Source of the DNA: Thermoanaerobaculia bacterium
Lineage (GTDB): Bacteria > Acidobacteriota > Thermoanaerobaculia > UBA5066
Assembly (NCBI GenBank): GCA_022071945.1
Contig: JAJVIN010000029.1
Span: 188,390-252,389 of the forward strand
Length of the DNA stretch: 64,000 nucleotides
Direction: 5' to 3'
Shown: piece by piece, positions 1-64,000 of the stretch
Position numbering within the stretch: position 1 is the stretch's first letter
Layout of the letters: every line of letters begins with the position of its first letter
The notes under the pieces: generated by a model
Database searches by the model: none
The model's input: the letters and a program-made list of their open reading frames with translations, nothing else
What the model was told of the DNA's origin: nothing
Program-made: the position numbers and the translations under genes

Positions 1-1586
1 TCTCGCGCCTCGACCGTTCCCCAGTGAGACGTTCCGTAGGCGAGCACGCCGGCGACGGCCCTGGGCCGGTCCTCGAAGACGGGCCCCGGCACTAGCGTCC
101 GGGCCGTTTCGAACTTCCGCTTCAACCTGTCGACGTTTCTGACGTAGTCCTCCGGCTTCTCCGAGTAGACGCCCGACTCGTTATGTCCCGAACCTCTTGT
201 GAAGTAGGCCGCGAGCGGGTGCGGGGTGCCGGGAACGGTCCGGTACGGGATCCCGTCGCCCTCCACGTCGCGATAGCGGCCCCAGTCGCCCTTCAGGCGC
301 TCGACGTCCTCGGCGGACAGGACCTTCCCCCTCGTGATCGCTCCTTCGGGATACGGGAAAGGATCGGACATCCAGTTGTTCATGCCGAGGTCGAGATCCG
401 AGAGAACGAAGACGGGTGTCTGGAGTTGCTCGGCGAGGTCGAAGGCCTGCTGCGCCATGAGGTAGCACTCCTCCGGGGAGGAGGGGAACAGGACCGGGTG
501 CCGGGTGTCGCCGTGCGAATTCGTGTAGACGAAGAGGACGTCGCCCTGCATGGTCCGGGTCGGGAGGCCCGTTGACGGTCCCGTCCGCTGGACGTCGATG
601 ATGACGGACGGCACTTCCGTGTAGTAGCCGAGGCCGATGAACTCGGACATCAGGGAGATCCCGGGCCCGGACGTCGCGGTGAACGAGCGGGCTCCCGCCC
701 ATCCGGCACCGATCACCATGCCGATCGCGGCGATCTCGTCCTCCGCTTGGACGATGGCGACGTTCATCTTCCCCGTCTCGGGGTCCTTCCTGTGGGTCTC
801 GCAGTGGTCGATGAAGGACTCGCAAAGGGACGAGGAGGGTGTGATCGGGTACCAGGTACAGACCGTGGCCCCCGCGAAGAGGCAACCGATCGCGGCGGCG
901 TTGTTCCCGTCGAGGATGATCTTCCCCGCGGTCGCGTTCATCCGTTCGACGCGGTACGGAGACTTCTCGGGAAAGGTCTTCTGGGAGTAGTCGAGTCCGA
1001 GGTGAAAGGCACCGAGGTTGAACTCGATCGCCTTGGTCTTGCCCTTGAGCTGGCGGCGAATTGCCTCCCCCACCTCGGCCGTCTCGATCCCCATCAGTTC
1101 GGCCGCGACGCCGACGTAGATCATGTTGACGATGAGCTTCCGGAGCTTGGCGAGTTCGCTGCCGGCCGTCACTTTCATGACGAGTTCCGAGAAGGGGACC
1201 GGGTAGAAGGTCAGGTCATCGCGGAGCTTCTCGACGCCGAGCTTCTTCTCGCAAATGACGACCGCTCCCGGCCTCACGTCGCGGACGTCGGCCGCGGCGG
1301 TGTCGGGGTTCATCAGGATGAGGACGTCGATTTCCCGCTTACGTGCGATGTACCCGGCTCCGCTCGCCCTGATCGTGAACCACGTTGGCAGGCCCTGGAT
1401 GTTCGACGGAAAGAGGTTCTTCCCCGACACCGGGATGCCCATCCGGAAGATGGCCCGCATCAGGACGTTGTTCGCCGTCTGCGAGCCGGAGCCGTTCGCC
1501 GTCGCCACCTGCAACGAGAAGTCGTTCGCCGAAACCGCCGACTGCGTTATCGCAGCCGGCATCTCCCCGGAAACACCTAAGGACAT
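1..1586 (-). CDS. korA: 2-oxoacid:ferredoxin oxidoreductase, alpha subunit with fused gamma domain (5' part)
   Basis: Subunit of an enzyme that oxidatively decarboxylates a 2-oxoacid (most likely 2-oxoglutarate) to an acyl-CoA and reduces ferredoxin. The first ~190 residues read as the gamma domain (TANGSGSQTANNVL, GMPVSGKN-like). The POR_N pyrimidine-binding alpha domain follows from about residue 225 (GNNAAAIG, YPITPSSSLCE, TSGPGISLMSEFIGLGYY). This is the fused gamma-alpha arrangement of KorA-type enzymes. The ATG at 1586 has AGGGAGG just upstream. The gene runs off the left edge, so the C-terminus and the beta subunit expected next to it are not visible. The 14-mer repeat at 1678-1691 and the operator at 1763-1776 lie in the region shared with the divergent SUMF1 gene. 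Substrate assignment is inferred from the family. Confidence 0.88.
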   Translation of the reverse strand, partial: MSLGVSGEMPAAITQSAVSANDFSLQVATANGSGSQTANNVLMRAIFRMGIPVSGKNLFPSNIQGLPTWFTIRASGAGYIARKREIDVLILMNPDTAAADVRDVRPGAVVICEKKLGVEKLRDDLTFYPVPFSELVMKVTAGSELAKLRKLIVNMIYVGVAAELMGIETAEVGEAIRRQLKGKTKAIEFNLGAFHLGLDYSQKTFPEKSPYRVERMNATAGKIILDGNNAAAIGCLFAGATVCTWYPITPSSSLCESFIDHCETHRKDPETGKMNVAIVQAEDEIAAIGMVIGAGWAGARSFTATSGPGISLMSEFIGLGYYTEVPSVIIDVQRTGPSTGLPTRTMQGDVLFVYTNSHGDTRHPVLFPSSPEECYLMAQQAFDLAEQLQTPVFVLSDLDLGMNNWMSDPFPYPEGAITRGKVLSAEDVERLKGDWGRYRDVEGDGIPYRTVPGTPHPLAAYFTRGSGHNESGVYSEKPEDYVRNVDRLKRKFETARTLVPGPVFEDRPRAVAGVLAYGTSHWGTVEAR

Positions 1587-1677
1587 CAGCACCCTCCCTG
1601 CCGATCGTGATGTGTGGTTCGAACACTCTTGCTGAATCGAACGAGGCGGATATTAACGCGCCGAGACGCGGATGAGT

Positions 1678-1691
1678 CTCAAAAACGACAG
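1678..1691 (-). repeat. Intergenic 14-mer CTCARDWWCGASAG, copy 1
   Basis: Reads CTCAAAAACGACAG on the + strand. It is one of six intergenic matches to CTCARDWWCGASAG in the window, always in the same orientation and upstream of a minus-strand gene (here korA). On the minus strand it gives TTGAGA followed 21 bp later by TAATAT, so it could contribute a -35 element here. Confidence 0.5.
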
Positions 1692-1762
1692 CCTCCGCGT
1701 TCCAGGTCGCACCCCTCGCCTCTGCTCCCGCGATGCGAGGCCCTCTCTGAACGCCAGTCTCC

Positions 1763-1805
1763 ATGACGCACGTCATAACGTCTCCCCGCCTGGCACGGAT
1801 AGCGT
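1763..1805 (+). promoter_or_regulatory. Class II Crp/Fnr-type promoter of the SUMF1-regulator operon
   Basis: The perfect inverted repeat ATGACG-CA-CGTCAT occupies 1763-1776. A -10-like TAGCGT lies at 1800-1805, 30.5 bp from the repeat centre. This predicts a transcript start near 1812 and a 30-nt leader to the ATG at 1842. The same spacing occurs at three other promoters in the window, upstream of the nos operon, the copper operon and ric. The likely regulator is encoded by the second gene of this operon, implying autoregulation. Confidence 0.65.
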
Positions 1806-1841
1806 CCGGCCAGGTTCGATGTACAGTCCGGTTGTCAGCCG

Positions 1842-3020
1842 ATGAAGAAATGGATTCTCGTAATTCTGACGGTCTTGGTGAGCGCCGCTTTTGGCGCGCT
1901 CCTCGCCGCGGGCCGGTCCGAACGCGAGCGAGAGGCTCGCCGGGCCGCCGGTGAGACGGCCCTGGTTCTTCAGTCCGTCAAGGGAACCGAACTCGCTCTG
2001 TCTCGCTGCGGCAACGACCTGGACAGCACGGGGTCCGTCCTGCTCGGCGGGGCCGTCTCCTGGCTCCCTGCGGGACGCTACTTCCTGACTGTCACAAACA
2101 GCCGGATGAAATGGTTCTATCCGGTCCGGCTCGATCCGGCACGCGGGGGACCAGACCTCGATGGAGCATTCGCCGTGACCGTCCGCCGCCCCCCGGCCGA
2201 GACCCCTCCCAGAATCGAGCCGGAAGACCCACCCTTCGCGTTCATCCCGGCCGGACACTTCGAGATGGGGGAACGCAGCAACCCCGACGAGCCGCATCCC
2301 GTGTGGGTCACCTCTTTCTTCCTCGGATCCTTCGAGGTGACCAACCGGGAGTTCCGGCGGTTCCTCCTCGCAGCGGACGGCTACGACGACCGCCGGAACT
2401 GGACGAGCGAGGGATGGGAGTGGAAAAGGTCCGGAACATCCCAGGTCACCGCCCGGCTCCTCCCCGAGGATTCACGATTCGCCAAGTTCGGCGGCGACGA
2501 CCTCCCCACCGTGCTCGTCACATGGTGGGAGGCCAATGCCTACGCTCGATGGCTCACGCGAACCGCTGGCAAGGGACGCTGGCTCTTTCGTCTGGCGGCG
2601 GAGGCCGAGTGGGAGAAGGCCGCCCGCGGACCCGACAGCTTCGAATACGGGCTCGGAATGAAGCTCAGCGAACCGGAAGTTCCTCTCTACAACTGGAAGA
2701 AGAACCCCGGCGCCGAGGTGACCCTCGCGGGCTGGGACGCGACCCGAAAGACGTACAGGCCGAACCGGTTTGGCCTCTATCACGCCTCCGGCAACGCCGC
2801 CGAGTGGCTGCAATCCGCTTTCCGCCCGTACAACCGGAAACTGCCGTACCAGGACGACGACCGAAATCTCGACGAGGCGAAAGGAACCCGGACCACACGG
2901 GGAGGCTCCTGGTACAGCGCGACGACGTCACGGCTCGCCCTGGCGTACCGCGAGGACTTCCCGCCCAACCACTCGAGCGACGACCTCGGCTTCCGGCTAG
3001 CCGCCTTCCCGCTGCCGTGA
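1842..3020 (+). CDS. Membrane-anchored SUMF1/formylglycine-generating-enzyme family protein (NirV-like)
   Basis: 392 aa. Residues 1-22 form a signal anchor (MKKWILVILTVLVSAAFG). The FGE-sulfatase (SUMF1) domain starts near residue 130 with FIPAGHFEMGE and continues through FEVTNREFRRF, VTWWEANAYARWLT, GNAAEWL, TRGGSWY and GFRLA, the usual family landmarks. Proteins of this family called NirV sit next to nitrite reductase genes in denitrifiers, and their role is unresolved. True FGE oxidises a sulfatase cysteine, but no sulfatase is encoded here, so I do not claim that activity. It is the first gene of a two-gene unit with the Crp/Fnr regulator and lies behind a predicted operator. The role in denitrification is inferred from context. 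Confidence 0.8.
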   Translation: MKKWILVILTVLVSAAFGALLAAGRSEREREARRAAGETALVLQSVKGTELALSRCGNDLDSTGSVLLGGAVSWLPAGRYFLTVTNSRMKWFYPVRLDPARGGPDLDGAFAVTVRRPPAETPPRIEPEDPPFAFIPAGHFEMGERSNPDEPHPVWVTSFFLGSFEVTNREFRRFLLAADGYDDRRNWTSEGWEWKRSGTSQVTARLLPEDSRFAKFGGDDLPTVLVTWWEANAYARWLTRTAGKGRWLFRLAAEAEWEKAARGPDSFEYGLGMKLSEPEVPLYNWKKNPGAEVTLAGWDATRKTYRPNRFGLYHASGNAAEWLQSAFRPYNRKLPYQDDDRNLDEAKGTRTTRGGSWYSATTSRLALAYREDFPPNHSSDDLGFRLAAFPLP

Positions 3021-3071
3021 GTGCCGTCGCCTCCCAGGCCGTCTTCGGCTCCCCGAAGGGGTTCTGACGTC

Positions 3072-3764
3072 ATGCCGCCAGCGGATCCCAAGCTGAATTC
3101 GCTGCTCGACCCCATCCACGCGCTGGCGGGCCTCACGCCAGCGGAGCGGCAGGCCCTGCTCGAGGTGAGCACCGCTCACATCCACAAGCCCGGGGCCGTC
3201 ATCTTCCAGGAGGGAGAGTTCTCCAAGGAAGTCCTGTTCATCGCGATCGGGGCCGTGAAGGTCGTCAAGGCGACGCCGGCCCGGCGCATCATCATCAGGA
3301 TCATCGGGCCCGGAGAACCGATCGGCCTCGTCGCCGCCTTCGAGTCCCGTCCCTACCCCGCGAGCGCGATCGCCCTCATCCCCTCGACCATCCTCCACGT
3401 GCCCGAACGCGACTTCTTCTCTCTGCTCGACCGGCACCCCGAGATCGTGCGGCAGCTCCTGAGGATCGTGATGAATCGCCAGGTGGACCTCGGGGGCCGA
3501 TTGACGGAGCTCGCGGGCGCAATCGAAAACCGCATCGCCCGCGTCTTCCTGGATCTCGCGCACGCAAGCGATGCCGCCGGAGACGGACCCGTGGAGATCC
3601 GGCTCCCCCTGACGCGGCAGGACATTGCCGATCTCGCCGGGACGACCATGGAAACCGCGATCCGGATCCTGAGCCGGTGGGGAAAAGAAGGGGTCGTCCT
3701 GTCTCTTGGCGACGGGTTCCGCATCCCATCGCTCCGCGCCCTCAAGGTGCTCGGAGACAAGTAG
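3072..3764 (+). CDS. Crp/Fnr-family transcriptional regulator (DNR/NnrR-like)
   Basis: 230 aa. An N-terminal cyclic-nucleotide-type beta-roll (about residues 25-120, GAVIFQEGEFSKEVLFIAIG) is followed by a dimerisation helix and a C-terminal HTH_CRP (LTRQDIADLAGTTMETAIRIL). The protein has no cysteine, so it cannot bind an Fnr-type Fe-S cluster. This fits the heme/NO-sensing DNR or NnrR class, although ligand and redox chemistry are inferred. The ATG at 3072 follows a weak GAAGGGG. An in-frame GTG at 3021, directly abutting the upstream stop, would add 17 residues. It lies downstream of the SUMF1 gene and converges on nosY with two bases between. It is the best candidate to bind the four ATGAC-N4-GTCAT-type sites found here. 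Confidence 0.88.
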   Translation: MPPADPKLNSLLDPIHALAGLTPAERQALLEVSTAHIHKPGAVIFQEGEFSKEVLFIAIGAVKVVKATPARRIIIRIIGPGEPIGLVAAFESRPYPASAIALIPSTILHVPERDFFSLLDRHPEIVRQLLRIVMNRQVDLGGRLTELAGAIENRIARVFLDLAHASDAAGDGPVEIRLPLTRQDIADLAGTTMETAIRILSRWGKEGVVLSLGDGFRIPSLRALKVLGDK

Positions 3765-3766
3765 TT

Positions 3767-4603
3767 TCAGATGTCGGCCTTCTCCAGCCTGCGCACCGCG
3801 AAGACGAAGGGAACGGCCGTCCAGAGCAGGAGCGAACCCGAGAGGAGCATCGCCGCGCCCCCCGGTCCCTTTGTGAATCTCAAGAAGGCGAGCGAGGCCG
3901 AGCCAAACGCCGTCGTTCCCTGAAGGGCCAGCAGCGCCCCGGTTCGAAGGGCGCCGATCGGGTTCAAGACAACGCTGACGATGAGGACGCGCGACGCCGT
4001 CCCCGAGCGGAGAAGAGACGCCAACCCCAGGGCGAGGATGTCGAACAGAACCGTCGCGACGAACCAGATCACGAGCGCCAGGGCCAGCGCCTTGGCCCGG
4101 CGGCGCCCGACGACGCCCGCGGAGAGGATCGCGGCGATCCCGAGGAACGACGCCGTCAAGACCGAGGCGCCCGCGAAGAGCAGGGCGAATCCCCCGATGC
4201 CCTCGCTGCCCGAATGAGAAAAGATCACCGCGCCCGCCGCCCCGAACCCGATCGCCTGCGCGGCCGTGAGGGCGGCCCACAGACCGGCCGCCTGCCCGAG
4301 AAACACGGAGCGGCGAGAGACGGGCTGCGAGAAGAGGAGTTCCGCCGCCCCGCGCTCCGGAGAGAGCGACAGAACACCGATCAACAGAGCAGAAAGGGGG
4401 ACGAGGAGGAGGACGAGCTGGACGATGGAAGCGGTCGTCCGGGAGAAGTCCTGCACTCCCCGCCCCCCAGAAAGCGTGTAGCCCGAAACGGCGACCGCGA
4501 GCGAAAGGCCCGCGAAGACCGCGGCAAAGACCTGCGTCCAGCGAGACCGGACCGCCAAGAGCAGCTCTTGCCGCGCGCAGAGCAGGAAGGGGGACTGGGT
4601 CAA
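3767..4603 (-). CDS. nosY: NosY, ABC transporter permease for nitrous oxide reductase maturation
   Basis: 278 aa integral membrane protein with about six hydrophobic segments. The central LSPERGAAELLFSQPVSRR motif is typical of NosY and ABC-2 permeases. With NosF and NosD it forms the NosDFY complex, which supplies sulfur (and works with NosL-delivered copper) for CuZ assembly on periplasmic NosZ. The start is taken as the TTG at 4603, whose last two bases overlap the nosL stop (TTGA), with GGGAAGG upstream. The reading frame remains open further upstream, but that part is antisense-type sequence overlapping nosL. It is the last gene of the nos operon and ends two bases from the convergent regulator gene. 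Confidence 0.9.
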   Translation of the reverse strand: MTQSPFLLCARQELLLAVRSRWTQVFAAVFAGLSLAVAVSGYTLSGGRGVQDFSRTTASIVQLVLLLVPLSALLIGVLSLSPERGAAELLFSQPVSRRSVFLGQAAGLWAALTAAQAIGFGAAGAVIFSHSGSEGIGGFALLFAGASVLTASFLGIAAILSAGVVGRRRAKALALALVIWFVATVLFDILALGLASLLRSGTASRVLIVSVVLNPIGALRTGALLALQGTTAFGSASLAFLRFTKGPGGAAMLLSGSLLLWTAVPFVFAVRRLEKADI

Positions 4604-5055
4604 GGGTTTCCCTTCCCGGCCAGCGCCCCCAGGATCTCGGAAAGGGGGACGGGTGTCCCTCCCCGCGCGGCCGGGTCCTGATCGCGAGAGGCAGCGTCCG
4701 CGTGCGCCAGGATCCCCGAGTTCATGGGGGTCTGAACCGTCGGGCTCTTCGTGTAGACCGCCGTCAGCGCGGGCACGAAGGTCTTCGTCCGGTGGTCGGA
4801 GACCCACGCGGTCCAGGGCGCGGGCTCCTTACCTTCCTTCAACCAGCGCGTCAGGCAGCCGATGTCGTCGAAGAACCTGGCTTCGTACCCGGGAGCCGTG
4901 ACCTGCGCCGCAAAGCGCCGGTCGCTCACGCTCATCCGGCAGGCGGCGCACTGTTCGTTCTTGGTGTCGAGGGGCACCGGGCCCGGCTTTTCCGGAGAGC
5001 AGGCAAGAAGGCCCACGAGAAGGACGAGCACGCTGGTGACCGCGATCTTCTTCAT
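4600..5055 (-). CDS. nosL: NosL, copper-chaperone lipoprotein
   Basis: 151 aa. A signal peptide with a lipobox (VGLLAC, lipidated Cys19) is followed by the NosL domain. Characteristic features are CAACRMSVSD with its Met and Cys copper-ligand candidates, YEARFFDDIGCL and the WVSDH segment. NosL is known to bind Cu(I) and hand it to the NosDFY machinery that builds the CuZ site. The ATG overlaps the nosF stop (ATGA) and the stop overlaps the nosY TTG (TTGA), so the three genes are probably translationally coupled. Confidence 0.93.
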   Translation of the reverse strand: MKKIAVTSVLVLLVGLLACSPEKPGPVPLDTKNEQCAACRMSVSDRRFAAQVTAPGYEARFFDDIGCLTRWLKEGKEPAPWTAWVSDHRTKTFVPALTAVYTKSPTVQTPMNSGILAHADAASRDQDPAARGGTPVPLSEILGALAGKGNP

Positions 5056-5945
5056 TCTTTTCCCCCTACGAGTTCCGAGTAAAGGGCGTCCAGGCGCCCC
5101 TCGTCCGCCGTCAGACTCAGGATCCCGGCGCCCGCGGCACGCACGGCATCGATCAACGCGGGCCGGCCCGAGGCCGGTCCGGGGAGGATGAGCTCGTCGC
5201 CGCTCCAGGTCGCGGCGGGAGAGAGAGGGCGGAGCGCTTCCAGGAGGTTCTCGGGACGCCTGTCGAGCCTCAGCCTGAGGACGCCTCGCTCCGCCAGCCT
5301 CGACGCCAGCTCGGTGGACGACAGGACGGCGGCCAGCCGCCCGCCGACGAGGACGGCGAACCGGTCCGCGAGCCTCTCTACATCTCCCAGGTGGTGCGAG
5401 GTGAAGAGGACCGTCTTTCCCTGCTTCTTCCGCTTCTCGACCAGGGCGTAGAACGCACAGAGCCCCTCGGGGTCCAGAGCGGCCGTCGGCTCGTCGAGGA
5501 GGAGAACGGGCGAATCCGGGAGAGCCGCCACGGCGAGCCCGAGCCTCTGCACCATGCCGCCGGAATAGGTGCCGACGAAGCGCTCCGAAGCGCCGTTCAG
5601 GGATGCGAAACGCAAGACTTCCCGGTCCCGCCCGGCGGGAGCGCCCCGCAGCTTGCGGTAGAACTCGACCACTTCCAGTCCGGTGAGGGCCTCGGGGAAC
5701 GCGACCTTCTGCGGCAAGAACGAGAGCGACTGCCGCGCCTTCGGGCGAGACGCCGGGATCCCGTCGACGAGGACTTGACCGCTGGACGGCAGGATCAGCC
5801 CCGCGGCGGCCTTCAGACAGGTGGTCTTGCCGGAGCCGTTCGGTCCAAGGAGGGCGACGGTCTCGCCTCCTTCGATCGTGAGGTCGAGTCCGGTCACGGC
5901 CACGTGAGTCCCGAAGGCCTTTCCGAACGACGCGAATCGAATCAA
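5052..5945 (-). CDS. nosF: NosF, ABC transporter ATPase for NosZ maturation
   Basis: 297 aa cytoplasmic ATPase. Visible motifs are Walker A GPNGSGKTT, Q-loop region LPQKV, signature YSGGMVQR, Walker B VLLLDEPTAALD and the H-loop FTSHH. The ~80 residues after the ATPase core are less conserved. It pairs with NosY and acts with NosD. The start is the TTG at 5945, overlapping the nosD stop as TTGA. The longer open frame upstream is antisense to nosD coding sequence and was not used. Confidence 0.92.
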   Translation of the reverse strand: MIRFASFGKAFGTHVAVTGLDLTIEGGETVALLGPNGSGKTTCLKAAAGLILPSSGQVLVDGIPASRPKARQSLSFLPQKVAFPEALTGLEVVEFYRKLRGAPAGRDREVLRFASLNGASERFVGTYSGGMVQRLGLAVAALPDSPVLLLDEPTAALDPEGLCAFYALVEKRKKQGKTVLFTSHHLGDVERLADRFAVLVGGRLAAVLSSTELASRLAERGVLRLRLDRRPENLLEALRPLSPAATWSGDELILPGPASGRPALIDAVRAAGAGILSLTADEGRLDALYSELVGGKE

Positions 5946-7366
5946 GGGCGCCTCCCGTGGAACAGAACCAGAAGGCCCGAACCGAGAGCGGCCACGGCAG
6001 CCGCGAGTCCCGGAACGTTGGCCCCGCCGCGGCCTCGATCGGGAACGGGCACCCGTGGCAAGGCAGGCGGCCGGGCGAGGGGAGCGTTGTCCAGCGCAGC
6101 CACGGCCTCCAGGACGGGGAAGGTCCGCTCGGCAAGTCCGATCGCCGTCGCGGCGAAGCTCTGCGCGAACAGATCGGCCGCCAGGAGATTCCCGCGCATG
6201 TGGTCGAAGACGTTCGAGAGCCTGTAGGGACGATCGCCGCGCCCGTCCCCGTCGAGGTCGGGCTCGTCGTTTTCCGACCAGTAGTTGCCGTCGAAGGCCG
6301 TGTCGGTCCGCTTCCCCACGAGAGTCAGAGGCGTGAAGTTGGAGACGAAGGAATTCCCCTCGAACCGGTTTCGCGAGCAGCTGCCGTAGATCACGAGCGC
6401 CACGTCCGACTCGGCCACGACGTTGCGTCTGAAGACGTTTCGGTGAGCGTCCTCGAGGAAGATCCCGCGCGCGTTGTCGGCGAGCAGGTTGTCTTCCGCC
6501 ACGACATCGTTGCACGTCTGGAAGAGGAGGCCAACCGAAGCGAATCCCCTGTTGTGAAGGAACTGATTCCGCTCGAACCGGAGCCTCTCGGAGTACATGA
6601 TGGCCGTTCCCGCGTCGCCGTTCTCGAAGACGTTGTCGCGGAAGACATTGTCATCCGAGAACATGTAGTGGAGCCCGTACCTCAGATCGCCCGCCCGGTT
6701 GCCCTCGACGAGACCGTGATTGGCGTTCTGGATGTACATGCCGTCGCGCACGTCGCGGATGCGGTTGTTCCGGAACGTGAAGCCCTCCGTGTTCCAGATG
6801 TGGATGCCGGACCCCTTCTCGCCGGGATCCTTCCCCGGAATGCCCGTGATCTCGCAGTCCTCGACCGTGATGCCGTGGGCCTCCCGCAGGTAGACGCCGA
6901 AGATGGCGCGGCGGATCCGGCACGAGCGCACAGTCACGTTCCGGGCCGAGACGTGGATTCCGGCCGAATCGCGGCCGAGATCTCCGCTCTCGCGGCCGTC
7001 GATCTCGAAACCCTCGATCGTCACACCGTCGGCCCGGACCCGGATCAGACTGCCCGCCCCGGAGGCCACGAGGAGAGGACGGCCCCTCCCAGAGAGGCGG
7101 ACCGGCCGATCGATGTAGATGTCCCCCGTGTAGGTTCCCGGCGGAACGGTCACCGTGCTCCCCGGGGCGGCCCGGTCCACGAGCGCCTGGACCGGTGAGG
7201 CCTCGCGGGGCGACGGCCTTCCCTCGAGGGCTCCCGGGGCGATGGGCGCCATCTGCGCCGAACCGGTTCCCGGCAGGAAGAGCCAGACGGCGGCGCCGAG
7301 GAGCCTGCCCGAGAGACGGGACCATGCGGCCCGCCCGGCCCCATCTCGCCGGCGCGAGCCGCTCAA
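5942..7366 (-). CDS. nosD: NosD, periplasmic beta-helix protein for CuZ assembly
   Basis: 474 aa. A signal peptide ends near GTGSAQ (about residue 37). A right-handed parallel beta-helix of CASH/NosD type follows, with repeated NxF/GNxF turns (TEGFTFRNNRIRD, NVFRDNVFENG, GNSFVSN) and the conserved GNYWSENDEPDLDGDG block. A C-terminal hydrophobic segment before HGRRP may anchor it. NosD is the periplasmic component of NosDFY. The start is the TTG at 7366, overlapping the preceding stop as TTGA, the same arrangement as at nosF and nosY. This start leaves a complete signal peptide, which supports it. Confidence 0.9.
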   Translation of the reverse strand: MSGSRRRDGAGRAAWSRLSGRLLGAAVWLFLPGTGSAQMAPIAPGALEGRPSPREASPVQALVDRAAPGSTVTVPPGTYTGDIYIDRPVRLSGRGRPLLVASGAGSLIRVRADGVTIEGFEIDGRESGDLGRDSAGIHVSARNVTVRSCRIRRAIFGVYLREAHGITVEDCEITGIPGKDPGEKGSGIHIWNTEGFTFRNNRIRDVRDGMYIQNANHGLVEGNRAGDLRYGLHYMFSDDNVFRDNVFENGDAGTAIMYSERLRFERNQFLHNRGFASVGLLFQTCNDVVAEDNLLADNARGIFLEDAHRNVFRRNVVAESDVALVIYGSCSRNRFEGNSFVSNFTPLTLVGKRTDTAFDGNYWSENDEPDLDGDGRGDRPYRLSNVFDHMRGNLLAADLFAQSFAATAIGLAERTFPVLEAVAALDNAPLARPPALPRVPVPDRGRGGANVPGLAAAVAALGSGLLVLFHGRRP

Positions 7367-8001
7367 GCGGCGCGGGCTCCCGCCTTCCGCCAGTCCTTCC
7401 ATCCCAGCCAGCATGCCAGAAGAAGGAGAACCGCGGCGGCGGCCAGGGCATAGGACCCGAACTTGGGATACGAGTAGACCTCGAAGTTCGCCAGTTTCTT
7501 GTACCCGAACATCGGCGGCATGAACGGATCGATCTTCACGGATGCCGTCGGGGCGAGGTTGTGGCCGTAGGAGTACATCTTGAAGCCGAAGGACCAGAGG
7601 GAGAAGAGGCCGAAGTAGACGTACAGCACCAGGACGTCCAGGAGGTGGGCCATCTTCCCGAACACGGCCGCCCGCAAGAAGAGCAGACCGATGATGCCGA
7701 CGACGAACGGAATCCACTTGAACTCCGTGAAGTCGGAGACCTCGATGTCCTTCATTCCGATGTAGTGATTGAGGACGTTGATCTCCTTGATGTCCTGGCC
7801 CTTGTTCCCGCCCTCCAGCTTGTAGCTGTAGATGTCCATCCGCAGACCTTCCTGGTACTGCGGGGCGAACATCGTGAGGTTCCAGAGGGGGAAGAAATAG
7901 ACGCCCAAGAGGCAGATCGTCGCCAGAAGGAGGAAGCCGCGTGGGCCCAGTCCCAGCGGCTGGTCGAGAAACCGGGCCTCCTTCTCGAGGAATGTGTTCA
8001 T
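7363..8001 (-). CDS. nos-cluster integral membrane protein (NosB-like)
   Basis: 212 aa with about four transmembrane segments (residues ~22-44, 95-115, 120-142, 180-200). It carries the conserved stretch GVYFFPLWNLTMFAPQYQEG and a loop INVLNHYIGMK. Proteins like this sit between nosZ and nosD in clade II nos clusters. In Wolinella the membrane protein at this position is NosB, whose function is unknown. I assign it by position and topology, not by a proven homology. It ends in a TTGA overlap with nosD and begins 119 bp downstream of nosZ, beyond a strong hairpin. Confidence 0.72.
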   Translation of the reverse strand: MNTFLEKEARFLDQPLGLGPRGFLLLATICLLGVYFFPLWNLTMFAPQYQEGLRMDIYSYKLEGGNKGQDIKEINVLNHYIGMKDIEVSDFTEFKWIPFVVGIIGLLFLRAAVFGKMAHLLDVLVLYVYFGLFSLWSFGFKMYSYGHNLAPTASVKIDPFMPPMFGYKKLANFEVYSYPKFGSYALAAAAVLLLLACWLGWKDWRKAGARAA

Positions 8002-8076
8002 GATTTCGATCCTTGGGCGGGAGTCCGGGACTCACCCGCGCCACCTCCCGCGAGAGGCCACGGGCAGGGGAAAAGG

Positions 8077-8102
8077 GCCGGGCGGCACGATTGCCGCCCG
8101 GC
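8077..8102 (-). terminator. Hairpin between nosZ and the NosB-like gene
   Basis: A perfect 11-bp stem (GCCGGGCGGCA with TGCCGCCCGGC) and 4-nt loop begin 18 nt after the nosZ stop. On the minus strand the stem is followed by CCCTTTTCC. It could act as a partial terminator or as a 3' stabiliser that raises nosZ mRNA over the accessory genes. Confidence 0.6.
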
Positions 8103-8120
8103 GAGAGGGACCGTGAATCG

Positions 8121-9992
8121 TCAGCTTTTCGGCTTGACGATGAGATAGCCCTGCATCTCTTGGTGGAGCGCGGAGCAGAAGTTCGTGCAGTAGTACGGGT
8201 AGACGCCGGGCTTGTCGGCCTTGAACGTCACGACCTTGGTTTCGCCCGGGTCGACGACGATGTTGATGTTGTAGTCGAGGAGCCCGAAGCCGTGAAGCTC
8301 GTCGGTCGTCTGTTCGATGTTCGTCATCGCGACCTTGACGATGTCTCCCTGCTGGACCTCGATGAACTCGGGCGTGATCGTGGAGCGGACGAGAACGACC
8401 TTCGCCAGAACCTCGTTCCCCTTCCGGGTCACGCCGGCATCCTTGACGTCCCAGATCGCCAGCGGATGCTTGTTCTCTTCCTTCGGGTAGACCTCGATCG
8501 GCTTGACCTTGTCGCGGTGGATCAGCTGGGCATAGTGGGGTTCGGGCTCTGTGAACGCGTCATAGAGGAGCTTCATCTTCTCCTCGGTGATGTCCACGAG
8601 CTGGGAGGATTCCGGCTGGGACGGGCCGACGCTCAGGTGGCGTCCGTGTGAGAGCTTGTTGAGGCCGATCAGGTACTTCCCATCCGGATTGACGGTGTCG
8701 CCCTCGGCGGCTGTCAGGTGGCCGATGGAATAGGACATCGGGATCTTGTCGATGACTTCCCACGTCCCGAGCTTCCACTTGGCGATGGCGCTGTCGACGA
8801 AGAGCGAGGTGTACGCCTCGCCGTTGGGACCGAACTGGGTGTGCAGAGGCCCGAGACCGACAGGGATCTCGGCGTCCTTGATCGACTCGTACTTCAGGAC
8901 GGGAATGCCATCCTCGTCGCCGGTGAAATCCTTGTTCTTGATGGCGGTCTGGATCTTCTCGAAGTTGAACGCAGTCGTCACGCCCTGGAGCTTTCCGGAC
9001 CCGATGATGTACTTGCCGTCCGGGGAGACGTCGACACCGTGTGGAGACTTGCCACACGGCATGAGGTAGATGATGCCGGGGACTTTCTTGGGGTCGATGA
9101 CCTTGACACCGCCGATCATGTCGCCCTTGCCTTCGGCGGCGGCCTTCTCCGCGGCCTTCCAGTCGACGGCGGCGATGTAGTCACGGTCTTTCTGCGAGGC
9201 TGTGACCTCGAGCTTGCCGGTCGCCCGCTCGGAGTTGTAGCACGTCCAGAACATCCAGCCGTCCGAGGCCTTCTTCCCCGCGTCGCCGAGGTCCCAGTTG
9301 AAGGGCGGCGTCACGATCTGCCAGGCCATCGACATCTCGCCCGTTTTCGGCTCGATCTTGACGGCGCAGACGACGCCCTTGTAGTCGGTCGCGTACTTGT
9401 CGACACCGGCCGCGGTTCCCTTGGGGATGGGAATCGAGAACCGCGACGCCATCATGGCGTACTCGCTGTTCGGGGTGACGAAGGCGGAACCGTGATTGCC
9501 CGAGATGTTCGGGAGCGGTCCGAGGATCTGCTTGGTCTTGAAGTCGCGAAGGTCGACGCGGGCGATGCGGGCGTTCATGTCGTTTACGAACAGCCAGCGC
9601 CCGTCGTAGTCACCGTTGGTTTCCGACAGTGACGGGTGGTGAACGTCGCCCCACGTGAACCCGCCAAGCATGGCCTTCGACTCGTCGTCGAATCCGTAGC
9701 CCGTGGCCGGATAGGGCGTATAGACCGGAATCGTGGAGAGATGCCTCATGGACGGCACGCCGTAGACATAGATCTGGCCAGAGTGCCCGCCCGAGGCGAA
9801 GAAGTAGTACTCGTCCAGGTCGCCGGGCGCCACGTACGTCTTCTGCGCGGCGACCGCCATGTCCGAGGCGCCGGCGGGGCTCTTCTTTGCCCCCTTGGGC
9901 GCGCTCGGGGCGCAACGTCCCGTCAGGATCCCCGCCACGAGGACGGCACCCAGGATCCCCCAGGTGAGCAAGCTCTTTTTCTTTTGGCTCAT
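8121..9992 (-). CDS. nosZ: Nitrous oxide reductase, clade II (Sec-exported) NosZ
   Basis: 623 aa, copper enzyme reducing N2O to N2 in the periplasm. An N-terminal hydrophobic signal (residues ~8-24) lacks the twin-arginine motif, as in clade II enzymes. The seven-bladed propeller holds the CuZ histidines. GDVHHPS gives His118/His119, with further candidates in GNHGSA, KSPHGVD and PLHTQF. The C-terminal cupredoxin carries the CuA ligands CTNFCSALHQEM (Cys602, Cys606, His610, Met613) plus the His of ELHGFGL. All key residues look intact. The start ATG is preceded by GGAAGGGGAGG. It sits between two hairpins, downstream of its likely electron donors and upstream of its maturation genes. Confidence 0.97.
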   Translation of the reverse strand: MSQKKKSLLTWGILGAVLVAGILTGRCAPSAPKGAKKSPAGASDMAVAAQKTYVAPGDLDEYYFFASGGHSGQIYVYGVPSMRHLSTIPVYTPYPATGYGFDDESKAMLGGFTWGDVHHPSLSETNGDYDGRWLFVNDMNARIARVDLRDFKTKQILGPLPNISGNHGSAFVTPNSEYAMMASRFSIPIPKGTAAGVDKYATDYKGVVCAVKIEPKTGEMSMAWQIVTPPFNWDLGDAGKKASDGWMFWTCYNSERATGKLEVTASQKDRDYIAAVDWKAAEKAAAEGKGDMIGGVKVIDPKKVPGIIYLMPCGKSPHGVDVSPDGKYIIGSGKLQGVTTAFNFEKIQTAIKNKDFTGDEDGIPVLKYESIKDAEIPVGLGPLHTQFGPNGEAYTSLFVDSAIAKWKLGTWEVIDKIPMSYSIGHLTAAEGDTVNPDGKYLIGLNKLSHGRHLSVGPSQPESSQLVDITEEKMKLLYDAFTEPEPHYAQLIHRDKVKPIEVYPKEENKHPLAIWDVKDAGVTRKGNEVLAKVVLVRSTITPEFIEVQQGDIVKVAMTNIEQTTDELHGFGLLDYNINIVVDPGETKVVTFKADKPGVYPYYCTNFCSALHQEMQGYLIVKPKS

Positions 9993-10015
9993 TGAACCTC
10001 CCCTTCCTTGACATT

Positions 10016-10045
10016 CAAAATCCCGCCAGCCCTCGAGCCGGCGGG
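10016..10045 (-). terminator. Hairpin between the pentaheme cytochrome gene and nosZ
   Basis: Stem CCCGCC-A-GC / GC-C-GGCGGG with one mismatch and a 6-nt loop (10022-10045), followed on the minus strand by ATTTTGAATG. It starts about 11 nt after the cytochrome stop. It is a candidate attenuator or processing site upstream of nosZ. Confidence 0.5.
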
Positions 10046-10055
10046 TCGAGTGGAC

Positions 10056-11291
10056 TCAGTGACCTCCGGAGGCCGTGGCCGCCGTTCCAGCCGCCTTCTG
10101 CTTCTGGTGCTCGGCGTAGGCTTCCCGGAGCTTCTGGATGGCGACTTCCTTCTCCTGGTCCGTCAAGACGATCTGGCGTGTCAGAACGACCGACATCGTG
10201 CCGGTCGGGTTCTTGACGAAATCGTCGACCGTCTTGCCAAACCGGCTCTGGGTGTCCTCGACGGCCGTCGAGAGGTCGGGCCCGATCTGCGCCGCGCTCT
10301 TGACGCCGAGAGAGGAGACTGAGTGACAGATGAAACAGCCCGTCTTGACGAACCAGGCACCGGGGCCTGTCTTCATCCGCTGCTCGTCGGCAACTTCCTC
10401 GGCCGTCTGGGGATCGGTACGGGCCACTCCCGGCCGGAAGTCGACGGGCACGGGGGCCCTCTTCCACGAGAGCATCAGCGCGGCCAAGGACTGTGCATCC
10501 TTCGTCCCGAAGCCGAAGTTCGGCATGACCGTGTCCGGAACGACTTCCTTGGGGTTCTTGAAGTGCGAGACGTGCCAGGCGAAGGCCGTCTTCTGTCCAC
10601 CCAGCCGGCTCATGTCGTACTGCTCAGCCGCCTTGTCTCCCACGAAGGTCAGGTCGGGCCCGATGGTTCCGCCGCGGCTGTTGACCACGTGGCACGCCCG
10701 GCACCCCTTGTCCCTGACGAGCTTCTTGGCGTGATTGATCATGTCCATCCCCTTCGTCTCCCGGTCGAAGCGGTGACAGACGTTACAGTTCATCTGAATC
10801 AGCGCGCCCTTGTCATCTCCCGCCAGGGAATAGCCCTCTCCCATCGACTTGCCCAGAACCGGCTCTTCCCAGAACTTCACCGGGCCATGGGCTTCCTGGG
10901 ACTGGACCGCGAAGCCCTGTCCGCCGTGACAGGAGGTGCACCCGTACTTCTCGATCGGGTGCGTCCGGATCGGCTCCGGGGGATGGGTCTTGTAGGGGTG
11001 ATCGGCGGTTTCGAAACCCTTCCACAGAATCCCCTGGTGACACGTGATGCACCGGTCGGCCCGGCGCATGTCGGGCACCCAGATCTGCTTCATTCCGCTC
11101 GGGATGGTGGCCGCCTTTTCGGCGCCGAACTTCTCGGCCACCATCTTCTTGAACTCGGCCTGGTAGTAGCGCCAGTCCTTGCGGTGGTCCGTGACGGCGA
11201 AGACGATCGTCGAGATGACCAGCAGCACACCGATGATGGCCAGGATCGGAAGGTCTTTCCGGGGGTACGGGGAGTCGGTACGTTTCTCCAT
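10056..11291 (-). CDS. Membrane-anchored pentaheme c-type cytochrome
   Basis: 411 aa. One N-terminal transmembrane helix (residues ~14-33) is followed by a periplasmic domain with five CXXCH heme sites: Cys81 (CITCH), Cys118 (CTSCH), Cys169 (CNVCH), Cys197 (CRACH) and Cys319 (CFICH). The first two lie in a region resembling the heme domains of cytochrome bc-associated proteins. The last sits in a mono-heme cytochrome-c-like tail. It is encoded directly between the cytochrome b gene and nosZ, so the inferred role is electron transfer from the Rieske/cytochrome b complex to NosZ. The start ATG lies three bases after the cytochrome b stop. Confidence 0.88.
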   Translation of the reverse strand: MEKRTDSPYPRKDLPILAIIGVLLVISTIVFAVTDHRKDWRYYQAEFKKMVAEKFGAEKAATIPSGMKQIWVPDMRRADRCITCHQGILWKGFETADHPYKTHPPEPIRTHPIEKYGCTSCHGGQGFAVQSQEAHGPVKFWEEPVLGKSMGEGYSLAGDDKGALIQMNCNVCHRFDRETKGMDMINHAKKLVRDKGCRACHVVNSRGGTIGPDLTFVGDKAAEQYDMSRLGGQKTAFAWHVSHFKNPKEVVPDTVMPNFGFGTKDAQSLAALMLSWKRAPVPVDFRPGVARTDPQTAEEVADEQRMKTGPGAWFVKTGCFICHSVSSLGVKSAAQIGPDLSTAVEDTQSRFGKTVDDFVKNPTGTMSVVLTRQIVLTDQEKEVAIQKLREAYAEHQKQKAAGTAATASGGH

Positions 11292-11294
11292 GAC

Positions 11295-12635
11295 TCAGAT
11301 CCTCGTCGGCAGCTCGGGCCACGCCTGCCACGGCCAGAAGAAGTGCCAGTACGGGCCGCGCATGAAGGTCCCGACAATCGTGAACGCGAGAATGATCGCC
11401 ACGACGATGAGGAAGATCGCGTTCTGTCTCTTTCGCGAGGCGTGGAACCAGGCGCCAGCCGCCTCCATCGGACTCTTGTCGAGCCAGGGCCACACGGTCA
11501 GCGCGGTCAGCAGTATGCCGGGAAGGATCACACCGCCGAGGAAGGCTCCGTTGATCGTGAAGGAGCCGATCTTCACGGTCGTGTCGGTGACGATCTCCTG
11601 CAGCCAGAGGAAGTACCACGGCGCCTTCGCTGGGTTGGGCGTGATCATCGGGTTTGCCGGCTCCTCGAGCGGGGAAGGAATGAAGCAGGCCAGGATGCTC
11701 ACGACGGCGAACGTCCCCAGAACGACGATGTAGACGCGGCGAACGAGGTCATTGACCGAGTTGACGGTCAGCTCCGACCGCTCGAGCGACGAGGCTCGCA
11801 CGAGCGGAGACGTTCCTCGCGCCACGCCAAGAAGCGTGTACGTCTTCGTCTTCCCGGGGGCGGCCTCCTTCCTCGTCGTCTCCAAGACCTCCCTGTCGGC
11901 CTTCGCGAGCCCTCCATCCTTGCGGATCCGCCACATGTGATACGCGAGGAGCGCCCCCAGGCCACCGGGCAGGAAGATGACGTGGAGAACGTAGAAGCGG
12001 ATCAACGTCGCCTGGTCAATCGTTCTGCCGCCGAGGAGGAGTTCCCGGACATCCGGTCCGACGAACGGAATCGAACTCGCGATGTTCGTCCCGACCGTCA
12101 CGGCCCAGTAGGCGAGCTGGTCCCACGGCAGCAAGTAACCCGTGAAGGAGAGAAAGAGAGTCAGGAGGATCATGACGACCCCCATGACCCAGTTCCACTC
12201 GCGGTGCTGTCCGCGTCCCGTGCCGTTCTTGTAGGCCCCGGTCAGAAAGACCCGGACGAGATGAAGGAAGACGACCGCCACCATCAGGTGCGCGGCGATC
12301 CGGTGGACGGCCCGGATCCACCATCCGAAGGTCACGACGAACTCGATGTCCTTCACGGACCCGTAGGCCCGCTCGACCGACGGAACATAAAGAAGCAGGA
12401 GCGGGAGCCCGGACAGGACGAGGAGCAGGAAGAGGGCCGCCGACGCCGTCCCGAGCCAGAACGAGTAGTTCCAGTCGAGGGAGGGTTTGTAGACCTTGGC
12501 GGGGAACCAGTGGAGGAGGAAGTTGGAGACGACGGCGTCGCCGGCCTGACGGTCAGACTTGGGTCTCAGGCTCCAGAAGGGCTTTTCATGGACCCCTGGG
12601 GCTTCTGGTTTGGAGGTTTCGGGTTTGGCACTCAC
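11295..12635 (-). CDS. Cytochrome b of a bc-type complex (b6 and subunit IV-like regions fused)
   Basis: 446 aa. The N-terminal half shows cytochrome b helices with paired heme histidines (WWIRAVHRIAAHLMV and RFYVLHVIFLPGGLGALLAYH) and GYLLPWDQLAYW, a Qo-site-type motif. A ~60-residue linker follows. The C-terminal half resembles subunit IV (APWYFLWLQEIVTDT, the PxWY-type Qo motif, then three hydrophobic helices). It is located between the Rieske and cytochrome c genes and should oxidise quinol and feed the pentaheme cytochrome. Such Rieske/cytochrome b pairs accompany clade II nosZ in several phyla. Confidence 0.92.
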   Translation of the reverse strand: MSAKPETSKPEAPGVHEKPFWSLRPKSDRQAGDAVVSNFLLHWFPAKVYKPSLDWNYSFWLGTASAALFLLLVLSGLPLLLLYVPSVERAYGSVKDIEFVVTFGWWIRAVHRIAAHLMVAVVFLHLVRVFLTGAYKNGTGRGQHREWNWVMGVVMILLTLFLSFTGYLLPWDQLAYWAVTVGTNIASSIPFVGPDVRELLLGGRTIDQATLIRFYVLHVIFLPGGLGALLAYHMWRIRKDGGLAKADREVLETTRKEAAPGKTKTYTLLGVARGTSPLVRASSLERSELTVNSVNDLVRRVYIVVLGTFAVVSILACFIPSPLEEPANPMITPNPAKAPWYFLWLQEIVTDTTVKIGSFTINGAFLGGVILPGILLTALTVWPWLDKSPMEAAGAWFHASRKRQNAIFLIVVAIILAFTIVGTFMRGPYWHFFWPWQAWPELPTRI

Positions 12636-12645
12636 GATGGACTCC

Positions 12646-13203
12646 TCAAGCCAGCGTCAGCCGGAAGTCGTGACCGACCGGCTTTGCCAGATCGACGACG
12701 AGCTGGCCGTCGTCGGGCGCCAGGCTCAACTCGTACCACTCGAGCGGTTTCGGAGCGGGGCCCGAGACGTTCGTTCCATCGCCCTTGTACTCGGACCCGT
12801 GACAGGGACAGAGGTAGCGGTGCGTCAGACGAAGCGACTTCCCCGACACGTCCTCGGTTTCGACCTTCGAGAGAGCCTCCGCCCTCACGGTGCACCCCAG
12901 GTGGGTGCAGACCGCGGAAATGGAGTGGAAGGTCTTGCCTTCCCTGAAAACGAAGAGCCGCTCGTTGGGGAGGAACTTCAGCCCATCCGGGAAGTCGGTG
13001 GGAAGCCCGAGCTTCACCGTGGTGGGAGCGTCGTAGGAGACATTCGGAACGAGCGATCGCAGGGAGGCAACCGTCTGCCCGGCCAGGGCGGTGATCCCCG
13101 CCCCGATCCCCAGCTTCATCAGGAAATCGCGCCGGCTTCCGTCTCCGGCCCTCGGCTCGGACGCCGCCGCCGCTTCCGGGTTCTTTTCGAGATCACTGTT
13201 CAT
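12646..13203 (-). CDS. Rieske [2Fe-2S] protein
   Basis: 185 aa. A twin-arginine signal anchor (SRRDFLMKLGIGAGITALAG, residues 23-42) precedes a Rieske domain. The cluster-binding boxes are CTHLGC (Cys99, His101, structural Cys104) and CPCHGS (Cys132, Cys134, His135). Cys99/His101/Cys132/His135 bind the cluster, and Cys104-Cys134 would form the stabilising disulfide. The ATG at 13203 overlaps the stop of the upstream flavoprotein gene (ATGA). It forms a quinol-oxidising complex with the downstream cytochrome b. Confidence 0.95.
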   Translation of the reverse strand: MNSDLEKNPEAAAASEPRAGDGSRRDFLMKLGIGAGITALAGQTVASLRSLVPNVSYDAPTTVKLGLPTDFPDGLKFLPNERLFVFREGKTFHSISAVCTHLGCTVRAEALSKVETEDVSGKSLRLTHRYLCPCHGSEYKGDGTNVSGPAPKPLEWYELSLAPDDGQLVVDLAKPVGHDFRLTLA

Positions 13204-15158
13204 CGGTTCCCTCCGATCCCCGTGGCGGTGAACCGCTCGGTGATCGTGAATTTCTCCATGGTCATGGCATCGGTGGGACAGCGGACGGCACAGAGGCCAC
13301 AGCGAATGCAGCGGTCGTCGTCCTTGATCATTGCCGACAGGGGAAGACCATTGCCCTCGGCCCTTTCCATCAGGGCCTGCCGCTCTCCCTCGGGCAGATC
13401 GAGTTCCTCGAAGGGAACGATCGCCAGACAGTACTCGGGACAGACGTCCACGCAGCGGCTGCACAGGACACAAAGCTCGGGGTCGTAGATCGTCTGCACG
13501 TGACAGACGAGACACCGGGCAGCCTGTTCCCGGGCATCCGCTTCGTCGTAGCCATTCTCGACCTCCGAAATGCCCGTCCGGCGGTCGAGAGAGATCGTGG
13601 GAGGGGCCTGGCGGTCAGCGAGTTCGAAGCCCGCGATCATCCTGTAGCGAGGGGTCGAGAGCTTCTCGATCTCGAGGATCGACTCGATTACCGCTCCGCC
13701 CGCACCGGAGAGGAGTTCGTGAATCGAGCGGGCGGCCTTCTTCCCGTTTGCCACCGCCTCGATCAGGTTTCGAGGTCCGAAGGCAACGTCACCTCCCGCG
13801 AAGACCCCCTTCGCGGAAGTGGCCAGCGTCGAGGAATCCACCTTGATCGTCCCGGCGGGAGTCAGGTCGATTCCGTCCGCTTGCTTGAGGAAGGAAAGAT
13901 CCGGTTTCTGACCGATCGCCAGGACGCAGGCGTTGGCCTCCAGGGTCAAGACGTCCCCATCGTCGTACTTCGGCGCGAACCGTCCGTTCTCGTCGAAGAC
14001 GGAGAGGACCCTGCGGAGTTCGACACCCGTGAGCTTCCCGGATCCGAGGAACCGCTTCGGCCCCCGGCGCGTGACGAACGAGACGCCTTCCTTCCTTGCC
14101 TCCTCGAATTCCTCGTGCCCCTGGGTCGAGCGGAGCACGGGCATCTCGTCGAAGTTCTCGAGCGACACGATCGTCACCTCGGTCGCGCCGCCCCTGAGCG
14201 CCGCGCGGGCCGAATCGAACGCTTCCTTTGCCCGGGCATCCGCCTCGCCAGCGGCCTCGGCAAGAGCCTCGGCCTCGTCGACGTCCTCCTCGCGGCTGAC
14301 CCTGAGGGCCGTCCGGGCGGCGTCGAAGGCGACGAATCCGCCGCCGACCACCACGACCTTGCGGCCGAGATCCATCCGGAACCCGCGATTCACGTTCAGG
14401 AGGTAGTCGACGGCCTTCACGACACCATCGAGATCGACGCCCGGGATGTCGATGTCGCGCCCTTTCGAGACGCCCACCGACAGGAAGACCGCCTCGAAAC
14501 CCGCCTTTCGAAGCTCGACGAGTCCAAAAGCAGGCGTGAGAGGGGTTCCGAGCCGCAGCGTGACCCCGAGGGCCAGGACCTTGTCGATCTCGGCCTTGAT
14601 CAAGGTCCTCGGCAGGCGGTACTCGGGAATGCCGAAGCGCATCATCCCGCCCGGCTCACCGGCCGCCTCGAAAATCGTGACGTCGTACCCGAGGAGCGCA
14701 AGGTCGTGGGCCGCCGCGATCCCCGCGGGCCCCGCACCGACCACGGCCACCCTCTTGCCCCTCGGTCCGCTCTCACCGGAAAGACCCGGAAAGACGGGGA
14801 GGTGGCCCGGGTAGCGGTTCCCTTCCGAAACGAGTTCCTGCCGGAGCCGGTCCTGGGTCTGCGGGCGAACCGATTCCGCTCCGTACCGCTCGGTGACGAA
14901 GCGCTTCAGGGCCCGGATCGAGATCGGGGCATCGATCGTTCCCCTCCGGCAGGCATCCTCACAGGGCGCGGCACAGACCCGGCCGCAAACAGAGGCGAAT
15001 GGATTTGGGGCCCGGGCAACGAGGAAGGCCTCCTCGTCTTTCCCTTCGGCGATCAACTGCACATAGCGGCCCGCGTCCGTGGCGACTGGACAACCCGCCT
15101 GGCACTTGACCTGGGCTTTCCAGTCGGCGAGCGTAGGCACCTTGGCCGCGATTGACAT
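13200..15158 (-). CDS. GltD-like FAD oxidoreductase with N- and C-terminal Fe-S domains
   Basis: 652 aa and probably cytoplasmic. The N-terminal four-Cys domain (CQAGCP, CGRVC, CEDAC) is of the glutamate synthase small-subunit/DPYD type. An FAD-binding Rossmann fold (VAVVGAGPAGIAAAHDLALL) and an NAD(P)-binding fold (VVVVGGGFVAFDAART) follow. The C-terminus is ferredoxin-like with two 4Fe-4S motifs (CVLCSRCVDVCPEYC and CIRCGLCAVRCP). It should move electrons between NAD(P)H and an Fe-S or quinone partner. It is the first gene of the nos operon. I chose the ATG at 15158 because GGAGG lies 5 nt upstream and because the upstream in-frame start at 15197 would fall inside the predicted promoter. 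Confidence 0.85.
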   Translation of the reverse strand: MSIAAKVPTLADWKAQVKCQAGCPVATDAGRYVQLIAEGKDEEAFLVARAPNPFASVCGRVCAAPCEDACRRGTIDAPISIRALKRFVTERYGAESVRPQTQDRLRQELVSEGNRYPGHLPVFPGLSGESGPRGKRVAVVGAGPAGIAAAHDLALLGYDVTIFEAAGEPGGMMRFGIPEYRLPRTLIKAEIDKVLALGVTLRLGTPLTPAFGLVELRKAGFEAVFLSVGVSKGRDIDIPGVDLDGVVKAVDYLLNVNRGFRMDLGRKVVVVGGGFVAFDAARTALRVSREEDVDEAEALAEAAGEADARAKEAFDSARAALRGGATEVTIVSLENFDEMPVLRSTQGHEEFEEARKEGVSFVTRRGPKRFLGSGKLTGVELRRVLSVFDENGRFAPKYDDGDVLTLEANACVLAIGQKPDLSFLKQADGIDLTPAGTIKVDSSTLATSAKGVFAGGDVAFGPRNLIEAVANGKKAARSIHELLSGAGGAVIESILEIEKLSTPRYRMIAGFELADRQAPPTISLDRRTGISEVENGYDEADAREQAARCLVCHVQTIYDPELCVLCSRCVDVCPEYCLAIVPFEELDLPEGERQALMERAEGNGLPLSAMIKDDDRCIRCGLCAVRCPTDAMTMEKFTITERFTATGIGGNR

Positions 15159-15177
15159 CAGGTCCTCCGCGCCAAGA

Positions 15178-15219
15178 ACGATAGGCAATCCGGCCAAAAG
15201 GGGGCATGACGCCCGTCAT
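15178..15219 (-). promoter_or_regulatory. Class II Crp/Fnr-type promoter of the nos operon
   Basis: Inverted repeat ATGACG-CC-CGTCAT at 15206-15219 and a -10-like TATCGT on the minus strand at 15183-15178, 29.5 bp from the repeat centre. A start site near 15171 would give a 13-nt leader containing the GGAGG of the flavoprotein gene. It matches the sites at 1763, 18281 and 18512. Confidence 0.68.
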
Positions 15220-15236
15220 GTCACCCCTCTGATTCC

Positions 15237-15250
15237 CTCAAAATCGACAG
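15237..15250 (-). repeat. Intergenic 14-mer CTCARDWWCGASAG, copy 2
   Basis: Reads CTCAAAATCGACAG on the + strand, 17 bp upstream of the nos operon operator as transcribed. It is followed by ACTCCGCC, similar to the CCTCCGCG after copy 1. Confidence 0.5.
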
Positions 15251-15322
15251 ACTCCGCCCCTAAAGGGCATGACAGCTCGCAGAATTCGCGTGATTCGATG
15301 GAAATAGCGGAGTTTCCGGGAC

Positions 15323-15352
15323 GATGGAGGAGCCCGGCGGGCTCCGCCATCT
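15323..15352 (-). terminator. Hairpin at the end of the TonB receptor gene
   Basis: Near-perfect inverted repeat (GATGGAGGAGCCC, loop GGC, GGGCTCCGCCATC) overlapping the stop codon at 15351-15353. There is no T tract on the minus strand, so a termination role is only a guess. Confidence 0.35.
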
Positions 15353-17684
15353 AGTACTTGTACGACACGTTGACGAAGACGTTCCTCCCGGGCTCGGGGA
15401 CCTTCACCCCGGTCCGGTACGGGTCGCGCTGATAGGAAAGGCTCTCGTAGTAGAGACGGTCGAAGAGGTTTCCGATGCCGGCCGTGACCGAGAAGCTCGC
15501 GAGGTTGGCTCCGAGCCTCAGGTTGGCGATTCCCCACCCGGGTGTGGGCATTTCCTCGAGTTCCTCCGCCACGTTTTCCTGGGCGGCGGAGAACACCCCC
15601 TCGGCCTCGATCCAGACCCGGCCCGTGTCAAAGCGCAGAGCAGTCCGGCCTCTGAAAGGCGGCATCTCGGAGAGGTTCGTCGAGTAGACGGATTTCGCCG
15701 GGTCGGCATCCTGCGTCCCCCTGACGTAGGAGACGTCTCCCGAAACGAAGAGGTGCCACGGGAGCGAGGCCGACAGGCCGAGTTCTCCGCCGTAGAGGTC
15801 CGCATCGACGTTTGCGTAAGAACGGGCCTGGGTGTTCATGATCCCGGGCGCCATGTTCACCCGCTTCTGCTCGTGGACGGTGATGTAGTCGCCGACGTGG
15901 TTGGCGAACATGTTGAGCGAGAGGGCCAGGCCCGACCTACGGTACGAGAAAGCCAGGTCGAGCCCGGTGTTGCGGCTCGGATCCAGTTCCGGATCGCCGA
16001 CCCAGTCGACTCCCATTCGCTTGAGGGCGTAATACCGCTCGTTCGGCTCCGGGACCCGCACGTTGCTTCCGACCCCGCCCGAGACCTCGATTCCCATCCC
16101 CGGCCGGTAAACGAGCCTCACGCTCCCGGACGGGAAGGAGTCTGTTCGAGAGGTCGAGCGCGTTCCGTTGTAGGCGTAATAGAGGTTGGTGTTCGCCTTC
16201 TCGGGATCCACCTCGCTCCGGGCCCAGTCGTAACGGCCCCCGAGCCCCAGACTGAGAGTGCCGCTCAGCGGGTGGTTCCATTCCGCATAAACGCCGGCGA
16301 AGCGAGTCGAGGCGGACGGGAGCGAGTAGGACGGGACGTACCCCGACATCGCCATCTCGTTGACGGTTTCCCAGAACCGCTCGAAGACCTCGACACCGGT
16401 GGTGACCCCCGAGAGGAGCTTCGCTTCTACCTTTCCCCCCGCCGTCCGCGAGTGGGCGAGCGTCGCCATGCTGTAGCCGCGGGCCAGCGTTCCGGCCGAC
16501 GTCCGGTACTCGTCCGTCATCCAGTGGTTGACCCGCGTGTAGTAGCCCTGGGCCCGGATGGTCGAAAGGACGCTCCCGCCGAGCGCGGCCTCGTAGCCCA
16601 GATTGACCCGGTCCGACCGGTCCCAGGTTCCGTCCATCAGAAGAGCGGGATAGAAGACGTCCGTGGCCTCCTGGTGGGTGTAGGAGAGTTCGACGAAGTG
16701 ATCGTTGGCGGGCCGGAAGCCGGCCTTTCCCCACACGGTTCCGACCTCGAACGCCCTCTTGTCGATCACGCTCGCCTTGTAGTTGGTGATCTCCGTGAAG
16801 CGGCGTCCATCCCCGTCTTTGTAGGCCTCCCCCGCCTTCCAGGAGAATCCACCCAGAGCCGTGACCGCGTCGCTCGCGAAGGAGACTGTCGCCGAGGGAT
16901 TGAGGTACGAGGCGGACCCGGCCGCCATGTTGGCCGAGGCATGGAACCCCTTCTCGGGGTCCTTCGTGACGATGTTGACGACTCCGCCAAGGCTGCCTTG
17001 GTTCTTGACGTCGAACGGTCCCTTCGCGACCTCGATCCGGTCGACCTCGGCGAAGTCCGCGTGGAAGGACGGCGGGTCCATGTGACCGGGGCAGGCGCCG
17101 TAGATGCGCTGGCCGTCGATCAGCACGTTCAGGTCCTTCGTCTGCAGGCCCCTGACGACGGTGTCGTTGGCGATGCCTCCTTTCCGGAGCTTCCAGACCC
17201 CGGCGACACTCGAGAGGGCCTCCGCCGGGTCACGAGCCGGGCTTTCTCGAATGGCAACAGCCTCCAGGCTGTCGGAGGGAGAGTTCCCGATCACGGTGAC
17301 TCTCTCTTCGACCCCCGAGGCCCGCAGCGTCAGCGTCACCTCGCGGGTCTCACCGGACGCCAGGACAATCGATGAGAGGGTCGCGGGCTCGAATCCTCTC
17401 GCTTCGGCGAGGATCGTGTACGTGCCGGGTGGCAAGGCGGTGCCCCGGAAGACGCCCCGGTCGCCAGCAATGGCGCGGATCGCCTTGTTCGCCCCGGATG
17501 GAGTCAGGGTGACGACGGCACCCGGCAGCCCCACGCCGTTCTGGGCGAGGACCGTTCCGGTGAGGGAGCCCGTCGTGGGTTGAGAACGCGCGGGCCAAGG
17601 CGGCAACGCCGCCACCAGCCCCACGAGGACGCAGGCAGCGGCCATGCCAAGGCTGCCCGGCCTCTTCCATGAGGTCAGATTCAT
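15351..17684 (-). CDS. TonB-dependent outer-membrane copper receptor (OprC/NosA type)
   Basis: 777 aa. A signal peptide ends near residue 34. A carboxypeptidase-regulatory-like domain (residues ~38-120) is followed by a plug (VVRGLQTKDLNVLIDGQRI, QGSLGGVVNIVTKDP) and a long beta-barrel ending in an aromatic residue (VNVSYKY). The copper-site pattern known from OprC, CxxxM plus HxM, is visible as Cys198-PGH-Met202 and His387-W-Met389. Import of copper for NosZ is the inferred job. The ATG at 17684 is preceded by AGGAG. It is 77 bp downstream of the Cys-rich protein gene and probably in one operon with it, behind the operator at 18281. Confidence 0.87.
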   Translation of the reverse strand: MNLTSWKRPGSLGMAAACVLVGLVAALPPWPARSQPTTGSLTGTVLAQNGVGLPGAVVTLTPSGANKAIRAIAGDRGVFRGTALPPGTYTILAEARGFEPATLSSIVLASGETREVTLTLRASGVEERVTVIGNSPSDSLEAVAIRESPARDPAEALSSVAGVWKLRKGGIANDTVVRGLQTKDLNVLIDGQRIYGACPGHMDPPSFHADFAEVDRIEVAKGPFDVKNQGSLGGVVNIVTKDPEKGFHASANMAAGSASYLNPSATVSFASDAVTALGGFSWKAGEAYKDGDGRRFTEITNYKASVIDKRAFEVGTVWGKAGFRPANDHFVELSYTHQEATDVFYPALLMDGTWDRSDRVNLGYEAALGGSVLSTIRAQGYYTRVNHWMTDEYRTSAGTLARGYSMATLAHSRTAGGKVEAKLLSGVTTGVEVFERFWETVNEMAMSGYVPSYSLPSASTRFAGVYAEWNHPLSGTLSLGLGGRYDWARSEVDPEKANTNLYYAYNGTRSTSRTDSFPSGSVRLVYRPGMGIEVSGGVGSNVRVPEPNERYYALKRMGVDWVGDPELDPSRNTGLDLAFSYRRSGLALSLNMFANHVGDYITVHEQKRVNMAPGIMNTQARSYANVDADLYGGELGLSASLPWHLFVSGDVSYVRGTQDADPAKSVYSTNLSEMPPFRGRTALRFDTGRVWIEAEGVFSAAQENVAEELEEMPTPGWGIANLRLGANLASFSVTAGIGNLFDRLYYESLSYQRDPYRTGVKVPEPGRNVFVNVSYKY

Positions 17685-17760
17685 GAGGTCTCTCTCCTGA
17701 TGAAATCGGAGCGCGTGGCGCGAGAAGCGGCAGCTCCCCGTCACCCGCGCGGGAAAACGG

Positions 17761-18228
17761 TCAGACGATCCGGAAGGTCTGACCGGCTTCTGGGGGAGGG
17801 ACCTCGGGACCAGGGAGAAGGAACCGGACTCTCGGGGTTTTCTCGGAACCGTCAGCGAAACGAGATTCCGGGGGAAGAACCCTCACGGCCGACAGGGGGA
17901 CCGGAGGAAGCAGAACGAACGGCGCCGTGCTCGATCCACTCCCCGACTCGACGTGTGGACGGCATCCGCAGGACGCATCCGGTCCGCACATGCAGTTCTC
18001 TCCGCAACACGTACAGCCGTGGGGGGACGCCTCCGAGGCGTTGAAGGGCGGGACCGTCCCAGCAAGGAAGACCGCTAGGATGGAAAGCGCCATGACCAAG
18101 GCCCGTCCGCGGCTCCCTCCGGGCCGGTCCGCGCCTGCAGCCCGGCGCATCCTGCATTTCCCGGCCCGAGCGCCGAAACGCCCGGAGTGGGAGAGAGCCC
18201 GGATCGCAAAGACTGCCAGCGGCGCCAT
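17761..18228 (-). CDS. Small secreted or anchored Cys-rich protein, candidate copper binder
   Basis: 155 aa of unrecognised family. A basic N-terminal stretch of ~45 residues leads into one hydrophobic segment (about 46-62). A seven-cysteine cluster follows (Cys72, 74, 75, 79, 81, 87, 89, spaced as CTCC, CMC and CGC) flanked by His70 and His92. The C-terminal half is proline-rich. The cluster suggests soft-metal binding, and the neighbouring OprC-type receptor makes copper the likely metal; both points are inferred. The start at 18228 has GGAAGG ten bases upstream and sits 17 nt after the predicted transcript start, which supports it. An internal ATG before ALSILAVF is an alternative. Confidence 0.62.
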   Translation of the reverse strand: MAPLAVFAIRALSHSGRFGARAGKCRMRRAAGADRPGGSRGRALVMALSILAVFLAGTVPPFNASEASPHGCTCCGENCMCGPDASCGCRPHVESGSGSSTAPFVLLPPVPLSAVRVLPPESRFADGSEKTPRVRFLLPGPEVPPPEAGQTFRIV

Positions 18229-18251
18229 CTCGAAGGTGCCTTCCGGCTAGC

Positions 18252-18294
18252 AGGATAGAGCGTCCTCCATCCAGACCGGCATGACGCCCGTCAT
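18252..18294 (-). promoter_or_regulatory. Class II Crp/Fnr-type promoter of the copper operon
   Basis: ATGACG-CC-CGTCAT at 18281-18294 and TATCCT on the minus strand at 18257-18252, 30.5 bp from the repeat centre. The predicted start near 18245 leaves a short leader with GGAAGG before the Cys-rich gene. The operator is identical in sequence to the nos operon operator. Confidence 0.66.
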
Positions 18295-18435
18295 GTTCCC
18301 CGCCAACTCACGGACATTCTCCGTTGGTCCGAGTCTTGCCAAGAAACCGGTCGTCCGCGGAGGGACTTGGAAGACAGATCGTTCCCGCACAAGCACATAC
18401 GTCCGCGCCTTCGATCCTTGACGTGACCGCTGACT

Positions 18436-18449
18436 CTCAAGAACGAGAG
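18436..18449 (-). repeat. Intergenic 14-mer CTCARDWWCGASAG, copy 3
   Basis: Reads CTCAAGAACGAGAG. With flanking bases it forms a hairpin (ACTCTC, AAGAAC, GAGAGT). It lies in the gap between the divergent copper operon and ric. Confidence 0.5.
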
Positions 18450-18511
18450 TCTGAGGCGTGGCCGCCACTCGCATTCGAAAGTCCGGCTGTGTTGCCATCT
18501 TGCCTCTCGGA

Positions 18512-18554
18512 CTGATCCAGGTCATATGGGGCGGGATCCCTTTCCCGCTACGCT
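18512..18554 (+). promoter_or_regulatory. Class II Crp/Fnr-type promoter of ric
   Basis: A less perfect inverted repeat CTGATCCAGGTCAT at 18512-18525 and TACGCT at 18549-18554, again 30.5 bp from the centre. The predicted start near 18561 gives a 23-nt leader with AGGAGGG before the ric ATG. Confidence 0.55.
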
Positions 18555-18583
18555 CGCAACTTCACCCGACAGGAGGGACAGTC

Positions 18584-19294
18584 ATGGAGATCACCCGCGC
18601 CACAACCGTTGGCGAGATCGCCGCCGAGTTTCCGGCCACGGCTCGCGTCTTCGAGAAGCATGGGATCGACTTCTGCTGTGGCGGCGCCAGGGCTCTTTTC
18701 GCCGTGTGCGAGGAGCTGGGCCAGAGCTTCGATGGTCTGAAGGAAGAACTGCTGGCCGAGGTGGACCAAGATCACGGCAGAACGCCCTCGTTCACGGGTG
18801 CGACGATGTCGGAGGTGATCCTCCACATCCTGACCCGCTATCACCGCAGGCTGTGGCAGGACCTCCCTCGGCTGGCGGGCTGGGCGGAAAAGGTCCTCAA
18901 TGCGCATGGGGCCCGGCACCCCGAGTCCGTTCCCGCCATGTGTGCGCTCGTGAGGGAGCTGCGTGCCCACCTCGAACCCCATCTCCTGCTCGAGGAAGAC
19001 ATCCTGTTCCCGTTCCTTCAGAGACGGGAGTGCACCGCGGCAGCCGGCCGGTTCCCGGTCTCGGACACATCGGACGGAACGTTGTTGGAGCAACTCGGCG
19101 CCGAGCACGAAACCGTTGGCACGCTCTTGCGGCAGCTCCGCGAGGTCACGAACGGCTTCACGCCTCCGGAGGGAGCCTGCAACACGTTCCGCGCCCTCTA
19201 CTCGGGCCTCTTGGAACTCGAGAAAGAGATCCACGAGCACGTCCATCTGGAAAACAACGTGCTCTTCCTGAAGGCTCGCCGGATACCGGTCTGA
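18584..19294 (+). CDS. ric: Iron-sulfur cluster repair di-iron protein (Ric/ScdA/YtfE)
   Basis: 236 aa. An N-terminal ScdA_N domain with the GIDFCCGG motif (Cys31, Cys32) is followed by a hemerythrin-like four-helix bundle whose His and Glu residues (ILTRYHRRLWQDL, LEPHLLLEEDILFPF, LGAEHETVG, IHEHVHLENNVLF) bind a di-iron site. Family members repair Fe-S clusters and release NO from dinitrosyl iron after nitrosative stress. The ATG at 18584 follows AGGAGGG. It is preceded by a predicted Crp/Fnr-type promoter and followed 88 bp later by a multiheme cytochrome gene. Confidence 0.95.
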   Translation: MEITRATTVGEIAAEFPATARVFEKHGIDFCCGGARALFAVCEELGQSFDGLKEELLAEVDQDHGRTPSFTGATMSEVILHILTRYHRRLWQDLPRLAGWAEKVLNAHGARHPESVPAMCALVRELRAHLEPHLLLEEDILFPFLQRRECTAAAGRFPVSDTSDGTLLEQLGAEHETVGTLLRQLREVTNGFTPPEGACNTFRALYSGLLELEKEIHEHVHLENNVLFLKARRIPV

Positions 19295-19381
19295 GCCCTC
19301 AGGCCAGGCTTGCCCCCGTCCCCCAGTTTCAGGAACCCTTCCGGTTCGCATCGCTGCCCGCCTGGATGATCGAGGGAACGA

Positions 19382-21457
19382 ATGACACCTGACGAAAGCG
19401 GCTTCTCGACTCGAGAGGAAAGCCGTCCTTGCCGCACGCGGACCCTGCGCTGGCAGGGCTTCTCGGCCCGACTGGCCGGGGGCCTTCTGGTCTACCTGAC
19501 CGTGACCGGACTTCCCATCCGGTTTCTTCCCTTCTCCCCGGCGATGGAGTGGAACGTGCTCCTCCACACGGCCGCCGGAGTCCTCGCTCTCCTGCCGGTC
19601 TGTCACTACCTCTTCCGCCACTGGCGCGACTATCAGCCGGATGCGCTGACCCCGAACAAGGTCCTCGGGTACCTCGGGCTCGGTGCCGGGCTTCTCGCCC
19701 TGGCCACGGGTGTCTGGGTGACCGTGCTCGCGCTCTTTTCGACACGCGTCCCGGGCATGATCCGGACGCTCCACCTCATTCCGTCCGTGGCCCTGCCGGT
19801 CTTCATGATCTGGCACCTCTTGCCCCTCCTGCGCCGCCGGGCGCCCGTCCTCGAGGACGCCGCGGCGTTCCTGGCCGCGCGCAAGGGATATCTGGGCGCC
19901 CTGGCGGCCGGGACAGTCCTCTTCCTCCTCGCCTTTCCCGCCGCTCTCGTCCATGACGGCGGCATGCCGAAGGGCAGCTTTCCGAAGGACTACCGGATGC
20001 CTTATGGCAGCGACCGTCCGTTCGCTCCGAGCATGGCCAGGACGAAGAACAACCGCCCCATCTCGCCCCGGGCTCTCGATGGCTCGGCAACATGCGGGAC
20101 GGCGGGCTGCCACAAGGAGATCCACGACGAGTGGTCGGTGTCGGCCCACCGGTGGGCGGCTCTCGACCCGGCCTTCCAGCGGATCCAGGAGGAGATGGCC
20201 AAGCAGAACGGACCCGAGTCCACGCGCTACTGCGGCGGATGCCATGACCCGATCTCGCTCTTCTCCGGAAACAAGACCGTCTTCAAGGATGCGCTCACCC
20301 ACCCGTCCGGCCTCGACGAGGGCATTTCGTGCCTCTCGTGTCACGCCATCGCCGAGACCGACGTTCAGGGAAACGCGGACTATGCCGTCAAGCCGCCGCA
20401 GCGCTATCTGTTCGAGACCTCCGCGAACCCGGTGCTGAAGAATCTCTCGTACCTTCTCATCCGCAGCTATCCCTCGCACCACAATGCGACGCTCAGCAAG
20501 AGGCTCTTCAAGACTCCCGAGTACTGCGCGGCCTGTCACAAGCAGTTCGTCGACAAGGAGGTCAACAACTTCGGCTGGGTCCAGCTGCAGAATCAGTATG
20601 ACAACTGGAGGAAGAGCAAGTGGAATCACGGCAAGGAAGCGGCCAAGACGATCGAGTGCCGGGAATGCCACATGCCCCTCGTCGCCTCGAAGGACCCTTC
20701 TGCCGGCGACACCGCCGACTACAACAGGAACGACAGTGACGGCAAGCACCGCAGCCACCGGTTCCTCGGCGCCAATCAGTTCATCCCCTCCCTTCTGAAG
20801 CTGCCGGGCGCCAGCGAACAGGACGCTCTCACCGGCAAGTGGCTCAAGGGCGAGCTTCCCGTCCCAGAAATCGCCGGGAAGTGGGCCGCGGGTACGGCAC
20901 TGTCCCTGGATCTCGACGTCCCCGGGAAGGTCCTCAGGGGCGAGGCCGTGAAGGTCCGGGCCGTCATCAGCTCCAACAAGGTCGGGCACGACTACCCCAC
21001 CGGCCCCCTCGACATCATCCAGTCCTGGATCGAACTCAAGGTCACCGACGGAAGCGGCAAGACCGTGTTCGTCTCGGGCCAGCCCGACCAGAGGGGCATG
21101 CTCCCGCCCGGGACGTTCATGTTCAAGGCCGAGCCCGTCGACCGTTACGGAAACCTGATCGACCGGCACAACCTCTGGGAGATGGTGGGCGTGAGATACC
21201 GCCGGAGCCTCTTCCCGGGTTACTCGGACGTGGCCGAGTACCAGGTCTCCTGTCCGGGAACGCCCGCCACAAGCGCTCCGGAGCGAAAGCTCGAGATCCC
21301 CGCGACCCAGAGTACGGGGCCCCTCACCATCGAGGCGAAGCTCCAGTACCGAAAGATCGACCAGTTTCTGATCGACTTCATGTTCCCCGGCGAGGGGCTC
21401 TCCTCGCCCGTCACGACTCTGGCATCCGCCTCGGCGAAGGTGGACGTCATCGACTGA
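19382..21457 (+). CDS. Multiheme c-type cytochrome with N-terminal membrane domain
   Basis: 691 aa. The N-terminal ~190 residues hold about five hydrophobic helices with histidines. The periplasmic part has four CXXCH sites (CGGCH, CLSCH, CAACH, CRECH) and one CX4CH (CGTAGCH), the latter opening the heme region. The arrangement resembles cytochrome c554-like multiheme proteins. The last ~200 residues form a beta-rich region without hemes (VRAVISSNKVGHDYPTG). Homologues are often encoded next to CRTAC/ASPIC proteins, as here, where the next ATG comes one base after the stop. The substrate is unknown; the setting suggests nitrogen-oxide or respiratory electron transfer. The start follows GAGGGAACGA. 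Confidence 0.82.
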   Translation: MTPDESGFSTREESRPCRTRTLRWQGFSARLAGGLLVYLTVTGLPIRFLPFSPAMEWNVLLHTAAGVLALLPVCHYLFRHWRDYQPDALTPNKVLGYLGLGAGLLALATGVWVTVLALFSTRVPGMIRTLHLIPSVALPVFMIWHLLPLLRRRAPVLEDAAAFLAARKGYLGALAAGTVLFLLAFPAALVHDGGMPKGSFPKDYRMPYGSDRPFAPSMARTKNNRPISPRALDGSATCGTAGCHKEIHDEWSVSAHRWAALDPAFQRIQEEMAKQNGPESTRYCGGCHDPISLFSGNKTVFKDALTHPSGLDEGISCLSCHAIAETDVQGNADYAVKPPQRYLFETSANPVLKNLSYLLIRSYPSHHNATLSKRLFKTPEYCAACHKQFVDKEVNNFGWVQLQNQYDNWRKSKWNHGKEAAKTIECRECHMPLVASKDPSAGDTADYNRNDSDGKHRSHRFLGANQFIPSLLKLPGASEQDALTGKWLKGELPVPEIAGKWAAGTALSLDLDVPGKVLRGEAVKVRAVISSNKVGHDYPTGPLDIIQSWIELKVTDGSGKTVFVSGQPDQRGMLPPGTFMFKAEPVDRYGNLIDRHNLWEMVGVRYRRSLFPGYSDVAEYQVSCPGTPATSAPERKLEIPATQSTGPLTIEAKLQYRKIDQFLIDFMFPGEGLSSPVTTLASASAKVDVID

Positions 21458-21458
21458 G

Positions 21459-24002
21459 ATGAAGCGCAGTCTCTTCTCCCGCTGGACCCACCGCCGGGCC
21501 CTGAGCGCTCTCGGTCTCACCGCGCTTCTCGCCACCGCGATCGTCTATGCGACGAGGCGCGAGGATGACGCCCCCTACGCGCCCGGCGAGGCCGTCGAGG
21601 GGATCACGTCCGTCCACAAGCGCTCGGCCTCCGAGGCGGCCTGGGACATTCGGTTCACCGACGTGGCCCGCGAGCGGGGGCTCGCCTTCAGCCACTTCCA
21701 GGGCGGCAAGCGATCGACCCAGCTCCCCGAGGACATGGGTTCGGGCGCCGCTTTCGCCGACATCGACGGCGATGGCGACTGGGACCTCTTCGTCGCCGAC
21801 GCCGCCGGCCCCCTGACAGCCTCACCCGAGGATCTCTCCAAGGCCCAAGGCTGCCGCCTCTATCGCAATGACCTCGGCGCGTTCACCGACATCACCGGGG
21901 AGGCCGGCCTCGCCGGTCTGAAGGGGCCCTTCATGGGAGCCGCGTTCGGCGACGTGGACAACGATGGCTTCCCGGACCTCGCCATCAGTTCCTACGGCGG
22001 CCTGAGGCTCTTCCGCAACAAGGGAAACGGGACGTTCGAGGATGTGACGGAACGGTCGGGGCTCGGGCAGTTCCGCGGCTTCTACACGGGGCTCTCGTGG
22101 GCAGACTTCGACTCCGACTCGCGCCTCGACCTCTATGTCTGCGGCTACGTCGACTTCAAGTTCGATCCGAAGGACGCGGGCAAGACCTCGACGTTCGGCC
22201 ACGCGATGAGCCCGTTCACGATCAACCCGTCTTCGTATCCTCCGATACCCAACCTGCTGCTTCACAACGAGGGGGGCTTCAAGTTCCGGGATATGGGGGC
22301 CGAGGCGGGCGTGGAGAACCCCTCTGGACGCAGCCTCTCCGCCGCAACCAGCGACCTCGATGGCGATGGCAAGCCCGACATCTACGTCGCCAACGACGTC
22401 TCGGAGGGAGCCCTCTTCATGAACGCGGGTAACGGCCTCTTCGAGGATCGGGGACATCAGTCGCACGTGGCGGACTACCGGGGCGCGATGGGGATCGCGG
22501 CGGGCGACCCCGACGGCGACGGCGACATGGACATGTTCGTCACACACTGGATCGCCGAGGCGAACGCCCTCTACATCAACAAGCTGACCGGCTCAACCGG
22601 CGGCTCGCTCGACTTCGAGGATGCCGCGGAGCGGTTCGGCCTCGGACAGGTCTCGACCGACGACATCGCCTGGGGAACGGCCTTCCTCGACGCCGATGCC
22701 GACGGCCGGCTCGACCTCGTCGTGGCGAACGGTTCGACGTTCGAGGATCAGACCGACAAGACGAAGCTCGTGCCCATGCCCATGCGGCTCTTCCGCAACA
22801 TGGGCGAGAAGGGCTTCATCGACGTCGCGCCCGTCTCGGGAAGCGATCTGACGGTGCCTCGGGCCGGGCGCGGACTGGTCATCGCCGACATTGACGGAGA
22901 CCTCCGCGAGGAGGTCGCCGTCGTCATCCACGGAGGGCCTCTCGTGCTCCTGACTCAGAAGGGCGGGACCCCGGGCAACCGGATCGCAATCCGGGTCGAG
23001 GGCAAGGCTCCGTCGAACCGTTCCGGTTTCGGCACCCGGCTGACGCTTCAGGCGGGCGGGAAGAAGCAGATCAGGGAGATCGGATCCAGCCCCTCGTACC
23101 TCTCGCAGCACGCCCCGGAGGCGATCTTCGGCCTCGGTGCCGCGACGGCGGCCGAGAGCCTGGAAGTCAGGTGGCCCTCGGGCAAGACCGCGGCGTTCGC
23201 CAATCTGTCCGCTGGCAAGAGTTATCTCCTGGTGGAGGGAGAGGCCGCGCCGAAGGTTCTGCCGGACAGAAGGGCGCAGGTCCTTGCCTTCTGGGATGCC
23301 TACTCACGGGCGCGAGCGGCCTTCGGCAAGGGAGACCTCGATGCCTCCGCGTTGGCCTATGAGGAAGCGCTGAAGATCGACCCGCGTCACGAGGACTGTC
23401 TCTACGCCCTCGCCAACATCCAGCTGACTCGCAACGAGTGGCAGCCCGCCCGCGAACAGCTCGAGGCACTGCTCGCCGTCAACCCGAGGAGTCAGCGGGC
23501 TCACGGGACCCTCGGCGACATCTACGCGGATCCGAGGTCCGGGCCCATCCGGGACTTGAAGGCGGCCCGGACCCACTACGAGGCGGCGGGGGACGTGAAC
23601 CACGAGGAGACGGGCTGGATCGTGCGTCTCGGCGAGGTGGCCCTGGCCAGTGGAGACGAGGCCGCGGCCCGGAAGCGATTCGAGAGCGTCCTGATGACGA
23701 ATCCGCGCTCGTTCCCGGCTCTCTACTTCCTCGGCTTTCTCTCGTACCGGCACGGGGACCGGGCCCGCGCACAGAAGCTCTTCGACTCGGCCTTCGAGTC
23801 GCTCGGCCCGCAGGCGCATCCGGGACCTGGCGAGGGAGACGTCCGGAAGGCGGAAAAGGCTCTCCCGTCGCGCGGCACCTTCTCCCCGCACTGGACGTTC
23901 CTCGGAGGCCAAAGCGTCCGCATGGAAGAGACCTACGCAGAGCTGGCAACTTCGCTGACGCGGCCCGGCGAGGCGCGCGAGGAGTTGCGGAAGCCACGAT
24001 AG
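21459..24002 (+). CDS. CRTAC1/ASPIC (UnbV) FG-GAP repeat protein with C-terminal TPRs
   Basis: 847 aa. A signal anchor (residues ~13-30) precedes six or more FG-GAP/VCBS repeats with calcium-type DxDGDG loops (DIDGDGDWDLF, DVDNDGFPDLA, DLDGDGKPDIY, DPDGDGDMDMF). An ASPIC/UnbV domain follows (about 505-590, GNRIAIRV...SGFGTRL...VRWPSGK), then TPR repeats (about 610-770). It is a secreted or periplasmic adhesion/scaffold-type protein, linked by a one-base gap to the multiheme cytochrome gene. Its function in that pair is not established. Fragments of this gene recur in scrambled form at 24694-24919. Confidence 0.88.
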   Translation: MKRSLFSRWTHRRALSALGLTALLATAIVYATRREDDAPYAPGEAVEGITSVHKRSASEAAWDIRFTDVARERGLAFSHFQGGKRSTQLPEDMGSGAAFADIDGDGDWDLFVADAAGPLTASPEDLSKAQGCRLYRNDLGAFTDITGEAGLAGLKGPFMGAAFGDVDNDGFPDLAISSYGGLRLFRNKGNGTFEDVTERSGLGQFRGFYTGLSWADFDSDSRLDLYVCGYVDFKFDPKDAGKTSTFGHAMSPFTINPSSYPPIPNLLLHNEGGFKFRDMGAEAGVENPSGRSLSAATSDLDGDGKPDIYVANDVSEGALFMNAGNGLFEDRGHQSHVADYRGAMGIAAGDPDGDGDMDMFVTHWIAEANALYINKLTGSTGGSLDFEDAAERFGLGQVSTDDIAWGTAFLDADADGRLDLVVANGSTFEDQTDKTKLVPMPMRLFRNMGEKGFIDVAPVSGSDLTVPRAGRGLVIADIDGDLREEVAVVIHGGPLVLLTQKGGTPGNRIAIRVEGKAPSNRSGFGTRLTLQAGGKKQIREIGSSPSYLSQHAPEAIFGLGAATAAESLEVRWPSGKTAAFANLSAGKSYLLVEGEAAPKVLPDRRAQVLAFWDAYSRARAAFGKGDLDASALAYEEALKIDPRHEDCLYALANIQLTRNEWQPAREQLEALLAVNPRSQRAHGTLGDIYADPRSGPIRDLKAARTHYEAAGDVNHEETGWIVRLGEVALASGDEAAARKRFESVLMTNPRSFPALYFLGFLSYRHGDRARAQKLFDSAFESLGPQAHPGPGEGDVRKAEKALPSRGTFSPHWTFLGGQSVRMEETYAELATSLTRPGEAREELRKPR

Positions 24003-24022
24003 CCGCCTGGATAGGCCGCGCC

Positions 24023-24406
24023 TCACGGCCAGACTGCGAGAGGAAACGATTGGAGAATGGAGGCGTCACGCGTGAGGAGCGGGACATTCTCCACCGCCGC
24101 CTGAGCGGCGATCAGCCGATCGAAGGGATCCCGCGTCCAGTTCATCCCAAGAGCGGAATGAGCCACACGCGAGAACGGAACCTCCGAGAGTTCCAGTCCG
24201 TAACGGTGGATGAGGTCGCTGATGACGGGCTCGCCAGCCTCCGTCACCCGGCCGATCTCGTGGAGGTACTGGAGTTCGAGGACTACCATCGGAGAGACCG
24301 CAAGCCGGCTCGCCGCAAGCCGGCCTCGCACCGGACCCAGCCTCTCGGCATCGCCTGCGTAGAGCCAGACAACCACGTGGGTGTCCAGGTGAATCAGGGC
24401 TTCCAC
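24023..24406 (-). CDS. vapC: PIN-domain ribonuclease toxin (VapC family)
   Basis: 127 aa. The PIN fold has the acidic residues expected for Mg-dependent RNase activity: Asp in IHLDTHVVVW, Glu in VVLELQYL, and Asp residues in WTRDPFDRLIAAQA and LLTRDASIL. The GTG start overlaps the antitoxin gene by 13 nt, the usual toxin-antitoxin layout. It converges on the CRTAC gene, with 20 bp between the stops. Confidence 0.9.
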   Translation of the reverse strand: MEALIHLDTHVVVWLYAGDAERLGPVRGRLAASRLAVSPMVVLELQYLHEIGRVTEAGEPVISDLIHRYGLELSEVPFSRVAHSALGMNWTRDPFDRLIAAQAAVENVPLLTRDASILQSFPLAVWP

Positions 24407-24618
24407 TGGTCCGTCCAGTCCACGTGGACGAGTTCGTCGGGATCGCCGACTACGTAGCCCGGTCTCTTCTCGAGTGACCCGATACCGCCTCGAGCCGGCG
24501 CGGCAACGATCAAGAGCTTCCGCCCCTTACGCTCTATCTCCACCGGCTGGCCTGTTCGGATCACCTCGTCCAGAACCTCGTACAGCCTGCTTCGCAGTGC
24601 CGTGGCGGTAAGTGACAT
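24394..24618 (-). CDS. vapB: Phd/YefM-type antitoxin of the VapC toxin
   Basis: 74 aa. The N-terminal Phd/YefM-like DNA-binding region (MSLTATALRSRLYEVLDEVIRTGQPVEI-type) is followed by a C-terminal toxin-binding tail ending in VDWTDQWKP. AAGAGG precedes the ATG at 24618. The palindrome immediately upstream is the likely operator for autorepression by the complex. Confidence 0.85.
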   Translation of the reverse strand: MSLTATALRSRLYEVLDEVIRTGQPVEIERKGRKLLIVAAPARGGIGSLEKRPGYVVGDPDELVHVDWTDQWKP

Positions 24619-24630
24619 CTCTCGACCTCT

Positions 24631-24657
24631 TACGTACGTGCGTCATGAACGTACATA
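24631..24657 (-). promoter_or_regulatory. Inverted-repeat operator of the VapBC pair
   Basis: TACGTACGTG (24631-24640) and AACGTACATA (24648-24657) match as inverted repeats at 8 of 10 positions around a 7-nt spacer, 13-39 bp upstream of the antitoxin ATG. Autoregulation is inferred from toxin-antitoxin practice. Confidence 0.55.
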
Positions 24658-24693
24658 GATAGAATCCTCCAACGTGGCCAGAAAGTCAAGAGT

Positions 24694-24919
24694 GGGCGGC
24701 AAGCGATCGACCCAGCTCCCCGAGGACATGGGCTCAGGCGCCGCGTTCACCGACGTCGACGGCGATGGCAAGCCCGACATCCACGTCGCCGGCGAAGTCT
24801 CGGAGGGAGCCCTCTTCATGAACGCGGGTGACGGCCTCTTCGAGGATCGAGAACATCAGTCGCACGTGGCGGACTACCGGAGCCGTTCCGGGTTCGGCAC
24901 CCGGCTGACGCTCCAGGCG
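24694..24919 (+). pseudogene. Internally deleted remnant of the CRTAC gene
   Basis: Three blocks of the gene at 21459-24002 are joined in order. Block 1 matches about 21701-21776, block 2 about 22362-22481 and block 3 about 23017-23052, all nearly identical at the DNA level. The block 1/2 junction falls in GGCGATGGC, a sequence present in both parental FG-GAP repeats. The frame stays open but has no ribosome site and runs into the 3' end of the DUF255 gene. The last matching base is two bases short of that gene's stop codon. It is a dead copy, not a functional gene. Confidence 0.8.
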
Positions 24920-24921
24920 CA

Positions 24922-27186
24922 TCACCGGGTTATCTCCCCGAATGATGGGAGCGTGAGCGTCACGGCCTCCGGACGAAGGCAGGTACGGTCGTCACAGGCC
25001 TGAAAAGCAACGCGAAGCGCCGCCAGTCCGGCCCCGGTTCTTGCCGTCAGGCGGGCGGTGATGACGGTTTTGCCCTCGTAGACGGAGAGGACTTGGGGCG
25101 CCTGAGACAGCCGCGCCTCGCGCCCTTTCGGGTAGGAGACCGTCCCGAGCTTCCAGCCCTTCGACACGGGATCGAGCGTGACGGTCGTGGGTTTCAGGTA
25201 CGTCTGATGGGGAGCGCTCGAGCTGATGTGCCAGCCTTCCCGTACTTGCAGCGTGAGTTCCGCGACCCCCTCTCCTCGCCAGGCCACCGCCACCGTCACG
25301 GGACCCTTCGTCACTTTCGCGCCATCGTCCTTCGGCCCGCCCCGGAGAGCGCCTCCAGTCTGTACCTTGCGGTCCCTGAGATAGGCCAGAAGCAGGGTGC
25401 TCGCGGTCTCGGGCGCTCTTTCCACAGCTCCCGCATACCGCTTCATGACGGCACGCGCCCGCTCACCGTACTTGTTTCCGGGGCTCTGCGCCTCCAGCGC
25501 AACGAGGAAACTGGTCGCGGCGGCCACCGCGGCGGGCTCCTGGTTGTCGAAGGGGTCCGCGAAGGAAGCAACGAAGGAGCCGTGGGCGGCCGAACTCTCA
25601 CGGAATCCGCCGTCCGGTTCACCGAATCGCGCCAGGAGCGTGCCGGCCACATCTCGCGCCAATCGCAGGCGCGCCGGATCACCCGTCACGCGGTGGAGAT
25701 CCAGGAGCGCCTGGCCGAATGCCGCGTAGTCCTCGAGAAAGGCCTCGATGTGCGAGGCGCCGTTCCGGTACATCCGTCTCGAGACGCGTGCCCTGGGATC
25801 CCACACCTTCGCGGTGAGGAAATCCGCCGCCCGCGATGCCGCCGAGAGGTATTCGGCATCCTTCAAGACCTCATAGCCGCGAACGTAGGCCGAGATCATC
25901 AGGCCGTTGAGACCCGTCACTCGCTTGTCGTCCGTGGCGGGCCGCACGCGCCCCTGCCTGACAGAGAGGAGCTTCTCTCGCGCATGCTCGAGTTCACGCT
26001 CGCGCGCCGCATCCGAGGGGACCGAGGTGTGAAGGACTGTTCGTCCCTCGAAGTTGCCGGTCCCCGTCACGCCATGGAACACCTCGAACGGGGTCGACGG
26101 GTCGGCCCCCAGCACTTTCCGTATCTCGGCGGGGGTCCAGGTGTAGTAGAGCCCCTCGTGACCGTCGCTGTCAGCGTCTTGGGCGGTGAAGAAGCCTCCC
26201 TCGGGTCCCGTCATCTCCCGGGCGGTCCAGCGGAAGATCCCCCGGGCCACGTTCGCGTATCGCGGCTCGTTCAGCAGCTGGGACGCCTCGAGGTAGGAAA
26301 CGGCGAGCTGGGCGTTGTCGTAGAGCATCTTCTCGAAGTGAGGAATCCGCCATCGGCCGTCGGTTGCGTAGCGGTGGAAACCGCCGCCGAGGTGGTCGTG
26401 GATTCCGCCCGCCGCCATCCGGTCCAGAGTCGTGCGAATCATCGCCGCTACGCCGGGCGATGGAGCGCGGCGCTGGCGCTCGAGGAGGATCCGCAAGGCG
26501 GAATGGGGCGGGAACTTGGGCGCGCCAGAGAAGCCCCCCTCGACAGCATCGAAGCGCCGTGAAAGGGCGCCCACGGCCGCGTCGAGAAGCTCTGGCCGCA
26601 GCTCTCCCTCCCCGGCCGGAAGAGAAGCGATCTCCCGGAGGCGGGAAGCGGCGCGGCCCGCCACCTCGAGGACCTTCTCGCGGTCGTTCTCCCAGGCGTT
26701 CGCGATCGCTGTGGAGACCGTGCGGAAGTCGTCCCGGGGAAGGTACGTGCCGGCCCAGAAGGGTGCGAGGTCCGGGGTGAGGAACAGGGAGTTGGGCCAG
26801 CCGCCGCGCCCGGTCATGATGTGAGTGGCGTTCATGTACGTCGCGTCGATGTCCGGCCGCTCCTCGCGATCGACCTTGATCGAGACGAAGTGCTCCGCCA
26901 TGAAGGCCGCCGTGCCTTCGTCCGTGAAGACCTGCGCCTCCATCACGTGACACCAGTGGCAGGTGGAGTAGCCAACGGAGAGAAAGACCGGCTTGTTCTC
27001 CCGCCGGGCCTTCTCGAGGGCCTCCGGACCCCACGGATACCAGTCCATCGGGTTCGTGGCGTGCTGGAGGAGGTAGGGGCTCTTCTCGTGAACGAGACGG
27101 TTGGGCGGGCGCGTCACGGGAGAAGCGGCGCGCGCCAGTCCCGAGAAGAGGAGCAAGGCCAGTCCCGCGGCGGCTTTCCCTCTCAC
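24922..27186 (-). CDS. DUF255 (YyaL/SSP411-type) thioredoxin-like protein with C-terminal DsbD-like domain
   Basis: 754 aa. A signal peptide (residues 1-21) is followed by the thioredoxin-like DUF255 domain with the redox motif STCHWCHVM (Cys76, Cys79) and [13 protein letters not shown] long alpha/alpha barrel of glycosidase-like type follows ([23 protein letters not shown]). The final ~110 residues look like the N-terminal immunoglobulin-like domain of DsbD ([29 protein letters not shown] with two Cys). This suggests a periplasmic thiol-redox role. The GTG start overlaps the anti-sigma stop (GTGA), so it is coupled to the sigma/anti-sigma pair. Confidence 0.87.
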
Positions 27187-27902
27187 GCTTTCGGCCTCAC
27201 ACCGGTCACGTCCTCGGCCCAGCCGAGGAGTTGCTCCGCGGGCAGGTCACCGGCAAACGCGTACCGCAGGCCGCGATGCTCGACGGCGAGAACGTTCACG
27301 CCGCGCTCGGTTCGGAGGCACGGAAGAGAGCGGAACGGGGCCTCGGGCGGCAGAACGAAAACCGAGACGCGCCGTCCCCCAGACTCGTACAGGGCCAGGG
27401 CCGCCGGATACCCCGCCAGCTTGCAGCGCCTGCCCCCGAGGAGCTGGGCATCACGGAGCCTCGGCACGTCGACCGCGAAGGGAAAGTGTCCGCCAAACCA
27501 GCGCGCCAGCGTGCCGGTGTCGGCCGTGGCGTACTCGGCGGGATTTGGCACTGCCAGATACTCGATGTGATCTCGCGCCAGGGCCCCTTCGAGCGGCTCC
27601 GGGCCACCGTCCAGGAGGATTCGGCCCCCGGCGAAAAGGAGGATCACCGCGGCCGCGCCGATGAGGGCGCGCCAGGTGCGGCGCATCGACCGGGCGCGGC
27701 CGATCTCCTCGAAGACACGCGCGGCGAGGAGCGGGGGCGCGGGCTCGACGAGGAGCGCCCGTTCGCGCTCGGAGAACAGACGGTCCGCCTCGATCGCTTC
27801 GCGGCACGCCTGGCACTCCCGGGCGTGGCCGTCGAACTCCTCGGATGGGCCGCCTGAAGCCGGGGGGCAAGCGGCGAGCGACAGGAATTCGCGGCATTTC
27901 AC
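27183..27902 (-). CDS. Anti-sigma factor with zinc-finger N-terminus and one membrane helix
   Basis: 239 aa. The N-terminal [12 protein letters not shown] segment matches the HxxxCxxC motif of zinc-binding anti-sigma domains. One transmembrane helix lies near residues 78-96, and a ~140-residue extracytoplasmic domain with two further cysteines follows. It should hold the upstream ECF sigma factor until a signal arrives. The GTG at 27902 overlaps the sigma stop (GTGA), and its own stop overlaps the DUF255 start (GTGA). The sensed signal is unknown; coupling to a redox protein hints at thiol or envelope stress. Confidence 0.78.
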
Positions 27903-28480
27903 GGTTGTTTCTCCTTCCCTGGACGCTCTCCGAGAAGCTCTCTGAGAACGGCGCGCCCGCGAGAGAGTCTCGAGGCAGCAGTCCCCGGCGGGATTGAGAG
28001 CGCGGAGGCGATCTCGGCGAGAGTCATCCCCTCGACCTCCGCGAGCCAGACGACGAGCGAAACCTCGGGAGCGAGTGTCTCGAGAGCCCGCTGAAGATCG
28101 ATCCGGAGATCGATCGCCCCCGGCGAGGCGGACTGGGCGGCGACGGAGGGCGCCTCGCGCTCGAGCCGGATTCCCTGGGCCCGGTCGCAGAAGCACCGGT
28201 ACAGGATCCGGTAGAACCAGCCGCCGGCCTTCTCCGCCGCCTCGAGGCGATCGAAGCCCGCGTAGGCCTTCAGCGCGGCCTCCTGGACGAGGTCTTCGGC
28301 GTCGGCGGTCCCGCGGCACCAGCGGCGGGCGAGACCGTGGAGACGGTCCACGTGCTCGAGAAACAGGGTCTCGAACTCCGGCCGCGCGGAGGGGACGAGG
28401 CGAAGCGGGCGGCCAGGACGGCTGCGAGGGTCCTCGCGTCTCATGCATTCAGTATTGACGGCCCGAGCGGCGTTTTTCAT
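27899..28480 (-). CDS. ECF RNA polymerase sigma factor (RpoE-like)
   Basis: 193 aa from the ATG at 28480. Region 2 contains FETLFLEHVDRLHGLARRWCRGTADAEDLVQEAALKA-type sequence with the DAEDLVQE box. Region 4 contains LAEIASALSIPPGTAASRLSRGRAVLRE with the helix-turn-helix. The start is uncertain: ATGs at 28525, 28480 and 28444 are all possible and none has a strong ribosome site. It heads a three-gene overlapping unit with an anti-sigma factor and DUF255. Confidence 0.85.
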   Translation of the reverse strand: MKNAARAVNTECMRREDPRSRPGRPLRLVPSARPEFETLFLEHVDRLHGLARRWCRGTADAEDLVQEAALKAYAGFDRLEAAEKAGGWFYRILYRCFCDRAQGIRLEREAPSVAAQSASPGAIDLRIDLQRALETLAPEVSLVVWLAEVEGMTLAEIASALSIPPGTAASRLSRGRAVLRELLGERPGKEKQP

Positions 28481-28697
28481 CCCGGGCTCCCGGCGGCCGC
28501 GCCAGGGAATTCGGCGCGTCATCACCCTCTATCGCCGCTACTTCTCGGTCTATCGCCCCCTCAGGACCGGCAAGCTCGAGATCGCGCCATGACGCGTCCG
28601 ATCGCCGGGCGCCGGGAGGCGCCCGAAGGCTCGAGCAGTTCGGATCCTGCGACGGGAGCCTCCGCACTGGACCCGGCGGCGGCATCCTCCGGGAGAA

Positions 28698-29051
28698 TCA
28701 GAAGACCATGACGGACGCCGCCTCCTGCGTCCATTCAGCCAGCAAGTCCATGGAGCCCTGCACGACGCCGTCGATCATCTGCTCGGGCCCGATCCCGCGG
28801 GCCCTGGCGCACGACGTTCACGTCGCGGCGGCGCCCCGGGACGCGATCGACTTCAGCATCCGCTCGACGTTGTAATAGCCCTGAGGCGTCTCCTGGCCCC
28901 GGACGGCGCACTGGACCGCGTCGGCGAGGAGAAAGACCCGGACGGCCGTGTCGGGGCGCTTGAGGAGCGCGAGCGCCCAGCGAAGGGCGTTGTAGGAGCG
29001 CTCGGTGCCATAGGGACCGTCGTTGAGGACGAAGAGGTGCGAGTGAGCCAT
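28698..29051 (-). CDS. DsrE-family protein with probable selenocysteine (UGA at codon 78)
   Basis: 117 codons plus stop if UGA at 28820-28818 is read through. Residues 1-77 are a clear DsrE-type small sulfur-relay fold (FVLNDGPYGTERSYNALRWALALL, AVRVFLLADAVQCA, GYYNVERMLKSI). After the UGA the same frame continues with TSCARARGIGPEQMIDG and ends in ASVMVF, the expected C-terminal half of the family. The UGA falls where homologues that I recall have the first Cys of a CGTC motif followed by ARG. This gives U-T-S-C. A hairpin with SECIS-like geometry follows the UGA. GAGGAGGT precedes the ATG at 29051. The alternative is a Cys-to-stop mutation and a dead gene. Confidence 0.68.
28785..28804 (-). 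promoter_or_regulatory. Candidate bacterial SECIS element
   Basis: Minus-strand hairpin with a 6-bp stem GGGCCC/GGGCCC (28804-28799 and 28790-28785) and an 8-nt loop GCGGGATC. The loop starts 19 nt after the UGA and its first base is G. Bacterial SECIS elements typically have the loop about 16-37 nt downstream, with a G in its first two positions. GC-rich hairpins are common here, so the match is suggestive only. Confidence 0.5.
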
Positions 29052-29116
29052 GAGCAAGACCTCCTCAGCTCGAAATGGGCCGGTCGAGTCTACCAAGCTG
29101 CGGGACGGCGCGGCCG

Positions 29117-29260
29117 CTACCCTTGGCCTTCGCTCTCGGTTCACCGATGGCATCGGCCGGTGTCCGTGAAGGGGAACCGGTCGTCGACCTCGGCTCGGGT
29201 GCGGGCATTGACGTCTTCATCACGGCGAAGCTCGCCGGCGCATCCGGCAAGGCGATCGGC
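29117..29260 (+). pseudogene. Fragment of an arsenite methyltransferase (ArsM-like)
   Basis: About 48 codons read as the SAM-binding core of ArsM-type methyltransferases: LGSPMASAGVREGEP, then VVDLGSGAGIDVFITAKLAG and GASGKAIG. Both the N-terminal region and everything after motif I are missing, and the frame continues into unrelated sequence. It has no ribosome site and starts 66 bp beyond the DsrE start on the other strand. Confidence 0.55.
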
Positions 29261-29310
29261 GAAGTGAAGTTCCTGCGTCTGCCGAGGGTTCCCGGCTCTC
29301 CTCTCCTTGT

Positions 29311-29331
29311 CAAACCCCTCCAGAGGAGGGG
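29311..29331 (-). terminator. Hairpin downstream of the minus-strand anti-sigma gene
   Basis: Stem CCCCTCC/GGAGGGG with a 3-nt loop, followed on the minus strand by TTTG, 20 bp after the stop of the anti-sigma gene at 29351. Confidence 0.45.
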
Positions 29332-29350
29332 GTCCACCGGCGGTGCACGC

Positions 29351-29599
29351 TCAGCGCGAAGCGCGACGGGCAGCCAGTATTCCCGCGACGAGTTCTTCCG
29401 GAACGTCGTCCGGAACCGGAGCATCGAGGCCGGAAAACGCCGAGTGGCCCATCTCGATCGTCGTCCTGTAGGAATCGAGGTAGGCGCGGCACGAGCGGCA
29501 CATCGACAGATGGCGATCGAACGTCTTTCGTTCCTCTTGCGAGAGGTCGTCCTCGACGTACCGCCCGAGGAACTCGGTCAGCTCGCGGCACGTGATCAT
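29351..29599 (-). CDS. Zinc-finger anti-sigma factor-like protein (copy A)
   Basis: 82 aa. Starts MITCRELTEFLGRYV and carries the HLSMCRSC zinc motif of putative zinc-finger anti-sigma domains. It is clearly paralogous to the + strand protein at 30014-30271 (shared TCRE, ERxxFDxHL, CRAYLxSYR-type, VPDxVPE and LAAR). No transmembrane segment is seen. It stands head-to-head with a truncated sigma gene instead of following an intact one. The start is uncertain because ATGs at 29632, 29617 and 29599 all lack a good ribosome site. Confidence 0.65.
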   Translation of the reverse strand: MITCRELTEFLGRYVEDDLSQEERKTFDRHLSMCRSCRAYLDSYRTTIEMGHSAFSGLDAPVPDDVPEELVAGILAARRASR

Positions 29600-29606
29600 C
29601 GGGCCC

Positions 29607-30017
29607 ATGAAAACGTCCATTACGGCGCGCATTGCCGCGACCTGGCTTCACCGGATCGTGGTGAACGCGTGCCTGATGAAACTCCGCTCGCGCAAGCACA
29701 GGCCGGAGGAATCGATCGAGCCACTGCTCCCGGCTTTCGACGAACTCGAAAACCGCACGGCGCCCGTGGCCCCGTGGTCGAGCATTGACGACCAGCTGGA
29801 GCAAAAGCAGGTCGCGGCGCGAGTCCGCGAGTCGATCCACCGCCTGCCGGAGAGCTACCGGACCGTTCTTCTTCTTCGGGACATCGAGGAACTCGACACG
29901 GTGAAGACCGCCGAGGCGCTCGGCATCTCCGAGAACGCCGTGAAGGTCCGTCTGCACCGGGCGCGTCAGGCTCTCCGGACCCTTCTCGATCCGGCGATGC
30001 GAACGGGGGCCAGATGA
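29607..30017 (+). pseudogene. ECF sigma factor lacking its N-terminal region 2
   Basis: The frame begins abruptly at MKTSITARIAATWLHRIVVNACLMKLR. WLHRIVVNACLMKLR is the end of sigma region 2. The linker and region 4 are intact (SIHRLPESYRTVLLLRDIEELDTVKTAEALGISENAVKVRLHRARQAL). The ~60-70 residues of regions 2.1-2.3 needed for core binding and -10 recognition are absent. The sequence upstream is the antisense anti-sigma copy A. Its stop overlaps the following anti-sigma ATG (ATGA), showing that the 3' part of an operon survived a rearrangement. Confidence 0.75.
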
Positions 30018-30271
30018 GCGTGCCCCTCACCTGCCGTGAAGTCGTCGATTTCCTGTGGCGCTACGAGGAGAACGAGCTGACGCCGGCGGAGCGGGCCTCG
30101 TTCGACGCCCACCTCGCCGCTTGCCCCTGCTGCGGCGCCTACCTCGAGAGCTACCGGGAGACCGCCGCCCTGGCGCGAGACGCGTTCGACGACCTCGAGG
30201 CCCCCGTGCCGGATTCGGTCCCGGAAGATCTCGTGAGGGCGATCCTCGCCGCTCGCGGGTCTGGCGGCTGA
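30014..30271 (+). CDS. Zinc-finger anti-sigma factor-like protein (copy B)
   Basis: 85 aa. Begins MSVPLTCREVVDFLWRY and contains the zinc-binding HLAACPCCGAYLESYRE segment. There is no membrane helix. Related to copy A at 29351-29599 over its full length. The ATG overlaps the stop of the truncated sigma gene (ATGA), the normal sigma/anti-sigma coupling. With its sigma partner broken it may be an orphan. Confidence 0.75.
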   Translation: MSVPLTCREVVDFLWRYEENELTPAERASFDAHLAACPCCGAYLESYRETAALARDAFDDLEAPVPDSVPEDLVRAILAARGSGG

Positions 30272-30464
30272 CGTCTCGCGGGCACGAACGAACCGGGCGG
30301 ATCAGGCCCGAGGACCCCCGCGTACTTCATCGGGTGCCCACATGGAGGAGAGTTCGTCGCGACCCGCGAAACCCCGCACGCTCTCCCGTCCGACCCGTCT
30401 CCCCATGGTGATGGAGCCCGAAACCTCGGCCGGCGCCCGGCATCAAATCCATCGGAGGAACGAA

Positions 30465-31892
30465 GTGGAGAAGTTCAACATCGTCGTGATCGGAGCGGGC
30501 TCGGGTGGTCTGGTCGTGGCGGCCGGAGCAACGGGCCTCGGAGCGCGAGTCGCCCTTGTCGAGAAGCACCGGATGGGGGGCGATTGTCTGAACACGGGCT
30601 GCGTTCCCTCCAAGGCGCTCCTGGCCGCCGCCAAGACCGTCCAGCACGCGCGCGACGCGAGCCGGCTCGGTCTCTCCCTGCCCGACCCCGGTCCTCAGAA
30701 CTGGAAGGCCATCCAGGCCTGGGTCCGCGCCTCTCAGGCTCACATCGCGCCCCATGACTCCGTCGAGCGGTTCACGGGCCTGGGCGTCGAGGTGTTCCAG
30801 GGAGCGGCGAGGCTGAAGTCCGCTCACGAGGTCGAGGTGAACGGCCAGACCCTGTGGGGACGGCACATCGTCGTGGCGACGGGATCGCGAGCGGCCGGTC
30901 CGCCGATCCCGGGGCTTCTCGAGGCCGGTTTCTTGACGAACGAGACCGTCTTCGAGATCGAAGCGCGGCCAGCCTCGCTTCTGGTGATGGGAGGCGGGCC
31001 CATCGGAACGGAGCTGGGGCAGGCCTTTGCTCGCCTTGGGACCGCGGTGACGATCGTCTCCTCAACGCCCCACATCTGCGCCAAGGAGGACCCGGATGCT
31101 GCCCTGGTCCTCGCCGCCCGGCTGAGGAAGGAGGGCGTCCGAATCCTCGACGAGAGCACCGCAACCCGGGTCGCGCTCCGTGACGGAAAGAAGATCGTGA
31201 CCGTCAAGAGCCCGGGCGGGGCCGAGACAGAAGTCGCCGCCGATGAGATCCTCGTCGCCGTGGGCCGCACCCCGAACGTCGACGGCCTCGGCCTGGAAGC
31301 AGTAGGAGTGAGCTTCACCAAACGGGGTATCGCGATCGACTCCACCTGCCAGACGAACGTCCCGTCCGTCTGGGCGATCGGGGACGTCGCGGGCGGGCCG
31401 CTCTTCACCCACTGGGCGGGCCACCAGGCACGCGTCGTCATCCGGAACATCCTCTTCCCCGGAAAGACCAACCACGACATCGAGAACCTCCCCTGGACGA
31501 CATTCACCGAGCCCGAGATCGCTCATGTCGGGCTGAACGAGACGACCGCCAAGAAGACGAACGTCGCGCACCGCGTCTTCAAGGTCTCGTTCGACGGCGT
31601 CGACCGGGCCGTTTGCGACGGGGAGGCCGAGGGGTATTTCGCGAAGGTCGTCGCCGGGCCCGATGGCGAGATCCTCGGAGCGACCATCGTTCACCCGCAG
31701 GCGGGCAACCTCTTGCCGGAACTCGTTCTCGCGAAAAAGCACGGGATCCCGCTCGGAAAGCTCTCGACGACGATCCACACCTACCCAAGCCTCTCGGAGG
31801 TGAACCGCGCGCTCGGCGACGCGTACATGAGGACGAAGCTGACGGCGCCCACCAAGGCTCGCTTGACCAAGGCGTTCCGCTGGCTCCGCTGA
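30465..31892 (+). CDS. FAD-dependent pyridine nucleotide-disulfide oxidoreductase
   Basis: 475 aa, class I flavoprotein of the lipoamide dehydrogenase/mercuric reductase group. FAD-binding VVIGAGSGGLVVAAGA is followed by the redox-active disulfide CLNTGC (Cys41, Cys46), an NAD(P)-binding MGGGPIGTELGQAFARLG and the FAD-contact VWAIGDVAGG. The C-terminal dimer-partner base is IHTYPSLSEV (His and Glu). There is no N-terminal metal-binding domain and no C-terminal Cys pair, so it is not a canonical MerA. Homologues are often paired with TVP38/DedA proteins, and TVP38 fragments occur 1.8 kb downstream. The start is the GTG at 30465, which has GGAGG 7 nt upstream. Confidence 0.88.
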   Translation: MEKFNIVVIGAGSGGLVVAAGATGLGARVALVEKHRMGGDCLNTGCVPSKALLAAAKTVQHARDASRLGLSLPDPGPQNWKAIQAWVRASQAHIAPHDSVERFTGLGVEVFQGAARLKSAHEVEVNGQTLWGRHIVVATGSRAAGPPIPGLLEAGFLTNETVFEIEARPASLLVMGGGPIGTELGQAFARLGTAVTIVSSTPHICAKEDPDAALVLAARLRKEGVRILDESTATRVALRDGKKIVTVKSPGGAETEVAADEILVAVGRTPNVDGLGLEAVGVSFTKRGIAIDSTCQTNVPSVWAIGDVAGGPLFTHWAGHQARVVIRNILFPGKTNHDIENLPWTTFTEPEIAHVGLNETTAKKTNVAHRVFKVSFDGVDRAVCDGEAEGYFAKVVAGPDGEILGATIVHPQAGNLLPELVLAKKHGIPLGKLSTTIHTYPSLSEVNRALGDAYMRTKLTAPTKARLTKAFRWLR

Positions 31893-31938
31893 TGTCTGGA
31901 TCACGCTGCTCGTGAGTGGTCTTGCCTGGAGGTGTCCG

Positions 31939-33516
31939 ATGCCGGCCCAAAACCCTGACTCCTCTTCCGCCTTCCCTTACGAACTCCGCCGGAAGGCGGG
32001 AGAGGGGGCGATGGGAATCGTCTTCGAAGCTTTCGACCGCGATCTTGGCCGCCCGGTCGCGATCAAGGTGATGAGGGAAGACATGCTGGCCGGTTTGGGG
32101 CCACGGAGGGAGAAGGAAGCCCGGCTGAGGTTCCTTCAGGAAGCCCGGGCCGCCGCCCGGCTCTCACACCCGGGAATCGCCACGATTCACCGGATCGGCG
32201 AGCAAAACGGGAAGCCCCACATCGCGATGGAGTGGCTCGAGGGCGAGCCCCTCGAGAGCCTTCTGGCGCCGCGCGCTCCCCTCCCGCTCGGCGTCGTGGC
32301 CCGAATCGGCGTCGAACTGTCCGAGGCCCTCCTCTTCGTTTGTGATGGTGGAATCGCCGGCGCGCTCGACACGGAGACCGGAACGGAGGGAGATCTCGTC
32401 GTCGAGTCGCTCCCGGCGGAAGCCGAAGCTTCGCTGCGCGCGGTGCCGTCCGGCCTCCCGGCCGGAATCGTCCGTCTGCTCGCCTCGCTGCCGAGGCCGA
32501 GGAAGACTCGATTCGAGGGTCTGGATTCGAGCTTTCTGAACCTCCCGGCTCTCGCCAAGAAGCTCCGTGACGAGGCCTTCGATGGGATCGTCCGGCTGAA
32601 CCGGAACCAGGACGAGGCGTTCGTCCTCGTCCTCGGCGGCTGGAGCACGCTTTCGCTCTTTTCCGGATCCTGGGCGGGAGTTCCCGTCGATGAACCCTGG
32701 GAGTCCTGGGCCTCGGACATCCTCCTGCGAGCGACGGTCGAGGAAGCGGCGGACGGACCTCTCTACGCCTCGTTCCGCCTTCAACTCGCCGATGCCGCAA
32801 TCGAGGTCCCGCCACAGAGCCCCGAGTCCACGCGCTCTGCGGGCGGGCTTCTTTTCCGTTCGCCCCGCAAGACGGGATTCGCGACGAGATCCGCTGGCAC
32901 CCCTGCTCTTCGCCTCGAGCCCCTGGCGGGTGGCCGGAGCACGCCGGACGCGCCATCGGAAGAAGCCCGGCGGCGTGCCTTCGCGGCCGACCCCGCCACG
33001 CGGTTTCTCTCGTGGCTCGTTGGACGCGCGCCGGCCTTTCTCCAGCGTATCGGCAAGGAAAGATCGTTGAAGCACCTCGCGGAGTGGATTCCGCTCGTTG
33101 CGCGTGCCCGCCTTCACCACGATCTGCCAAGGCCGGGCACCCGGCAGACCGACAGGTTCGATCTGGTCACCTTCGGACCGGAAGAAGAGGTCCTTCACCT
33201 CGCTCGTCGCGTCACCCGAGTGACCCCGGAGGAGCTGAGGACATATGTGGACCGTGTGATCGCCGCCAAGACCGCCCGGATCCGGACGGGTGACGTCGGC
33301 GCCGCGCTTCTCGTTTCCCCGTCGTTCGACGAGTCCGTGGCGGGAACTTACCAGTCGATCACCACCCGCGAGACGGAGAAGGGGCGTTCCTGGACCTTCG
33401 GCGCCATCGAGGCGGCCACCAACTACGAGGGATTCGTGCGGATCGGCCCGAGGAGGGGCTTTCACCTCGTTCTCGTCGAGGAATCTCCCGCCGGATTCGA
33501 GGTCGTCATGCCGTGA
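31939..33516 (+). CDS. Kinase N-lobe fused to an unrecognised domain (catalytic lobe missing)
   Basis: 525 aa. Residues ~14-135 are a Ser/Thr kinase N-lobe with the glycine loop GEGAMG (21-26), VAIKVM with Lys43, the alpha-C region and hinge AMEWLEGEPLESL. At SEALLFVCDGGIAGALD, just before where HRDLKPxN should appear, the sequence switches. No HRD, DFG or APE motif follows. The remaining ~390 residues form an unrecognised soluble domain containing an arginine-rich stretch and WTFGAIEAATNYEGFV. It cannot be an active kinase. ATP-binding or regulatory use is possible, as is a deletion fusion of two genes. The ATG follows TGGAGGTG. Confidence 0.65.
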   Translation: MPAQNPDSSSAFPYELRRKAGEGAMGIVFEAFDRDLGRPVAIKVMREDMLAGLGPRREKEARLRFLQEARAAARLSHPGIATIHRIGEQNGKPHIAMEWLEGEPLESLLAPRAPLPLGVVARIGVELSEALLFVCDGGIAGALDTETGTEGDLVVESLPAEAEASLRAVPSGLPAGIVRLLASLPRPRKTRFEGLDSSFLNLPALAKKLRDEAFDGIVRLNRNQDEAFVLVLGGWSTLSLFSGSWAGVPVDEPWESWASDILLRATVEEAADGPLYASFRLQLADAAIEVPPQSPESTRSAGGLLFRSPRKTGFATRSAGTPALRLEPLAGGRSTPDAPSEEARRRAFAADPATRFLSWLVGRAPAFLQRIGKERSLKHLAEWIPLVARARLHHDLPRPGTRQTDRFDLVTFGPEEEVLHLARRVTRVTPEELRTYVDRVIAAKTARIRTGDVGAALLVSPSFDESVAGTYQSITTRETEKGRSWTFGAIEAATNYEGFVRIGPRRGFHLVLVEESPAGFEVVMP

Positions 33517-33662
33517 GAATGCCTCACGGCGCCTCTCGAGTGGCACCGGGGGGTTCGTCCAGAACACCACCGCCGCATCGGCTTCAGTGACGCGGCCCGG
33601 CGAGAGGCGTTTCCCCAGCCGTCAGGCGCACTTGGCTCCCTCCACATGGATAGCTGCCTCTT

Positions 33663-33964
33663 CGCTCCCACGCCTCCCGGATGGCGGCCGCGCGCCCTCG
33701 CTTTGGAGGGCTGAACAGGGCGATCGAGAAGAAAGGCGGGAAGATAGTCGCCCTGGTGAGGCTTTCCCCCCTCTTCCCGTTCACGGTCGTGAACCATCTC
33801 TTCGGTCTCACGCCCGTCCGCTTCCCTACACCCTCGCGAGCTGGGTCACGAGGCTCCCGGGCACGGCGGCTCACGTGTACTTCGGCTCGGCCCTGCGCGA
33901 GGCGGCCACGGGCTCCGATCCCGTTCAGAAGGGGATCAAGCTCACGCTCCGCGCCGCCGGATGA
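33663..33964 (+). pseudogene. TVP38/DedA-family fragment with a one-base deletion
   Basis: Frame 1 (from the ATG at 33681) reads RFGGLNRAIEKKGGKIVALV, then RLSPLFPFTVVNHLFGLTP, the central TVP38 motif. At about 33826-33830 the homology continues in another frame as YTLASWVTRLPGTAAHVYFGS to the stop at 33964. A single missing C in TTCC(C)TAC restores the frame. The N-terminal ~100 residues of the family are also absent. It is probably the former partner of the flavoprotein at 30465. Confidence 0.72.
33760..33809 (+). repeat. 50-bp direct repeat, copy 1 (within the TVP38 fragment)
   Basis: GGCTTTCCCCCCTCTTCCCG... encodes LSPLFPFTVVNHLFGL. It matches 34835-34884 at 45 of 50 positions in the same orientation. 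The two copies flank the DUF3667 gene. Confidence 0.75.
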
Positions 33965-33972
33965 GGGAACGT

Positions 33973-34794
33973 TCACAGTGTCCCGAAAGCCAGGATGAAA
34001 GCGAGCCGTTGCGACACAATCGCGGCGGGAACGAGCGTCCCCACAGTGAGCATCGCCCCGAGGCTCGTCACGATCCACCCGCGCTGGTAGACCCGCCGAA
34101 GGGCGGCGGCCATCGTCACCAGCAGGGCGAGGGCCACCCCTGCCGCAAGAGCCCGCGGAATGCGTTCCGGGATTTCCAGGGCCATGCAGAGGCGGACACA
34201 CAAGCCCAGACCCAGCATGTAGACGAAGAGAACACATGCCTGATGGATGGCGAACACCAGATGCTCGACCACTCTCCGCCTTGGGTGCAGGAGCCACAGG
34301 GCGGCGGTCAACATCGGAATCCAGATCAGAAAGAACCATTTCTTCTGTGGGTCCAGGGCACGGTTCAAGGCGGTCACCATCTGTTCCGGGGTGTATCCCA
34401 GCTCCGCCTGCTTGCGGAGCATCGCCTCCGCGGAGACTCCGGGCAGACCCTTTCCAGGAGTCCACTTTGTGATCGTGAACAGCAAGATACCGATCCGGGG
34501 CGCAATCAAGAAGAAGACGAGGTTGAGCACGACGAAGAGCTGGATCGGCTTGGCGAAATCCCTGCGGCGCCCCTTGATCCAGGCAGATGTCAGTTCCCCG
34601 GGCCGGCGCAGCAGCGTTCCAATGGTCGAGATGACCCGATTGTCCATGTGGGTCTGGAAATGGAAGGCATCCTTGAGGAAGGCCCCCAGGTTCAGATCGG
34701 CCGGCGCCACGGCCTTTTCACCACATTCCGAACAGAATCTCGAGACTCGAGGCGCGCTACAGGAAGGGCAGAGCTGGGAGCCGGCAGGATTCAT
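33973..34794 (-). CDS. DUF3667-type membrane protein with N-terminal zinc ribbon
   Basis: 273 aa. Residues 1-30 hold a zinc ribbon with two Cys pairs (CPSC...CSEC). HMDNRVISTIGTLLRRPGELTSAWIKGRR then matches the DUF3667 pattern, and four to five hydrophobic helices follow. Function is unknown for the family. The ATG at 34794 has only a weak GAAG upstream. The gene lies between two TVP38 fragments that form direct repeats and converges with the first, nine bases apart, which suggests it was inserted. Confidence 0.72.
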   Translation of the reverse strand: MNPAGSQLCPSCSAPRVSRFCSECGEKAVAPADLNLGAFLKDAFHFQTHMDNRVISTIGTLLRRPGELTSAWIKGRRRDFAKPIQLFVVLNLVFFLIAPRIGILLFTITKWTPGKGLPGVSAEAMLRKQAELGYTPEQMVTALNRALDPQKKWFFLIWIPMLTAALWLLHPRRRVVEHLVFAIHQACVLFVYMLGLGLCVRLCMALEIPERIPRALAAGVALALLVTMAAALRRVYQRGWIVTSLGAMLTVGTLVPAAIVSQRLAFILAFGTL

Positions 34795-34834
34795 CTTCGT
34801 TTTTATACTATGGACCGATCGGTGCCGCGAACCG

Positions 34835-34884
34835 GGCTTTCTCCTCTCTTCCCGTTCACGGCAGTGAACTATCTCTTCGGTCTC
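34835..34884 (+). repeat. 50-bp direct repeat, copy 2
   Basis: GGCTTTCTCCTCTCTTCCCG... encodes LSPLFPFTAVNYLFGL in a short open frame starting at 34811. Five mismatches to 33760-33809. No further TVP38 homology is seen on either side. Confidence 0.75.
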
Positions 34885-34967
34885 CCGGCCGGCTCGCACG
34901 AATTCGGACTGCTGACGGAGCCCCGATAGCCCGCTATCAATCCTGAGGAATTCACCCTCTCCCCGCT

Positions 34968-34981
34968 CTCAAGAACGAGAG
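34968..34981 (-). repeat. Intergenic 14-mer CTCARDWWCGASAG, copy 4
   Basis: CTCAAGAACGAGAG, identical to copy 3. It lies 174 bp upstream of the DUF3667 start and can form a short hairpin with its flanks. Confidence 0.5.
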
Positions 34982-34984
34982 TCG

Positions 34985-35415
34985 GACCAAGGTACTCGCA
35001 GCCCCTGACCGGTCGCACCCGCCGGCGCGGACCCGATCGTGGCCGCGCTCGAATCCCGGCAGCCGCCAGGAAACCGGCCATGTGTCACACGCGGGGCCGC
35101 CCACGATGGCAAGCAGCGTGCTAGCGGAAACGGCAAGCTCGAAGAACAAGAACGTCCTCGCCAAGGCGAATCGAAAACAGGCGTGGCCTCGAGAGGACGC
35201 TGGAAAGGGGTTCGCGGGGTGCGAAAGCTCAGTCACCCTGTCGTGGTTGCGCCCGTGGCCACTCGCGGCGGGAGAGCCGGGTGTTTCCGCGCTGGTCTCG
35301 GACTCCACGGACCTCACGAGAAGCTACGGAACATACATCGGCGGGGTCGTCGTCGTCACGCTCGTTCCGCCAGGGTCCTCAACTCCGAATGCCGCGGTCA
35401 ACCAGCGGAGAAACG
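34985..35415. other. Intergenic stretch without a recognised gene
   Basis: About 430 bp. Open frames exist on both strands but none has a ribosome site, a family motif or a signal peptide. I see nothing assignable in it. Confidence 0.5.
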
Positions 35416-35604
35416 ATGATCCGCAGGCTGCCGCGACTTGCCACATGTGCCCTCTTCGCGCTTCTGGAAGGCCTCGCGCCCGCCGAGACCCTGACCTACT
35501 GGGCCGGGACGCCGGCCGGAAACAGCACCGAGGACGGTCCTCGCCAATCGGCGCGACTCGAGCAGCCTAGCCCGGGACCAACGACGGGAGTTACGTCGCG
35601 ATGA
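35416..35604 (+). CDS. Short secreted protein or truncated secreted-protein remnant
   Basis: 62 aa. A signal-peptide-like start (MIRRLPRLATCALFALLEGLAPAE) follows GGAG at a proper distance. The remaining ~38 residues (TLTYWAGTPAGN onward) show no domain. It ends 24 bp before the large SLH protein. It may be the head of a lost secreted protein rather than a functional gene. Confidence 0.35.
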   Translation: MIRRLPRLATCALFALLEGLAPAETLTYWAGTPAGNSTEDGPRQSARLEQPSPGPTTGVTSR

Positions 35605-35628
35605 CAGTGATGAATTAGGAGGTATTCC

Positions 35629-38600
35629 ATGTGGCGCTTCGATCGGCGTGCTTGGCGCGGCCTGAAAGCCGTTGTGCTGCCGGGACTGGTTCTCCTCTTG
35701 ACCGCACCGGTTCTGGAAGCGGGCTTTCTCTACGTGAACGTGGATGACCCGGCGGGATCCAGGATATACGGTTACGTTCTGGACGAAGGAACGGGTGCCC
35801 TCACCGCCATCCCCGGCGTCAGTCCGCTTCTGACGGGCGGATTCGGCAACGGAAACAGCGCCTCCGAGACGTCCGCCATCCACCACGATGCCGTCAACGG
35901 CAGGCTCTATGCCTCGAATCTGGGCTCGGGGACCGTCTCCGTCTACGCGATAGACCCGCTGTCTGGAGGGCTGACGGCCCTTCCCTTCAGCCCCATCCTT
36001 ACAGGACCAGCCACGGCGCTCGCGGTTCATCCGAGCGGCTCACCCTTGCTCGCGGGCGTCGGAACCTCGGTTCGGAGTTTCCACATATCACCCGTTGCCG
36101 CGGTGGAGGCGCCCGGAAGCCCGTGCGCCGTGGGAGTCGAGACATTCTCGGGTGTCTTCAGTACGGACGGGAACTACTTCTACACGGGCGGAGACAGTGG
36201 AGGCGCCATTGCCGGGCTCATGGTGAATCCCGTTACGGGAACCGTGACGCCGCTCCCCGGCTCGCCATTCGCGTCTGCTGGGGCGAACCCGGTGGCCTAT
36301 CGGTACGATTCCTCGGGGCGCCTCATGACGTCGAACGCCCCTGACGGCCATTTGCGGGTCTTCACGACCGCGGGGGGTGTCCCTTCCCCTGTTCTCGGGA
36401 ATCCCTTCTCGTCTGGACTCGCTGGCGGAACCCATGGGGCCCTGCACCCCTCGGGTTTCTACATGGTCGCCGGCCGCGACGGAAACGGCGTGGGAGTGTA
36501 CCGGATAACGGGCACCGGAGCCGGCACGATCCTCGCACCCGTTCCTGGATCGCCCTTTGCCTCCGGAGGAACCGTCACCGGCACGGTGGCCGTGAACCAA
36601 AACGGGACGATCGTGATGGCGGGTAACAGCGGCACCAGAAACCTCACGACGTTCCATTGCGACCCCGCCACGGGGATCCTCGACGGCGCGCTCACGCAGC
36701 CCCTGAATACGATGGGGACAACCGGCTTGATCACCGGTCTCGCCTATCTCTTCGTTCCCCCGCAACCCACGGATCTGGGAATCACCAAGTCAGACGCTCC
36801 AGACCCGGTTTGCCCGAATTCGCCTCTTGGCTACACGCTTCTGGTGACGAACCACGGACCCAATCCGGCGCCCGGAGTCGTCGCGACGGACTCCCTTCCG
36901 CCGGTGACCGTCCTCTCCGCCTCCGGTTCGAACTGGTCGTGCAACGTCCTGGGGAACCTCGTGGAATGCGCCTACAACGGAATCATGCCCGTGGGCCCGG
37001 CGCCACCCATCGAGATAGCGGCCGTGGCTCCTGGAACGGGAATGACGTTGACGAACATGGCATCGGTCACGGGACATGTACTCGACGACACGCCCGGAAA
37101 CGACGCCGCCGTCGCCACGACCTGGGTTCTGCCGGTAGAGGCAACGGCCGGTGGAGACCAGACCATCTGCGCGCTCGGCACGACGGCGCCACTCGGCGGA
37201 AACACCCCGCTTTTGGGAACTGGCGTGTGGTCCGTCCTTGGCGGGGGCACCGGGACGTTCAGCCCGAGCGCGTCCACGCCAGACGCCACGTTCACGCATA
37301 CGGGAGGAATCGGACCGATCGTCTTGAAGTGGACGGTCACCGAGCCGCCGTGCCCCCCTTCGGGAGCCTTCGTCACGGTGACTCTCATCCCCCCGCCCAG
37401 CGTCACGATCTCCGCGACTTCCCCCGTGTGCGCCGGTTCGACCGGGAATACCGCGAGCGTGCCCAGTGCCGGAACCGGAGGGATGTACGTTTGGACTCTC
37501 GCGAATGGCACGATCACCTCCGGCCAGGGAACGCCGTCGATCACCTGGACGGCGGGAACGGCGAGCCCGGTGACGATCGGCGTCACGGTTTCGAACGAGA
37601 TCACGGGTTGCTCGGCCTCCAGCACGAAGACGGTACCGGTGAATCCCCTGCCCACGGTGACCGTCACGGCTCCATCCGCGGTGTGCGCGGGTTCGTTCCG
37701 AAACACTGCATCGGCTTCGGTTGGCGGAATAACGGCGATGTACGTCTGGACCGTAACCAACGGCGCGATCACGGGGGGACAGGGAACCAGTTTGATCACC
37801 TGGAACGCGGGGACTACCAGCCCGGCGACGATCACGGTCACCGTGACGGACTCCGTGACCGGGTGCCCGGCCTCGGCCTCGAGTCAAGTCACGATAGTTC
37901 CCATTCCAGATCCGGCGATCACCGTTCCAGCCTCCGCATGTGCCAATTCGACTGGGAATACCGCCTCCGTGGCGGACGCCGGACCCGGGGCCACGTACAG
38001 GTGGTCGATCCTGGGCGGCGGTACGATCACGGGAGGCCAGTTCACTCCTGCAATCACCTGGACGGCCGGAGCAGGCCCCTGGGTAGCGATCGACGTAAAG
38101 GTGTCAACCGCGATCGAATGCGTGGCCCAATCCTCGAAATCCGTCAGTATCAGACCCGCGCCGGACGCCACCATCACGGCTCCCGCGGCCGTCTGTCCGA
38201 ACTCGGCCGGCCACACGGCCTCGGTTCCCAGCGCCGGGACGGGGGGTGTGTACGCGTGGACCGTCGTGAACGGCACGATCACCGCCGGGCAAGGGACGCC
38301 CGAGATTACATGGACGGCTAGTGGCATCGGTCCCGTGACACTCGGGGTGACCGTGTTCAACGAGATGACGGGGTGCTCGGCGTGGAAGGCGAAGTCAGTC
38401 ACATTGATCCAGCCGCCCGATGCGACAATTACTTTGTCGAACGGGGCCCTCTGTTCCGGTCTGGGCGAGCACGTTGCGTCGGTACCCGAGCCACGCGGGG
38501 GAGGAATGTACGAATGGACCATCGCAAATGGAACCGTCGTTTCAGAACTATTCCGAGGGCAGATGATCAGCTGGAGGTCATTGGCCGGGGGCCCGGTTAC

Positions 38601-40449
38601 GATCGGTGTGACAGTGACGGACCGGTCGACCGGATGCAAGGCGCGGGGCACCAAGACGGTCACAGTCAACCCCATGCCGGATGCGACGATAACGGCGCCC
38701 GCCTCGGTGTGTCAGGGTGCCGGGGGATACACCGCGTCCGTCCCAGACGCGGGAAGCGGCGCGGAGTACCATTGGTGGATTGATTACGGGTACATCACTG
38801 GAAGTTCCAGGGAGAGGATCATCACCTTTAGAGCCGGGGATGCAGACTTTCTCGCCCTAAATGTGTTGGTCGCGCGAAATGGATGCATCGAGAAGTCGCT
38901 AAAGGGGATAGCCGCGGTCTCGGATCCGTCTCCGCCCGTTCTGTTGAGTCCGGCCAATGGACAGGACGGATACCTGGGAGGCACTGTTTCATGGCAGTTG
39001 CAGTACTACACGGAGTACGACGTGTACCTCGACACGGAGAACCCGCCAGCGAAGCTCCTGAAGTCCTTGCCCCGGGACAGTTCCTCCGCTTCGCTTCCGC
39101 CATGGCTCCCCGGCGTCACTTACTACTGGCGCGTCGTGGCGAGAAACGCCTGCGGCTCCGCCGCGAGCCCCGTCTGGAGCTTCACGAGGGGGTTCTGCCC
39201 GTGGACTGGCGTGCCTCCGAGCCTCGTCTCCCCTCCGAATGGCGCGACCGGACTGGCCGTCTTGCAACCGCTGGTGTGGGCCCCCGTTGCCGGCGCGTCT
39301 CACTACAAGGTCCATCTGGGGACGTCCATCACGAACATGAAAGCGATCAGGGAGGTTCCGGCCACGGACGTCTCTTCGGAAAGCGGGGTTGTCGCTATTA
39401 CTCTGAACCCAGGAACCACCTACGTCTGGCAAGTCGAGGCCACGCCAGCTTGCGGAACCGCCAAGCTCGCACTGAGTCCCGTTTGGGAATTCACGACAGC
39501 TCCGGGCAGTCCACGGCTGACCGGGTCCACCCCGGGCTCCGTGAACCGGTGGCAGGGGGCGGTCCTGAAATTGAACGGCACGGGGTTCGTTCCCGGTGGC
39601 CAGCTATTTGCCGAATACGGCGGCTACGAACTCGAGGTGGTTGTCCCTGGATCGGAGAACCTCACCGTGGACGAACTACAGGGAACGATCCAGCCGGATC
39701 CTCGGGCACCGGCCGGATGGTATGACGTGGGCGTGAAGGAAGGCGAAACGGTGCAGGCTGGATTGAATGCCGCGTTTGCCATGACGGCTTTCACGGATGT
39801 GACGGAAGGTGATTTCTACTACCTGTCGTCCGCCAGGGTGGCCGATGCCGGAATCATGGAGGAGGATGCTGATCCCGTCACCGAGGGTCCGCAGTTTCTG
39901 CCCGGCCTGTTCGTGACACGGGCTCACCTCGCGCGGTACCTCGCGAGGGCCCATCAATGGCAAAGGGAACGGACGGTCGCGCTACCAGCGGCAACGTGCA
40001 CCGTGCCGGACTTCCCCGATGTGCCGTGTGATCATCCGGACTGGCTCCCCATCCACTGGATCAAGGCATGGGGAGTCACGCAGGGTTCGCCGTGCGCGCA
40101 GGGTCTGTGCTACCGGCCGGACGGCCATGCGAACCGCGGGGAACTGGTGACGTTTCTCGAGAGGTTGAGGCTGGGGCCGGTTCTTCTCGGAACACTGCTG
40201 GAAACGATCGGTGAGATGGATCCCGGGTGTAGCTCGCCGTGGCCCGCTTGCGCGGGCTGGACGGATCCTGGAATGCAAGTGGCGGGATGGCCGAGGCGTG
40301 AAGTCAACGTGGCGTTCAACGAACGCTTGACGACTGGCTGTAGTGGAACGCCTGGAAACAACTTGGCGATGTGCGTGGATTCCCTGGTAACAAGGGGCCA
40401 GGCGGCGGAGTTCCTGGCCCGGGCAACAGGCTTGACTTGGGGACCGTAA
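35629..40449 (+). CDS. Large secreted protein: beta-propeller, DUF11, PKD/Ig-like repeats, SLH domains
   Basis: 1606 aa. A signal peptide (to ~residue 31) is followed by a seven-bladed lactonase-like propeller (~32-380, SGGLTALPFSPI, GTVTPLPGSPFAS). One DUF11-type repeat (~385-505, DLGITKSDAPDPV) comes next, then about six ~85-residue Ig/PKD-like repeats (~590-1115), each opening with VCxGS/N-type Cys and TASV and closing with a second Cys. Two fibronectin-like modules and an IPT/TIG-like module follow. The C-terminus has three SLH motifs (AFTDVTEGDFYYLSSARVAD, FPDVPCDHPDWLPIHWIKAW, GWTDPGMQVAGW). It should sit at the cell surface, attached through SLH. AGGAGGT precedes the ATG. Confidence 0.82.
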   Translation: MWRFDRRAWRGLKAVVLPGLVLLLTAPVLEAGFLYVNVDDPAGSRIYGYVLDEGTGALTAIPGVSPLLTGGFGNGNSASETSAIHHDAVNGRLYASNLGSGTVSVYAIDPLSGGLTALPFSPILTGPATALAVHPSGSPLLAGVGTSVRSFHISPVAAVEAPGSPCAVGVETFSGVFSTDGNYFYTGGDSGGAIAGLMVNPVTGTVTPLPGSPFASAGANPVAYRYDSSGRLMTSNAPDGHLRVFTTAGGVPSPVLGNPFSSGLAGGTHGALHPSGFYMVAGRDGNGVGVYRITGTGAGTILAPVPGSPFASGGTVTGTVAVNQNGTIVMAGNSGTRNLTTFHCDPATGILDGALTQPLNTMGTTGLITGLAYLFVPPQPTDLGITKSDAPDPVCPNSPLGYTLLVTNHGPNPAPGVVATDSLPPVTVLSASGSNWSCNVLGNLVECAYNGIMPVGPAPPIEIAAVAPGTGMTLTNMASVTGHVLDDTPGNDAAVATTWVLPVEATAGGDQTICALGTTAPLGGNTPLLGTGVWSVLGGGTGTFSPSASTPDATFTHTGGIGPIVLKWTVTEPPCPPSGAFVTVTLIPPPSVTISATSPVCAGSTGNTASVPSAGTGGMYVWTLANGTITSGQGTPSITWTAGTASPVTIGVTVSNEITGCSASSTKTVPVNPLPTVTVTAPSAVCAGSFRNTASASVGGITAMYVWTVTNGAITGGQGTSLITWNAGTTSPATITVTVTDSVTGCPASASSQVTIVPIPDPAITVPASACANSTGNTASVADAGPGATYRWSILGGGTITGGQFTPAITWTAGAGPWVAIDVKVSTAIECVAQSSKSVSIRPAPDATITAPAAVCPNSAGHTASVPSAGTGGVYAWTVVNGTITAGQGTPEITWTASGIGPVTLGVTVFNEMTGCSAWKAKSVTLIQPPDATITLSNGALCSGLGEHVASVPEPRGGGMYEWTIANGTVVSELFRGQMISWRSLAGGPVTIGVTVTDRSTGCKARGTKTVTVNPMPDATITAPASVCQGAGGYTASVPDAGSGAEYHWWIDYGYITGSSRERIITFRAGDADFLALNVLVARNGCIEKSLKGIAAVSDPSPPVLLSPANGQDGYLGGTVSWQLQYYTEYDVYLDTENPPAKLLKSLPRDSSSASLPPWLPGVTYYWRVVARNACGSAASPVWSFTRGFCPWTGVPPSLVSPPNGATGLAVLQPLVWAPVAGASHYKVHLGTSITNMKAIREVPATDVSSESGVVAITLNPGTTYVWQVEATPACGTAKLALSPVWEFTTAPGSPRLTGSTPGSVNRWQGAVLKLNGTGFVPGGQLFAEYGGYELEVVVPGSENLTVDELQGTIQPDPRAPAGWYDVGVKEGETVQAGLNAAFAMTAFTDVTEGDFYYLSSARVADAGIMEEDADPVTEGPQFLPGLFVTRAHLARYLARAHQWQRERTVALPAATCTVPDFPDVPCDHPDWLPIHWIKAWGVTQGSPCAQGLCYRPDGHANRGELVTFLERLRLGPVLLGTLLETIGEMDPGCSSPWPACAGWTDPGMQVAGWPRREVNVAFNERLTTGCSGTPGNNLAMCVDSLVTRGQAAEFLARATGLTWGP

Positions 40450-40806
40450 TGGTTCATGGCCCGGTTCCCCGGGGCTGGAAGCGATGGCAAGAAGCGTGCG
40501 CGCGGAAGCACCAAGGTCGACGAAACACGACTGGCGATCGTGGAATCACGACGTTCGCCCCGCAATGGCCTGGGAATCGGAATCAGCGAGATGGTTGAAG
40601 GCCGGGGCTCCGCGGATCACCTCCGCGCAGCCTCCGCGAATCGCCGCGCGAACCTACTACGCGGACTTGCAACTCCGATTTCGCTCTATCCAGGGCCAGG
40701 CGGCGAAGGAGGGAGGACACGATGACATCCTCGGTGTCGATCTTGGCCAGAGCCGGTGACCCTGGCGCGGGCGGACCTTCCCGTGTCCGCGGGTTCGAGA
40801 CGCACG
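40450..40806. other. Intergenic stretch between convergent genes
   Basis: 357 bp between the SLH protein and the PrsW gene. Short + strand frames lack ribosome sites and recognisable motifs. No convincing terminator or RNA gene is visible. Confidence 0.5.
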
Positions 40807-42024
40807 TCAGGCCGCGGGAGCGAGCGCCGTTGCTTCCTTCACCGCCGCGATCCCTCCGTAAGCCTGCTTCAGCATCGCGAAGATCAGGTACCAGCCGACG
40901 ATCAGGAGGACCGGCAGATGGATGAACCACGGGATCAGGAGTGACGAGTCCCAGAGCCCGTGGAGCACGACCGCGATCGCCCACCTCCGGACCACGACCG
41001 GGTGGAAGAGCATCGAGATCTCGAACTTCTTGTTCCCCTTCACCCGCCAGAGAGCGGCGCCGATCATGGCCGTCCAGATGACGTGCATCCCCGGAGCGAG
41101 CATCCCTCGCAGCATGATGCTGTCGAAAAGCCCCTCGCCGGATCTGTAGGCATAGCCAGCGGTTTCGAAGCCCGCGAAACCGGCGCCAACGGCCGCTCCG
41201 AACAGGATGCCGTTGAGCTGCCACGGATAGCGCATGGAGCCGACGACGAGGAGGAGGACGAGTGCCTTGCCGGTCTCCTCGCCGACACCGGTCAGCATCG
41301 CCGGGATGATGGCCCCGGTGCCCGCGCCGGGGATGTACTGGAAGAGGAAGAGCGTCAGCACGAGGCTGAGCGCGCCTCCGACCAGCATCATCTTGAAGAC
41401 CTGGTAGATCGAGACGTTCCGCGGGGTGTTCAGCTCGAAGAAGAGGATGACGCAGGCGAGCGGCACGCCGAACGCGCCGACCACGATGATGCCGGGAACG
41501 AAGTTCACGTTCCGGAACGTGCTGAGGCCGATCCGCAGCAGGACGTACGAGGCGATGCAGCCGGCGAGGACGTACCAGAAGACCCGGGGCGCCGGCCATC
41601 CGGTCTTGATCTCGGCCAAGGACGGTGTCGTCTTCCGCGTGCCGACGATGAACTCCTCCTCGATGTCCTCCTCGCCGGTCTTCTCCTTCAGCCCTCCGAT
41701 CAGGACCTGCTTGACGTTGATGTCCGAAATGGTCGGGAGATCCGCGACATCGCTGATCTTCGCTCCGACGCCGCCGAGCATGCCGCGAAGATCCCGCTGC
41801 GGCGCGGTGGCGGAAGGCTTCGGGGGCGGCGGAAGGGGCGGCGGCGCAACCTCCTTCGGGTAGAGGAAATCGAACGTCTGTGCCTCGGCCCAGTCCTGCA
41901 TTCCGTCCTTCCAGACGAGGGTCGACCGCTGGATCCGGCCGTCCCGCGCGCGGCGGACCAGCGCGTCACGATCGACGGGACCCTGGTTGGCGTTGTTCAC
42001 GACATAGAACCACTGCTCGGCCAT
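40807..42024 (-). CDS. GYF-domain PrsW-type intramembrane metalloprotease
   Basis: 405 aa. Residues 1-52 form a GYF_2 domain (WFYVVNNANQGPVDRDALVRRARDGRI, LVWKDGMQDWAEA). A proline-rich linker and a ~60-residue acidic stretch follow. The PrsW domain has about eight helices and the catalytic-type motifs GVGEETGKAL (EExxK), GFETAGYA, PGMHVIWTA and VLHGLWDSS. PrsW cleaves an anti-sigma factor in Bacillus; the substrate here is unknown. The ATG at 42024 is preceded by GGAAGGAG. Confidence 0.87.
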   Translation of the reverse strand: MAEQWFYVVNNANQGPVDRDALVRRARDGRIQRSTLVWKDGMQDWAEAQTFDFLYPKEVAPPPLPPPPKPSATAPQRDLRGMLGGVGAKISDVADLPTISDINVKQVLIGGLKEKTGEEDIEEEFIVGTRKTTPSLAEIKTGWPAPRVFWYVLAGCIASYVLLRIGLSTFRNVNFVPGIIVVGAFGVPLACVILFFELNTPRNVSIYQVFKMMLVGGALSLVLTLFLFQYIPGAGTGAIIPAMLTGVGEETGKALVLLLVVGSMRYPWQLNGILFGAAVGAGFAGFETAGYAYRSGEGLFDSIMLRGMLAPGMHVIWTAMIGAALWRVKGNKKFEISMLFHPVVVRRWAIAVVLHGLWDSSLLIPWFIHLPVLLIVGWYLIFAMLKQAYGGIAAVKEATALAPAA

Positions 42025-42129
42025 CTGGGCGAACTCCTTCCGAAAGGGTAGCGTCACGGCGCGCGGCCCGCCAAGCGGAAAAAGCCATCCCGGAGGGCTC
42101 CCACCCGAGCGATCCTCTCCCTGGACGAC

Positions 42130-42594
42130 TCACGGAGTCTGGCGCAGTTTGGCTAGCTCCAGCAGTTTCACGTCGGCTTCATCTTGCGGCCGGCCTGCCG
42201 CGCGCTTGGCGGTGATCAGGTCATCGATGCCGATGAGATTGACAGTGATTGGTCCCCACTCGGCTCGAGAACGCCGTGGCCAGGCATGCTCGAAGACGAC
42301 CCCGGGAATGGATCGGAGGATGTCGACTCGGGCGGGTGGTGTTCCGAAGAACAGGAACTCTTCAGCCGACATCCCCGCGGCTTGCTCGATGAGTCCATCA
42401 GGGGCGCCGAACGCCGTCAGAGCCTTCACGGCCCTTGCCAGATTCGCGGGAGACGTTCCGATCCAGAGGTCCAGATCCTTGGTGTACCTCGGTTTGGCGT
42501 GAGTCGAAACAGCCCACCCTCCAACGACGAGATACTCAACCCCGAAGTTTTCGAACTCCGTAAGCAAGTCGATCAAGTCGAGGGACAGGTCCAC
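42130..42594 (-). CDS. MNT-type nucleotidyltransferase
   Basis: 154 aa from the GTG at 42594. The nucleotidyltransferase signature GGWAVSTHAKPRYTKDLDLWI is of the GGxA...RxTxDLDL form, and a second acidic position lies in PPARVDILRSI. Proteins of this kind occur with small partner proteins in toxin-antitoxin-like pairs, or they modify nucleotides. An upstream GTG at 42621 would add nine residues. The gene overlaps the preceding small gene by 59 bases, typical of such pairs. Confidence 0.72.
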   Translation of the reverse strand: MDLSLDLIDLLTEFENFGVEYLVVGGWAVSTHAKPRYTKDLDLWIGTSPANLARAVKALTAFGAPDGLIEQAAGMSAEEFLFFGTPPARVDILRSIPGVVFEHAWPRRSRAEWGPITVNLIGIDDLITAKRAAGRPQDEADVKLLELAKLRQTP

Positions 42595-42727
42595 GGTTTC
42601 CCTGAAGGTACCACGAATCACGAACGAGCTCGATGGTGGCCTGGAACTTCTGGCCGGGCGGGACGCGACTCCAATAGTCAAGATCGAGAGCCTCGAAGTC
42701 CGCGAACGAGGAAGCCCTCCCAAACAC
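42536..42727 (-). CDS. Small partner protein of the nucleotidyltransferase
   Basis: 63 aa from the GTG at 42727; the frame is open further upstream. Contains FGRASSFADFEALDLDYWSRVPPGQKF, a pattern seen in small proteins encoded directly before nucleotidyltransferases, then TIELVRDSWYLQG. It overlaps the nucleotidyltransferase gene. A role as cognate regulator or antitoxin is inferred from the pairing only. The start is uncertain. Confidence 0.55.
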   Translation of the reverse strand: MFGRASSFADFEALDLDYWSRVPPGQKFQATIELVRDSWYLQGNRGPVPRLDRLAYGVRKLRG

Positions 42728-43000
42728 GAGTGAAACCCGCCGCGCCTCGCGTCTCTCGGCAACTGATGAGCTTCGCGCACCTTCTGGGGTCAGGGGATGA
42801 GCCACTGGTTTCACTCTAGCATCGAGGCGCCCGGCCCTTCGGGGAGGTCCTGGAACTGATTCCCCCGAGTGAGCCCTCGCCCGGTTCCGGCCACGTTCTC
42901 TTTGGAAGCCGGGGGCGGCCTGAAGCGCACCTCTCGCTCTTTCCTTGGCACGGGAGATGCTTCGTATGTAGCCGCCGCGACGGCAGCCTTGGAGGCTCTC

Positions 43001-43684
43001 ATGTTTGCGACTCGTGACCTCAACGTCAGAAACCTGCCCCCGGCCGAGCACTCCTCCGCGATCTTCGGCGCCTTCGATGCCCTGAAGCCCGGCGAGGGGT
43101 TCATTCTCGTGACCGATAGTGACCCCAAGCCGTTCCTTCTCCAGTTTCAGGCCGGGCGCCCGGGACGTTTCGAGTGGAACGTGCTCGAGGCCGGACCCGC
43201 GAGGTTTCGCGTCGATATCCGGCGCCGTGCCACGGAGAGCCCGCGGAGCGTGACCGAGTATCTGGAACGAGATCACAGACGCCTCGACGCCATCATCCCT
43301 GAGGTCGAGCGCCTCGCCGGTGAGCGCTCCTTTCCAGAGGCCGGAGAGCGCTTCGCGGAATTCGTTTGCGGCCTCGGGAGGCACATCGACGCGGAGGAGC
43401 AGGTCCTCTTCCCGGCCTTCGAACAGATCACCGGGATGACCCAGGGCGGACCGACCTACGTGATGCGCGCCGAACACGTCGACATCCGCCGCCTGATGGG
43501 TGAGGTCTCGGCGGCACTCGCGACAGCCGATGCCTCGGGGGCGGAACGGTCGATCCGGGGACTGCTGGAGACCCTGGGCCTTCACAACATCAAGGAGGAG
43601 CGGATGCTCTACCCAATGGCGGATCAGGCCGCCAGGGACGACCAGACACGAGACGACCTCGTGAAGCGGCTACAGGCCGTCTGA
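43001..43684 (+). CDS. DUF2249 and hemerythrin-domain protein
   Basis: 227 aa. The N-terminal DUF2249 (~1-65) shows the LNVRNLPPAEHSSAIFGAFDALKPGEGFILVTD signature. A hemerythrin/HHE domain (~80-220) carries iron-ligand candidates in LERDHRRLD, GRHIDAEEQVLFPAFE, RAEHVDIRR and HNIKEERMLYPM. Such proteins recur with denitrification and NO-response genes and may handle NO or O2. GGAGG precedes the ATG at 43001, and the upstream in-frame start at 42869 is not needed. The glutamine amidotransferase gene follows four bases later, so they are probably co-transcribed. Confidence 0.88.
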   Translation: MFATRDLNVRNLPPAEHSSAIFGAFDALKPGEGFILVTDSDPKPFLLQFQAGRPGRFEWNVLEAGPARFRVDIRRRATESPRSVTEYLERDHRRLDAIIPEVERLAGERSFPEAGERFAEFVCGLGRHIDAEEQVLFPAFEQITGMTQGGPTYVMRAEHVDIRRLMGEVSAALATADASGAERSIRGLLETLGLHNIKEERMLYPMADQAARDDQTRDDLVKRLQAV

Positions 43685-43688
43685 CGCC

Positions 43689-44309
43689 ATGACCGCCACG
43701 TGGTTCGTTCTTCAGCACGTCTCCTGGGAGCCCGCGGGGTTGATCGCCGTGGTAGCGAAGGAACGCGGTCTCTCCGTGGAGGTCCGTCGCATGGACCGGG
43801 GCGACTCCGTCCCTTCCGTGAACGAGGCCGCCGGCGTGATCTCGATGGGGGGGCCCATGGGAGTGAGGGATGCGTCCTTGCTCCCGTTCCTGACGGACGA
43901 GCTGTCCCTGCTCCATGCGGCCGTGAAGCGGGACATCCCGGTGCTCGGCATCTGCCTCGGGGCCCAGCTCCTCGCGGCCGCCCTGGGAGCGCGAGTCGAG
44001 AAAGGATCCATGGCCGAGGTCGGGCCCGGTGAGATCTGGCTGACACCGGAAGGACAGCGCGATCCGGTCCTCGGCGCGGCCGGACCCGCCGTCCCCGTCG
44101 TGCACTGGCACGAGGACACCTTCGGGATCCCCGAGGGAGCCCTCCGGCTCGCCGAGAGCGCGCGCTGTCCGAATCAGGCCTTCCGCGCCGGGCGGCGGGC
44201 CTACGGCTTCCAGTTCCACGTCGAGGTCGACCGCGCCCTCGCCGCCGCGTGGATGGAGCGGCTGCCTCCGGGAACCCGCTTCGACGAGAGACACCGCACG
44301 GACGTCTAA
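43689..44309 (+). CDS. Class I glutamine amidotransferase-like protein
   Basis: 206 aa. GATase1 fold with the nucleophile in VLGICLGAQLLA (Cys89) and the His/Glu pair in FQFHVEVD. The N-terminal QHVSWEPAG and MGGPMGV are typical of stand-alone GMP-synthase-like amidotransferases whose acceptor is unknown. The frame after the TAA at 44307-44309 continues with RAGREIIRRYFDVAL to a TGA, resembling the C-terminal helix of the family. The last ~20 residues may therefore have been lost by a nonsense change. The catalytic residues are unaffected. Confidence 0.82.
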   Translation: MTATWFVLQHVSWEPAGLIAVVAKERGLSVEVRRMDRGDSVPSVNEAAGVISMGGPMGVRDASLLPFLTDELSLLHAAVKRDIPVLGICLGAQLLAAALGARVEKGSMAEVGPGEIWLTPEGQRDPVLGAAGPAVPVVHWHEDTFGIPEGALRLAESARCPNQAFRAGRRAYGFQFHVEVDRALAAAWMERLPPGTRFDERHRTDV

Positions 44310-44395
44310 CGGGCCGGCCGGGAGATCATCCGCCGCTACTTCGACGTGGCTCTCTCTGTCTCGCCCGCCGCCTGACCGGGAACGGCAACGGCCGC

Positions 44396-44440
44396 CCCCG
44401 CTCGCCGCCCGGCTCCAGGACAGGGCTGCGGCGAGCGGGG
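44396..44440. terminator. Long perfect hairpin between convergent genes
   Basis: A 13-bp perfect stem, CCCCGCTCGCCGC (44396-44408) with GCGGCGAGCGGGG (44428-44440), and a 19-nt loop. It lies between the amidotransferase stop and the convergent gene ending at 44449. There is no T tract. A bidirectional terminator or mRNA 3' stabiliser is plausible. Confidence 0.5.
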
Positions 44441-44448
44441 CGAGCCGC

Positions 44449-45432
44449 TCACTTCACGGTCAGCTTGATCCTGGAGAAGTACTCGGAAAAACCACCCTTG
44501 TGCTCGTAGACCTCTCCCTGGTGGTCATCGATGACATAGACGGTGTATGCGCCCGGCTCGAGGCCGCGGCTTCCGGGTGTGATCCCCCCTGTCGAGGCCC
44601 ACATGGTCGAGGTGTCCCTCAGAGTGTCACTCCGGGTCTCGAACACGAACTTCCCGTCGCTCCCGTCGGCGTTCTGATGGTGGATGACGATCTTGATCTG
44701 ATTGACGTTGAAGGACTTGCTGTTCTTCACCAGGATGTTGAAGTCCTTGCCTGAAGGCCAGGACATCAGCCCCTTCTCAGGATCGCCGGAGAATTTCAGG
44801 GGCTTGAGGTCGTCATCGGTGTCGTCGCAGATCCAGACCCGGGAGGTTCCGATCCCGCCCGTTGCCGTGGCGGCGCCGGCCGCCTTGCCACTGCCGACTG
44901 CGAAAGGCCGTTCCACGTAGCTCTTCTCGTAGTCGTCCCGGCTGGCGAGCCGGAGCTTGTAGCTCCCGTCCTTGAGTGTGTAGCAGCCCGTGAGTTCCCG
45001 CGCCCCCTTGTCCACGAAGGGCTTACCCTGTGCGGAGACCATCCTGCCCTTCTCGTCCACGACGACGGCGTACGCTCTCTCATCCTGCGCCAGAGGTTTC
45101 GTCCATGTGACCCTGTAGAAGAGGTTGCAGTCTGTCGGCTTGGCGGCCGGCTTCAATCTGACCGGGTCGGGGAGCGGCGCGCCCTCCGGGATCCTGTCGC
45201 TGAAATTCTTCGGCGACGGCTTGCCCGAGGCGAAGATCTCGATCTTGGCTCCGTCGAACTGAGCCAGAGCCCGGGACTTCACGGTCAGGCATCCGAACAG
45301 CGCGGCAAGCGTCATCGCGTAACGGCGACAGTGGGCCGGAGCCGTTCCCCGCCGCTCGCCAGAAGGCTTGGGAAAGCACGCCTCGACCCTGGAAACCTGG
45401 GATTCATCTGGGTCCATCTTCAGTCTTCTCAT
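44449..45432 (-). CDS. Hypothetical secreted protein
   Basis: 327 aa of no recognised family. A long N-terminus (~35 residues) precedes a hydrophobic segment (AMTLAALFGCLTV) that could be a signal. The rest appears beta-rich, with paired aromatic strands (YRVTWTKPLAQDERAYAVVVDEKG, GSYKLRLASRDDYE, GAYTVYVIDDHQGEVYEH), as in repeated Ig-like modules. GAGGAG precedes the ATG at 45432. The 14-mer repeat at 45657 lies 225 bp upstream. Confidence 0.62.
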   Translation of the reverse strand: MRRLKMDPDESQVSRVEACFPKPSGERRGTAPAHCRRYAMTLAALFGCLTVKSRALAQFDGAKIEIFASGKPSPKNFSDRIPEGAPLPDPVRLKPAAKPTDCNLFYRVTWTKPLAQDERAYAVVVDEKGRMVSAQGKPFVDKGARELTGCYTLKDGSYKLRLASRDDYEKSYVERPFAVGSGKAAGAATATGGIGTSRVWICDDTDDDLKPLKFSGDPEKGLMSWPSGKDFNILVKNSKSFNVNQIKIVIHHQNADGSDGKFVFETRSDTLRDTSTMWASTGGITPGSRGLEPGAYTVYVIDDHQGEVYEHKGGFSEYFSRIKLTVK

Positions 45433-45940
45433 GTCTCCTCTTTCCTCCCGGGACCGCACGGGCCGGCCCGGGTCTCGAGCACCGCGGTGTGGCACCCCTC
45501 GAGTTCCGTGAGACCTAGCAAGGAAGATGCCGGACTCGCGCGGATAGGCGGCGGGCGGGCGGCCGTCTCCAGGGTTCCGTGCTCTATCGAAGGTGCATCC
45601 CTCCCGAAAGCCCTGGCCCAGGCTCTCGTTTTCAAGAGCCGAGCCACCGGCCATTCCTCAGTTTCGAGAGCCCGCCAAAGGCTATCTCGAGCGGGACTTC
45701 CGGTCAGGATAACGTTCCCCCAGTTTCGGCCAGATTGGCAGCTGATTTGCTATCTACCCTTCCGGGACTTCCACCAACAGCGGTTCACAGTCCGGGGCGC
45801 GGTGCGCGGATGGGAAGAGCGGCTCACGCCGAATGGCCGTGGTCTGGATGTCCGGCCCATTTCTTCCCGCTCGATGAGAGGAACCGCGAGCCGGGTGAGT
45901 TTGGGTGCTGCCGGCCGAATCTCGGGAACGAGGAGGAGAC
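45433..45940. other. Intergenic region with two copies of the hairpin-like repeat
   Basis: 508 bp between divergent genes. GGCTCTCGTTTTCAAGAGCC (45621-45640) is a perfect 6-bp hairpin related to the 14-mer. 45657-45670 is an exact 14-mer match. No gene is recognised. Confidence 0.5.
45657..45670 (-). repeat. Intergenic 14-mer CTCARDWWCGASAG, copy 5
   Basis: CTCAGTTTCGAGAG, 17 bp from the related hairpin at 45621-45640. Upstream of the minus-strand secreted-protein gene. Confidence 0.5.
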
Positions 45941-46925
45941 GTGTTTTTCTTCCCAAACGGCGAGTGGGTTTTCAACGACGATCACATCCTTCGCATCAGG
46001 ATCACCGACAGCCCATCCCCGGATCCGGGCAAGGTAGGGAGTCTCATCGAGCTGAAGTCGTACTCGCTCATCATGGGCGCGTACCGGGGCGACACGTTTC
46101 CGCTCTCGAGGATCACGATCGTGGGGGACAAGCACCTTCGCGCGGACTTCAGAACCAGCAAGATCCGGGGAACGCTGGATCTCACCGTCGACACGTACGG
46201 CCAGGCCAACCTCAAGTACGAGACCCTCAATCTGGCACCGAACATCTCTCAGAGTGCCTGGTCGAGCAATGTCCAGTCGAAGATCTTCAAGCCGGGCCGC
46301 GCGGGGGGGAAGAACCTGAGGGTCGCCATCAGCTCGGGAGATGTGGCCGGATTGAAGGCCGGATACTCCGCCACGCTCGGGAATGTCTACGTGCGCGACC
46401 TGGACGTCATGTGGGAGTACATCTACGCGATGGCCGTGGGCGGTGCCGGCGCCGGCGCCGGGCTATCGCCGTTCCCGAAGACCACGAACTACCATGAGGT
46501 CTATCCCGACCCCCCCTGCCCGAACTGGGATGGCGCCAGCGTGAGCCTGTACACGAGGGGTGCCGGATCGCTGGTTGTTCCGGTTGTAGTAGCCGGAGAG
46601 GAACCTGATCAAGATCGCTCCCACCGTCGATTACGAAAGGGGAGGCTGGATCTACCGCCGGATGGAGTTCGGCGCCACGAACGGCACACTGAAAATCCGT
46701 CCTGACGGTACCTACGACTGGAATGGCGTGAAGGGGAAATACCGCGTGGCGGCTGAGGACGAGTCCGCCCTCTCCTACCGGGGAGGAGGCGCCGTCGTCC
46801 TCCTGGCCGCCAAGACCGGGTATGACTGGATCGTGTTGAAAGACAGGAAGCCCGAGTCGGGTGACTGGATCGACGTTCAGGAATACAAGTCCCGCGGAAC
46901 GCTTCAGGAGCACGGAACGCGGTAG
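45941..46925 (+). pseudogene. Hypothetical protein gene interrupted by a +1 frameshift
   Basis: From the GTG at 45941 (AGGAGG upstream) a protein-like frame reads FFFPNGEWVFNDDHILRIRI to SLVVPVVVAGE near 46600. It then degenerates into Arg-rich sequence and stops at 46705. Skipping one G in GGAGAGGAAC (46595-46604) continues a protein-like frame, NLIKIAPTVDYERGGWIYRR to the stop at 46925. That second frame has stop codons just before the junction. The simplest reading is one ~327-residue gene with a one-base insertion, which could be a real mutation or a sequencing error. There is no signal peptide and no known family. Confidence 0.55.
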
Positions 46926-47029
46926 AGAGGGACCGGCAGGCAAGGACCGGCGCGTAAACACGGGCTTCTCGCGCGCCGGGTCGCCCCGATGCGGTTCGCT
47001 CGTGAAAACGCTTCTGGGAGGTCGATGCC

Positions 47030-49801
47030 ATGCTCGCAGTCCGCGCCGCGCGGCTTCTTTTCCCGCTTCTCCTGCCGTGTGTCCTGATCCCCTGCCCCGG
47101 CGAGGCCGCGGAGGCGCGGCGGAGTCCCGCGGTACCGGCACAGTCGAGCCCATGCCCGCCGGGGTTCTCGGGACCCGGCTGTTCCTTCTGCACGCGGGAA
47201 TCAGCCGGAACCGCTTGCCATCCGGGCTCGATGGCGGATCTCGTGGATTTGCCGGCCATCAAGGCGATGACGCTTCGGGACCTGGGGTGGACCACCACAA
47301 CTACCCGCCAGGAGAACGGCGTGACGATCTACACGGGTGAATGGTGGGCAGGAGTGTTTCGGGCCTACACCCCCGAGGGCGTTCCAGTCGACGTTCCTCT
47401 GCGCGAGGCCGCCGCCGTCTATGTCCCGGACGGGTATCCCGCAACGCCCAACCCCGGCCTCGGGATGGTCTACGCCGCCCACACCCCGGGCAAGGTGCTC
47501 GGGTTGACAGGGGCGAACATCGCCCGGCGCTTCGGGATTCCCGTGCTGTACCACGGTGAGTACGCCAACTGGCTGAAGGCCGGTTACGAGTCGAGGTCCG
47601 AGATTCACTCGGCGTCAATGGGCCACATCCGGCGCTCGAACCCGTGCGCGCCGGTTGACCTCGTCCGAGGGAACTTCCCGCTGGCACTGGCCCGCACGGA
47701 CATGATGGCGATCACGCTTCTGCAGCGCCTCGTCGAGTTGGGGGGCGGGACGGTCGAGAAGGTCGCCCTTCGCGGCTTTTCCAAGGAAGGACAGGGCGCT
47801 TGGCTCGCCTTCCTCCTGGACGACCGGATCGAGGTGGGGATCCCGGGCGGATATCACCTCCAAGACAACGATCACTTCCAGCGATTCTGGGAAGCGGCGC
47901 TCGGGTGCGAGGCGGGGTCGCCAGCACAGCAGCGAATCCAGGCCATGGTCAACATGTTCGAGTGGAGGCACACGACACCCGCGGGGGCCGCCTACCTCAA
48001 CCGGCTCGGAATCGTGGAGAACCAGGCCCGGAACTACCCCCGCGTCTTCCTGATTGACGGAGACGTCGGCATGTACGACATGCACGATGGTTCGAACGGC
48101 ATGTCGGCGGGGGATGAAACCGCGTTCCTCGACTCTCTGCGGAAGCCGTGGCGCTACGTGCGCAAGCCAACCTACGAGGACGGTGCTGACGGCGAGGACG
48201 GAGACGTGACGAGCACGACGGCCGTGCCGGCGCTTGGCGCGGAACTCCTCGTCTCGGGCCCGGGCTCGGAGGCGGCCCTCTATCCAGACATCCTTCAGGC
48301 CACCGCCGCCTTGACCGGCGACCGGTTCGTCATCACCGCGCGCGCGACCTCCATAACACAGGCCGCCCGGGTCTGGTGGACATGGTCGACCGACGCCGTT
48401 TTCAACGATGAGGCTCAGGAGCCCTGGAAGTCCGTTCCGATGACCGCGACGGGAGGCGGGACGTGGACCTCGCCCCCCATTGCCGCCCCTGCCGGCACCG
48501 TGATCGGCTGGTACGCCGAAGTGGAGAACAGCACGACGGTGGGCGGAACCGTCTTCACGAGAACGCACGCCGCCCCCATCCGCTTCCTCCGCCTCCCCGA
48601 CCCGAAGTCCTGCGCGGCCGCCCCTGTGCAGAACTGCAGCCCGTCGAGCTGGAGCCTCCTGCTCCCCGTCGTTCTCGAGTCGGCCGGAGTGGGGGGGAGC
48701 CGCTACACCTCCGAGGTCACCCTCGCCTCTCGAGCCGCCACATCAACCGAAGTGACCCTCGTCTACACGGCCTCGGAGGGCTCGGGGAGCGGCTCGGCAA
48801 CGATCACTCTCGCTCCGGGAGAGCAACGGGTGATCCCGGGAATCCTCGAGTTCTTGAGGAATCAGGGGCTCGCCATCCCGAACGACGGCTCGCCCCAGAT
48901 CGGGACGCTCCTGTGTACCTTCGCCGGCGTCCCCTCGGGGAGCCAGGTGTTTGCCGCGGCCCCCTCGGCGGACCAGGTCTTCGCCGGGGTCCGCACGTTC
49001 ACGACCGATCCCGCCGGCGGCTCCGGCACGTTCGGTCTCTTCACCCCGGCCGCGGAGTCCGGGGAGGGGCCCGTCACGATCTTCGGCCTCCAGCAGAACG
49101 CCTCCCAGCGTTCGAACCTCGCCGTCGTCAACGCGGGAGCCTCGCCCGTGACCGTTCGGGTCGAACTCTTCGGACCATCCGGACAGAGCCTCGGCGTCCT
49201 CCCGAGCCAGCAGATCGCGGGCCTCGGCTGGTTCCAGTTCAGACAGCCGCTCCTGGGCAAGGCGTCATCAGGCCGCGCGGTCGTGACTCGAGTCGAGGGG
49301 AACTCTCCGATTTCGGCCTATGGCGTCCTGAATGACGCCGTGACGTCGGACGGCTCCTACCTCGCTCCCGTCTTTCCCGGCGACGCGTCGGGTCCCGGCC
49401 GCCTCGTCCCGATCGTCCTCGACGTCTCCGGTATTGGCGGCGCGCGGTACCACACCGAGCTGACGCTGACGAACTTCACATCGAGCCCCCTCTCGCTGAC
49501 CCTCGTCTACACGGCCGCCGCCGGGTTCGGGAGCGGGTCGGGAGAGGTCCCCCTGACGCTCCCGGCGGGCGAGCAGAGGATCGTCGCCGACGCCATCGCC
49601 CTCCTCCGAGGCACCCTCCCGATCGAAACGGGAATCAATGTGGGCGGATCGCTGATGGTGATTCAATCCAGAAACGGCGTTGGCCAGGGACAGCAGCACA
49701 CCGCTGGGCCAGGCGGAGCGCGTCACCTGATGTTCGCGGATTCCTCCGCCCTGCGCGGTGCCAGGATCTCGAAGATGATGGCGAACAGGATGAATCCGTA
49801 G
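47030..49801 (+). CDS. Secreted PhoPQ-related alpha/beta hydrolase with repeated C-terminal beta domains
   Basis: 923 aa. A signal peptide (to ~residue 27) and a short Cys-rich region (CPPGFSGPGCSFC) precede a PhoPQ-activated pathogenicity-related hydrolase domain (~85-520) with the nucleophile elbow GFSKEG (Ser251), WLAFLLDDRIEVGIPG and FLIDGDVGMYD. The last ~390 residues carry two copies of a beta domain. Their marker segments are LLPVVLESAGVGGSRYTSEVTL and LVPIVLDVSGIGGARYHTELTL, each followed by LVYTA, GSGS and an AGEQRIV-type strand. This domain is frequent in Acidobacteriota secreted proteins. The hydrolase substrate is unknown. GGGAGG precedes the ATG. Confidence 0.8.
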   Translation: MLAVRAARLLFPLLLPCVLIPCPGEAAEARRSPAVPAQSSPCPPGFSGPGCSFCTRESAGTACHPGSMADLVDLPAIKAMTLRDLGWTTTTTRQENGVTIYTGEWWAGVFRAYTPEGVPVDVPLREAAAVYVPDGYPATPNPGLGMVYAAHTPGKVLGLTGANIARRFGIPVLYHGEYANWLKAGYESRSEIHSASMGHIRRSNPCAPVDLVRGNFPLALARTDMMAITLLQRLVELGGGTVEKVALRGFSKEGQGAWLAFLLDDRIEVGIPGGYHLQDNDHFQRFWEAALGCEAGSPAQQRIQAMVNMFEWRHTTPAGAAYLNRLGIVENQARNYPRVFLIDGDVGMYDMHDGSNGMSAGDETAFLDSLRKPWRYVRKPTYEDGADGEDGDVTSTTAVPALGAELLVSGPGSEAALYPDILQATAALTGDRFVITARATSITQAARVWWTWSTDAVFNDEAQEPWKSVPMTATGGGTWTSPPIAAPAGTVIGWYAEVENSTTVGGTVFTRTHAAPIRFLRLPDPKSCAAAPVQNCSPSSWSLLLPVVLESAGVGGSRYTSEVTLASRAATSTEVTLVYTASEGSGSGSATITLAPGEQRVIPGILEFLRNQGLAIPNDGSPQIGTLLCTFAGVPSGSQVFAAAPSADQVFAGVRTFTTDPAGGSGTFGLFTPAAESGEGPVTIFGLQQNASQRSNLAVVNAGASPVTVRVELFGPSGQSLGVLPSQQIAGLGWFQFRQPLLGKASSGRAVVTRVEGNSPISAYGVLNDAVTSDGSYLAPVFPGDASGPGRLVPIVLDVSGIGGARYHTELTLTNFTSSPLSLTLVYTAAAGFGSGSGEVPLTLPAGEQRIVADAIALLRGTLPIETGINVGGSLMVIQSRNGVGQGQQHTAGPGGARHLMFADSSALRGARISKMMANRMNP

Positions 49802-49804
49802 GAT

Positions 49805-52780
49805 TCAGCGCGCCGGGACCATCCCCGCGAGGACTCCGTATGTCTGAAACAGCCGGGTGTCGATCTCTCGGGCCTTCCGCTCCGCCTCCGGGCGGTCTCC
49901 GCTGCCCAGGCGGCCCGCGAAGAGCCCCTTCAGGAGCCACGCCTCACCGGAATTCGCATCGCGCTCCAGGGCGAGCCGTACGAACTCGAGACCCCGCTCT
50001 GAAGAGCCCCGACCGTCAGCCGAACGGGCCTCGACGAGAGCCGCCAGCAGGAAGGGCTCGACCGAGCGCGGCATCGACGTCATCGCGCGGCGCGCCTTCT
50101 GCCTCGCCACCGCCAAGCTTCTTTTCGGAGAGCGGCCCGAGGCAGCCTCGAGAAACGCCGTCTCTCCCTCGAAGAGATCGAGGCTCGGCTCGGACGCGTT
50201 GATGTGCCTCGCGTTCGCGATCGCCTCGCGTCCCCGCGCGAAGGCGGGAGCCGGATCCCGCCCCGCCACGATCTCGATTCCGGCGGCGGTCGAGTACGCC
50301 CGCGCCGCGAGGGCTTCGTTCTGGAAAACGCCCGGGTTTCTCCGCCGTAGCTCACCGAGAGCCGTCTCGAAGCGTGAGAGCGCGCCCGAGCCGTCCGAGC
50401 GGGACAGAAACGCGAAGCGCACCGCCTGAAGCTCGATCCCCAGGATCTCGCACAAGAGACAGTCGTGGTCGCTGACCTCCTTGCCCGCGCGGAGGCTCTC
50501 CCGTGCCTCCTCCAGCACTGACCGTGGATCCTGTCCCCTCCGGTTCATCCAGCGGGCGAGCGAGGACTTCGCGAGGGCCGAGTTGCAGTACGACGAGAAC
50601 AGCCCCGGGAACTTCGTCATGCAGACCCCGAAGTACTCCACGGCCTTCCCGTACGAGGCGGCAGGATCCAGCCCCTGGCCTTCCTCCCAGTCTCCCTTTT
50701 GCTGGTACGCGATCCCGAGGTTGTCGTAGGCGTAGGCGAGATCGAATCCGGACGGGATGGACTTCTCCGCCGCCGCGATCGACTTGTCGAGCCAGGGCCG
50801 TGGATCGGCCCCCTCCGGAACCAGGCTCTCCGCCCACCTCCAGTAGATGTCGGAGAGCCGCAGCTGTGTCAGCGGATCGTCCGGATCGGCAGTTGCCGCC
50901 TTCAGGCACCACGTCTCCGCCATTGCGTAGCGCTCCACGGGCTTCGTCCTTCGCCTCCAGTCGAACTCCATCAGCTCGCTGTAAAGGGAACAGAGCCCCT
51001 GGTAGGCAACTGGGTAGCTCCGCCCCACCTCGATCGAGCGCAGAAACGCGGCCTCCGCGAGGGCATAGTCCGCGGTGGCTCCCGCCTCGTCACCCCGGTC
51101 GCGCCGCGAGTCCGCCTGCTGCCTGAGCGCCGCCCCTTCCAGGGCCCGCGCCTCATAGTTCCAGGGAACCGCGTCCGCGGCTTTCCGGGCGAGAAGAACG
51201 GCCCGGGCGTGATCCCGTTCGTGGTAGGCCACCATCGCCGCCACGTAATCCGGCGAGTCCAGGACCACCGCTCGCGACTCGCGCAGGTGCAGGAGTGCCG
51301 GCCGGCGGAGCGACTCATCGAGGTGTTTCCTCCGCGCCTCCCGCTCCTGCTTGGTCCTGACGGAGGAGAGGTTTCGGATCTCCTTGTCGTAGAGGAGCGC
51401 GAGAGAAAGGCCCAGAGAGTATGCGGCTTCGGGAGTCCTGTACCCGGCGCTCCAGGCTTTCGCGAGGTGGCGGTGAGCCGTCTCGATCTCGCCGAGCGTC
51501 AAATAGCCGCGCCCCAGCGCATAGTCGCCTGGTCCCGGGAGGGTGGACCCGGCCGCGCTGAGCCGCCTCGCCAGTTCCTCCAGGCGCCCTCGAACGATGG
51601 CGCGCTCACTCCGCACGTCGTGCAGCGGCAGCATGTGAGAGGCGAATCGCATCAGGACCTCGAGTTCCTTGATCTCCTGGCCGAGGTTCTGCGCCATGAG
51701 CGCCCGCTGCCTCGCCACCCACGTGGACCGGATGCCCCATGCCGTCCCAAGGAGCACGATCAGGACGAGCAGGGACAGACTCGCCGTCAAGGGGAGGTTC
51801 TTCCGCGCCGCGCGGCCGAGCCGCTGAGTCAGGCTCGGCGGCCTCGCCAGGATCGGCTCGCCTTCCAGGAAACGCTGGAGGTCCTGTGCAAGCGCCCGGG
51901 CCGACTCGTACCGGTTCCGCGGCTCCTTCTGCAGGCACTTCTGAACGATGATGTCGAGGTCGAGAGGAAAACCCGGAACCTCTTCCCGGATCAGCTTCGG
52001 CTCTCTCTGGATGATCTCGACGAGCGTGTCGAGCGGGCCAGAGCCGCGGAATGGCGGTTTACCCGCAAAGAGTTCGTAGAGGGTCGAGCCGAGACTGAAG
52101 ACATCCGAACGCCGGTCGAGCTTTCTGTTTTCGCCCCGAGCCTGCTCCGGGGACATGTACCACGGCGTCCCGACGATCGACCCGCTGGCCGTCATCCCCT
52201 CGGACTGCGCCTCCCGGGCGAGACCGAAGTCCATGATGTACGGGTGCGGGGTCCCGTCCTCGCGCGTTTCCACGAAGATGTTCGCGGGCTTTACGTCACG
52301 GTGGATCAGGCCGAGCCTGTGCGCGGCATGAAGCCCCTCGGCCGCGTCGCGCATGACGCGGACCTTCTGCGGCAGGCTCATCTCCTTGGCGGCCTCGTTG
52401 AGCGGACGTCCCGCCAGAAACGGCAGCGCGACGAAGGGCTTTCCGTTCACTTCCCCGGCATCGAAGACGGAACAGACGTTGGGGTGATCCACCCTGGCTT
52501 GACGCTGGGCCTCCTGGAGCAGTCTCGCGGCCAGGCCAGGGTCGTCCACTCTGAGGAACTTCAGCGCCACGTGGCGCTTCAGCCGAGGGTCGAACGCCTT
52601 GAAGACACGCCCCATTCCCCCTTCGCCGAGAAACGAGACGAACTCGTAGCGCTCCCAGCCCTCGACGGGGAACGGCGGGGGTCCGCTCGACTCCTCCACC
52701 GGAATTCCGCTCAGGACTCCTTCCGTGGGTCCCGACAGGATTCCGGTGTCGGCATCCTGGAGGTCGTCTATCGAACTCAA
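49805..52780 (-). CDS. Membrane Ser/Thr protein kinase with TPR-like extracytoplasmic region
   Basis: 991 aa from the TTG at 52780 (AAGGAGAG upstream). Kinase domain ~45-310: glycine loop GEGGMG (52-57), VALKF with the catalytic Lys, HRDVKPAN (160-167), DFG (184-186) and MSPEQA. One transmembrane helix lies at ~330-350. The remaining ~640 residues are alpha-helical repeats of TPR type (YALGRGYLTLGEIETAHRHLAKAW, AYDNLGIAYQQKGDWEEG). All catalytic motifs are intact, unlike the kinase-like protein at 31939. Kinase-TPR proteins are common in Acidobacteriota. The targets are unknown. Confidence 0.9.
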   Translation of the reverse strand: MSSIDDLQDADTGILSGPTEGVLSGIPVEESSGPPPFPVEGWERYEFVSFLGEGGMGRVFKAFDPRLKRHVALKFLRVDDPGLAARLLQEAQRQARVDHPNVCSVFDAGEVNGKPFVALPFLAGRPLNEAAKEMSLPQKVRVMRDAAEGLHAAHRLGLIHRDVKPANIFVETREDGTPHPYIMDFGLAREAQSEGMTASGSIVGTPWYMSPEQARGENRKLDRRSDVFSLGSTLYELFAGKPPFRGSGPLDTLVEIIQREPKLIREEVPGFPLDLDIIVQKCLQKEPRNRYESARALAQDLQRFLEGEPILARPPSLTQRLGRAARKNLPLTASLSLLVLIVLLGTAWGIRSTWVARQRALMAQNLGQEIKELEVLMRFASHMLPLHDVRSERAIVRGRLEELARRLSAAGSTLPGPGDYALGRGYLTLGEIETAHRHLAKAWSAGYRTPEAAYSLGLSLALLYDKEIRNLSSVRTKQEREARRKHLDESLRRPALLHLRESRAVVLDSPDYVAAMVAYHERDHARAVLLARKAADAVPWNYEARALEGAALRQQADSRRDRGDEAGATADYALAEAAFLRSIEVGRSYPVAYQGLCSLYSELMEFDWRRRTKPVERYAMAETWCLKAATADPDDPLTQLRLSDIYWRWAESLVPEGADPRPWLDKSIAAAEKSIPSGFDLAYAYDNLGIAYQQKGDWEEGQGLDPAASYGKAVEYFGVCMTKFPGLFSSYCNSALAKSSLARWMNRRGQDPRSVLEEARESLRAGKEVSDHDCLLCEILGIELQAVRFAFLSRSDGSGALSRFETALGELRRRNPGVFQNEALAARAYSTAAGIEIVAGRDPAPAFARGREAIANARHINASEPSLDLFEGETAFLEAASGRSPKRSLAVARQKARRAMTSMPRSVEPFLLAALVEARSADGRGSSERGLEFVRLALERDANSGEAWLLKGLFAGRLGSGDRPEAERKAREIDTRLFQTYGVLAGMVPAR

Positions 52781-52893
52781 TCCAGGTCTCTCCTTGGGCC
52801 TCCCCCGGCCACATCCAGACCCTTCCAGCCACCACTCGGGCCGCGTGAAGGAGGCCGGGCCCCGCGGCCTCTTTCGGCCCCGCCGGCACCTCG

Positions 52894-55800
52894 TCAGTTT
52901 CCGAAGCCGACCGGGCTGCCTCCCGTGGACGCGCCTCCGAAGACGAAGATGTCCGCGCGCTTTGACTGGGGGTTGTTGTCGATCTTCGTCGCGAGAACGG
53001 CGGCGCGGCCGCTCCCGCTCCCCTTCACCACCTCGACCTCGAGCGCCACGTCCTTGTACTCGCTCGAGGAACTCTCCTGGCCCGTGAGCACTCGCAGACA
53101 CCGGTTCACTTGCAGGCGCTGGTACGCCCGCAACTCGTACGTCCGCCTCCCCAGGACCGCGGGCAACCCCTCCCCGCCCGCCTTGACGGCTCTCACCTCA
53201 ACGGTCAAGGGCGCCCCTCCGAGTTCGGCGAGGATCAAGTTCGTCCGGAAGGCAAGGCTCTCTTCCAGGGCCGGGTAGGTGACGACCGAGCGCTCGGGGA
53301 GATCGGCCACCAGCTCGGACGACTCGACGGAGAACAAACCGTAGAGTTCGGTCTCCGGTGTTCCCGGCGCCGGGTTGAACGCCGAGATCGACCGGCCCTT
53401 CGAAAGATCCGTGATGTCGATCGGGGTCGAGGTCTCCGCCGCGACAGAGACCAGCCCCCCTTCGATCTTCAGCATCCCCGACGTGTTTGACGTAATGCCG
53501 AAAACGCTCGAGAGAACATCATCCTTTTGCCAGGCCTTGGGTCCCTCCGCCCGCGGCGGAATGGTCACCGTCACCGGACTGACCGGGGGATCCAGGGGGG
53601 CGTCGGGGACGTATGTCAGGGTCACGGCCGCCGTGCTGCGGCTGAGATTCGCCATCACGAGGCGGGTCGTGTAGAAGGAGTTGTTGGACGCGGCCGAGTG
53701 GACGACGGCGGGGATGAACCCCGTCATCGCGCCATTCGGGTTCCTCGCCGCGGCGCCCTCGCCAGTGGGCTGGTAGATCTCGCCCCCCCGTGAGCTGTAG
53801 CTACCCGAGGCGTTGTCGATGACAGTGGCAAAGACCGTCGCCGCCCCTTCCCCCGACACGGGCCACACTTCCGCCGACCCGCTCTCGAAAGAGACCCCCT
53901 CCGGCAGGAGCTTCTCGACATTCAACTGGGCTTTCGAGTGCTCTCTGAGGTAGAGCGGCGCCTCTCCCAGTTTCTGTCCCTCCTCGTCGAAGAGGGCAAC
54001 CCTCAGGTTGATCTCCTTGCCCTTCGTCTCCGAGAAGATCAAGTTGGTGCGGCTGCCGGCCTTGCCGCCCCTGAGGCCAGGGAGAACGGCGGCCGAGTCC
54101 GTTGTTTCCGCGGCATTCGCCGCCGTCCTGCCAGCCGCGAGAGCCTTTCTGACTCCCGTGCCCGACAGTGAGATCGGGATCTCGGCTCCGTAGCGCGCGA
54201 TCGCGCCCGGTTTCTTCGAGATTGTGTCGGCCGTGGAACGGATCGACAGTTGACCGAGAGCCTGCGACCGGATCTCCACCTGTCCCGAAACGCTCTCGAG
54301 GCCAAAGGCCCCCTTCACGAGGTCGGACAAGCGATACGTGGCGGATCCCGGCACCAAGATCCTGACCTTCCGGACACCCGTCCCGGAGAGGCCCGAGACT
54401 CCGTCCGGAGTGAAGTAGAAGTCCGACGCGAGATTCGCGCTGGACCGGTTTCGGACCCATCCCTCGGAGACGAAGAACGTCCCCCCGACTCCCGAGCCGT
54501 TCACCGCGGAACCGAGGACCATCGAGAACTGGCCGTTCTCCAGGGGTGGCCGGCCCGCGCCATCCTCGACGGCCGGGGGCTCCTCGTCGAAGACCTGCGC
54601 GATGGCGGCCTCCTCGGGTCCGCCATCGGCGTTGAAGAAGGCGAGATTCGTCACGAGCGGCGGCACCCCGTCGCCCGCCGTTCGGCGCGAGCGGTCGACG
54701 CTCACCCCGTACTCGCGGACCTCGTCCGGCGACAGAGGCGTCACGAAATCCCCGTCCACCAACAGCCACGCTCCTGCCGGACCGACTCTCGGGACGACCC
54801 TGATGGGATCGCTCGATGTGTTCCTCACGCTGATCGTCTGGCGAGACGGACTCTCGGAAGCGGCGGCACGGAAGTGGAGTTCCCCGGTTCCCTCGAGGGC
54901 GAGCCGTGAACCCGCTCCGCCTCCCGGAGTTCCCGAAAGGACGGACAGAATCACCGGAGTGGCGAAGAAACCCCCTTCCCACGTGCCCTGGATGGAACCC
55001 TGGCGGACCCCGGCCGCGGATGTGGCTTTGGGAACGAGGTGAACCGTGACCGGGACGTCGCCTTCAGGGGCAACATCCGCGGTCTCGCGGTCGAGGGTGA
55101 GGAATCCTCCGGACGCCTGGAGCCTCAGGGAGGAGGCCACCCCCCCGGCATTCCGGATGACGAGCGTCCCGGCTGGCTGCGCGGATTCGTCACCCGCCTG
55201 CTTGACGATGACGGGCAAGGCCGAAATGACCGCGAAGAAGGCCGGGGCGGGTTTCACTGTGACTGTCAGCGGGTCCGACCAGTCGCTGGCACAGTCGGTG
55301 GCCGCAACAGCCTGAACGCGGACACACTGGCTCCCGGTGACGCCGCGCTCGGTCGTGAGGGTGATCCCGGGATTGCGGACCGCGAACAACTGAGGGTTCT
55401 CACAGGCCGCGGAGCGGGACACCGCGACGCGGTACGTCCCCCCGCCCGTCCCTCCGAAGAGGCTGGTCCACGTGACGGTATAGGGACTTCCGGAGGCCAC
55501 GACTCCCGGCGTGGTCTCGATCCGGGGTGTGGCCGGCCGGGAGCAGTCCGTCACCTCGAACCGGTATCGCGCTTCCACGGAGCATCCCCGGGCGTCGGTC
55601 GCCGTGACCCAGATGTCGGCGGTACCCGGGGTCGTGAACGTCCCGGAAAGGACGCCCCCCTCGATCGACGGGATGGCGATCTGTGAATCGCCGCGCCGGC
55701 CAATCGCCCATGTGTACGGACTCTGGCCGCCGGTCGCCGTCAGCGCGACCGAATAAGGAACGTTGATCCGCGCCGGAGGGATCGTCTCGGGAGAAATCGT

Positions 55801-56544
55801 GATGGTGGGGCAGGTTTGGCCCGGCTGAGTGACGGTGAAGACCTTCGCCGCGGCCGTGATCGTGCCCGTGCGCGAGGCCGTCCCGGGATTGGCGCCGACC
55901 GAGTAGGTCACGGGCCCTGTCCCCGTGCCGCCCGTCGTCGCCAGTGTGATCCAGGATGTGGAGGTGCTCGCGGTCCAGGCGCACGAGGGAGCGCTCGCCT
56001 GAACGGAGAAGAAGAGGTTGGAGCCTCCTGACCGGGGGACAGTGGCGCTCTGCGAACTCAGGGAATAGGTGCAAGAAACGGCCGGGTCCCACTCACACAC
56101 CCACTTGTAGGTTCGGGTCGGGTAGGCCGGGGCACCGTCGTTATCCCACTTGCCGGAGTACCCGGCCCACATGTTGATCTGGTTCTGCTGGTTGACGCCG
56201 CTGGGCTGTCCGGGAGCCCAGTTCGCGTAGCTGAAGGTCTCGCCCGTCACCCACTTCCAGGCACCCGAGCCGGCGTCGTAGGAGCCGCCCAGCCACATCG
56301 TGTAATTGCCGAAGCTCGCGAAGATGAAGTCGTTCTCCTGGGCCGACGTGACGGTCGCCAGATAGCCGCCGGCGGCCTGACAGCTGGTCCGGGCCCCGTC
56401 CCAGGTGGCCGCCGAGTCGATCCGTTGGTAGGAGTGGTTGTTCTGCGGGTTCACGAGCTTCTGTGAATCCGCCAGGAGAGGGGCCGCTGTGGCGACGAGA
56501 AACAGGGCGGCAAGGAACCACTGGCACAAGACGCGTGGGGACAA
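52894..56544 (-). CDS. Large secreted protein with C-type lectin, BACON-like and Ig-like domains
   Basis: 1216 aa. I use the TTG at 56544 because AAGGAGG lies 5 nt upstream and it starts a clean signal peptide (SPRVLCQWFLAALFLVATA). The ATG at 56568 adds eight residues but has a poor ribosome site. A C-type lectin domain (~30-155) shows WDGARTSCQAAGGYLATVTS, WLGGS, GEPN-like GQPSG and WVCEW. A BACON-like module (CAWTASTSTSWITL) and Ig/fibronectin-like modules follow. The C-terminal ~600 residues repeat a beta domain (TNLIFSETKGKEINLRV, TNLILAELGGAPLTVEV) of the type seen in the hydrolase at 47030. A surface adhesin role is inferred. Confidence 0.78.
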   Translation of the reverse strand: MSPRVLCQWFLAALFLVATAAPLLADSQKLVNPQNNHSYQRIDSAATWDGARTSCQAAGGYLATVTSAQENDFIFASFGNYTMWLGGSYDAGSGAWKWVTGETFSYANWAPGQPSGVNQQNQINMWAGYSGKWDNDGAPAYPTRTYKWVCEWDPAVSCTYSLSSQSATVPRSGGSNLFFSVQASAPSCAWTASTSTSWITLATTGGTGTGPVTYSVGANPGTASRTGTITAAAKVFTVTQPGQTCPTITISPETIPPARINVPYSVALTATGGQSPYTWAIGRRGDSQIAIPSIEGGVLSGTFTTPGTADIWVTATDARGCSVEARYRFEVTDCSRPATPRIETTPGVVASGSPYTVTWTSLFGGTGGGTYRVAVSRSAACENPQLFAVRNPGITLTTERGVTGSQCVRVQAVAATDCASDWSDPLTVTVKPAPAFFAVISALPVIVKQAGDESAQPAGTLVIRNAGGVASSLRLQASGGFLTLDRETADVAPEGDVPVTVHLVPKATSAAGVRQGSIQGTWEGGFFATPVILSVLSGTPGGGAGSRLALEGTGELHFRAAASESPSRQTISVRNTSSDPIRVVPRVGPAGAWLLVDGDFVTPLSPDEVREYGVSVDRSRRTAGDGVPPLVTNLAFFNADGGPEEAAIAQVFDEEPPAVEDGAGRPPLENGQFSMVLGSAVNGSGVGGTFFVSEGWVRNRSSANLASDFYFTPDGVSGLSGTGVRKVRILVPGSATYRLSDLVKGAFGLESVSGQVEIRSQALGQLSIRSTADTISKKPGAIARYGAEIPISLSGTGVRKALAAGRTAANAAETTDSAAVLPGLRGGKAGSRTNLIFSETKGKEINLRVALFDEEGQKLGEAPLYLREHSKAQLNVEKLLPEGVSFESGSAEVWPVSGEGAATVFATVIDNASGSYSSRGGEIYQPTGEGAAARNPNGAMTGFIPAVVHSAASNNSFYTTRLVMANLSRSTAAVTLTYVPDAPLDPPVSPVTVTIPPRAEGPKAWQKDDVLSSVFGITSNTSGMLKIEGGLVSVAAETSTPIDITDLSKGRSISAFNPAPGTPETELYGLFSVESSELVADLPERSVVTYPALEESLAFRTNLILAELGGAPLTVEVRAVKAGGEGLPAVLGRRTYELRAYQRLQVNRCLRVLTGQESSSSEYKDVALEVEVVKGSGSGRAAVLATKIDNNPQSKRADIFVFGGASTGGSPVGFGN

Positions 56545-56672
56545 AACGGCCTCCTTGTAGAAGAGCATCCAGACCTGGTTGGCGGGTGAAGTAGATAATT
56601 TTACACGGCCGGAGCCGGGCCGGAGTGGTCAGATTGCACTCTCAGACTTGAGGATTCGCGCACCCTGCTTTT

Positions 56673-56686
56673 CTCAGTATCGAGAG
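56673..56686 (-). repeat. Intergenic 14-mer CTCARDWWCGASAG, copy 6
   Basis: CTCAGTATCGAGAG, 129 bp upstream of the lectin-protein start. It is followed by CCTCC and a short inverted repeat (CTCCAAACTGGAG). Confidence 0.5.
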
Positions 56687-56937
56687 CCTCCAAACTGGAG
56701 GGCGGTTTCTTTTCGCTTCCGGTGCCCTGTTGACCCGTGATTCCGAGTGGGGCGGCCGCGCCCTTCATGATTCACGCCCCGGCATGTCTGGACTGGCAAG
56801 CCGATTGCGACACCACACATGGAACCGTTGTCACATTCACAGGAAACCGGGGCCCGGCGGTCTGGTGTTCACGCGACTTTGCCGCGTCCCGCTTCATGGA
56901 TCCTCGATCCCCTGGCGCCGTTGACCTTTCCCTCCCA
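56687..56937. other. Unassigned region upstream of an intrinsic terminator
   Basis: No recognised gene. Open frames are short and motif-free. Because a + strand terminator follows, this stretch could carry a small RNA or a regulatory leader; I could not match it to any RNA family I know. Confidence 0.3.
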
Positions 56938-56976
56938 GACCCTCCCCCCAGCCAGAGCCAGGGAGGGTCTCTTTTT
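56938..56976 (+). terminator. Intrinsic terminator/attenuator upstream of the vWA gene
   Basis: 9-bp stem GACCCTCCC/GGGAGGGTC (56938-56946 and 56961-56969) with a 14-nt loop, followed directly by TCTTTTT. It is the most canonical terminator in the window. No + strand gene ends just before it, and the vWA start is 36 bp downstream. Confidence 0.75.
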
Positions 56977-57011
56977 CCAGCCCCCGGTTTGCGGGTTTCG
57001 GAGCTGAGCTG

Positions 57012-58430
57012 ATGCGTTTCAGGATGGGACCTCTCACCGCGCTCCTCTCCCTGGGGATCCTCGCCACTGCCGGCGGAGGGTTCGCGAGCGGTGCGTCCCA
57101 AGGTGAGACTCCGCCCGGGGCTGGCAAGAGGGTGGTTTTCATCCTCGACGCCTCGGGCAGCATGAAGGCCAAGCTGGGCGCGGGAACCCGGATCACAGCC
57201 GCCAAGGACGTCATGACGCAGCTCATCCGGGATCTCCCGTCCGGAGTCGAGTTCGGCGTCCTTGCGTACGGGCACAGGCGAAAAGACGACTGCGCCGACA
57301 TCGAGGAGATCATCCCGCTGGGCCAGCCGTCGAAGAATGCGGCCATCCTGGCGGTCCAGAAGCTCGCCGCGGCCGGGAAGACACCCATCACGGCCTCCGT
57401 CAGGCTAGCGGCTCAGAGGCTCGGGCCGGGTGGCGGGCCCGGGGCGATCATCCTCGTATCCGACGGCGAGGAGACCTGCGCGGACGACCCCTGCGCCGCG
57501 GTGCGGGACCTGAAACGGGGAGGCATTGCCTTCACTCTCCACGCCGTCGGATTCGGCGTGACTCAGAAAGAGGCCAGGCAGCTCGAGTGCCTCGCGAAAG
57601 AGGGGGGAGGCACCTACGCGAGCGCCGCCAACGCGAAGGAACTCCTCGACGCTCTCGAGAGAGTCCAGAGAGCCGAAGTCGCCACGGGCGAACTCTCCCT
57701 CACGGCCAGAAAACAGGGGAAGCAATTGCAGGCGGAGGTCGTCATCGCGTCAGCGGGGGGCTCGCGCGTGGAGGGCGGCTGGACGAGCGCCCGCGATCCG
57801 CGCGTCTTTCGCCTCCTGCCCGGAACGTACGACGTCACGGTGACCGATACCTCGGTTTCGCCGAGGGCGGCACGAACCGCGAAGGGACTCACCGTCAAGG
57901 CAGGCGAACGGACGGAGAAGGACTTCGAGTTCTCGCTCGAGGGCCAGCTCGCTCTGTCGGCCTTCAAGAACGGACAGAGGATTCCCGCCGAGTTCACCGT
58001 GATCAAGCTGCCCGAGAGGACACGGATAGACGGCGGCTGGCTCTCGACAAGCGGTCCGGTGAGCATGCGGCTCCTCGCCGGGTCTTACGAGGCCGTGGCC
58101 CGGGACAACCGGGTAGCGAAGTCCGACCAGCGCGCGGCCTTCGAGATCAAGTCCGGCGAGACCACCACGGTCGATCTGCGCGGTTTTCTCGAGGCAGAAG
58201 TCGAGGTCTCGGCCATCCGTGACGGCAAGAGGATCCGCTGTGAGTTCTCCTTGAGGCGTCGCGAGGGCGGACTTGCGGACGGCGGTTACCTCTCGTCCGA
58301 ACGCCCTCGAACGTGCTTCGTCCTGCCCGGTAACTACGACCTTGAGGTGCGGTGCGGGGAAGAAAAGAAGAAGCAGGAAGGGATCACGCTCGTTCACGGA
58401 GACAGAAAGACAGTGGAGGTCCCGTTCTGA
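57012..58430 (+). CDS. Secreted von Willebrand factor A protein with three C-terminal beta repeats
   Basis: 472 aa. A signal peptide (to ~residue 28) is followed by a vWA domain (~38-215) with the MIDAS motif DASGSM and ILVSDGEETC. Three ~75-residue repeats follow, each marked by an Ala/Glu-rich strand, an xDGGW/Y-type turn and an LPG/LAGxYxV strand (VEGGWTSARDPRVFRLLPGTY, IDGGWLSTSGPVSMRLLAGSY, ADGGYLSSERPRTCFVLPGNY). Metal-dependent protein binding in the periplasm is the likely activity; the partner is unknown. GGAG precedes the ATG, downstream of a terminator-like hairpin. Confidence 0.83.
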   Translation: MRFRMGPLTALLSLGILATAGGGFASGASQGETPPGAGKRVVFILDASGSMKAKLGAGTRITAAKDVMTQLIRDLPSGVEFGVLAYGHRRKDDCADIEEIIPLGQPSKNAAILAVQKLAAAGKTPITASVRLAAQRLGPGGGPGAIILVSDGEETCADDPCAAVRDLKRGGIAFTLHAVGFGVTQKEARQLECLAKEGGGTYASAANAKELLDALERVQRAEVATGELSLTARKQGKQLQAEVVIASAGGSRVEGGWTSARDPRVFRLLPGTYDVTVTDTSVSPRAARTAKGLTVKAGERTEKDFEFSLEGQLALSAFKNGQRIPAEFTVIKLPERTRIDGGWLSTSGPVSMRLLAGSYEAVARDNRVAKSDQRAAFEIKSGETTTVDLRGFLEAEVEVSAIRDGKRIRCEFSLRRREGGLADGGYLSSERPRTCFVLPGNYDLEVRCGEEKKKQEGITLVHGDRKTVEVPF

Positions 58431-58548
58431 GGCGGATTCATCGCGTGGCGCGCGTCCCTGTTCCGCCAGCGCCTTCCGCGAAGAGACCATTTCACGAGCG
58501 TCTCCGAACGCTCGACGGAACCATCGCACGGTAAAGGAGCGAGAACCA

Positions 58549-58656
58549 TGACCACACTCGGAGAGGCACTCCACCGGGGACCTTCGAACCTCCAGCGAGC
58601 CGAGCCGTCGGACAGGCGGCTCGCGGAGAAAGAAACATGCGGCATCTCGTCGTAGA
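58549..58656 (+). CDS. Short upstream ORF overlapping the next gene
   Basis: 35 aa (MTTLGEALHRGPSN onward) with a strong AAAGGAG nine bases before its ATG. Its end overlaps the start of the gene at 58637 by 20 bases. It could be a leader peptide coupling translation of that gene. No family is recognised. Confidence 0.35.
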
Positions 58657-59107
58657 CAAGCCAACCCTCCGGCACGCGGCGGCCACGGCGCTGGGCCAGG
58701 CCTTTTTCACGCTGATCGACCGGCTCAAGTACGTCCACGTCCCCGTCGATGGACGGACTCTGTCCTACCAGGCAGGGCTCACCCGGAGCTACGACCTCCT
58801 GCCGGCGCACGGCTGGGTAGTTGGGATGTCGCGAATCCACGCCAGGGAACTCGCCGCTGGCAACAACACCAACAGGGACAAGGTGGGCGTGGCCTCCTTC
58901 CCGGACTACCTGCTCTTCGGTGAGGTCGTCAGCTACGAGCAGGGCTACCTGAGTTTCTGCACCAAGATCGATGACATCGAGACAGGGGTCATCAAGCACA
59001 TATCCAATGTTTCCGGGCAGTGTCCGGACTTGCCACGGTTCCACCGCTTGCTCTACCAGGGATTGGCCGAACTCCGCGTCCGGTTCGGGAAAGCAAAGTC
59101 CTGGTGA
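58637..59107 (+). CDS. Hypothetical protein
   Basis: 156 aa with no signal peptide or membrane helix. The segment DYLLFGEVVSYEQGYLSFCTKIDDIETGVI looks like one module of the lipoprotein/CsgG-like fold in which a protein reports a named cellular variable. The rest does not support that family, so I leave it unassigned. GGAGAAAG precedes the ATG. Confidence 0.55.
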   Translation: MRHLVVDKPTLRHAAATALGQAFFTLIDRLKYVHVPVDGRTLSYQAGLTRSYDLLPAHGWVVGMSRIHARELAAGNNTNRDKVGVASFPDYLLFGEVVSYEQGYLSFCTKIDDIETGVIKHISNVSGQCPDLPRFHRLLYQGLAELRVRFGKAKSW

Positions 59108-59260
59108 CGGGGACGGCCTCGGACTCCGGCAATCACCGGGCCTCGGCGCGTGAAGGTCATGCCTTTCCTCCCTCGGCCGCGTAGTCGAGAAGCCCGAGCA
59201 TTCCTCTGGATCGCCACGACCGGGTATCCTGGCCGAGTTCCTCCACGAGAGCGTCCATCA

Positions 59261-60343
59261 ATGAGAACCTTTTCTCTAACTCTGGCCACGCTCCTTCTCT
59301 GCGCCGCATGTGGCGCCGGGGATGCGAACCGGATCGTGAGTAAGAAACCCTCCCAACAGCAGCCGGGCTGGCAGCCCAGCACAGTGCTCCTCGAGGGCTA
59401 CCACCCCTCCGCCGTGGCGCTCGACAGTGAGCACGTCTATGCGGTCGTGGCCCCGTTCACGAAGAGCGCCGCCGAGGGTGTCAGCGGGATCGCCGCCATC
59501 GGCCGGGAGACCGCGACGGCGCGCCAGCGGCAGCTGGCGCGCTACCTTCTCCGCAGCACCCCCGAGCTTCTCCCCGACCACATGGCCGGGGTTCACCTCG
59601 CAGGCGGCGCCCTGTACTGGCTGAACGGCTTGACCGTGATGAAAACCGCGGTCTCGACAGGTGAGACGCGCGCGATCTCTCCTTCGGGATCGCTCACAAC
59701 GGCCTTCTGGGGAAAGACGCTCTACACCTTCAACCACAACAACGAGAGGAAGCTCCTGGCCATCGACACTGTCACGGGCACGGCCACCGAACTCGCCGTG
59801 CTGGATCTCGCGATCTTTGGCCTGGCGGCCGACGCCCACGCCGTCTACTTGATGACGGCGAGGCCCGCCGGCCTCTGGCGCTTCGACCTCGCGTCGAAAA
59901 AGCCGGAACTGTTGCATGCGGCCGCCTCGCCCCGGGGTCAGATCTCCTGGATGGTCCCATTTGCCTCGCCGCCGGATAGCACGGCCGGACGGTTCACGGG
60001 CCTCTACTTCGTCGAGCGCGACCCGGCCTCCAACGTGAGCCGGTTGATGCGCCTCCTCCTATCGGGCGGGACGGTCACGGACATGAAAGTGGCGTCCGTG
60101 GACGGAGAGAGCCCCGCGGCATACGGGGATTCTTCTCTTTTTTACTTCTCGCTCGAGAAGAAGAACCCGTTCGACCCGGCCTGGGCGCTCAACCGGCTTT
60201 CTCTCGACTCCCCGGCACCCGAGAGAATCGCGTCGGGAACGACCGGGCCGCGGAGCGTCGTCGCGGGCGGAGGGGCAGTCTTCTGGTCGGACCTTCGCGC
60301 CATCTACTCCCGCGTGATCAGCGGGGGGGCCGGTGGTTCGTGA
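59261..60343 (+). CDS. Putative beta-propeller lipoprotein
   Basis: 360 aa. The N-terminus MRTFSLTLATLLLCAACGAG resembles a lipoprotein signal, although the position three before the Cys is not Leu. The body has repeated short beta units of propeller type (PSAVALDSEHVYAVVAP, GVHLAGGALYWLNG, GLAADAHAVYLMTA, SVVAGGGAVFWSD). The function is not recognisable. The ribosome site before the ATG at 59261 is weak. Confidence 0.65.
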   Translation: MRTFSLTLATLLLCAACGAGDANRIVSKKPSQQQPGWQPSTVLLEGYHPSAVALDSEHVYAVVAPFTKSAAEGVSGIAAIGRETATARQRQLARYLLRSTPELLPDHMAGVHLAGGALYWLNGLTVMKTAVSTGETRAISPSGSLTTAFWGKTLYTFNHNNERKLLAIDTVTGTATELAVLDLAIFGLAADAHAVYLMTARPAGLWRFDLASKKPELLHAAASPRGQISWMVPFASPPDSTAGRFTGLYFVERDPASNVSRLMRLLLSGGTVTDMKVASVDGESPAAYGDSSLFYFSLEKKNPFDPAWALNRLSLDSPAPERIASGTTGPRSVVAGGGAVFWSDLRAIYSRVISGGAGGS

Positions 60344-60482
60344 GCCGGCCATACTCCCCGGCTCCCTGCCCGGGCACTCGTCAGCCGGGGCAGGTGGCGA
60401 GTGGCTCCAGATTCTCGAAATGCGCGCGTGATCGGGTGGGATGGCCCGAAAGCTTGCAGAGTCGCCTTACCGGAGGTTCTTG

Positions 60483-61448
60483 ATGAGCAGAGGATGGAAA
60501 TGGGCATCGGGTCTTGTGCTGATGGCCGTCATTGGCGTGGCCGGGATCGCCGTCCGCTTCTACGTTCTGGCGCCGCTCCACCGGCCTGCGCGGCAAGTCG
60601 AGGCGCCGAGGACGCCCGAGGCCATCGAGCGCGGGCGCTACCTTGCCCATCACGTCGCGGCCTGCATGAGCTGCCATAGCCAGGTGCAAGAAGAGCTCCC
60701 GGGCGATGTCGTGGCTCCCGGCCGTTTCGGGAGCGGCCGCGATTTCGGCGCGGACGCCGGGTTTCCCGGACGCGTTCGAGCCGGAAACCTCACCGCGGCC
60801 CCGCAGGGGTTGGGGAACTGGAGCGATGGAGAGATCCTGCGCGCCGTGCGCGAGGGGATCTCGCGCGATGGCCGCCCGTTGTTCCCGTTGATGCCGTATC
60901 AGGCCTACGCGCGGCAGCTGTCGGACACCGACGCGCTGGCGATCGTGGCCTACCTGCGCACTCTCCAGCCTCTGACGGATACCGTGGCTCCGAGTGCCAT
61001 CGACTTTCCCGCCTCGATGTTCATTCGCCTCTCGCCCGCGCCCGTCGAGAGCGGGGCCAGTCCGCTGCCCGCCGAACCCCTGGCGCGAGGGCGGCGTCTT
61101 CTCGACCTGATGAGCTGCGGCGACTGCCACAACGCCTTCGACGCGAGGCGTCAAACGATCCCGGGCCGCGAGATGTCCGGAGGAGCCGAGTTCCAGGTGC
61201 CGGGGAAGGGGAAAGTCTACGCGAGCAATCTGACTCCGGATAAAGAGACCGGGCTCGGCACGGCCACGGAGGAGGACCTCGCGCGCGCCCTGCGATCCGG
61301 CACGGGACACGACGGCCGGATTCTCTACGCCATGCCCTGGACGGCTTACGCCGGGCTTTCCGATGAGGATCTACGCGCCGTGATCACCGCGCTGCGCGCG
61401 CTGCCAGCGGTGCGTAACGATGTACCAAAGAGAAGCTTCGAGCGCTGA
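60483..61448 (+). CDS. Membrane-anchored diheme cytochrome c
   Basis: 321 aa. An N-terminal transmembrane helix (~residues 9-30) is followed by two cytochrome c domains, each with CXXCH (CMSCH and CGDCH). Distal Met candidates are FPLMPYQAYA and YAMPWTAYAG, at the positions expected for the sixth heme ligand. The layout resembles the electron-entry subunits of periplasmic dehydrogenases. No dehydrogenase is adjacent, so the partner is unknown. The ATG at 60483 has GGAGG six bases upstream; an upstream ATG at 60441 lacks one. Confidence 0.85.
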   Translation: MSRGWKWASGLVLMAVIGVAGIAVRFYVLAPLHRPARQVEAPRTPEAIERGRYLAHHVAACMSCHSQVQEELPGDVVAPGRFGSGRDFGADAGFPGRVRAGNLTAAPQGLGNWSDGEILRAVREGISRDGRPLFPLMPYQAYARQLSDTDALAIVAYLRTLQPLTDTVAPSAIDFPASMFIRLSPAPVESGASPLPAEPLARGRRLLDLMSCGDCHNAFDARRQTIPGREMSGGAEFQVPGKGKVYASNLTPDKETGLGTATEEDLARALRSGTGHDGRILYAMPWTAYAGLSDEDLRAVITALRALPAVRNDVPKRSFER

Positions 61449-61552
61449 GGGATGGACACGAGGCGCGCCCGCCCCTCATGGGTCGAGATCAAGGGAGGTC
61501 GAGACCCTCGCGCGAAGAATCCGGATGCCCACACCCGGAGAACGGAGACCTC

Positions 61553-63376
61553 TTGGCTGATCTGACGGGACAGATGCTGGGCCGCTACCGGCTCGAATCC
61601 CTCCTCGGACGAGGCGGAATGGCGGCGGTCTACAGAGCTTTCGACGAGGAGTTGCGCCGCGCGGTCGCGATCAAGGTCATCCTCGGCGAGCACGTCACGG
61701 ATGACAGCTTCCTGAAGCGCTTCAAACAGGAGGCGGAACTCGTCGCGCATCTCGATCACCCGAACATCCTGCCGGTCTACGACTTCGGCGAGGATGCGGG
61801 ACGGCCCTACCTCGTGATGCCCCTGCGGGATGGCGGCTCTCTCGAGAGCCGGATGCACGGACCGGTACCGCCCGGGGCGGCGCTCTCGTTCATCGCGCAG
61901 GTCGCGGAGGCCCTGGACGCCGCGCACGCGGCGGGGATTCTCCACCGGGATGTGAAACCCGCCAATGTCCTTCTCGGAAGGGACGATCACATTTACCTCT
62001 CGGACTTCGGTATCGCGAAGATGCTCGAGACGCAGAAGGGGTTGACGGCCACGGGCATGGTCATCGGGACCCCGACGTACATGGCTCCCGAGCAGGCGGC
62101 CGGCAAGAGCACCGTTCCCGCATCGGATCGCTATGCCCTGGCGGTCATGGCGTTCGAACTCCTGTCCGGAAAGCCCCCGTACGAGGGGGACAGTGCCCTC
62201 GCCGTCCTTCACCAGCACGTGACGGCGCCCGTTCCGCCCCTGTCGAGAAGCGTCCCCGGACTGCCGCTGGCGGTCGACGGGGTGTTGCAAAAGGCGCTCG
62301 CCAAGGAGCCCGCGGACCGGCATCCGTCGTGCCGCGAGTTCGCGCGGGCCCTGGCCAGCTCCGTGCCGGGACAACTCCACGCGGCCGCCGTGACCGCCTC
62401 TCCGAGGACGGCGCCCGTGGCCGAGGAGGAAACCGAGGCTCTCAGCATTCCCGTCCTGACACCGGCCCCGGCCGCTCCGAGGCTGGAGACCCCGAGGCCC
62501 CCGGCGGTCCGCTCGGAGGCGTCCACGGCAACGGCCCCCGCCACTGTCCCTTCCGGGAAGAAGATGTGGCCGCTCGTTGTGGCCGCGGCCGTCGCGGCGG
62601 GAGTCGTGCTCGTCGTCGTGGCCGGAGGAAGAAAGGCGGCCGAGAAGGAAGCAGCGGCTCCGTCCGCAGCGCCGGCGCCTCGAGAGGCCGCGCCACAGGC
62701 CACTGCCGTGTTCCCGGTGCCCGTCCTGGCTCCCCCGCCGTCCGCTCCCCTGGCGCCGGAGGCCACGGGGGGGGCCGGCAGTCTCGAAAAGGCTCTCTCC
62801 GGGCCGGCGCCGCTCGAGGCCGCCGCTTCGGTACTGACCACATGGGAATCGTTCCGGCCTCAGGTCAGATACGGTCACCGGCCTGACCTCGCCGAGTTTC
62901 GGCGCGCGCTGACGATTGCCCAGCAGGCCCGAACCACTCAGCCCGCCTCGCCTCCCGCGGCCGCCCTCGAGCACTATGCCAGGGGGGGAATCGCCTACCT
63001 TTCCGGTGACCTCGCGGCAGCGCTCGCCGAATTGAGGACCCTGGCCGTGGAGGCCCCTCCGGGCGGACCATTCCGTCAGTTCCAGGACATCCCGGAGGTT
63101 GGCGGCACGATCCCGGACTGGGCTCTTGCACTGTCCTACCTCGACCCGAGGAGGGAAGCCCGGGACCTTCTCGCGCGGGCGGAGGGGAGGGGAGATCCGG
63201 GCGTCGAGCAAGGCCGGAGGATTCTGGCGAGGCTCGAGGGCGAGGGGCCACGGGTCCCTGCCCCCGATCCCAGATCAGATGGCGGAGTCGCTCAGGTGCC
63301 TTCAGTACCCCAGGGCGAGAGCCTCCGGGAACTTCGCGACCAGCTGCGAGGGATGAAACCCAGGCCGCCCCGATAG
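61553..63376 (+). CDS. Ser/Thr protein kinase with C-terminal extracytoplasmic region
   Basis: 607 aa from the TTG at 61553 (GGAG upstream); the ATG at 61478 has no ribosome site. Complete kinase domain: GRGGMA glycine loop (19-24), Lys41, HRDVKPAN (131-138), DFG (151-153), APEQA. A Pro/Ala-rich linker, one transmembrane helix (~343-362) and a Pro-rich spacer follow. The ~180-residue C-terminal region has TPR-like helices (HYARGGIAYLSGDLAAALAEL). It resembles bacterial Hanks-type receptor kinases. The signal is unknown. Confidence 0.88.
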   Translation: MADLTGQMLGRYRLESLLGRGGMAAVYRAFDEELRRAVAIKVILGEHVTDDSFLKRFKQEAELVAHLDHPNILPVYDFGEDAGRPYLVMPLRDGGSLESRMHGPVPPGAALSFIAQVAEALDAAHAAGILHRDVKPANVLLGRDDHIYLSDFGIAKMLETQKGLTATGMVIGTPTYMAPEQAAGKSTVPASDRYALAVMAFELLSGKPPYEGDSALAVLHQHVTAPVPPLSRSVPGLPLAVDGVLQKALAKEPADRHPSCREFARALASSVPGQLHAAAVTASPRTAPVAEEETEALSIPVLTPAPAAPRLETPRPPAVRSEASTATAPATVPSGKKMWPLVVAAAVAAGVVLVVVAGGRKAAEKEAAAPSAAPAPREAAPQATAVFPVPVLAPPPSAPLAPEATGGAGSLEKALSGPAPLEAAASVLTTWESFRPQVRYGHRPDLAEFRRALTIAQQARTTQPASPPAAALEHYARGGIAYLSGDLAAALAELRTLAVEAPPGGPFRQFQDIPEVGGTIPDWALALSYLDPRREARDLLARAEGRGDPGVEQGRRILARLEGEGPRVPAPDPRSDGGVAQVPSVPQGESLRELRDQLRGMKPRPPR

Positions 63377-63559
63377 ACGGCCCGTGCCCAGCCTGTTTCA
63401 GACCCCTTCCAAGGCGACTAGTACGCGCTCCAGCCCGGCCTCCCAGATCCCTGGCGTTTCTTGTCTCAATCGGATTGGCACGGAGGGCAACTCGGGCCCT
63501 TTCTATGGTGAAATATCCTCCCGAAACTTTTGGAGCATTCTGAAGGGAGGTGGGTCACG

Positions 63560-63967
63560 GTGTCCCTCATCACGTGGAGCGATGAGCTGAGCGTTGGCGT
63601 TTCCGCATTCGACAACCAGCACAAGCGCCTCGTTGCCCTGATCAATGAACTGCACGACGCCATGTCCGCGGGCAAGGGCAGCAAGGTCCTGGGCAAAATA
63701 CTGTCGGAACTGGCGGACTACACCGTGTATCACTTCAGGACCGAGGAGGCCGTCTTCGAGAAGCACGACTATCCGGGCCTCGGCAGCCACCGGGATAGCC
63801 ATGCCGAACTGACACGGCAGGTCCTGGACTTCAAGGATCGATTCGAGGCAGGCGAGGCGGTTCTCAGCATGGAACTCATGAAGTTCCTGACGGACTGGCT
63901 GACGAATCACATTCTGGACGCTGACAAGGCTTACACGGCGTTCTTGAACAGCAGGGGCGTCTCCTGA
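63560..63967 (+). CDS. Bacteriohemerythrin
   Basis: 135 aa single-domain hemerythrin. Iron ligands are visible in DNQHKRLVALINELHDAM, YTVYHFRTEEAVFEKHDYPG, HRDSHAEL and WLTNHILDADKAY. These proteins bind O2, and some bind NO, at a di-iron site for sensing or delivery. The GTG at 63560 is preceded by GGGAGGTG, and the upstream in-frame ATG at 63530 overlaps that ribosome site. Confidence 0.92.
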   Translation: MSLITWSDELSVGVSAFDNQHKRLVALINELHDAMSAGKGSKVLGKILSELADYTVYHFRTEEAVFEKHDYPGLGSHRDSHAELTRQVLDFKDRFEAGEAVLSMELMKFLTDWLTNHILDADKAYTAFLNSRGVS

Positions 63968-64000
63968 GGGAATCGCGGATGGATCCACAACCGGCGTACG

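Follow-up and report, generated by a model that had tools for sequence, protein, structure and literature searches.

The 64,000-nucleotide stretch of DNA analysed here (the window) carries a gene of the DsrE/DsrF family (YchN-like; 28698..29051, minus strand) that very probably, at about 93% by our estimate from sequence comparison, encodes a genuine selenoprotein with selenocysteine (Sec) inserted at an in-frame UGA. A conserved UGA/Cys codon, the Sec machinery of the genome and a hairpin kept in the Sec forms together favour this reading over a pseudogene. The gene runs from an ATG at 29051-29049 to a terminal TGA at 28700-28698 (minus strand) and specifies 117 residues, of which number 78, the predicted Sec, opens a UxxC motif (codon at 28818..28820, minus strand; translation ...GAAATUTSCARARGIGPEQ...VMVF). 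A Shine-Dalgarno sequence, GAGGAGG, was read directly from the DNA at 29060..29066 (minus strand), 8 nt ahead of the ATG. The coordinates that the original prediction had given for the gene and for the UGA (28820-28818) proved exact, and the ribosome site is indeed as strong as it had described.

Scanning 84,980 species genomes for homologues yielded 80 loci, and at every one of them the codon corresponding to the UGA was either TGA or Cys; a few rows had a pairwise alignment that was off by one or two codons, and there the motif gave the same TGA/Cys state. Across 90 homologues this codon reads UGA in 24 and Cys in 66, the alternation of Sec and Cys expected of a selenoprotein gene, and other in-frame stops are absent. 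The UGA sits exactly on the first Cys of the family CxxC, producing the motif UTSC (U78-T-S-C81), as had been predicted. Aligning Cys homologues across the UGA, which had been proposed as a check, returned relatives with either UGA or Cys at that codon and no random stops or frameshifts. Within the same class, three relatives have a single in-frame TGA at the same codon and nine others have Cys, and a second DsrE copy in the window's own genome (contig 54) also carries Cys there. The encoded protein is 57-65% identical to Sec orthologues, and comparison of the gene with its orthologue at locus L043 gave a dN/dS of ~0.30 (dS ~0.97), indicating that the protein is under purifying selection.

These data bear directly on the possibility that translation really ends at the UGA, owing to a recent nonsense mutation in a gene that is now decaying. 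Two features of the surroundings could be taken in its favour. The opposite strand carries, immediately upstream of the DsrE gene, an arsenite methyltransferase (arsM-like) fragment (29120-29260, plus strand) of 46 residues, matching positions 62-107 of 272 of NF008823, which is apparently a gene remnant; and the sulfur genes that neighbour the relatives are absent around the DsrE gene in the window. Taken together, the missing sulfur genes and the adjoining broken fragment make it conceivable that this is an orphan gene under relaxed use. However, 24 homologues spanning Acidobacteriota, Chloroflexota, Bacillota, Actinomycetota, Armatimonadota and KSB1 share the UGA at this codon, in frames that are otherwise open, and the low dN/dS and the retention of the hairpin described below also speak against decay. 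A pseudogene is therefore very improbable, in line with the earlier judgement that the gene is not a decaying one.

Further support for a selenoprotein comes from the domain match of the readthrough product, which, when the UGA is translated as Cys, covers the whole Pfam DsrE domain (PF02635; profile 4-116 of 116) at 65.9 bits (E 4.5e-18), compared with a gathering score of 22.7 bits. The portion that precedes the UGA reaches 37.6 bits by itself, so that more than 40% of the family signal falls past the UGA, and family homology thus carries on in frame across it, as had been claimed. A 77-residue protein stopping at the UGA, followed by a stretch that is open by chance, would still match DsrE with those 37.6 bits, and long frames often arise by chance in DNA as GC-rich as that of the window, as they also do when further UGA-readthrough frames are listed. 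Nevertheless, this share of the domain score past the UGA, the conservation of the residues that follow it up to the C-terminal end, and the presence elsewhere of Cys in its place make such a truncated product extremely improbable.

A bacterial SECIS-like hairpin lies inside the coding sequence, past the UGA (28785..28804, minus strand). Bacterial SECIS elements as a rule present their loop roughly 16-37 nt past the UGA and have a G among the first two bases of that loop. As first read, the hairpin is GGGCCC-GCGGGATC-GGGCCC, with a 6-bp stem and a loop starting 19 nt past the UGA; folding adds one G-C pair, resulting in a 7-bp stem (GGGCCCG and CGGGCCC) and the 6-nt loop CGGGAT. With either loop, at 19-20 nt past the UGA, the element agrees with the rule, so the predicted hairpin stands with a stem one pair longer. 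It outscores 98.8% of synonymous-codon shuffles, and the p-values of such shuffles for single sequences are moderate, with a median of 0.04. All Sec forms have a stem of 5-11 bp, a loop starting 18-21 nt past the UGA and a G within the first two loop bases. The mean stem score was 19.4 in Sec forms vs 11.0 in Cys forms (Mann-Whitney p = 8e-13, a value that counts kin sequences as independent and so overstates the case, the contrast itself being plain), and the mean folding energy of the same stretch was -13.3 vs -8.1 kcal/mol, respectively.

Because the stem register differs between clades, paired cells and covariation were counted clade by clade, and not on one alignment across the Sec forms. 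Of the cells in the window's clade, 92% are paired, and two pairs (G-C, A-U) have changed on both sides; in the Actinomycetota clade 97% are paired, with one C-G/U-A exchange. Most pairs are invariant, and the covariation seen in either clade is modest, its level being reached in 13/500 and 21/500 shuffles. The stems of the two clades are offset by 2 nt and are unlike in sequence (GGGCCCG vs GGACGCC), which points to selection for the hairpin beyond that on the peptide alone. The Sec form from KSB1 has a different 8-bp stem, GCGATACC/GGTATCGC, and the Sec forms L082, L067 and L090 (KSB1, Armatimonadota and Dehalococcoidia) each have their own hairpin register. Examination of relatives for covariation, another of the checks that had been suggested, thus showed that all Sec orthologues retain the hairpin and that some of the substitutions in it are compensatory. 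An Rfam scan of the 64-kb window found no family at gathering score, a negative that carries no weight against the hairpin because SECIS elements in bacteria are too variable to form one family.

The genome to which the window belongs (6.17 Mb, 96% complete) contains the complete set of genes required of a Sec-decoding organism, selA, selB, selC and selD, for which a search had also been proposed. Matches above the cut-offs were obtained for selA (433 bits), selB (299 bits, or 325 with a neighbouring match) and two selD genes, and selC is present as a tRNA-Sec with anticodon TCA (64 bits). One of the selD genes (L011, contig 37) itself contains a UGA, which falls in the active site (AAGUACKLGQADL) at the known Sec position of SelD. 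The other SelD locus, L010 (G000 contig 7, 179145-180071), encodes a Cys-form SelD that, as read by eye, is fused to a NifS-like cysteine desulfurase. With SelA, SelB, tRNA-Sec and two SelD, the organism is equipped to make selenoproteins. Across genomes, selA was detected in 20 of the 21 with Sec forms vs 22 of the 32 with Cys forms only (Fisher p = 0.035); the one Sec-form MAG in which it was not detected (G156) is perhaps incomplete. Decoding of the UGA as Trp or Cys by recoding or suppression has nothing specific in its favour apart from the conserved Cys of homologues, which formally fits Cys incorporation, and it merits hardly any weight given that the genome has the full Sec apparatus, including tRNA-Sec(TCA) and a Sec-type selD, that strong hairpins mark the UGA forms and that UGA is also the terminal stop of the same DsrE gene.

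Accepting the UGA as a Sec codon, a tree of the 90 rows, built on few columns, requires at least 4 changes of state to account for the 24 Sec rows. The window protein groups in a Sec clade of Acidobacteriota, Chloroflexota and Bacillota sequences (support 87/95), the second main Sec clade belongs to Actinomycetota (support 100/100), and single Sec rows from KSB1, Dehalococcoidia and Armatimonadota fall outside both. These last three may represent further independent Cys/Sec changes; on a tree of so few columns, one origin of the Sec forms is formally possible as well.

Selenoproteins of the DsrE-like UxxC kind are on record from the Sargasso Sea (2005; PMC1088965), in agreement with the statement in the original prediction that they come from metagenome surveys, and from Desulfovibrio vulgaris (2006; PMC1794560), so the window protein adds to a family already described. 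They are also listed in reviews from 2022 (PMC9312934) and 2026 (PMC13188914), the latter stating that the functions of such selenoproteins are largely uncharacterised. Searching the literature for DsrE selenoproteins in Acidobacteriota, and for YchN together with DsrE, turned up nothing past these papers. The likeness of the window protein to the published members (WP_014524487.1, AACY01486889) was judged on family and motif: like them, it is a PF02635 protein with an in-frame UGA, a UxxC motif (here UTSC) with Sec first and a downstream SECIS. Unlike them, it comes from Acidobacteriota, and the Sec members found here form at least two separate clades across several phyla. The closest solved structure is E. 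coli YchN (PDB 1JX7; full-length family-profile match, E 1.9e-25), which shares the single-domain DsrE fold and a CxxC whose first Cys occupies the Sec position, but carries Cys there and not Sec. TusD/DsrE (TIGR03012) belongs to the same superfamily, and the similarity of the window protein to TusD is real, yet at 35 bits it lies far below the 89.25-bit cut-off for that equivalog. No TusC/TusB or DsrF/DsrH partners were present among the neighbours examined, and no dedicated DsrE selenoprotein model was matched in NCBIfam.

In the window, the DsrE gene is followed downstream on the minus strand by a gene for an ECF sigma factor, then by an overlapping frame that matches no family, and then by a gene for a DsbH/DUF255 protein. 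A further ECF sigma factor frame (29592-30017, plus strand), whose N-terminal region is apparently missing, is followed by a zinc-finger anti-sigma factor (30014-30271). PADLOC returned no match. At other Sec loci, an FAD oxidoreductase of the Pyr_redox_2 family lies near the DsrE gene in 17 of 27 cases, one representative of which gave a weak match to flavocytochrome c sulfide dehydrogenase, and ArsR regulators and cysteine desulfurases are recurrent neighbours, with ArsR fused to rhodanese at L043. The Cys-form DsrE paralogue of the window's own genome (L029:1495-1848) directly follows a gene with an ArsR-like N-terminus, as read by eye.

Insertion of Sec would follow the binding of SelB, GTP and Sec-tRNA(Sec) to the mRNA hairpin just 3' of the UGA, and the product, with Sec at residue 78, would be a DsrE/YchN-like protein of one domain that bears the motif U-T-S-C. 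In DsrE and TusD, the first, conserved Cys carries the persulfide as acceptor, and a selenol at this position, by analogy, would surpass it both as a nucleophile and as a leaving group. In the handling of sulfane sulfur, the selenol would most likely accept and donate persulfide (or selenyl-sulfide) or serve as a thiol-redox centre, and Cys81 would resolve the intermediate. The association of Sec loci with ArsR(-rhodanese), the sulfide-dehydrogenase-like FAD oxidoreductase and cysteine desulfurases makes a persulfide-relay or redox role the most likely one, and we somewhat favour a part in sulfur relay. A broader proposal is doubtful at present: that Cys and Sec were exchanged independently at least twice (in Acidobacteriota/Chloroflexota/Bacillota and, with another hairpin register, in Actinomycetota) within an ArsR(-rhodanese)/sulfide-oxidoreductase-like/DsrE neighbourhood, marking out a selenium-dependent branch of sulfane-sulfur handling that has yet to be recognised as one.

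Standard annotation will cut this gene short at the UGA or overlook it; read correctly, it provides an Acidobacteriota member for the DsrE-like selenoprotein family. Linkage with ArsR or ArsR-rhodanese and with a sulfide-dehydrogenase-like flavoprotein gives the family a concrete hypothesis, that of a persulfide relay, and the Cys paralogue beside an ArsR-like regulator gene in the same genome offers a natural comparison for the Sec form.
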